Below, piece after piece: positions 1 through 25,647 of a stretch of DNA of 25,647 nucleotides. Source of the stretch: a virus. The notes beneath the pieces are model-generated. The model saw nothing but the letters and a program-made list of their open reading frames with translations, was not told where the DNA came from and did no database searches. The stretch lies in the IMG/VR virus record IMGVR_UViG_3300046321_000520, positions 1-25,647 of that record. One strand, 5' to 3'. Position 1 is the first letter of the stretch. Every line of letters begins with the position of its first letter. The position numbers were made by a program, and so were the translations under genes.

Positions 1-305
1 CCTTCCATGCCGCTCATCCTTGACACAAAGCTAATCTGCCTGTACATCCAATTGATGTCTTCAGTTGACCATTCGCTAAATGGCTTAGAGCGCATTCTTA
101 GAATTGCTCGGGCGGAACCTCGCCCAGTTTTAATGTTGCCTGCAGCTTTAGCCTCTTTTGGGCTTAAACCTGCCTTGCGACCTTCTTCACTATCGAGGAA
201 TTTTTCAAGCGTTTTAGTCTGTAAGTTGACAAGCTGTTTCCATCTGATGTAATCCTTTTTGACTTGCGCTTCGTCTCTTGATTCAAAAAGTTCTGAAATT
301 TTCAT
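1..305 (-). CDS. Conserved phage protein, partial (C-terminus off the left edge)
   Basis: The minus strand is open from an ATG at 305-303 to the window edge, about 101 codons. The protein begins MKISELFESRDEAQ. Its middle and end contain LSPKEAKAAG, a Gly-Arg-Gly-Ser-Ala stretch, then ILRMRSKPFSEW and WMYRQISFVSRMSGMEG. I recognise this as the pattern of a small family common in T4-like phages: a Lys/Glu-rich N-terminus, then a conserved Trp/Arg/Gly-rich block usually ending in an SFIRRMxG-like motif. I know no established biochemical function for it. It lies 28 nt downstream of the leucine-rich-repeat gene on the same strand and is probably co-transcribed from the late promoter at 902-909. 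The Shine-Dalgarno is weak (GGGAC before the ATG). The plus-strand frame over the same bases is a shadow, since only the minus frame gives a recognisable protein. Confidence 0.75.
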   Translation of the reverse strand, partial: MKISELFESRDEAQVKKDYIRWKQLVNLQTKTLEKFLDSEEGRKAGLSPKEAKAAGNIKTGRGSARAILRMRSKPFSEWSTEDINWMYRQISFVSRMSGME

Positions 306-333
306 AATGTCCCAAATGCAGTTTAACCAGCAT

Positions 334-873
334 TCATTTTAAATCGGTTAAAATTCCTCCATAGACTGTACCAATTCCGTCAAGAGATTTTAAATTCGGG
401 TTTTTTAAAGCATCAAAATGCCCACCGACTTCTCTAGGTGCACCTTGTAAGGATGTTAATTGGTTATGAGAGCAATCAAAATTCCCAACTATCTCTCTAG
501 GTGCACCTTGTAAGGATGTTAATTCGTTGCTATAGCACGAAAAATTCCCGCCAACTTCCAAAGGTGCACCTTTTAAAGAAGTTAATTTGTTGCCAGCGCA
601 CAAAAAATCCCCACCAACTTCTCTAGGTGCGCCCTTTAAAGAAGTTAATCGACTATTATAGCAATTAAAACGCCCGCTGACTTTGCCGAAATTGACAGGA
701 ATTGAAACCAACTTCTTGTTGTTGAATAAAACTACATCTCCGTCTACATCAACGGACAAGTCGCCGTTGATTGTGTAATTTTCGATATTGTGTTTCTTAA
801 GAACAATTTCAACCTCTTCTTTAGAAGTAGGAAATTGTGAAGTCATGTTTTCGAGTAGTTGTAGTAGTTTCAT
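334..873 (-). CDS. Leucine-rich-repeat-like phage protein
   Basis: A 179-residue protein starting at ATG 873-871. A longer version from TTG at 885 is possible, but the 873 ATG has a GGGGGA Shine-Dalgarno just before it and gives the natural start MKLLQLLENM. The N-terminal ~70 residues look like a small alpha/beta domain. From about residue 70 a repeat of roughly 20 residues recurs four times: LTSLKGAPREVGG, then a short Phe/Cys/Asn segment. It ends with a degenerate SLDGIGTVYGG copy. Repeats of this LTSL-GAP type occur in many phage and bacterial proteins and probably fold as a short solenoid for protein binding; the partner is unknown. It has its own T4-type late promoter box, so expression late in infection is likely. 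Confidence 0.75.
   Translation of the reverse strand: MKLLQLLENMTSQFPTSKEEVEIVLKKHNIENYTINGDLSVDVDGDVVLFNNKKLVSIPVNFGKVSGRFNCYNSRLTSLKGAPREVGGDFLCAGNKLTSLKGAPLEVGGNFSCYSNELTSLQGAPREIVGNFDCSHNQLTSLQGAPREVGGHFDALKNPNLKSLDGIGTVYGGILTDLK
407..659 (-). repeat. Tandem ~63-bp coding repeats of the LRR-like protein
   Basis: The plus strand shows successive units each containing AGGTGCACCTTGTAAGGATG or a close variant (AGGTGCACCTTTTAAAGAAG), at about 440, 503, 566 and 629. Spacing is about 63 nt, or 21 codons. The two left-hand units are almost identical at DNA level; the two right-hand units share a different variant. This suggests recent duplication within the gene. Confidence 0.7.
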
Positions 874-901
874 GGGGTCCCCCAAATTTTGGTAATCTTA
901 A

Positions 902-909
902 TATTTATA
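902..909 (-). promoter_or_regulatory. T4-type late promoter box
   Basis: Read on the minus strand the bases are TATAAATA, the T4 late-promoter consensus recognised by the gp55 sigma factor. The box lies about 29 nt before the preferred ATG of the LRR-like gene, with a GGGGGA ribosome site between. Two further exact copies of the box occur in the window, each before a gene on the matching strand. Confidence 0.75.
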
Positions 910-948
910 CCAGCCGCACAAAAGTCAGTGGGTACTAGCCAAAGTTTG

Positions 949-957
949 TGGTATAAT
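949..957 (+). promoter_or_regulatory. Possible extended -10 promoter (TGGTATAAT)
   Basis: A perfect -10 hexamer TATAAT at 952-957 is preceded by TG at 949-950, the extended -10 arrangement used by host sigma-70 RNA polymerase. No good -35 is visible, which extended -10 promoters do not need. It faces the ADP-ribosyltransferase-like gene and is divergent from the late promoter at 902-909. The 258-nt region 886-1143 holds no convincing gene, only very short frames (for example a 16-codon ATG frame at 997) and an unused AGGAGGT at 1054-1060. Confidence 0.5.
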
Positions 958-1143
958 TCACCATAATCTCATAAGTCCGATGAAGGGGAAATTTAAATGG
1001 GATATGACAAGGGTATTATTGAATTAGTTAGAACGGACTTAGCCTAGAGCCGTAGGAGGTCTTGTTTCAGCGCTTTTTAAAGCAGGCCCAAGTCCAAGTT
1101 TCATAATGCGCTTCTAAAGCATAAATATCCATTTAACGGATTA

Positions 1144-1831
1144 ATGGGGCAATTTATGCTGACACATGAACTTATTGAAATGGCTAAGCCATTAGAATCA
1201 CATCGGGAAATAGTTTACTATCACGGCACTTCATCAGAAGAAGCTGGCATATCCATTCTAAAAAATGGAATTGAGCCTGGCAATGTGGTAATGCCTAATA
1301 GGTCGCCATCTAAAAAACCAAACCTCGTCCCTGTTAGTGGTAAAGTGTATATAACCCCTGATATAGGCTACGCCCAAATATACGCGTTGGGAGGTGATGT
1401 TGCAGGGTCTAAAAGCATGGCTTTACGATGGAAAGAAAAGAATTGGTTACCTTTTTATTATTAGCGGCAAAGATTTAGTCGATATTCAACCCGATGAAGA
1501 TAGCATCGGGGAAATGATCTTTAAACTAGCAACCGGAAAACAGTTTGAAAATAAACTTCAATGGCTTTACGGTTTAGCCAGAAGGAAGCTAACAGATAAA
1601 CAATGGGCAAAGCTCATTGGCGGTGAGTATGTCATGTTTGCCCATGCTGGCAAAAAGCTTCTGCCGTTAATGACAGATGAACAAAAACTCCAACTTATTT
1701 CTCTAGGAGCACATGTTGCCCACACTGGGAAATTAATCCCTTCTGCAGCTTACAAAATAGACGGGTACAAAATTGAGCTGCTCAAACGCGACGGGTCAAA
1801 TTTCTTTGACGTTGCAGAAAAGGTAAGATAA
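1144..1831 (+). CDS. ADP-ribosyltransferase-like phage protein, interrupted by a +1-base frameshift
   Basis: Two overlapping frames make one protein of about 228 residues. The first (from 1144) carries VYYHGTSSEEAG (HGT at residues 27-29), then GKVYITPDIGYAQIYALGG, a pattern like the His-Gly-Thr and Tyr elements of KptA/PARP-type ADP-ribosyltransferase folds. It stops at 1464. The second, one frame on, continues with GYLFIISGKDLVDIQPDED and runs to 1831. Removing one A from the AAAA run at 1411-1414 joins them smoothly as AGSKAWLYDG. I infer a one-base insertion (real or sequencing error); programmed shifting is less likely because no recognised slippery site is present. The start may be ATG 1156 (MLTHELIEMA), preceded by GGGG at a good distance. 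The ART assignment is from motifs only. Alternative: an unrelated conserved phage protein. Confidence 0.5.
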
Positions 1832-1848
1832 CTTTTTGATCACTTTAT

Positions 1849-1857
1849 TGGTAAAAT
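1849..1857 (+). promoter_or_regulatory. Possible extended -10 promoter (TGGTAAAAT) before the topoisomerase
   Basis: TGGTAAAAT has the same TGG-TAxAAT layout as the element at 949-957 and lies 25 nt before the topoisomerase start at 1883. No -35 match is evident. The AT-rich leader that follows has no clear Shine-Dalgarno. Confidence 0.35.
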
Positions 1858-1882
1858 CTAATTTTCAACTTTTTAAAAATTT

Positions 1883-3508
1883 ATGACACAGCAAAAGAAT
1901 AAAAGCTTAGAACAAAAATATCGAAAACTAAACGAAGTTGAACACGTTCTAACTCGACCCGGTCGATATATTGGGGCGATCACTCCTCATACTGAAAACG
2001 CATTTACATATGACCCTTTGACTAAGAGGATGTTAAAACGCGAAGTAACATATAATCCAGGCTTCATTAAGCTGTTTGATGAAGTCATTTCTAATTCAGT
2101 AGATCATTCTAAGCGTCCAGAGGGGAAAGGCCTCGATACGATTCGAGTTGATGTAAATCAGGAAGAAGGATCTATCAGCATTTTCGATAATGGTGGAATT
2201 CCCGTTATCAAGCATGCAGAATACGGCCAATGGATTCCAGAAATGATTTTTGAACTGCGTGCTGGTTCAAATTTTGATGATAGCGATGAATCGATGCTCA
2301 CGGGGCAGAATGGTGAGGGCTCGGCACTTTCATGCATCTTTTCAACAAAGTTCATCGTTGAAACATGCGACAGCAAAAACAAATTTAAAATGGTGTTTAC
2401 TGAAAATTCGCAAAGTCGGTCTTCTGCAAAAATTACTCCTGCGGCCGATTCTAAGGGTTATACGCGAATTACATATTACCCTGATTGGGTACGTTTGGGA
2501 ACCACTTTAACAGATGATAACATGGCAATGCTACAAAAGCGTGTAGCTGATGTTGCAGGTTTAAATCCCCATCTAAAAGTGTATTGGAATGGGGAACGAA
2601 TTCCGACTAAAAGTTTCAAAGATTATATCGAAATGTATATTCCTGAAGGCGAGGACTATGCGTATGATGAAACTGAACATTGGAAAATTGCAGTTGCTAG
2701 TTCTGAAGACGGATTCCAGCAGATTTCATTTGTGAACGGAACTAATACGAAATCCGGCGGGACCCATGTCATGTATACCGGAATGCAGATTTGGGAACGA
2801 ATTCGAGAGCATATAAAGAAGAAGTTCAAAACGGATATTAAACCATCCGAATTGCGTCAGCATATGACATTGTTTATTGATTGCTCTATTGTCAATCCTC
2901 GCTATTCTAGTCAAACCAAAGATGATCTAATCACAGAAGTAAAAGACTACAAAACAAGTTGGGCAGTTCCAGACAAGATGATCAGCAAAATTATCAAGTC
3001 GAGTATTATTCAGAATATTTTGGACTGGGCTGCAGCTAAGCAGCATCAAGAAGAAATGAAGGAACTTCGCAAGCTGAATAAAGATGTAGAGAAGACAAAT
3101 TATCGCCGAGTAAATAAATTTTGCGATGCACTGGAAAAGAAAGATCGATATCGTTGTAATTTGATGCTGGCGGAGGGGGATTCGGCCGCAAAAAGCTTGT
3201 TTGCAGCGCGTGGCAAAACTCCCTACATCGGAACATACCCCCTGCGAGGAAAGCTTCTTAATGTACGCCAAAAGGAGATTGCCCGCGTTCTTGGGCTTGA
3301 CAAGAAAAAAGAAGGTAAGACTGAACCTAATGAAATTCAAAAAATTCTCACTATTATTGGATTAAAAATAGGAGAAAAAGTAGAAACTGAACCAATGCCA
3401 GACGGCGAATGGGTTGAAATCGAAATTAATGGGGTGAAGAAGTTGGTAAACGAGAATGATTCTATTGAAGTGGATGGAGCACTAGTTAAAATCAGTTCGC
3501 TGTTATAA
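1883..3508 (+). CDS. 39: DNA topoisomerase II large subunit, N-terminal part (T4 gp39-like)
   Basis: A 541-residue protein with the GHKL ATPase and transducer domains and the first half of TOPRIM. Visible motifs are FDEVISNSVDHS (residues 65-76, catalytic Glu67 and Asn71), FDNGGIPV (101-108), GQNGEGSA (141-148, ATP lid), the QTK loop (344-346) that contacts ATP phosphate, and EGDSAAKSLF (431-440, TOPRIM catalytic Glu). GTYPLRGKLLNVR follows. It ends after IGLKIGEKV plus a short hydrophilic tail, before the TOPRIM DxD motif, which is on the next gene. T4 gp39 is split at the same point. With the gp60-like and gp52-like proteins it should form the phage type IIA topoisomerase used in replication. 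No ribosome site stands out; the start is the only reasonable ATG and gives a normal family N-terminus. Confidence 0.93.
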   Translation: MTQQKNKSLEQKYRKLNEVEHVLTRPGRYIGAITPHTENAFTYDPLTKRMLKREVTYNPGFIKLFDEVISNSVDHSKRPEGKGLDTIRVDVNQEEGSISIFDNGGIPVIKHAEYGQWIPEMIFELRAGSNFDDSDESMLTGQNGEGSALSCIFSTKFIVETCDSKNKFKMVFTENSQSRSSAKITPAADSKGYTRITYYPDWVRLGTTLTDDNMAMLQKRVADVAGLNPHLKVYWNGERIPTKSFKDYIEMYIPEGEDYAYDETEHWKIAVASSEDGFQQISFVNGTNTKSGGTHVMYTGMQIWERIREHIKKKFKTDIKPSELRQHMTLFIDCSIVNPRYSSQTKDDLITEVKDYKTSWAVPDKMISKIIKSSIIQNILDWAAAKQHQEEMKELRKLNKDVEKTNYRRVNKFCDALEKKDRYRCNLMLAEGDSAAKSLFAARGKTPYIGTYPLRGKLLNVRQKEIARVLGLDKKKEGKTEPNEIQKILTIIGLKIGEKVETEPMPDGEWVEIEINGVKKLVNENDSIEVDGALVKISSLL

Positions 3509-3536
3509 TAGTATTAAGAATTTTTAGGGGTAAAAT

Positions 3537-4146
3537 ATGCAAATCAAAGTTACATCACGGAATCTCAAGCCTACAGCAACACAAATGGCAGGTTATAAAC
3601 AAACTAAGGGTGTAAGTCGCTGTCGTGCACCAAAACTTAATTTTGGTAAGGTCATTTTCGCAACGGATTCCGATGTAGATGGTTAGCTTCGGCTAACCAT
3701 CTACATACTTAAAATATATTAGGATTTTTGGCGCACATATTTCAGGTCTCCTTATGAATTTGTTTGACAAATTCTGGCCAGAATTATTTGACATGGGTTT
3801 CGTTCATATCCTTAGAACCCCTGTCGTAAAAGTTACCTTAAAGGACAAAAGCGTATTAGAATTCTTTACTGAGCGAGAATTTAAAGACTGGTCAGAAACA
3901 ACCGGTTCAAAAAATAAAGGATGGTCTCATCGTTACTATAAGGGGTTAGGAACTACTAAGACTGTAGATTTTATCCCTTACATGGAAAATCCAGATAAGT
4001 ACCTGTTTCAGATCACAATGGATGATCCAGAAGATCGAGAATCTATTGACCTCGCATTTAGCGGCGATCGCGCAGATGATCGCAAAGCTTGGTTGGAAAC
4101 TCCAGCTGGAAATTTTGAAGATTTTGTTTCGCAACCAAAGAAATAA
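3537..4146 (+). CDS. 60: DNA topoisomerase large subunit, C-terminal part (T4 gp60-like), needing a 49-nt translational bypass
   Basis: ATG 3537 follows AGGGG at 3526-3530 with six-nt spacing. The first 49 codons end in KVIFATDSDVDG, the TOPRIM DxD motif, and are followed at once by TAG (3684-3686). In a different frame, GGC at 3730-3732 is followed by GCA CAT ATT (AHI), then SGLLMNLFDKFWPELFDMG and the rest of the domain to 4146. Type IIA topoisomerases carry TDxDxDG-x-HI here, so joining Gly49 (GGT 3681-3683) to Ala at 3733 restores the family sequence exactly, giving about 186 residues. The later part has HRYYKGLG, the conserved end of the TOPRIM region. The alternative, a separate start at ATG 3754, would lack the DxD aspartates and has no good ribosome site. 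No intervening homing endonuclease gene is present. The bypass is inferred, not observed. Confidence 0.88.
3673..3732 (+). promoter_or_regulatory. Translational bypass element (take-off hairpin, stop, internal SD, landing codon)
   Basis: In order: take-off Gly codon GGT 3681-3683; UAG stop 3684-3686; a perfect 15-bp stem 3673-3687 paired with 3692-3706 around a TTCG tetraloop (3688-3691), so the take-off codon and stop are inside the 5' arm; an AT-rich spacer; AGGA at 3721-3724, a Shine-Dalgarno-like site; landing codon GGC 3730-3732. The skipped stretch, counting the landing codon, is 49 nt (3684-3732). As I recall it, T4 gene 60 has GGA take-off, an adjacent UAG, a UUCG-capped hairpin, a GAG internal SD and a GGA landing codon 50 nt on. 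Here GGT and GGC are both read by the GCC-anticodon tRNA-Gly, so re-pairing is plausible. A terminator is unlikely because no T-run follows the hairpin. Confidence 0.85.
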
Positions 4147-4153
4147 ATTCTCA

Positions 4154-4184
4154 CGGCTTTAGGAACAACGCAATTCCAAAGCCG
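4154..4184 (+). terminator. Hairpin between the gp60-like and gp52-like genes
   Basis: CGGCTTT (4154-4160) and GGAA (4162-4165), separated by one bulged A, pair with TTCC (4174-4177) and AAAGCCG (4178-4184) around an eight-nt loop. The hairpin begins eight nt after the stop codon of the gp60-like gene. The following bases are T-rich but not a clean T-run, so it may be a weak terminator or an mRNA 3'-end stabiliser. Confidence 0.45.
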
Positions 4185-4291
4185 GTTCATCTTTCTCTTG
4201 CGCAAAAGTGTTCATAAGGGACACATCTAATCCAATAGATTTTGTTTTCATTATCTAGCATCGGGATTAAAATCAATAAAAAGGAAATCAA

Positions 4292-5665
4292 ATGGTTGCC
4301 AAACCGAAACCCCAATCTTCTGGAATTCGTAGAATTGCTGCGAGGAATTTCGTTAACACCGCTTTTAAAGAATTTTCGCTTTATGACAACGTTCGGAGCA
4401 TTCCGAAATTGACTGATGGCTTAAAGCCAAGCCAGCGTAAAGCTATTCACGGGACCCAAGTTCGTGGTGAAAATGCCGGTTTACTTTCAGTCGAACGGCT
4501 TTCTGCACATTGTGCTGCGTCGACTGACTACCATCACGGGGTAGGGTCGATGCAATCGACTATTATCGGCTTAGCAAATAAGTATGCTGGCTCCAATAAT
4601 ATGAATCTGTTTGAACCTGAAGGCCAATTTGGTTCGCGACTCACTGCTGACCCAGCAGCTGCACGATATATCGAGACCAAGCTGACACCTTATTTCCGAA
4701 TGCTATTCCCTAAGGCAGATGATTGCATTCTCGAATACAATCAGACAGATGGTGAGAAAATTGAGCCAGTAACTTATTTGCCCCTGTTGCCTATTACATT
4801 AGTCAATGGAGCGCAAGGAACAGGTACTGGTCACGCTTGTTTGGTTATGGCTTATAACCCTAAAGAAATCGCTGCAGCGTGTCTGGCGGTCTTACAGGGC
4901 AAAAACCTGACTAACGGGGGTTTAACGCCCTGGTATAAGGGGTTTAAAGGCTCCATCGAACGCAATCAGATTAATGGTCAAGTCGTTGTCACCGGTAAAA
5001 TGGAAGTAGTAAATACTACCACTATCAAAATCAGTGAATTGCCAATCGGCGTTTATCTTGACCAGTATAAAGAACATCTTAATAAGCTTGAGGATGAGGA
5101 ATTCATTAAGGACTATGAAGATCGTTCAACTGAAGATGGTTTCGATTTTACTGTCATAGTCCCACGAACAACTTCTGCATTACCTCTTGAAGAGCTGTAC
5201 AAGAAATTTAAATTGGTTGCTCGTGACACAGAAAACTTTACGCTGTGGGGCATTGACGGGATCCTTCGACGAATGCAATATGCTGAAGAAGTTGTCAATG
5301 AATTCGTAACTTGGCGCAGTTCAATGTTTGAAATCCGTCGACAGAAATTAATCGATGTTGCCAAGGCTGATATTGCGTGGGCATCTGAACGGATTAGATT
5401 TATCAACTTCTACCTGAAGAATACTAATCTTTTCAAAAATACCGGCAAAAAAGATCTAATAGAACTTCTTATTAGTAACAAGTTTACGGAATATGAGCGG
5501 CTACTTGCCATGAGCATTTGGAATCTGACTAAAGACAAAATAAGCGAACTAGAAAAAGAGCTGCTCGGGTTTAAAGACCATTTAGCTTCACTTGAAAAAG
5601 ACACTGCTGACAAAATGTATTCACGCGAATTAAAGGCCCTTGTATCAAGCCTTGTGGACTTCTGA
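4292..5665 (+). CDS. 52: DNA topoisomerase II medium subunit (T4 gp52-like, breakage-reunion subunit)
   Basis: A 457-residue protein close in length to T4 gp52 (about 440). It contains the GyrA/ParC-type winged-helix and tower domains: [21 protein letters not shown] (N-terminal, residues 30-50), YHHG (80-83), the catalytic loop [19 protein letters not shown] with active-site Tyr126 after Arg125, and a C-terminal helical region rich in Lys/Glu that fits the coiled-coil gate. It cuts and rejoins the DNA strands while the gp39/gp60 parts bind ATP and metal. AAGGAA lies at a good distance before the ATG. There is no bacterial GyrA-type C-terminal beta-pinwheel, as expected for the phage enzyme. 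Confidence 0.93.
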
Positions 5666-5666
5666 A

Positions 5667-6365
5667 ATGAAAAATTATTATCGAATTCTAGGCATTGAAA
5701 AGGATGCGACCGCAGATGAAATTAAAGCGGCGTATCGCAAACTAGCAAGTAAACATCACCCTGATAAAGGCGGTGATGCTGAAACCTTTAAGGAGATTTC
5801 AGAAGCTTATGAAAGTTTAACGGCAAAGCCGCGACAATCTCGTAATGCATTCCCCGCCTTTACTACTGGAATGCGGGTAAAGATAACAGCGCTTGAAGCT
5901 TTTACGGGATGTGCTAAAAAGATTCAAATTGGTTCTTCGCGAATCGAGAGCATTCAAATCCCCGCAGGGGCTAGACAAAATGAACTTTTGCCGCCGTTTG
6001 AATGTGATAACACGCTTTTCTGGATAACAGTAGAAATTGATGACCCAGAGTTCGAAGTCGACCCCAATCAAATCGGCAATATCTATTCAAACATTGAAGT
6101 TTCGCCTTTTATGATGATGTCAGGAGGTTTTACACACTTTAAGACGGTTGATGGGGCAACCATGCAAGTTCGTATTCCATCTGGCATAAAGCCTCTTACT
6201 TTGTTAAAGGTGAAAGGTCGTGGGCTCTGGAAGGATTCGCGAACTGTTTCAAGGGGAGATTGTTTACTGCGTGTGGTGCCAAATGTATTAAAGCCACACG
6301 AATACAGTCAAGAGGAAGTCGATCAATTCCTTAAGGCGCGAGAAGATTTTAAAACACGGGAATAA
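5667..6365 (+). CDS. DnaJ-like co-chaperone
   Basis: The 232-residue protein starts [15 protein letters not shown] at ATG 5667, one base after the gp52 stop; an upstream in-frame ATG at 5640 would add nine residues inside gp52 and is less natural. Residues 1-60 are a J domain with HPDKGG (HPD at 31-33), which stimulates Hsp70 ATPase. A short linker leads to a C-terminal beta-rich region ([20 protein letters not shown], later VKGRGLW) like the DnaJ substrate-binding domain. The Gly/Phe-rich region and the Cys-rich zinc finger are absent, so it resembles a short type B J protein. The substrate is not shown by context; recruiting host DnaK for phage protein folding or replication is inference. 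Confidence 0.85.
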
Positions 6366-6367
6366 AA

Positions 6368-7318
6368 ATGCATCAATTAGAAAAAGAATATCTATCCCTA
6401 TTACAGGACGTTTATACCTCTGGCGACGATGTTATGGATCGGACTGGAGTCGGTACCAGAAAATTATTTGGCCGCCAGATTCGCGGCGATTTGCAAGAAG
6501 GTTTTCCACTTTTGACGACTAAGCAGGTTTTTTGGAAACCTGTCGCCGGCGAATTGCTTTGGTTCTTAAGCAGTAGTCGAGACAATAAAGATCTAGCCCT
6601 TACTACCTATGGGGATAAGACGCGTTCAACTATCTGGAGCGGCAATGCTAATGGAGCAGGTTTACCCGGCTCTGAAAATGCTTGGCTAAAGAATAAATAC
6701 CGGCTCGGTGAAGATGATTTGGGTCGAGTTTACGGGTTGCAGTGGAGGCAATGGAGGTCGCATGAAATCGAAAGCTTCGATCATCATATTTCATCTGGTG
6801 AAAGCGGGAATACTTACCTTGGGGCAAAGGTAAAAGTTCGCAATATCGATCAAGTTGCAAATATTATTCAGACGATTAAAACTAACCCACAAGATCGTCG
6901 GATGATTTTAACAGCGTATAACGTCGGCGAATTAAATCAAATGGCTTTACCTCCGTGTCATATGTTTGCCAATTTTAATGTTAGCGCAAAAGGCCGACTA
7001 AACTGTTTAGTCTATATTAGAAGTCAAGACTTGTTTCTAGGGTGCCCGTTCAATATTGCTTCATATGCTCTATTGACGCATATGATTGCGCAAGTTACTA
7101 ATTTAGAACCGGGTGAATTGATTTTGACAATTGGTGATGCACACATCTACAAAAATCATTTGCCTCAAGTCGAAGAGCAGTTATCTAGAACTATTCTCGA
7201 ACCCCCAACATTATCAATTAATAAGAGTATCAAAAATATCGATGATTTTAAAATGTCAGACTTTGAAATCATCGGGTATAAACATCATCCAGTAATAAAA
7301 GCAACAATGGCGGTTTAA
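6368..7318 (+). CDS. thyA: Thymidylate synthase (ThyA type)
   Basis: A 316-residue protein that makes dTMP from dUMP with methylene-tetrahydrofolate. Motifs: DRTGVGTRKLFG (24-35), FPLLTTKQVFWKPVAGELLWFL, RVYGLQWRQWR (120-130), the catalytic ALPPCHMF with Cys197, RSQDLFLGCPFN (218-229), GDAHIYKNH, and the usual C-terminal end MAV. Asn229 is the residue that distinguishes dUMP enzymes from dCMP hydroxymethylases, which carry Asp, so this copy should make dTMP, not hydroxymethylated cytosine. It is longer than E. coli ThyA (264 residues), with insertions around 92-118 and 134-155. It starts two bases after the DnaJ stop. No td-like intron is present. Confidence 0.95.
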   Translation: MHQLEKEYLSLLQDVYTSGDDVMDRTGVGTRKLFGRQIRGDLQEGFPLLTTKQVFWKPVAGELLWFLSSSRDNKDLALTTYGDKTRSTIWSGNANGAGLPGSENAWLKNKYRLGEDDLGRVYGLQWRQWRSHEIESFDHHISSGESGNTYLGAKVKVRNIDQVANIIQTIKTNPQDRRMILTAYNVGELNQMALPPCHMFANFNVSAKGRLNCLVYIRSQDLFLGCPFNIASYALLTHMIAQVTNLEPGELILTIGDAHIYKNHLPQVEEQLSRTILEPPTLSINKSIKNIDDFKMSDFEIIGYKHHPVIKATMAV

Positions 7319-7320
7319 AA

Positions 7321-7728
7321 ATGATAGTAGACATTTCAAAGAATTTATTACATAGTATTCCAAGGAAACTATATAACATTGTATTGGCAAGTCACTTAGC
7401 ATGTGATACGCCAGAAGATGAAGACCCTCCAGAAACAGAAGAACTGAATCAAGTTTTATCTTCAGGGGAAACTGAGAACGGTTCATGGCATTTAGAACTT
7501 GATTCTGGGTGGATTGCTTTTGAGGTTTCAGCGCCTCCATATGGAGAAGGTGAGCCCATTTCCGTGACCCTAGAATGGGACGGCGAGCTAGTCGTTAAGG
7601 GGGATACTAATACCTTAGAATTCGCAGTTCACTATATTACCAGTTCTTCCCCGTTACTACTAGATGCAGTGAACAACTTACAATTTTTCACTGACTGCGA
7701 AGCTTCGATTTATTCAATGTTTAAATGA
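7321..7728 (+). CDS. Hypothetical protein
   Basis: A 135-residue acidic protein starting two bases after the ThyA stop (TAA AA ATG). I do not recognise the family. It has a short basic N-terminus (MIVDISKNLLHSIPRKLYNI), an acidic stretch around residues 30-42 (DTPEDEDPPETEE), and a C-terminal half whose alternating hydrophobic pattern (WHLELDSGWIAFEVSAPP, ISVTLEWDGELVV) suggests beta strands. No membrane segment or signal peptide. The tight spacing places it in the same transcription unit as thyA. Confidence 0.7.
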   Translation: MIVDISKNLLHSIPRKLYNIVLASHLACDTPEDEDPPETEELNQVLSSGETENGSWHLELDSGWIAFEVSAPPYGEGEPISVTLEWDGELVVKGDTNTLEFAVHYITSSSPLLLDAVNNLQFFTDCEASIYSMFK

Positions 7729-8057
7729 ATGAAATTTTTCGCCATCTACGGCCGAAAATAGGGACGTGCCCATTTGCTAAGAATGATCCCAAAGGAGGGG
7801 TTTCATTCTTAGCAATTCGGCGTGGACAGGTTGCAGATTACTGGGTGTATTTGTGCCCGTTAAATGTGACCTTCTCCCATAAAGCGGCCATTTTCAATCT
7901 AAGAAAAAGCAGAGCTGCTGGTGTTATGCCATGGGGAGAAGTAGTATTAGATGGCACTCCGCTAATTGAAAACCTTTGCACATCCGCAGTTTCCCAAAAG
8001 GACCTCCACAGCGAAATAGATGTACTAATTGACAAAATAATAAAAACGCATAAATGA
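7725..8057 (+). CDS. Hypothetical protein
   Basis: A 110-residue protein whose ATG overlaps the preceding stop as ATGA (7725-7728), so translation is probably coupled. Not recognised. The N-terminus is basic with RPKIGTCPFAKNDPKGG; the middle is rich in aromatic and hydrophobic residues (DYWVYLCPLNVTFSHKAA); the end is a Lys-rich helix. It in turn overlaps the next gene by ATGA, so it belongs to the thyA-to-macro-domain operon. Confidence 0.7.
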   Translation: MNEIFRHLRPKIGTCPFAKNDPKGGVSFLAIRRGQVADYWVYLCPLNVTFSHKAAIFNLRKSRAAGVMPWGEVVLDGTPLIENLCTSAVSQKDLHSEIDVLIDKIIKTHK

Positions 8058-8548
8058 AACAAATACAATTTGGGAATTTATTAGACACATCCTTACCAGT
8101 CTATAAAGATAACGATTACAACATTATCGTCCACGGGTGCAATGCTCAAGGAGTAATGGGAAGTGGCGTCGCTCTTGGAGTAAAACAGAAATGGCCTGGA
8201 GCTTTTGAAGAATACCATGCATTCGTTCGCAATTTTACTGGCTCGCAATCAGAACTATTAGGTAAGGTAATTCCTTATGCTATTGAGGAAGAAAATCTAC
8301 TAATAGCAAATGCTATTACACAGGTAAATTTCGGTAAGGACGGGAAGAGGTACGTGAGCTACAGCGCAGTAAATACCTCATTCAATTCTATTGCACAAAT
8401 TGCAAGCGGATTTAGGTCGGTTGCTGTCCACTATCCCCTAATTGGGGCTGGGTTAGGAGGCGGGGATTGGGCCATCATTTCTGACATCATTGATGTGAAC
8501 ATGAATAGGTACCCACACTTAAGTCATTATCTCTGGATCCTAGAATAA
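8054..8548 (+). CDS. Macro-domain protein (ADP-ribose binding or removal)
   Basis: A 164-residue single macro domain. The first strand gives YNIIVHGCNAQGVMGSGVAL: Asn30 is the usual substrate-binding Asn and GVMGSGVA (33-40) the ADP-ribose loop. The second loop is PLIGAGLGGGDW (131-139 core), typical of the family. Such proteins bind ADP-ribose or hydrolyse it from proteins or DNA; some resemble the DarG antitoxin that removes ADP-ribose from thymidine in DNA. Here it could counter a host ADP-ribosylation defence or process Appr-1''-p; neither can be decided from sequence. It starts on ATGA overlapping the previous gene and is followed by a strong terminator. Confidence 0.85.
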   Translation: MKQIQFGNLLDTSLPVYKDNDYNIIVHGCNAQGVMGSGVALGVKQKWPGAFEEYHAFVRNFTGSQSELLGKVIPYAIEEENLLIANAITQVNFGKDGKRYVSYSAVNTSFNSIAQIASGFRSVAVHYPLIGAGLGGGDWAIISDIIDVNMNRYPHLSHYLWILE

Positions 8549-8551
8549 AAG

Positions 8552-8577
8552 AATGCCCCTATTTTAAGGGGCATTTT
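8552..8577 (+). terminator. Rho-independent terminator after the macro-domain gene
   Basis: AATGCCCCT (8552-8560) pairs perfectly with AGGGGCATT (8567-8575) around a six-nt loop and runs into TTTT, immediately downstream of the 8548 stop. It closes the dnaJ-thyA-macro operon. Confidence 0.85.
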
Positions 8578-8619
8578 AGCATTTAAAATAATAAGCGCTA
8601 GTAAAGCGCATTCTCGTCA

Positions 8620-9690
8620 ATGTCTAACAGCCTATCAAAAACAGAAAAACAAAGAATCGGCCGCTTATGTTCAGAACTTGTTAGCTTCATTTCCGCTAAC
8701 ATCCCTGTTAAGCAAATTAATGAAACTTCCGCGCATTTAAAAATGCAGCAAACGGGGTTTTACCCAATACGGATTGCGCCAACTTCAAACTGCGATTTAT
8801 TATCAACGACCAGGGATCTAATTCAATCAGACCTTGCTGCTACATCTGGCATAAAGTTTTGCTCAGTTTGTGCAAAGATGCATTCTTCAAAATTTTCGTC
8901 AGTTCTTCTGGAATATTGCGGCGCCAACTTTGGCTTGGTTATTGCTGCAGGAGCAAATAAAGGCGAATCATTTGAGTTAGAACTGTTTAACAGCATGAAT
9001 GCCTGTCTAAAAGGGGAACATAATTTACTTGGCGAGAGTGCTTTTAAGGCACTGCAGAAAGCAGATTCGACAATACTGTTGCCATCAATTGTTTCTATAG
9101 ATAGAAGAACAGGTTCAACGAGAAGAAGTTCAAAGCTGAGTAGCGCTGAAATTATTGCCGACATAGTTATTAGCATGCAGAACGACAAAAAGTACATTTC
9201 TGTTAAAGATGAAAATGGGTATACTGTTGCAAATTTTGGGATCAGTAAAGCCTTCAATGAAGATCTTTCAGTGAATACTGATTCAGCTGAATGGATTGAA
9301 TGGATTGCCCCGTTTATGGTCGAACCAGAATTAGTCACGAACGGCCTACGTGAATACAAGCATAGAATCCCAACTGAAGATCGAGATGAACATCTTATAG
9401 ATGTAAGAACTTCTGAAGCATGTCAACTTGCAATTCGAAAATTGTTTGGTTCAGATTACATCTACTTAAGAAAAACTCGAACCGGATTTGATTCTGTTAT
9501 TATTGATGAACGCTTTCTATCATCGCTGCTAGAAGACATGGTGATAAAAAGTGTTACTTATCCATCAATTAGAAGAAAACAGATAAATATAAAGTGTGAA
9601 TCGGAAAAATGCCTGATTAAATTAGAAATACGAAATCCTTCAGGGCAAATTAAACCAAAAGATTTAAAAATGAAAATGTTCAAAAAATGA
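8620..9690 (+). CDS. Unknown phage protein, possibly PD-(D/E)XK nuclease-like
   Basis: A 356-residue protein, no signal peptide or membrane helix. A CSVCAKMH (Cys81, Cys84) plus CG100 cluster could bind metal. Around residues 117-210 the order GESFELELFNSM, SSAEIIADIVISMQND, KKYISVKDENG and VANFGISKAF resembles the Glu ... Asp-x-Val ... Ser-Val-Lys core of PD-(D/E)XK nuclease folds (candidate Asp181 and Lys196), as in restriction-like proteins found in phages. The match is by eye only. The C-terminus is basic and ends KMKMFKK. Start at ATG 8620 follows the terminator by 43 nt; no clear Shine-Dalgarno. A small GCGCT/AGCGC inverted repeat sits just upstream (8595-8610). Confidence 0.6.
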   Translation: MSNSLSKTEKQRIGRLCSELVSFISANIPVKQINETSAHLKMQQTGFYPIRIAPTSNCDLLSTTRDLIQSDLAATSGIKFCSVCAKMHSSKFSSVLLEYCGANFGLVIAAGANKGESFELELFNSMNACLKGEHNLLGESAFKALQKADSTILLPSIVSIDRRTGSTRRSSKLSSAEIIADIVISMQNDKKYISVKDENGYTVANFGISKAFNEDLSVNTDSAEWIEWIAPFMVEPELVTNGLREYKHRIPTEDRDEHLIDVRTSEACQLAIRKLFGSDYIYLRKTRTGFDSVIIDERFLSSLLEDMVIKSVTYPSIRRKQINIKCESEKCLIKLEIRNPSGQIKPKDLKMKMFKK

Positions 9691-9829
9691 ATTTGCAGAC
9701 TTTTAAGTTTAACACGTTTTTGCCCGTTAAAATAATGGAATGACCATTCTGCATTTTCAAACATGCCAAAATAAGACTTGCCCTGACAATAATGGATAAT
9801 TTTGCCCCAAATCAACAAACATAACAGAA

Positions 9830-10015
9830 ATGAAACACCCGTATCGACCTGACGCAAATTTTGAACAAGACTATGATGCCCAAGAAAAGCGTAGGAAGCC
9901 TAAAAAGAAAAAACGCGAAATCACTGAAGATAAACTGGAACAGCGTTCAAGCCGCGTCAATTTTAAAAATTATCTCCGTGACATTAAAGAACATGACCTA
10001 GACGAGGATTATTAA
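9830..10015 (+). CDS. Small charged protein
   Basis: A 61-residue, very hydrophilic protein with a Lys/Arg core (EKRRKPKKKKREITEDK) and an acidic end (EHDLDEDY). Not recognised; composition fits a nucleic-acid-binding or disordered phage protein. It is one base from the next start and probably in the same operon. The preceding 139 nt (9691-9829) hold no gene. Confidence 0.6.
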   Translation: MKHPYRPDANFEQDYDAQEKRRKPKKKKREITEDKLEQRSSRVNFKNYLRDIKEHDLDEDY

Positions 10016-10016
10016 C

Positions 10017-10499
10017 ATGCTAGTGGTACCAATCCAAAAAGACATTATCCTAACTAAGGATAAACAAAAGCTTAAAGTAGTCGAGTACACTAACTATAAA
10101 AGTGGTGGACCTGCAGTTTATGCTCGCTCCCCAAATTCTAAAGACTTGATCCTTGTATACTTCTTTGACATTGACGAAATCAATGGAGTCAAAGTAGAAT
10201 ATTCTACCTCGAGCAAAGTATTCAACGCTTTGGGTAAAATAGATCGGGCGCAGCATTTACCGCAACCAGATGATAAAGTTTCAGTAAAGACTTCAGAAGA
10301 CCGCACCGGTTACCTAGATGTTCATGGGCTAAAGCTGAAGTCAAAAATGCTGGGGGTGAATAAAGGCTTGTTCTTTAAGGATGAAAATGGCAAGTTTCAT
10401 CGCCTTTCGCATATAGCCGACATAGATGTTTCTATCGGCGGAAATTCATTTGAGAAGTCCGCATTTAGGGAAATTTACAAAGATTATCTAGGGGTTTAA
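10017..10499 (+). CDS. Hypothetical protein
   Basis: A 160-residue protein with GAGGA nine nt before the ATG. The sequence alternates short beta-type segments (LVVPIQKDIILT, LILVYFFDIDEINGV, YLDVHGLKLKSKML) with charged turns and ends in a helix (SAFREIYKDYLGV). No recognised motif, membrane helix or signal peptide. It follows the small charged protein by one base. Confidence 0.7.
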   Translation: MLVVPIQKDIILTKDKQKLKVVEYTNYKSGGPAVYARSPNSKDLILVYFFDIDEINGVKVEYSTSSKVFNALGKIDRAQHLPQPDDKVSVKTSEDRTGYLDVHGLKLKSKMLGVNKGLFFKDENGKFHRLSHIADIDVSIGGNSFEKSAFREIYKDYLGV

Positions 10500-10520
10500 A
10501 TTAAAATTTAACCTGGTCCA

Positions 10521-10572
10521 AACAAAATTGTCGCCTTTCTAAAAAAGCGATTTCTGAAGTTTCAATTTTGTT
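10521..10572. other. Structured intergenic region (nested inverted repeats)
   Basis: AACAAAATTG (10521-10530) and CAATTTTGTT (10563-10572) form a perfect 10-bp inverted repeat. Inside it TCGCCTTT (10531-10538) pairs with AAAAGCGA (10543-10550) apart from one mismatch. The 140-nt region 10500-10639 has no gene; the structure could be a terminator-like element or a leader structure of the membrane-protein mRNA. Confidence 0.5.
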
Positions 10573-10639
10573 CAACAATAATTGTACTTTTTTCTCCAAG
10601 TAGAATAGAATTTAAACATTCTATCTAAAGGAGCTTAAA

Positions 10640-11029
10640 ATGTTTGTATTTTTCATGGTTTTGATTGCATTTCCACTTATCTTTATGGCAAGCGCTGGCC
10701 TTGAAAAGACTTTAAATTTCTTCATCAGGTTCGTCGCAGTTTTACTAATTATGAGTGTCTGTACTGCAGTAGGTCTGCTGTTTGACTTCATGTTCGGGAC
10801 AGATTTTAGAAACTACAAAGCTCCAACTTTGTATGCTGATGCTTACGCCAACAACTTGAATAATATGGGCGAAGCCCTACTAATTCCATTCCTTGTAGTA
10901 ATAGATCTAATAAAGTTAGCAGTGCACTTCACCTTTGTGAAAGCTTCATGGATTACTTGGGTGTTCCAATTTTGGGGCGTGCTGATCGTTTTAAACTTTT
11001 TCGGCATTGCTCCAAATGATGCCGATTAA
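10640..11029 (+). CDS. Small inner-membrane protein
   Basis: A 129-residue, strongly hydrophobic protein with AGGAG seven nt before the ATG. Probable membrane segments are at about residues 2-18, 28-50, 78-95 and 104-122, with a polar loop (GTDFRNYKAPTLYADAYANNLNN) between the second and third. Function is not recognised. It could be a superinfection-exclusion or membrane-remodelling protein, but nothing in sequence shows this. Its stop codon overlaps the stop of the antisense gene. Confidence 0.75.
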   Translation: MFVFFMVLIAFPLIFMASAGLEKTLNFFIRFVAVLLIMSVCTAVGLLFDFMFGTDFRNYKAPTLYADAYANNLNNMGEALLIPFLVVIDLIKLAVHFTFVKASWITWVFQFWGVLIVLNFFGIAPNDAD

Positions 11030-11214
11030 GAATGCTGATCAGTTCTGAGTTGGATTAGGTTTGATAATTCATCTACGAGCGCTAAGTAATGTTTACTTAG
11101 TTGCGGGTTTGATTTATGAATGTCATAATAAATCGTCGTGAGATATGACCTGACTTCATACAATTTGGCTGGCTCTAATGAAGACCAGGTTGAACGAGGC
11201 GGATGGGAAGTCAT
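11026..11214 (-). CDS. Small antisense protein
   Basis: A 62-residue protein on the minus strand, start ATG at 11214-11212. A strong Shine-Dalgarno, TAGGAG followed by TAAAA, precedes this ATG, and no plus-strand gene occupies 11030-11271, so I take it as real. Sequence MTSHPPRSTWSSLEPAKLYE then helical segments with Leu/Tyr heptad-like spacing (LYEVRSYLTTIYYDIHK, HYLALVDELSNLIQL). Function unknown; a small regulatory or inhibitor protein is possible. It is the only minus-strand gene between 886 and the right edge. Confidence 0.65.
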   Translation of the reverse strand: MTSHPPRSTWSSLEPAKLYEVRSYLTTIYYDIHKSNPQLSKHYLALVDELSNLIQLRTDQHS

Positions 11215-11231
11215 TTTTACTCCTATAGTGT

Positions 11232-11239
11232 TATAAATA
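11232..11239 (+). promoter_or_regulatory. T4-type late promoter box (TATAAATA)
   Basis: Exact TATAAATA, 33 nt before the start at 11272, with AAGGAG between. It overlaps the 5' leader of the divergent minus-strand gene. Confidence 0.8.
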
Positions 11240-11271
11240 CTTGATGAAATTATTTATCCCAAGGAGAACTC

Positions 11272-11649
11272 ATGCGTTTGAATGAATTAAAACCCAAAGT
11301 CGGCAATTCCCTAATTGAAGGTGTAATTCCCCCATACATTTATATGCCATTGCAGCAAATCGTTACCGACGGAAAGGTAACCGATAATGTTCAAATTTTT
11401 ACTCTTGCGGGCGCGCTATCAATGTTTAAAGGCGGTGGGCCAAGCCGTTGGCCCAGAGAAGCTATTCCGTCAGGCATGTATACTAGTTCTGATGCTATTG
11501 AAGCGGTCAAGTCCCTAGAGGACGAAGAACACGTAAGGCTCGCGCAAATGGTCTTGAATAAAATGTTTGATCTAGAAGATGCTGAAAATCAGCCACAATC
11601 AGTTTCTACACTTGCGTGGATTAGAAGCGTATTAGCTCGTCAGTCCTAA
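11272..11649 (+). CDS. Hypothetical late protein
   Basis: A 125-residue soluble protein, start supported by AAGGAG with seven-nt spacing and by the late promoter box. It begins MRLNELKPKVGNSLIEGVIPP; the middle is Gly/Pro-rich (MFKGGGPSRWPREAIPSGM); the rest is helical and acidic. I do not recognise the family. Late transcription suggests a virion or assembly role, but that is inference. Confidence 0.7.
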   Translation: MRLNELKPKVGNSLIEGVIPPYIYMPLQQIVTDGKVTDNVQIFTLAGALSMFKGGGPSRWPREAIPSGMYTSSDAIEAVKSLEDEEHVRLAQMVLNKMFDLEDAENQPQSVSTLAWIRSVLARQS

Positions 11650-11740
11650 TAAATAGAACTGAGAGGAGAACCAATCTAAGAGTTGTCGAATTTCTGTTGA
11701 CGGTTAGGGCATTTAAACATTTTAAAAGGCTAAAATACCA

Positions 11741-12490
11741 ATGACATTTAAACGCGGTTCCAGAGCAAGAAACCATTCTGCTGAAAATGACTATGACGTC
11801 TCGCCACCAAAAAGGCAAAAGCAGAAATATCCTCAACCTATTAAACAGGAAATTCGTTTCTCTTCCGAGTTTGCGCCTAGGACACCAGGGCAAGAATATT
11901 ATCTAGACCTCTTAACTGAGTGCGATATTACTTTTTGTTCTGGGCCAGCAGGATGCGGTAAAACATCTATCGCCACTCGCTATGCACTTGAGATGCTAGC
12001 ATCAAATAAAGTTAAAAAGATTATTGTTACCAAGCCAATTTTGGAAGCAGGTTCAGAAGAACTTGGCTTTCTACCTGGTGAAGTTGCTGATAAAATTTTG
12101 CCTCACTTTCAGTCCGTCTTAGACTGCGTAGAAGAGCACGTTGGCCCAGCGGTCACAAAGAAATTGCTCGATGATGGCAAAATCGAGTTTTTGCCGACTG
12201 CGTACTGTCGAGGTAGGAATTTACGGGACTGCTTTATTTTAATCGATGAGGCTCAGAACCTAACTCGAAAAGGTATCAAATTGCTATTGACCCGACTTGC
12301 GGAAAATTCAATCATGTCCCTAAACGGGGACACAGATCAAATTGACTTGCCAAGAGAATCAGACAGCGGATTGAATTGGGCGATTTCATCACTCCGCGGG
12401 AAAAGTTCTTCCATTGGTGTAGTGGAACTGTCCATGAGAGATATTCAGCGCCATCCATTGATTGAGACAATTTTAAACAACCTACGTTAA
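11741..12490 (+). CDS. phoH: PhoH-like ATPase
   Basis: A 249-residue protein with a basic, disordered N-terminus (residues 1-40) and a RecA/helicase-like PhoH ATPase domain. Walker A is GPAGCGKTS (68-76); IIVTKPILEAGSEELGFLPG follows and is diagnostic of PhoH; Walker B is ILIDEAQN (166-173); NGDTDQIDLP and a final Arg-containing SMRDIQRHPL complete the domain. PhoH genes are widespread in T4-like and marine phages; proposed roles include RNA processing and phosphate stress, without a settled function. The ribosome site is weak (AAAAGG 15 nt upstream). Confidence 0.9.
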   Translation: MTFKRGSRARNHSAENDYDVSPPKRQKQKYPQPIKQEIRFSSEFAPRTPGQEYYLDLLTECDITFCSGPAGCGKTSIATRYALEMLASNKVKKIIVTKPILEAGSEELGFLPGEVADKILPHFQSVLDCVEEHVGPAVTKKLLDDGKIEFLPTAYCRGRNLRDCFILIDEAQNLTRKGIKLLLTRLAENSIMSLNGDTDQIDLPRESDSGLNWAISSLRGKSSSIGVVELSMRDIQRHPLIETILNNLR

Positions 12491-12563
12491 CCATTGAAAG
12501 GAGATTGCCAGATTAAAAAAGCATTTCTAACCCTTAAAGGACTTTTCGATTAACCACTTGGAC

Positions 12564-12600
12564 CAGGCCGTTGCTCAAAAGGAGGACAACGGCCTGTGTT
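12564..12600 (+). terminator. Terminator hairpin after phoH
   Basis: CAGGCCGTTG (12564-12573) pairs perfectly with CAACGGCCTG (12587-12596), a 10-bp GC-rich stem with a 13-nt loop, followed by TGTTGTTTT. It separates phoH from the late promoter of the tail gene. The loop contains AAAAGGAGGA, a strong but apparently unused Shine-Dalgarno sequence. Confidence 0.75.
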
Positions 12601-12615
12601 GTTTTCGGGCTTCAA

Positions 12616-12623
12616 TATAAATA
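12616..12623 (+). promoter_or_regulatory. T4-type late promoter box (TATAAATA)
   Basis: Exact TATAAATA, 76 nt before the tail-protein start and just after the terminator hairpin. No other promoter-like box was noticed before the right edge, so this is the best candidate for driving both the tail gene and the downstream cassette late in infection. Confidence 0.8.
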
Positions 12624-12698
12624 CTATCATGCAAACGCAGCGTGGTGTACCGGTCTATCCTAGCTGTACAATTTTTGTGAGCCGGCGCAGGAGAAAAA

Positions 12699-14246
12699 AT
12701 GACATACAATCTTGATTGGGAAAGTGCCGGAACTGAAGGCATTCCTGGAAAATCTTCTATCATTGTCCCGGAGAGGACAACTGATGCAACTTCAACTTCT
12801 TTAAAGCTTACTGGCAAAGGCACCGCTAGTTATGGTAAAATTCAACAAGAGAATTTTATTAAGCTGCTTGAAAATTTCGCATCTAATACTGCGCCATCAA
12901 ACCCAACAATTGGTCAGCTTTGGTTCAGCCCTGTGGACAAAGCGCTGTATCTTTGTGTTGAAACCGCCACAGTTACCGCAGAAACAAATGTTTACTTTAC
13001 CAGTGGAGCAATAGGTTGGGTTCGAGCTTGGCAGTCTTCTGCTCTAGGCACAATTGTTTCTGATCTCCAGCAAGAGATTGCAGATTCTGCAGCAATCTTG
13101 CAACAAGCAATTGTAGACGCAGTTGCCCCCAAAGCCGATGTCAATTCTCCAGCACTCACTGGGATCCCTACGTCTCCCACACCGATTGCTACTACTGAAA
13201 CGACTCAGGTTGCAACTACTGCTTTCGTCCATAGCGTCGTTAACGGCGTTCAGATACAAGATTTGACAGCGCATAGTGGACCGACGCTTTATATAGGCCC
13301 TGAAGCCGCAGTTGACCCAATTTTCATATTTAATGGCGTTTTAACTTCTGATGTGACGCTGATATTCCCCAACACGTATAAAAAAGTTTGGACGGTTATC
13401 AATCGTACTACTGGCGGAAGTTTCAGAATGTTTTTAAAGGTGCTAATGCCAGATGGCGTTAATGCAAGTTTGACGCAGGTTGAGGTACTAAGAGATAAAG
13501 CACAGCAAGTTTTTACTTCTTGGGGAGAAATTGGTTCTGCTGTTACACATGTGCCAGGAACTTCAGAAAACGTGATCGGCGTTGTTGCTATCGCTAATGG
13601 CGGGACTGGTGCAACAGATGCAGCAACTGCGCGGGTGAATTTGGGAGTGAATGCAGATACGGTCAACTTAACTGGCGATCAGACGATAGACGGCAATAAA
13701 ACGTTTAATGGAGTAATTAAGCAAGTTGGTAATAGTGAAGCGAGAGTGCTGGTTGAAAAAACTGGAACAAATGCATCTCAAGCGTATTTGTATAATAGCG
13801 ACAATGAAATCGGGATTTATGATAATACCCACGGTAAGGTAATATCCAAAAGCAAAAACGCGCAAATTAGCACGATCATACTTGGTGCACCAGTTGAAAC
13901 TGTGTCATTATTGGGCGCACCAACTGCCCCTACGCCAAACATTGCTTCGAATGATACGACTATTGCAACTACGGCATTTGTGAAAAATGCTATAAATGCT
14001 ATAAACCACCAAGCAAACAGTTCGCCCCCCTCAAATCCTCAAGCAGGTCAAACCTGGTACGACAGTAGCACTTCATTATCGCCACAGGGAAGATTAATGC
14101 TTTACACTGTGGCTAACGTGTGGGTCCAGGTTTGGCCGTATGTTGCGGCACCAACACCTACACCAACACCAACACCTACACCAACTCCTACACCAACTCC
14201 TACACCAACTCCTACACCAACTTGGGACGGCACTGGTAAATTTTAA
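12699..14246 (+). CDS. Tail fibre/baseplate-type structural protein with a Pro-Thr C-terminal repeat
   Basis: A 515-residue protein with AGGAG before the ATG. The first ~110 residues (YNLDWESAGTEGIPGKSS, SLKLTGKG, QQENFIKLLENFAS, NPTIGQLWF) are a module seen at the N-terminus of structural proteins of many T4-like, notably marine, phages. Two copies of a tail-fibre motif follow: IPTSPTP...QVATTAFV near 150-170 and APTAPTP...IATTAFV near 410-430, the latter next to a second SNPQAGQTWYD element resembling the N-terminal one. IANGGTGATDAATARVNLGV (about 300-320) is also a typical fibre segment. Residues 485-508 are twelve Pro-Thr dipeptides, then WDGTGKF. The protein probably forms part of the host-recognition apparatus. 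Its TAA overlaps the ATG of the next gene. Confidence 0.8.
   Translation: MTYNLDWESAGTEGIPGKSSIIVPERTTDATSTSLKLTGKGTASYGKIQQENFIKLLENFASNTAPSNPTIGQLWFSPVDKALYLCVETATVTAETNVYFTSGAIGWVRAWQSSALGTIVSDLQQEIADSAAILQQAIVDAVAPKADVNSPALTGIPTSPTPIATTETTQVATTAFVHSVVNGVQIQDLTAHSGPTLYIGPEAAVDPIFIFNGVLTSDVTLIFPNTYKKVWTVINRTTGGSFRMFLKVLMPDGVNASLTQVEVLRDKAQQVFTSWGEIGSAVTHVPGTSENVIGVVAIANGGTGATDAATARVNLGVNADTVNLTGDQTIDGNKTFNGVIKQVGNSEARVLVEKTGTNASQAYLYNSDNEIGIYDNTHGKVISKSKNAQISTIILGAPVETVSLLGAPTAPTPNIASNDTTIATTAFVKNAINAINHQANSSPPSNPQAGQTWYDSSTSLSPQGRLMLYTVANVWVQVWPYVAAPTPTPTPTPTPTPTPTPTPTPTPTWDGTGKF
14151..14222 (+). repeat. Low-complexity CCA-ACx repeat encoding (Pro-Thr)12
   Basis: Twenty-four codons alternate Pro (CCA/CCT) and Thr (ACA/ACT). 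A 12-bp subunit, ACACCAACTCCT, recurs exactly in the right half. Such repeats change length easily by slippage; in a virion protein they usually form an extended linker. Confidence 0.85.
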
Positions 14247-15175
14247 TGGATTGTCAAATTATGAAGCAAAGCTTTACATGGGATGATTATGTTAAAATAG
14301 GGTACAACGATGGATTCTTTAATAAAAGGTCCCATGTGAATGATGTCATGAAATTCTCATTCAACCCATCAATTAGAAAAAATTACGGATTTAATGAAGA
14401 AGCTATTATAACAGCGAACATAATGGACGAGCACTATGGCGTTTCCAACATGTCAATCCTCTATTCTGGCGGAATAGATAGCGAGTTCATAGCTAAATCC
14501 TTTCTCTTATACGGAAAGGTTCCCGATTTAGTCTTTTTGGATTTCGGATTTAATAGTTATGACAAAAATAAAGCTATCAGTTTTGCTAAAGGTTTTAATC
14601 TCAAATTGCATGTAATAGAATTAGATGTTGTTAACTTACACGACTCGGGGGAATCATTTGACTTATGCAAAAAATATCAGTCTTCACAATCTGGTTATGC
14701 GCCTTATCTTAAAGCTATAGAATTATTATCAAAATCTTCCTATCTTATACTTGGAGATGACCCCGTATTTGAATGTAAAAAAATTGGAGAGGATTTCGAT
14801 TGGTATTACTGCGTAAGAGAGCACACGTTTTCTTGGTGGAAAGCATTTTATTTAAATGGGCAGGTTGGTTGTCCAAACTTTATATTATACTCGCCTGAGC
14901 TTTTTTATTCTTTCATAAATACTAGAAGAATGAAGCATTTGTTTAGTCAGTCTGAAACTTTGACATCATCTGCTATAAAACCTTACATTTTTAGAGAAGC
15001 CATGGGCCTATCTTTAAGATACAAAATGACAGGAACTGAATCTATATTAGATAGATTGTCTATGACGAATAAGAGAATTTATAATGAATGCGATCTTTGT
15101 GTTCCAGATACCACATATATACCAGTGAAACAACTTATATCAACATATGAAAATAATTCAATTAACAATCGATAA
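14246..15175 (+). CDS. PP-loop ATPase (asparagine-synthetase-like, no glutaminase domain)
   Basis: A 309-residue protein with the N-type ATP pyrophosphatase loop LYSGGIDSE (SGGIDS at residues 74-79), followed by LVFLDFGFNSYDKNKAISFAKGF, the expected second strand and helix of the fold. Enzymes with this loop activate a carboxyl or carbonyl as an adenylate before attack by an amine or sulfur. The N-terminal glutamine amidotransferase domain of AsnB is absent, so the nitrogen donor would be a free amine or ammonia. A CDLC near residue 280 could be structural. The ATG shares one base with the stop of the tail gene (TAATG); a second Met at residue 6 is an alternative start. The exact substrate is unknown. 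Confidence 0.75.
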   Translation: MDCQIMKQSFTWDDYVKIGYNDGFFNKRSHVNDVMKFSFNPSIRKNYGFNEEAIITANIMDEHYGVSNMSILYSGGIDSEFIAKSFLLYGKVPDLVFLDFGFNSYDKNKAISFAKGFNLKLHVIELDVVNLHDSGESFDLCKKYQSSQSGYAPYLKAIELLSKSSYLILGDDPVFECKKIGEDFDWYYCVREHTFSWWKAFYLNGQVGCPNFILYSPELFYSFINTRRMKHLFSQSETLTSSAIKPYIFREAMGLSLRYKMTGTESILDRLSMTNKRIYNECDLCVPDTTYIPVKQLISTYENNSINNR

Positions 15176-15719
15176 TTGGCTGCAATACTCTAATTTGGTT
15201 CAATCGCAAAAATCCTTTTTCGGAATAAAAGACGAAGAAGTACTAAAAGAACTAATCAACAATCCAAGCGTAAATGAAACTGTAAAAAATTGCTATTTCC
15301 TAAATAACAATTTATTGTTCAGGTCCTATGGGCTCATAGATGATAATGGTGACCTTTTGAGTTCAATAAATGTGCAATTTAGCGACTCATTGCCATTTTG
15401 GATATTACGTAGAATGATAACACACGAAGAAAATAAATCTTCTGAAAATTCTTTGTATTATATGGGGGAATTGTTTACTCACGTTTTAAAAGAAACTGAA
15501 AAATTGGGGTTTTACCAGCATTACAATTTAATACCTACTAAATATAAGGCGGCCCACGAAAAAATATGGTCTAAACTGCCAGCTAGAGCCGAATATAAAC
15601 TTTTCGAAATTGAAAATGTTCCTGCAATGGCAAAACCAAAATTTTCCTTCTTCTGGGATTCTTTATACGGAAAAAGATACTATCCAATAGACACGACAAT
15701 AAGATTGAGCATAAAATGA
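15147..15719 (+). CDS. GNAT-like protein (tentative)
   Basis: A 190-residue protein overlapping the PP-loop gene by 29 bases in another frame. The order of an N-terminal helical part (LVQSQKSFFGIKDEEVLKEL), strands with a turn (LLFRSYGLIDDNGDLLSSINVQF), a helix (YMGELFTHVLKETEKLGF) and a C-terminal strand region (YKLFEIENVPAMAKPKFSFF) fits a GNAT acyltransferase fold. The acetyl-CoA loop (Q/RxxGxG/A) is not evident, so this is a weak call. It could be a catalytically different GNAT relative or an unrelated protein. The next gene begins on ATGA overlapping its stop. Confidence 0.5.
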   Translation: MKIIQLTIDNWLQYSNLVQSQKSFFGIKDEEVLKELINNPSVNETVKNCYFLNNNLLFRSYGLIDDNGDLLSSINVQFSDSLPFWILRRMITHEENKSSENSLYYMGELFTHVLKETEKLGFYQHYNLIPTKYKAAHEKIWSKLPARAEYKLFEIENVPAMAKPKFSFFWDSLYGKRYYPIDTTIRLSIK

Positions 15720-16477
15720 AAGCTATTTTCAATTTGAACCATTTTTGGAAATGGGTTCTTCCTACTAACATTATTTTTATATTTGTTGCGTTCATGGGAA
15801 GCTTTAACACTGTAGCCACTTTAATATTCCTATTCTTAATTCAATTTTCGATAGAAATAGGCATACATCGCCTTCTTGCCCATAAAGCTTTTTCTACGCC
15901 TGAATGGATTAAAAATGCGCTTATACTTATCGGAAGCCTTGGGGGGCAGGGAACAGCTTTCTTTTGGGCAGCTGTTCATAGGGGGGTTCACCACCCCTAT
16001 GCAGACCAAGAAAAGGATCCACATACACCGACAAAAGGGGTTTTGCATAGTTATTTTTTATGGCTCTTGAAAGAAAATTTAACCTCTGCATATAGAAAAG
16101 CCCCAGATTTACTAAGAGACAAATTTCTAATGAAATTGCATAATAATCAATATGTAATTTTGTACGGGTTTTCAATATTATTAATTGGGCTTGATTCTGT
16201 TTTCTCAACACGTTTTTTCGGTTCTTATATTCTAGCAGTTATTTTTTCATCACATTTAAATTATTTGGTTAATACGGTCTGTCATTTAAAGCATTTTGGG
16301 TATAGATCCTTTGAAACAAAAGATAACTCTAGAAATATCTGGACATTATCGTTTTTTACTGCTGGCCTATCTTTACATAATAACCATCATAAGGACCCAG
16401 GCAATCCAAATTTTGCAAAAAAATGGTATGAAATAGATTTGTCTTATTTAGTAATTTGCCTATTAAGAAAGAAATAA
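15716..16477 (+). CDS. Membrane fatty-acyl desaturase (acyl-CoA delta-9 type)
   Basis: A 253-residue integral membrane protein with all three His boxes of the stearoyl-CoA desaturase family: HRLLAH (51-56), HRGVHH (88-93) and HNNHH (221-225); the extra family histidine is probably in CHLKH (189-193). Membrane pairs flank them (about 14-50, 66-87, 147-188). The family uses a di-iron centre and O2 to insert a cis double bond into an acyl chain; it needs an electron donor such as ferredoxin or cytochrome b5, not encoded here. It is shorter than animal enzymes (about 350) but near the bacterial size. In this cassette it may desaturate membrane lipids or an acyl group made by the pathway; that is inference. 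Confidence 0.85.
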   Translation: MKAIFNLNHFWKWVLPTNIIFIFVAFMGSFNTVATLIFLFLIQFSIEIGIHRLLAHKAFSTPEWIKNALILIGSLGGQGTAFFWAAVHRGVHHPYADQEKDPHTPTKGVLHSYFLWLLKENLTSAYRKAPDLLRDKFLMKLHNNQYVILYGFSILLIGLDSVFSTRFFGSYILAVIFSSHLNYLVNTVCHLKHFGYRSFETKDNSRNIWTLSFFTAGLSLHNNHHKDPGNPNFAKKWYEIDLSYLVICLLRKK

Positions 16478-16478
16478 T

Positions 16479-17507
16479 ATGAAATCATTTTCATTTGCTA
16501 AAGATGAAGTTCCAGCAAATTTGAATTTGCACACTTACATGGAACAAAAGTGCGGAATTGACAAAAACTTTAAATTTGAGCCTATTCATAAACCTGATAG
16601 ATATTTTCAATACAAGGTTAAGGATGTAGATTTTTCAAAAGTATTATCCCATACCAATGAGATATTGGAAAAAAATGAGTTTCAGGGTTTTACGTCTAGC
16701 GTTTCTCAGTCAAAAAATAGAAGCAAAACCTACGGCGGGTTTAGCGTAACATATAATCCGGACATGAACGTAGACGCAAATGTTAGCTCCCTCGGAATGG
16801 AAAAAATAAATCTTAAACCGATTTTTAATACTCCGGAAGGGATAAAATTGTTTATATATTTGGAAGAATATAAACAAACAACTTATTTTTATAATTTAAT
16901 CGCTTCAAAAGGTATACTCGAAGGCGTAAAATACGCGCGAACTAAAGGATTTAATATAGAACTGCCACCAGACACGTCTTACCGCAGCGTCGACTTAACT
17001 GTCAAGAATAGTTATTTTGACACATGGGGATTTAACAAATTGACCCCAAACGTTTCAACGGGATATTGGGGCGATTTTTTATCTAAATTTAAATGTGATA
17101 TAGTAAGAAGCAGATGCGCACTGTTAAGGCCTGGATTTTCTTCTTCTAAATACGACAAAGAATATTTGTGGCACTCCGATGAATCGTATTTTACTAATTT
17201 TAGAATCAATATCCCATTATTGACAAATAGCAATTTTTATCTAGAAGATAAATTGCTGGGCAATTTCTACTTCGAACAATTTTTAGGGCATTCTTGGGAT
17301 ACCACAAAGCTGCATAGGGCCGCATGGGACGATTCCAAAAAATATAAAGAAGAGGATATAAGAATAGCTTTAGTTATAGGTTTAAACCCGTGGTTTAAAC
17401 TGAATAGGGAAACTAACAGATATGAATCGAACGAGTTTTTTATGAAAAAACACCCGTTCGATATGTTGGTAGATGGCGATTTTATAGATTTGGAGTGGAT
17501 AAAATGA
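16479..17507 (+). CDS. Probable 2OG-Fe(II) oxygenase, large variant (1 of 8)
   Basis: A 342-residue protein. The C-terminal 140 residues look like a double-stranded beta-helix oxygenase: RCALLRPGF leads to the metal motif HSD (232-234), then NFRINIPLLTN, a candidate distal His in TTKLHRAAW (His279) and a basic residue in DIRIALVIGLNPWF (Arg295) for 2-oxoglutarate. Order and spacing resemble the Asp/Asn beta-hydroxylase type. The first ~200 residues are unlike the other oxygenases here and may recognise the substrate. It starts one base after the desaturase stop and ends on an ATGA overlap with the next gene. Confidence 0.6.
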   Translation: MKSFSFAKDEVPANLNLHTYMEQKCGIDKNFKFEPIHKPDRYFQYKVKDVDFSKVLSHTNEILEKNEFQGFTSSVSQSKNRSKTYGGFSVTYNPDMNVDANVSSLGMEKINLKPIFNTPEGIKLFIYLEEYKQTTYFYNLIASKGILEGVKYARTKGFNIELPPDTSYRSVDLTVKNSYFDTWGFNKLTPNVSTGYWGDFLSKFKCDIVRSRCALLRPGFSSSKYDKEYLWHSDESYFTNFRINIPLLTNSNFYLEDKLLGNFYFEQFLGHSWDTTKLHRAAWDDSKKYKEEDIRIALVIGLNPWFKLNRETNRYESNEFFMKKHPFDMLVDGDFIDLEWIK

Positions 17508-18265
17508 AAGGCATTTTTAATAAGCCAATGATAGAATTAGATTCTTTTATCAATGTGGAAGAATTTAACAACCTTACCGAAGAAATTATAACTGGCCTTT
17601 CTAGAAGCAGCACGGTTGCTGGTAGCTGGGGCCCTGGCGTTTTCGAGAAGAGGGAAGAAGATCTTTACAATCTAGAGGGTGGAAGCTATTATAATAGAGG
17701 GGGGCTCCCAAAGCATAAAGATTACGATTCAATTATGGCCGCAACAAACGGAATGACTCTTAATCAAAAAAGGTTATACCTAAAGTTAAAATATAATTTG
17801 TATAACGCTGGCTACAGCGTCTACATAAGAAACATCAGGACCAATGATTACAAATTATTGGATAAAGAACTTCACACCGACTGGGACGAAAATAAGAAAT
17901 ATTTTCCAAACCTTATAAACTGGATTTATAAATTACCTTTTTCTGAAATAGGAAGAGTATTATTTTTTGTTAATGAGCATTATTGCGTTGTAACTGAACA
18001 CAGTGATTTACATCATGCCAATGGAACAAGAGATTATATAGCTGATAAACCACATCAGCATGAATTTATATGGATTAGGCCCAAGCAAAATAGTAAACCA
18101 TTTTATGTGTTAGACGAAGCTACAAATACAAAGCATTATATAAGGGGGCAATCTTCGTGGTTTAACAGTTTTGATATTCACGGAGCCGATGCTTTTCCAT
18201 CAATGACTTGGAGCTTAAGAATTGATGGAAAATTTACAAATGAATTTAGAAATCTTTTATCATGA
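17504..18265 (+). CDS. Probable 2OG-Fe(II) oxygenase (2 of 8)
   Basis: A 253-residue protein beginning MKGIFNKPMIELDSF at ATG 17504, which overlaps the previous stop as ATGA; an in-frame GTG nine nt upstream is less likely. Iron ligands are probably His166 and Asp168 (EHSDLH) and His226 (FDIHGADAF), with Arg239 (WSLRIDG) for 2-oxoglutarate. The stretch HQHEFIWIRPKQNSKPFYVLDE between them is unusual for the family and may define the substrate pocket. The N-terminal half is helical and Asn/Tyr-rich and is not recognised. Confidence 0.6.
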   Translation: MKGIFNKPMIELDSFINVEEFNNLTEEIITGLSRSSTVAGSWGPGVFEKREEDLYNLEGGSYYNRGGLPKHKDYDSIMAATNGMTLNQKRLYLKLKYNLYNAGYSVYIRNIRTNDYKLLDKELHTDWDENKKYFPNLINWIYKLPFSEIGRVLFFVNEHYCVVTEHSDLHHANGTRDYIADKPHQHEFIWIRPKQNSKPFYVLDEATNTKHYIRGQSSWFNSFDIHGADAFPSMTWSLRIDGKFTNEFRNLLS

Positions 18266-18858
18266 ACGAAACATTTTACAATAAGCGTTTGGGCGTATTA
18301 GAAGAAGAACTTATAAACGATCTTTCTTCGTATTGTCAAACAGTAGGTGTTGATAACGCGATGAAAAGAACGGAAACAGTTTTTAATAGAGACGATTGTA
18401 GATTAATACTTCCTGTAGCCAACGGAAAACCGTATGATAATATTGCGCTTTTACGGTGCGCGCCTATTTTAAAAGAATTGCAAAAATATGATGATTTAAA
18501 AGGATTGGTTCCATATAGAATAGAGTTAAGTTTTGTAAAACCCAACTCTGCAGTGTATCCCCACAGCGATAGGATTTATTTTCATTCTCTTTGCAGACGC
18601 ACTCATGTTGTGCTTAAAAGCGAGGGGAGCTATTACGCAAATATTAATGAAGATGGCACCGCAGTTGAATGCGAAATGAAACAAAATGAAGTGTGGATTA
18701 TTAACAATCGTAAAATCCACACTGCAAAAAATACTCATAATTCCGTAAGAATACATATGATTATAGATTTTACAACTCCGTCAAGTCATGAAATGCTAGT
18801 AAATGACCGGGCTTTGGCCAATAAATCATACACCTTAAAAGAAGAATTATCACTATGA
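18262..18858 (+). CDS. 2OG-Fe(II) oxygenase, Asp/Asn beta-hydroxylase-like (3 of 8)
   Basis: A 198-residue protein with the compact jelly-roll order of Asp/Asn hydroxylases: YRIELSFVKPNSAVYPHSD (iron ligands His101, Asp103), RRTHVVLKS, NEVWIINNRKIHTAKN (distal His153) and VRIHMIIDF (Arg163, cosubstrate). The family hydroxylates the beta-carbon of Asp, Asn or related side chains, free or peptide-bound. The ATG overlaps the previous stop (ATGA) and the next gene does the same. Confidence 0.8.
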   Translation: MNETFYNKRLGVLEEELINDLSSYCQTVGVDNAMKRTETVFNRDDCRLILPVANGKPYDNIALLRCAPILKELQKYDDLKGLVPYRIELSFVKPNSAVYPHSDRIYFHSLCRRTHVVLKSEGSYYANINEDGTAVECEMKQNEVWIINNRKIHTAKNTHNSVRIHMIIDFTTPSSHEMLVNDRALANKSYTLKEELSL

Positions 18859-19418
18859 TAGAATTAAAGCCCTTAAAACTGGTTGCGCAATTAGACAATG
18901 ATTTAGTTGACGCTGCTTTATCAGAAGTCAAAGCGTTAACAGAATCTGATTGGAAAATATCTAAACTTTCTATATTAAACGATAGGAGAAAATACATCAG
19001 CATTACGGATTCTCCACTATGGGTGTCCACTCCTTATAAAAGCGGCGCGTCAAGTGATTCAGTTGGAACATTTCAATTTTGCAAAATATTGACTAGGCTC
19101 CCAAATGTCGAACAAATCATTTTTAAAATAAAGGATCTGTATGGCGCTAAACACTTTGGACAAGTTTATCTTTCAAAGATGGAATTGGGTTCAATAGTTC
19201 ACCCGCACATAGACCGGGGACCATATTATTTAGCTCATCATCGAATTCAAATAGCGCTAAATGGATCAGATTCAAATGCTGATTTTTGTGTTGGCGGAGA
19301 AATTGTAAATATGAAAACGGGAGAATGCTGGTGTTTTGATAATCAAAAAACGCACAGCGTTCAAAATAAAGATAGCACGATTAGGTATTCAATAGTTTGC
19401 GATGTGAGCGAAATATGA
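18855..19418 (+). CDS. 2OG-Fe(II) oxygenase, Asp/Asn beta-hydroxylase-like (4 of 8), tandem paralogue A
   Basis: A 187-residue protein with HPHID (iron ligands His118, Asp120), HHRIQIALN, GECWCFDNQKTHSVQN (His167) and IRYSIVCDV (Arg177). It is a close paralogue of the next gene: SDWKISK...SPLW against SDWRVAN...SSVW, and FGQVYLSKME...PHIDRGPYYLAHHRIQIAL against IGQIYLSIMK...PHLDRGEYYSHHHRLQIGL. Both keep all the predicted iron and 2-oxoglutarate ligands, so both are probably active. Confidence 0.8.
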   Translation: MIELKPLKLVAQLDNDLVDAALSEVKALTESDWKISKLSILNDRRKYISITDSPLWVSTPYKSGASSDSVGTFQFCKILTRLPNVEQIIFKIKDLYGAKHFGQVYLSKMELGSIVHPHIDRGPYYLAHHRIQIALNGSDSNADFCVGGEIVNMKTGECWCFDNQKTHSVQNKDSTIRYSIVCDVSEI

Positions 19419-19987
19419 AAGAAAAAACGCCGTTTTACTTAATCCATACACTGGATGAAAGACTAATAGATCAATTATATGAAAAAATAAATTTAATTAA
19501 TAACTCTGACTGGAGAGTAGCTAATGATGTTGCTCTTAAAGAAGGTAGGACATTTATTAATTTATCGAGGTCTTCGGTATGGGATGAAGGTAAAAATCCA
19601 GCGATCAATTTTAGCAAAATAACGAATAATACTTTTTATCTAGATAAAAAGTATTATAATCTTCACCCAGAACTAAACAATATTATTGAAATTTGTAAAG
19701 GATTTTATAAATCTCAGCATATTGGGCAAATTTATCTGTCAATAATGAAACCTTTTGCAAAGGTTCTTCCCCATTTAGACCGGGGGGAATACTATTCCCA
19801 CCATCATAGATTACAGATAGGTCTACAAAACACCGAACGGGCCATTTTTACTGTTGGTGGTGCTGATTTTTCTATTAAAAAGGGGGAAGTCTGGTGTTTT
19901 GATAACTTAAGAATTCATGAAGTAAAAAACCATTCGGAGCTTTCTAGGTATTCTTTGATAGTGGATATCTATGAACCAACAAAATGA
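19415..19987 (+). CDS. 2OG-Fe(II) oxygenase, Asp/Asn beta-hydroxylase-like (5 of 8), tandem paralogue B
   Basis: A 190-residue protein from ATG 19415, overlapping the previous stop as ATGA; the in-frame GTG at 19397 is less likely. Ligands are His120 and Asp122 (PHLD), His168 (FDNLRIHEVKN) and Arg178 (SRYSLIVDI). It is the partner of the preceding paralogue, differing mainly in the segment before the first iron ligand, which suggests related but not identical substrates. Confidence 0.8.
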   Translation: MKEKTPFYLIHTLDERLIDQLYEKINLINNSDWRVANDVALKEGRTFINLSRSSVWDEGKNPAINFSKITNNTFYLDKKYYNLHPELNNIIEICKGFYKSQHIGQIYLSIMKPFAKVLPHLDRGEYYSHHHRLQIGLQNTERAIFTVGGADFSIKKGEVWCFDNLRIHEVKNHSELSRYSLIVDIYEPTK

Positions 19988-21523
19988 AATGGCCCCCAAA
20001 AATGGCATCATTTTTAACGATTGCATAGAACTATCTGGCGTAATTAGGCACAGAACAGCTGGAGCCTACAGAATAGCTTCCGAATTTAGAAAACTTGGAA
20101 TCGAGATTCAGGTAATAGAAGGTTGGAACATATTAACATTAGAAAATACGGATCCTGTTAAGTTATTATTGGATAAGTTCATGAATGAAAACACTATGTT
20201 TGTCGGTTTTTCATCCACGTTTTTTCTAATTCCTATAAGATTTATTTTAATCGTGCTGAGAAAAATAATACTAGAAATTTAAAGTCTTCTCATGTGATAT
20301 CAGACAACCCTTTCTATTTACCATGGAATCAGCTGATTGATCTTAAACGATATGTAAAAACTAAAAAAACGGATTGCGACTTTATTATCGGCGGGGCGCA
20401 GGCAGATAAATCAGATGGCCATATATCTGATTATAAATTTTTAGGGTATTCAGAAACTCAGGTAGCTGATTACCTAAAATATAAAGACAAAAAAAATCCT
20501 TTTTGGATGCCGAAATTAGAAAATGGTCAAAGAATAGTGAACAACAACCCTAAAGCCGACGGTTTTGATTTTTGCTCATCTATTATTAAATATGAAACGA
20601 GTGACTGTATTCAACCAGGGGAAGTGCTTCCTATTGAAGTGAGCAGGGGATGTATTTTTAAATGCAAATTTTGTGCGTTCCCGTTAAATGGAAAATCTAA
20701 AAACGACTATTTAAAAAAACCTGATGTTTTATATTCAGAGCTCATGGAAAATTATGAAAAATGGGGAATAACGAAATATGTAATTTCTGATGACACTTTT
20801 AATGATTCAACCAAAAAATTGGAAACGCTTTTAAAAGTTGTTGGAAAACTGCCATTTGACTTTAATTTTGCTTCTTACGCCAGGTTAGATTTAATAGGGG
20901 CTCATAACGAACAAATACAACTTATAAAAGACTTGGGCTGCGTGTCAATAATATTTGGAATGGAAACATTAAACCAAAAAGCGGCGGCTTGTATAGGAAA
21001 AGGCGGAAACATCGAAAAACATATTGAAACACTTTATAAATGCAGAGAGTCCTGGGGGGATAGTGTTTATACAATGAGCGGCTTTATTTTAGGGCTTCCG
21101 TACGACACATACGAAACAATGGAGGCTTGGGTACAAAGAGTGGTTGATTTTAATTTTCCTCTCCACACCGTATCCTTTAATGAATTGGGTTTACGTAGTG
21201 GGGGAGAAGCGATCAACAAATCTGAATTTGAAATAAATTCGATAAAATACGGGTATGAAATTCTGCCAGACGGTAATTGGAAAAACGAATTATACGGCAC
21301 CTCTCAAAAAGGATGTAATGATCTTCATAAAGAAGTAAATTCATACATGAAAAGCATAGGCAGATCATTTGATATTGCTTTCAGCATCCCGTACCTAAAT
21401 ACTTTAGGGTATTCTAATAAAAAAATCATAGCTAACAAAAACTTTTTAAATTACCATCTTCTGTCTTATCATATGAACGCTAAGTACAATACATATTTTA
21501 AATCTTTGGTTTCGCATGGCTGA
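19971..21523 (+). CDS. Radical SAM enzyme with B12-binding-like N-terminus, interrupted by a -1-base frameshift
   Basis: Two frames make one protein of about 517 residues. The first, from ATG 19971 (or 19989), carries DCIELSGVIRHRTAGAYRIA and TMFVGFSSTFF and stops at 20282. The second frame is open from the same point: after adding one T to the TTTTTT run at 20220-20225 it reads SNSYKIYFNRAEKN and on through VISDNPFYLPWNQ to 21523. The second part has a likely cofactor-domain strand (CDFIIGGAQADKSDG), then the radical SAM cluster motif RGCIFKCKFC (CxxxCxxC, Cys at 120, 124 and 127 of the 20294 frame) and typical barrel strands (SIIFGMETLN, SGFILGLPYDT). The N-terminus resembles B12-binding domains but no DxHxxG motif is seen. 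Methylation or C-C bond chemistry on the pathway product is possible. Confidence 0.75.
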
Positions 21524-22022
21524 TAATTTCCTGAACATTTTGGGCGCCGTATACTTTAGGGATGATATTCCTCACGTCCCTAGATACTTTTTGAGCGATA
21601 AAAATTATTGTGCCCATGCATTAGTCCTATTTCATTTTTTGGATCCAAACTCGAACAGTTTAGCTCTAGAGTATGAAAAATTTTGCAAATCGCTAATTCC
21701 AGAAAATCATAAAATAAAAGAATCCTTTGTCGTTAGTGCGACAAATCCAGAACTTCATAATTCCACATTTTACCCAAACAATTTATTAGATGGGATTTGC
21801 AACAGAACATTGTTCTTTTTATCTGGTGAGGGGGAATTAACGATAGGGCAACAAAAATACATTATTTCTGAAGGTGGAACTATAAATCTTACCAAAGAAC
21901 AAACTGCCTTATTGCACACGATAAATATAAAAAAATCTGTAAAAAGCATAGTAATCGTCCATGATGAAACAGATATCTCTCCATGGAAACTGATTATAAA
22001 AAATAACAAGGGGGCTAAATGA
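21516..22022 (+). CDS. Cupin-like protein (tentative)
   Basis: A 168-residue protein overlapping the radical SAM gene by eight bases. Residues 95-150 (TLFFLSGEGELTIGQQKYIISEGG, TALLHTINIKKSVKSIVIVHD) alternate strand-forming residues with Gly turns as in a cupin barrel, but the full set of metal-binding histidines is not clear. Alternatively it is a degenerate member of the same beta-helix superfamily as the neighbouring oxygenases. The N-terminal 90 residues are not recognised. The next ATG overlaps its stop region (ATGA at 22019). Confidence 0.45.
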   Translation: MADNFLNILGAVYFRDDIPHVPRYFLSDKNYCAHALVLFHFLDPNSNSLALEYEKFCKSLIPENHKIKESFVVSATNPELHNSTFYPNNLLDGICNRTLFFLSGEGELTIGQQKYIISEGGTINLTKEQTALLHTINIKKSVKSIVIVHDETDISPWKLIIKNNKGAK

Positions 22023-23623
22023 TATTTAGCGGAAAAAATTCTCATAATGGTAGTTACGCATTAATAGATGAAACCAGTAACAAATTAATAGGCCTGTTTG
22101 AATCTGAAAAAAATAATAATTTGAGATACACAAACTTATCTCCAATTACATTTGTTGAAACTGCAAAACATTGTAAAAAATTCCCTAATATATTTTGTAT
22201 TTCGGGATGGCATTATGAAGACACCAAAACAGAGGGGCTTGGATACAGAGTATCAAATAATTCCGATATTTTAAATACTAATTACAGCATCACTGACGTC
22301 GAAATGTTTGGAAATAACGTAAAGCTGTTTCAATCAACTCATGAACTATCCCATATTATGCAAGCATATGGAATGTCCCCTTACGAAAATGGGCAAAGGG
22401 CGTATTGCCTGGTTTATGAGGGAGCTATAAGCAATTTTTACTATATAACCGAAAATTTGAACATTGTCAAGTGCGATGTAAATATAAATGCAATTGGAAC
22501 TCTTTACTCCGCTCTTTACAACACCGTAAAGTTTAAAAAGCCATCCATAATAGACAATGGAGGGGCCGGTAAACTGATGGCCCTTATATCATTTGCAGAT
22601 TTATCCAAACTGGATAAATCTTTAATAGAAAAATATAAAAACTCTATTAAATTAATGATACGCCAATTCGTGATAAAAAGAAAAACTAGTGAGCAAGTAC
22701 AATTCGTTTTAAATGAGCTAAATCATATTGGAATTCTACCGCTAAAAGTAACTGATCAACTTTTTTGCGATTTTGCAAAACTGTTTTCTGATATGATAAT
22801 AGAACATATTATCACTGAAATCAGGCCCTACGTAAAACAAAATATTCCGCTGCTTATTTCTGGGGGCTGCGGGTTAAATTGCGATTGGAATACAGCATTA
22901 AGAGAAACTAAATTGTTCTCTGATGTTTTTGTGGCTCCATGCACAGACGACTCCGGATCATCTATCGGCACTGCTATTGAGGCGCAGTATAGAATAACAG
23001 GGTCTGCTAAAATAAAATGGGATGTTTATGCTGGAGAAGCCCCATTTTACGATAATATTGATGAAAATTCTATAACAAAGCGCGACTATAATAGTAAATT
23101 AATAGCTAAGCTTTTATTTGATGGGGAAATAATCCCCGTTGTTCAAGGTAGAGCGGAGATAGGTCCGAGAGCTCTCGGAAATAGATCTATACTTGCGTCG
23201 CCATTAAATGCTGACATTAAAAATAAACTAAACACTATCAAACAGAGGGAATCTTACCGTCCGGTTGCCCCAATGGTTTTACAGGAAGATGCAAGTTTGC
23301 ACTTTGACGTGCCAACAGGATACGAATCGCCATATATGCTGTTCTTTGAAAAATTAAAAACTGACAAGCTTCCTGGCGTAACTCATATAGATAACAGCGC
23401 CAGGATTCAAACCGTCACGAAAACTCAAAATGAAAAAATTTATTTTTTATTAAAAGATTTTAAAGAACTATCTGGGTACGGCGTTCTTTGTAATACATCG
23501 TTGAACTTTAATGGGCGCGGTTTTATAAATACCCTCTCTGATTTATTCAACTTCTGCAAAACAAATAACTTAAAATGGTTTGTTTTTGGGGACTTCCTAT
23601 ACGAGGTGAAATATGATAGTTAG
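22019..23623 (+). CDS. Carbamoyltransferase (NodU/CmcH/TobZ family)
   Basis: A 534-residue protein with the two domains of the family. The N-terminal Kae1-like part has STHELSHIMQAYGMSP (His108, His112, metal site) and GGCGLNCDWN near 285-295. The C-terminal YrdC-like part has GRAEIGPRALGNRSILASP, YRPVAPMVL, HIDNSARIQTV and LCNTSLNFNGRGF, all family hallmarks. These enzymes move a carbamoyl group from carbamoyl phosphate, through a carbamoyl-adenylate, to a hydroxyl of a sugar or small molecule. The usual DGxGE after the first His pair is replaced by YEGA. Carbamoyltransferase genes are known in T4-like cyanophages with unknown role. Here the acceptor could be a hydroxyl made by one of the oxygenases, which is inference. 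Confidence 0.9.
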   Translation: MIFSGKNSHNGSYALIDETSNKLIGLFESEKNNNLRYTNLSPITFVETAKHCKKFPNIFCISGWHYEDTKTEGLGYRVSNNSDILNTNYSITDVEMFGNNVKLFQSTHELSHIMQAYGMSPYENGQRAYCLVYEGAISNFYYITENLNIVKCDVNINAIGTLYSALYNTVKFKKPSIIDNGGAGKLMALISFADLSKLDKSLIEKYKNSIKLMIRQFVIKRKTSEQVQFVLNELNHIGILPLKVTDQLFCDFAKLFSDMIIEHIITEIRPYVKQNIPLLISGGCGLNCDWNTALRETKLFSDVFVAPCTDDSGSSIGTAIEAQYRITGSAKIKWDVYAGEAPFYDNIDENSITKRDYNSKLIAKLLFDGEIIPVVQGRAEIGPRALGNRSILASPLNADIKNKLNTIKQRESYRPVAPMVLQEDASLHFDVPTGYESPYMLFFEKLKTDKLPGVTHIDNSARIQTVTKTQNEKIYFLLKDFKELSGYGVLCNTSLNFNGRGFINTLSDLFNFCKTNNLKWFVFGDFLYEVKYDS

Positions 23624-24437
23624 CAAATTTTTACATCAGCATAAGTTTAAGCATAATCACGATTTCCAAAGTTTTTTGACTCAACAGCCGTCATTTATAA
23701 AAATACTTGATGAAGTAGAAATCTCTTCTGAAAAAGAGCGTATTAAAAAATTCTTATTAAATTATGATTTTGCTAATTCTAAAGATATTTGTAATGAAAA
23801 AGCTTTTACTAGTACGATAAGAATCATACCGGCTATTGAAGAAATAGTCGGAAATTTAGATAGAAACGCTCCATATAGTGATGCCGGTTTCGAATTTGAT
23901 GAAGAATTGTTGGCTTCAATAAGATCAATAATAAGCAAATTTATTGTTTTGTTTGAATCATCAACAGGCGAAAAATGGAAGGGTTCTTCTGTATGCCTAT
24001 CTGTTTTGGGTCCCGGAGAAGTGCTAAGGCCACATGTCGATGGCTACGTGGCCCATAAATGGGCAGAAAAAATTCACATACCGATAATCAGTAACGAATA
24101 TTGCTCAAACACTAAAACTGACATCAATTTCCAGATCCATGAATTTGATAACCTCGATGTTGATAGTAATTATATAATTAACAACATGGATCCACATTCA
24201 GCGATAAATTTCGGAAAAGAATATAGAACGCATCTGATTTTTGATCTTCTCCCCATAAATTATTTGAAGACCATAAGGAGTCAGCTTCCTAACAATAGCG
24301 ATAATATATATAGGATACAATCCGAGTGTGCAAAACGGGGAAACGCTGTTTTTCATAAAGCATTAGATAAAGCATTTGTTGATAAAGATGATTACAACTC
24401 CATAAGAAGCTTCTATAAGAAAATCCTGTATGAATAA
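23613..24437 (+). CDS. Probable 2OG-Fe(II) oxygenase, Asp/Asn beta-hydroxylase-like (6 of 8)
   Basis: A 274-residue protein overlapping the carbamoyltransferase by 11 bases. The iron ligands are likely His141 and Asp143 (RPHVDGYVAHKWAEKIHIPI) and His195 (NNMDPHSAINFG), with Arg205 (YRTHLIFDLLP). VCLSVLGPGEVLRPHVD is the typical lead-in of the family. About 110 helical N-terminal residues and 60 C-terminal residues are extra compared with oxygenases 3-5. Confidence 0.7.
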   Translation: MIVSKFLHQHKFKHNHDFQSFLTQQPSFIKILDEVEISSEKERIKKFLLNYDFANSKDICNEKAFTSTIRIIPAIEEIVGNLDRNAPYSDAGFEFDEELLASIRSIISKFIVLFESSTGEKWKGSSVCLSVLGPGEVLRPHVDGYVAHKWAEKIHIPIISNEYCSNTKTDINFQIHEFDNLDVDSNYIINNMDPHSAINFGKEYRTHLIFDLLPINYLKTIRSQLPNNSDNIYRIQSECAKRGNAVFHKALDKAFVDKDDYNSIRSFYKKILYE

Positions 24438-25089
24438 ATTTGATGGCTTGAAATCTCGAGAAGTTCATTGGCCGTACCATCATGGCCTAAAAATCAATTT
24501 GCCTTCTTCTGACCTAATAGAGGAAAGAACTTTATATGACACCAGCTTGCTTAAACAGGGCCTCGCTCTTAATGGGGGAGTTCTTATTCCAAACCTTTTG
24601 ACGCGGGGATGTTGCGATTTAATTAGCCAATCTTTTTTCGGAAATCAGCAAATTGTATTTGAAACAGTTGAAACAGTTGAAACAAATAGAACTGCTTCCC
24701 ACAATGCGCCGCTGTCAAGATTTGTCCACGAGCTCATAGCACCGTTTATAAAATCCATTCTGCCAGAAGATGCAAAGCCCTCATATACGTTTACCGCATG
24801 TTATAAAAAAGGTTCGGGTCTTCAATTTCACGTTGACGGAAGGCCTGCATGTACATGGAACGTTTCTATAATAATTGATTCTTCTGATAATTCGAAGGTA
24901 AAAGAATGGCCCCTTATTTTACAAACGCAAAATGGTTTAATTAACGCAAACTTAAATCCCGGGGACGCTTTTGTTTATTCGGGGACCAGGACGTTACACG
25001 GTAGACCGCAAATGCCAACAAGTCTCGAATGGGTACTTGGAATGTTTTGCCATTTCGCCCCGATAAACTACCAAGGGTCATTAAATTAG
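24430..25089 (+). CDS. Probable 2OG-Fe(II) oxygenase (7 of 8)
   Basis: A 219-residue protein starting ATG 24430 within the end of the previous gene (8-nt overlap). Iron ligands are likely His134 and Asp136 (LQFHVDGRPACTWNVSI) and His190 (GTRTLHGRPQMP); LNPGDAFVYSG is the usual strand before the distal His. The Arg for 2-oxoglutarate is not clear (perhaps Arg192). A nine-base unit is repeated at 24659-24685, giving ETVETVETN. Confidence 0.65.
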   Translation: MNKFDGLKSREVHWPYHHGLKINLPSSDLIEERTLYDTSLLKQGLALNGGVLIPNLLTRGCCDLISQSFFGNQQIVFETVETVETNRTASHNAPLSRFVHELIAPFIKSILPEDAKPSYTFTACYKKGSGLQFHVDGRPACTWNVSIIIDSSDNSKVKEWPLILQTQNGLINANLNPGDAFVYSGTRTLHGRPQMPTSLEWVLGMFCHFAPINYQGSLN

Positions 25090-25090
25090 C

Positions 25091-25647
25091 ATGATTAAAA
25101 GTCACCTAAATATTCAAACTTTTACTATTTCGCAATGTGAAACTATTATCAATGCTATTAAGGGATTTGATAAATCAAAATCAACAGTTTACAATTTAGG
25201 AAACTCACAAGCTTTCAGGACTTCAGAAAATATATACGTGCCGCCCGAAGTTTACAAAAGCATAGAAGAACGGATTGATTTTTGTGTTAAATGGCATACA
25301 CAAAATTTATTCTCATTAAAAAATGTAGAACCGATTCAATTTCTAAAATACGATGAAAGTAATAGTTCTTATTTTAGGATACACACGGATTCGGAGTTTA
25401 TAGACGCAAGTGGGACACTTATAAAATCCGCGCCATGGAGATTTATAACAACCCTTACCTATTTAAATGTTGAGTATGAAGGCGGGGAATTAGTGCTTCA
25501 TTTCGAAAAAGATGAAATGGGGAACCCGTTAAAAATTAAACCTGCGATTGGTTCAACTATAATTTTCCATTCAAATATAAGCTATCCACATGAAGTTCTG
25601 CCTGTCACAAAAGGAGCAAGATACAGCGTAGTAAAATGGTACGGTCT
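25091..25647 (+). CDS. 2OG-Fe(II) oxygenase, prolyl-4-hydroxylase-like, partial (8 of 8)
   Basis: The frame is open from ATG 25091, one base after the previous stop, to the window edge (185 codons), with little missing. It has the prolyl 4-hydroxylase core: YFRIHTDSEF (His98, Asp100), WRFITTLTYLNVEYEGGELVL (about 116-136), KPAIGSTIIFHSNISYPHEVLPV (distal His167) and GARYSVVKWYG (Arg177). The P4Hc family hydroxylates prolyl residues in peptides or other substrates. Of the eight oxygenases this is the clearest prolyl-hydroxylase type. Confidence 0.8.
   Translation, partial: MIKSHLNIQTFTISQCETIINAIKGFDKSKSTVYNLGNSQAFRTSENIYVPPEVYKSIEERIDFCVKWHTQNLFSLKNVEPIQFLKYDESNSSYFRIHTDSEFIDASGTLIKSAPWRFITTLTYLNVEYEGGELVLHFEKDEMGNPLKIKPAIGSTIIFHSNISYPHEVLPVTKGARYSVVKWYG

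Follow-up and report, generated by a model that had tools for sequence, protein, structure and literature searches.

A putative nuclease-free relative of the T4 gene 60 translational bypass element in the split topoisomerase II gene of an uncultured phage

The DNA analyzed here (25,647 nucleotides, hereafter the window) is a single 25.6-kb metagenomic contig of an uncultured phage, in which the large subunit of topoisomerase II is split in the manner of T4, a gene 39 (1883-3508) being followed by a gene 60 that consists of two open reading frames, ORF1 (3537-3686) and ORF2 (3733-4146). ORF1 comprises 49 codons and ends with GGT-UAG (3681-3686), whereas ORF2 is open in another frame up to 4146. 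The features of the locus, together with some genes located elsewhere in the window, are collected in Table 1.

Table 1. Features of the window, named according to the predicted bypass
Feature	Position	Strand	Basis
Gene 39-like native part (ATPase, transducer, EGDSA)	1883-3382	+	phrog_543 E 3e-129; DNA_gyraseB PF00204
Foreign gene 39 C-terminal tail, 41 aa + stop, 5' part of cassette	3383-3508	+	homologous to T4 gp39 tail
28-nt spacer with AGGGG ribosome-binding site (3526-3530)	3509-3536	+	sequence
Gene 60 leader peptide, codons 1-32, foreign, Tyr20	3537-3632	+	Tyr invariant in 10/10 aligned leaders
Native end of ORF1, ...TDSDVDG	3633-3683	+	71-76% identical to L007 and L003
Take-off hairpin, UUCG loop (3688-3691), enclosing take-off codon	3673-3706	+	15 perfect pairs, stem 3673-3687 / 3692-3706
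Take-off codon GGT (Gly49)	3681-3683	+	sequence
UAG stop immediately 3' of take-off	3684-3686	+	sequence
Coding gap, 49 nt including landing codon	3684-3732	+	resume-codon alignment
TAA in ORF2's own frame, within gap	3694-3696	+	sequence
SD-like AGGA; AGG 6 nt upstream of landing codon	3721-3724	+	cf. GAG at 6 nt in T4
Landing codon GGC	3730-3732	+	sequence
ORF2, remaining TOPRIM + TOPRIM_C domain	3733-4146	+	PF16898 E 5e-26; third-position-biased divergence
Gene 52-like topoisomerase II medium subunit, intact	4292-5665	+	PF00521 E 2e-84; phrog_551
Fatty acid desaturase	15716-16477
Asp/Asn beta-hydroxylase-like	18855-19418, 23613-24437
Radical SAM	20294-21523
Carbamoyltransferase	22019-23623
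2OG-Fe(II) oxygenase	25091-25645

The original prediction had proposed a GGT take-off codon followed by UAG, a 15-bp hairpin capped by UUCG, an AGGA and a GGC landing codon at the two sides of a 49-nt gap, and each of these elements is present exactly where it had been placed. The segment 3669-3732 folds with -25.4 kcal/mol (z = -6.1), a stability equaled by none of 200 shuffled sequences, and the UUCG hairpin occurs only once in the window and in 0 of 100 shuffles. An intrinsic terminator was rejected as an identity for this hairpin, the U run being missing, as was an Rfam family for the gap, which gave no match besides a 14-bit chance hit. The gap also contains a second frame-0 stop (TAG 3720-3722). 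Since the TAA closes the frame of ORF2, a single frameshift at the take-off site cannot yield the protein and, since the second TAG closes frame 0, neither can readthrough of the UAG; both explanations were therefore rejected and, with stops in both escape frames, the protein could be restored by a jump only.

Joining ORF1 to ORF2 gives TDSDVDG-AHISGLLMNLF, which is ungapped over the junction when aligned with human TOP2A (E 7.5e-28) as well as with uninterrupted phage relatives, and maintains the 14-residue spacing to WPEL found in the latter; the tryptic junction peptide predicted for the joined gp60 is VIFATDSDVDGAHISGLLMNLFDK. At the amino acid level the identity between the window and the uninterrupted L007 is 72% for ORF2 and 70% for the native part of gene 39, and the ORF2 differences at codon positions 1/2/3 amount to 0.23/0.18/0.71; being as conserved as gene 39 and changed mostly at third positions, ORF2 looks translated and constrained. 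These data bear on the view that the topoisomerase, its gene having been split twice by cassette insertion, was broken by the insertion and that ORF2 is a mere remnant, a view rendered very improbable by an intact ORF2 that has diverged mostly at third positions and not faster than gene 39, by an intact gene 52 and by the persistence of the same organization in many phages. It is also unlikely that the enzyme is made in three pieces, with ORF1 stopping at UAG and ORF2 being re-initiated, with no hop, at ATG 3754; this ATG stands 7 nt after an AGG (TCAGGTCTCCTTATG) and phage enzymes that run in pieces are known (PMC2988022), but re-initiation at this site would drop the AHISGLL segment adjoining the catalytic DxD and would leave unexplained the match of the pre-resume codon to the take-off codon, and the ATG is missing in the same stretch of T4, S16, the Proteus phage, L169 and L170. 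The most economical account is that of a working three-gene topoisomerase, the gp60 of which would be produced by hopping.

Compared with the uninterrupted relatives, 3383-3508, 3537-3632 and the gap are additions, as they are in T4. The gp39 of the window ends with PMPDGEWVEIEINGVKKLVNENDSIEVDGALVKISSLL at the same point as in T4 (record NC_000866), after GEKV (GEKA in T4, the foreign tail of which is EKEDGEWFTFELNGDTIIVNENDEVQINGKWITVGEL), whereas the uninterrupted L003 reads straight on at this position (IIGLRIGEKVNSLSELRFGKVAFATDADVDGSHI). The tail is homologous also to those of other split gp39s and is missing in the uninterrupted relatives; its mean score against six T4-like tails is 76.5, while 1000 shuffles reach 38 at most, and a tblastn search with the tail sequence leads to the split gp39s of T4-like phages. 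Because the tail is shared and the split and hop positions are identical, these comparisons indicate common descent of the cassette, the window and T4 versions apparently sharing their ancestry.

In the leader peptide, Tyr20 is located 29 residues before the take-off Gly, at the place of KKYK in T4, and a Tyr 28-31 residues before take-off is the sole invariant leader residue in the 10 sequences; the window has GYK instead of KKYK, the lysine pair not being conserved. The T4 bypass needs KKYK in the nascent peptide (PMC5009743, PMC11194080), its replacement lowering bypassing to <10% (PMC11194080). By shuffle test, the similarity of the window leader to the T4-group leaders is weak (p 0.047) and that to the L168-L170 leaders is good (p 0.001). 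Bypassing in T4 is helped by a 5' stem-loop that precedes the take-off hairpin; folding did not reveal a convincing T4-like counterpart before the window hairpin, the candidate 5' stem consisting of 7 bp located ~25 nt upstream with z +0.7.

The gene-60-type nature proposed at the outset is supported by the split point, by the foreign gene 39 tail and by the gap position, which at the Gly codon of TDxDxDG is the same as in T4. Indeed, T4 gene 60 (arranged as 39 / mobA / 60.1 / 60) and the window have in common the split topoisomerase, the homologous gene 39 tail, a foreign leader with a Tyr ~30 residues before take-off, the UAG, a UUCG hairpin over the take-off codon, a matched landing codon preceded at 6 nt by a purine triplet, and a gap of ~50 nt. 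On the other hand, the gap is 49 instead of 50 nt long, the stem has 15 instead of 10 bp and is more stable, the leader is diverged, the enzyme belongs to a distant lineage, and mobA is missing, whereas in T4 the 39-60 spacer measures 787 nt and contains mobA and 60.1. The codon pair, GGT/GGC, does differ from the GGA/GGA of T4, as had been pointed out, but is not peculiar to the window, being shared by Salmonella phage S16 and by the IMG/VR contig L168. The bypass is reportedly the subject of a paper by Bonocora et al. 2011 (PNAS; cited in PMC10236363).

The anatomy of the gap, the gene 39 tail homology, the conserved parts, the codon matching and the conserved ORF2 all support the premise, to which we assign on sequence grounds a probability of about 0.87, that the 49 nt represent a programmed translational bypass element, which is homologous to its counterpart in T4 gene 60 and belongs to a cassette by which the topoisomerase gene was split; the element is best read as a functional representative of the T4 gene-60 bypass family that lacks a nuclease. 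For the window gap we infer hopping itself and the stalling steps, the latter known from T4. Ribosomes would translate 49 codons and stall, without release, at the GGT preceding UAG, held by the leader peptide inside the exit tunnel and, at the A site, by the UUCG hairpin; the peptidyl-tRNA-Gly would then detach and the ribosome would slide 49 nt and re-pair at GGC, aided by the AGG 6 nt upstream, after which translation would go on at GCA to yield a single 186-aa gp60, joining gp39 and gp52. The window lacks the homing endonuclease by which the cassette would have been spread, and the gap may have been kept as a tolerated or protective scar. Removal of the 49 nt from the RNA before translation, either as a degenerate intron or by hairpin excision, deserves very little credence; the T4 gap has been suggested to be linked to a degenerate group I intron (PMC5009743), but the window gap has no Rfam intron match beyond the chance hit and is too short for a self-splicing intron, ribosomes are known to bypass the homologous T4 gap (PMC3014915) and splicing offers no ground for tRNA codon matching.

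Related loci were gathered starting from the gene 39 tail, the T4 gap and hairpin patterns; the patterns being designed around UAG and UUCG hairpins, variants of other kinds will have escaped them. Bypass-type gene 60 loci were found in Tequatrovirus, Gelderlandvirus (S16, UoN_LG358_1, SEA1), Bragavirus (Pm5461, PM2), Shewanella phage Thanatos-1, Lazarusvirus (AC4, KARL-1, fHyAci03), Tulanevirus (Aes012, 60AhydR15PP, AS-gz) and four uncultured contigs (L154, L168, L169/L196, L170/L197); related elements thus extend to phages of Salmonella, Proteus, Shewanella, Acinetobacter and Aeromonas as well as to large uncultured phages. The suggested inspection of the topoisomerase genes of related phages has yielded uninterrupted genes in the nearest relatives (L003-L011, up to 77% identical in the case of L006) and diverged elements in several others. 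The pattern ACNGAYDCNGAYNNNGAYGGNTAG has 13 loci, those in topoisomerase genes being only the Proteus phage and L154, and a tightened hairpin pattern fell within topoisomerase genes in 4 of 15 cases in viral contigs and in none of 33 matches in 257 Gb of cellular genomes. In viral contigs, the loose pattern GATGGNTAGN{0,8}CTTCGG gave no topoisomerase case in the checked loci among the matches listed, the GACGG and Asp-take-off (GATTAG) patterns gave nothing new, and the gene 39 tail led to L169's contig only.

Natural bypass cases are still named as T4 gene 60 and Magnusiomyces mitochondria (PMC11194080, 2024), and the original prediction likewise regarded them as few outside T4 and yeast mitochondria; this view needs correction in light of the diverged copies in other phages, two of which (GenBank JN377895 and MH460829) are already annotated as predicted bypasses. 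A description of a bypass family across phages was not found in the literature, the paper on fHyAci03 itself making no mention of it. The Magnusiomyces byp elements, for which homology is not claimed, are likewise non-coding blocks skipped by the ribosome and are seemingly independent of mRNA context (PMC5009743). The other predicted bypasses of Straboviridae (S16, Pm5461, KARL-1, fHyAci03, Aes012) share the cassette with the window but mostly retain an HNH-type endonuclease gene or its relic, and the Acinetobacter and Aeromonas elements differ by an Asp take-off and, in Aeromonas, by a gap of 17 nt. L168, L169 (L196) and L170 (L197) share with the window the short hairpin (TAGC-UUCG-GCTA), matched Gly codons and homologous tails and leaders; L168, like the window, is without nuclease, whereas L169 and L170 differ from it by their codons and by a phrog_22677 nuclease. 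Although the window is a lone 25.6-kb metagenomic contig, with no second copy found among the records searched, an assembly or sequencing artefact has a negligible probability, given that diverged versions exist on independent contigs and that error is not a plausible source of matched codons, a cassette tail and a perfect 15-bp hairpin located exactly as in T4.

To compare the elements, the resume codon was set by the WPEL spacing of uninterrupted enzymes, with no landing codon assumed, except in L170, which is one residue short and for which the DG-x-HI motif was used. The resulting take-off/landing pairs are GGT/GGC (window, S16, L168), GGT/GGT (Thanatos-1, L154), GGA/GGA (T4, L169), GGG/GGA (Pm5461), GGG/GGG (L170), GAT/GAC (AC4) and GAC/GAC (Aes012). 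The two codons match at the isoacceptor level in all 11 distinct elements, 10 of them set by WPEL spacing and the eleventh, L170, by DG-x-HI (p ~2e-4 by shuffling, not corrected for shared ancestry), and both Gly classes are found inside each of the two main groups. Furthermore, the third base of the take-off codon pairs across the hairpin (T-A, A-T or G-C) in 9/9 elements (p 0.001, ancestry not corrected) and a purine triplet lies 5-6 nt upstream of the landing codon in 9/9. In L169, L170 and Aes012 the ORF2 frame is not closed within the gap, so that the exclusion of frameshifting is weaker there than in the window.

The diverged relatives would turn a mechanism with a single example into a family in which necessary and incidental parts can be separated by comparison: kept are the tRNA-class codon match, the take-off codon within the hairpin, the purine triplet at 5-6 nt and the Tyr at about -29; variable are the gap length (17-52), the frame, the amino acid (Gly or Asp) and the nuclease. 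The origin of the hop within a homing cassette also becomes testable across phages. Acinetobacter phages L138 and L139 (3943-4200) have an Asp take-off (GAT/GAC) with 43 nt, and L142 (3343-3500) one (GAC/GAC) with 17 nt; such elements would imply hopping with peptidyl-tRNA-Asp. In L154 (6640-7045), a 27-nt in-frame gap with GGT/GGT contains a CCCC-GAAA-GGGG hairpin after TDADTDG-UAG, possibly representing a short hop or a stop readthrough.

In a maximum-likelihood tree of 25 large subunits the window groups with uninterrupted relatives encoded on contigs of uncultured phages, many of these contigs being very large, and is distant from the T4 clade; the presence of the gap entails five state changes, all forced by well-supported branches, which would fit repeated transfer, repeated loss, or both alike. 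The T4-like members carry an HNH-type nuclease (phrog_655), while L169, L170 and L154 carry one of another family, phrog_22677 (mutual E 3e-28 and 4e-32), its gene being located between 39 and 60 in L169 and L170; no nuclease is present in L168 or in the window, where just the 28-nt spacer separates 39 from 60. As different nucleases or none are found, the cassette frame appears independent of the nuclease carried, and the lack of a 39/60 nuclease in the window, read as a loss, would make the latter a bypass-family member and not an active mobile cassette. We are slightly inclined to believe that the T4 bypass belongs, as one branch, to a mobile cassette for recoding that is widespread and consists of a gene 39 tail, an interchangeable nuclease, a stalling leader and the hop; this cassette would have entered the same active-site codon of topoisomerases several times in unrelated phage lineages, with at least two nuclease families and Gly or Asp hops of 17-52 nt; the nuclease-free form of the window would have been kept as a guard against site cleavage or for control of topoisomerase output.

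Campylobacter phages CP220 and F379 (L159 897-2408, L160 667-2178) have a homologous cassette-type gp39 tail, gene 60 being detected in neither record. In contig G002 (291,687 nt; L196 1091-4519) an intein-like block with its own ORF interrupts the EGDSA motif of gp39, so that one topoisomerase gene contains two mobile elements, this block and a gene 39/60 cassette bearing a second nuclease.

Elsewhere in the window, the tail-fibre-like protein (12699-14246) has a long PTPTPT repeat at its end (13900-14246), and the segment 15716-25645 contains a run of small-molecule enzyme genes, unusual in a phage, which looks like a biosynthetic or modification cluster.
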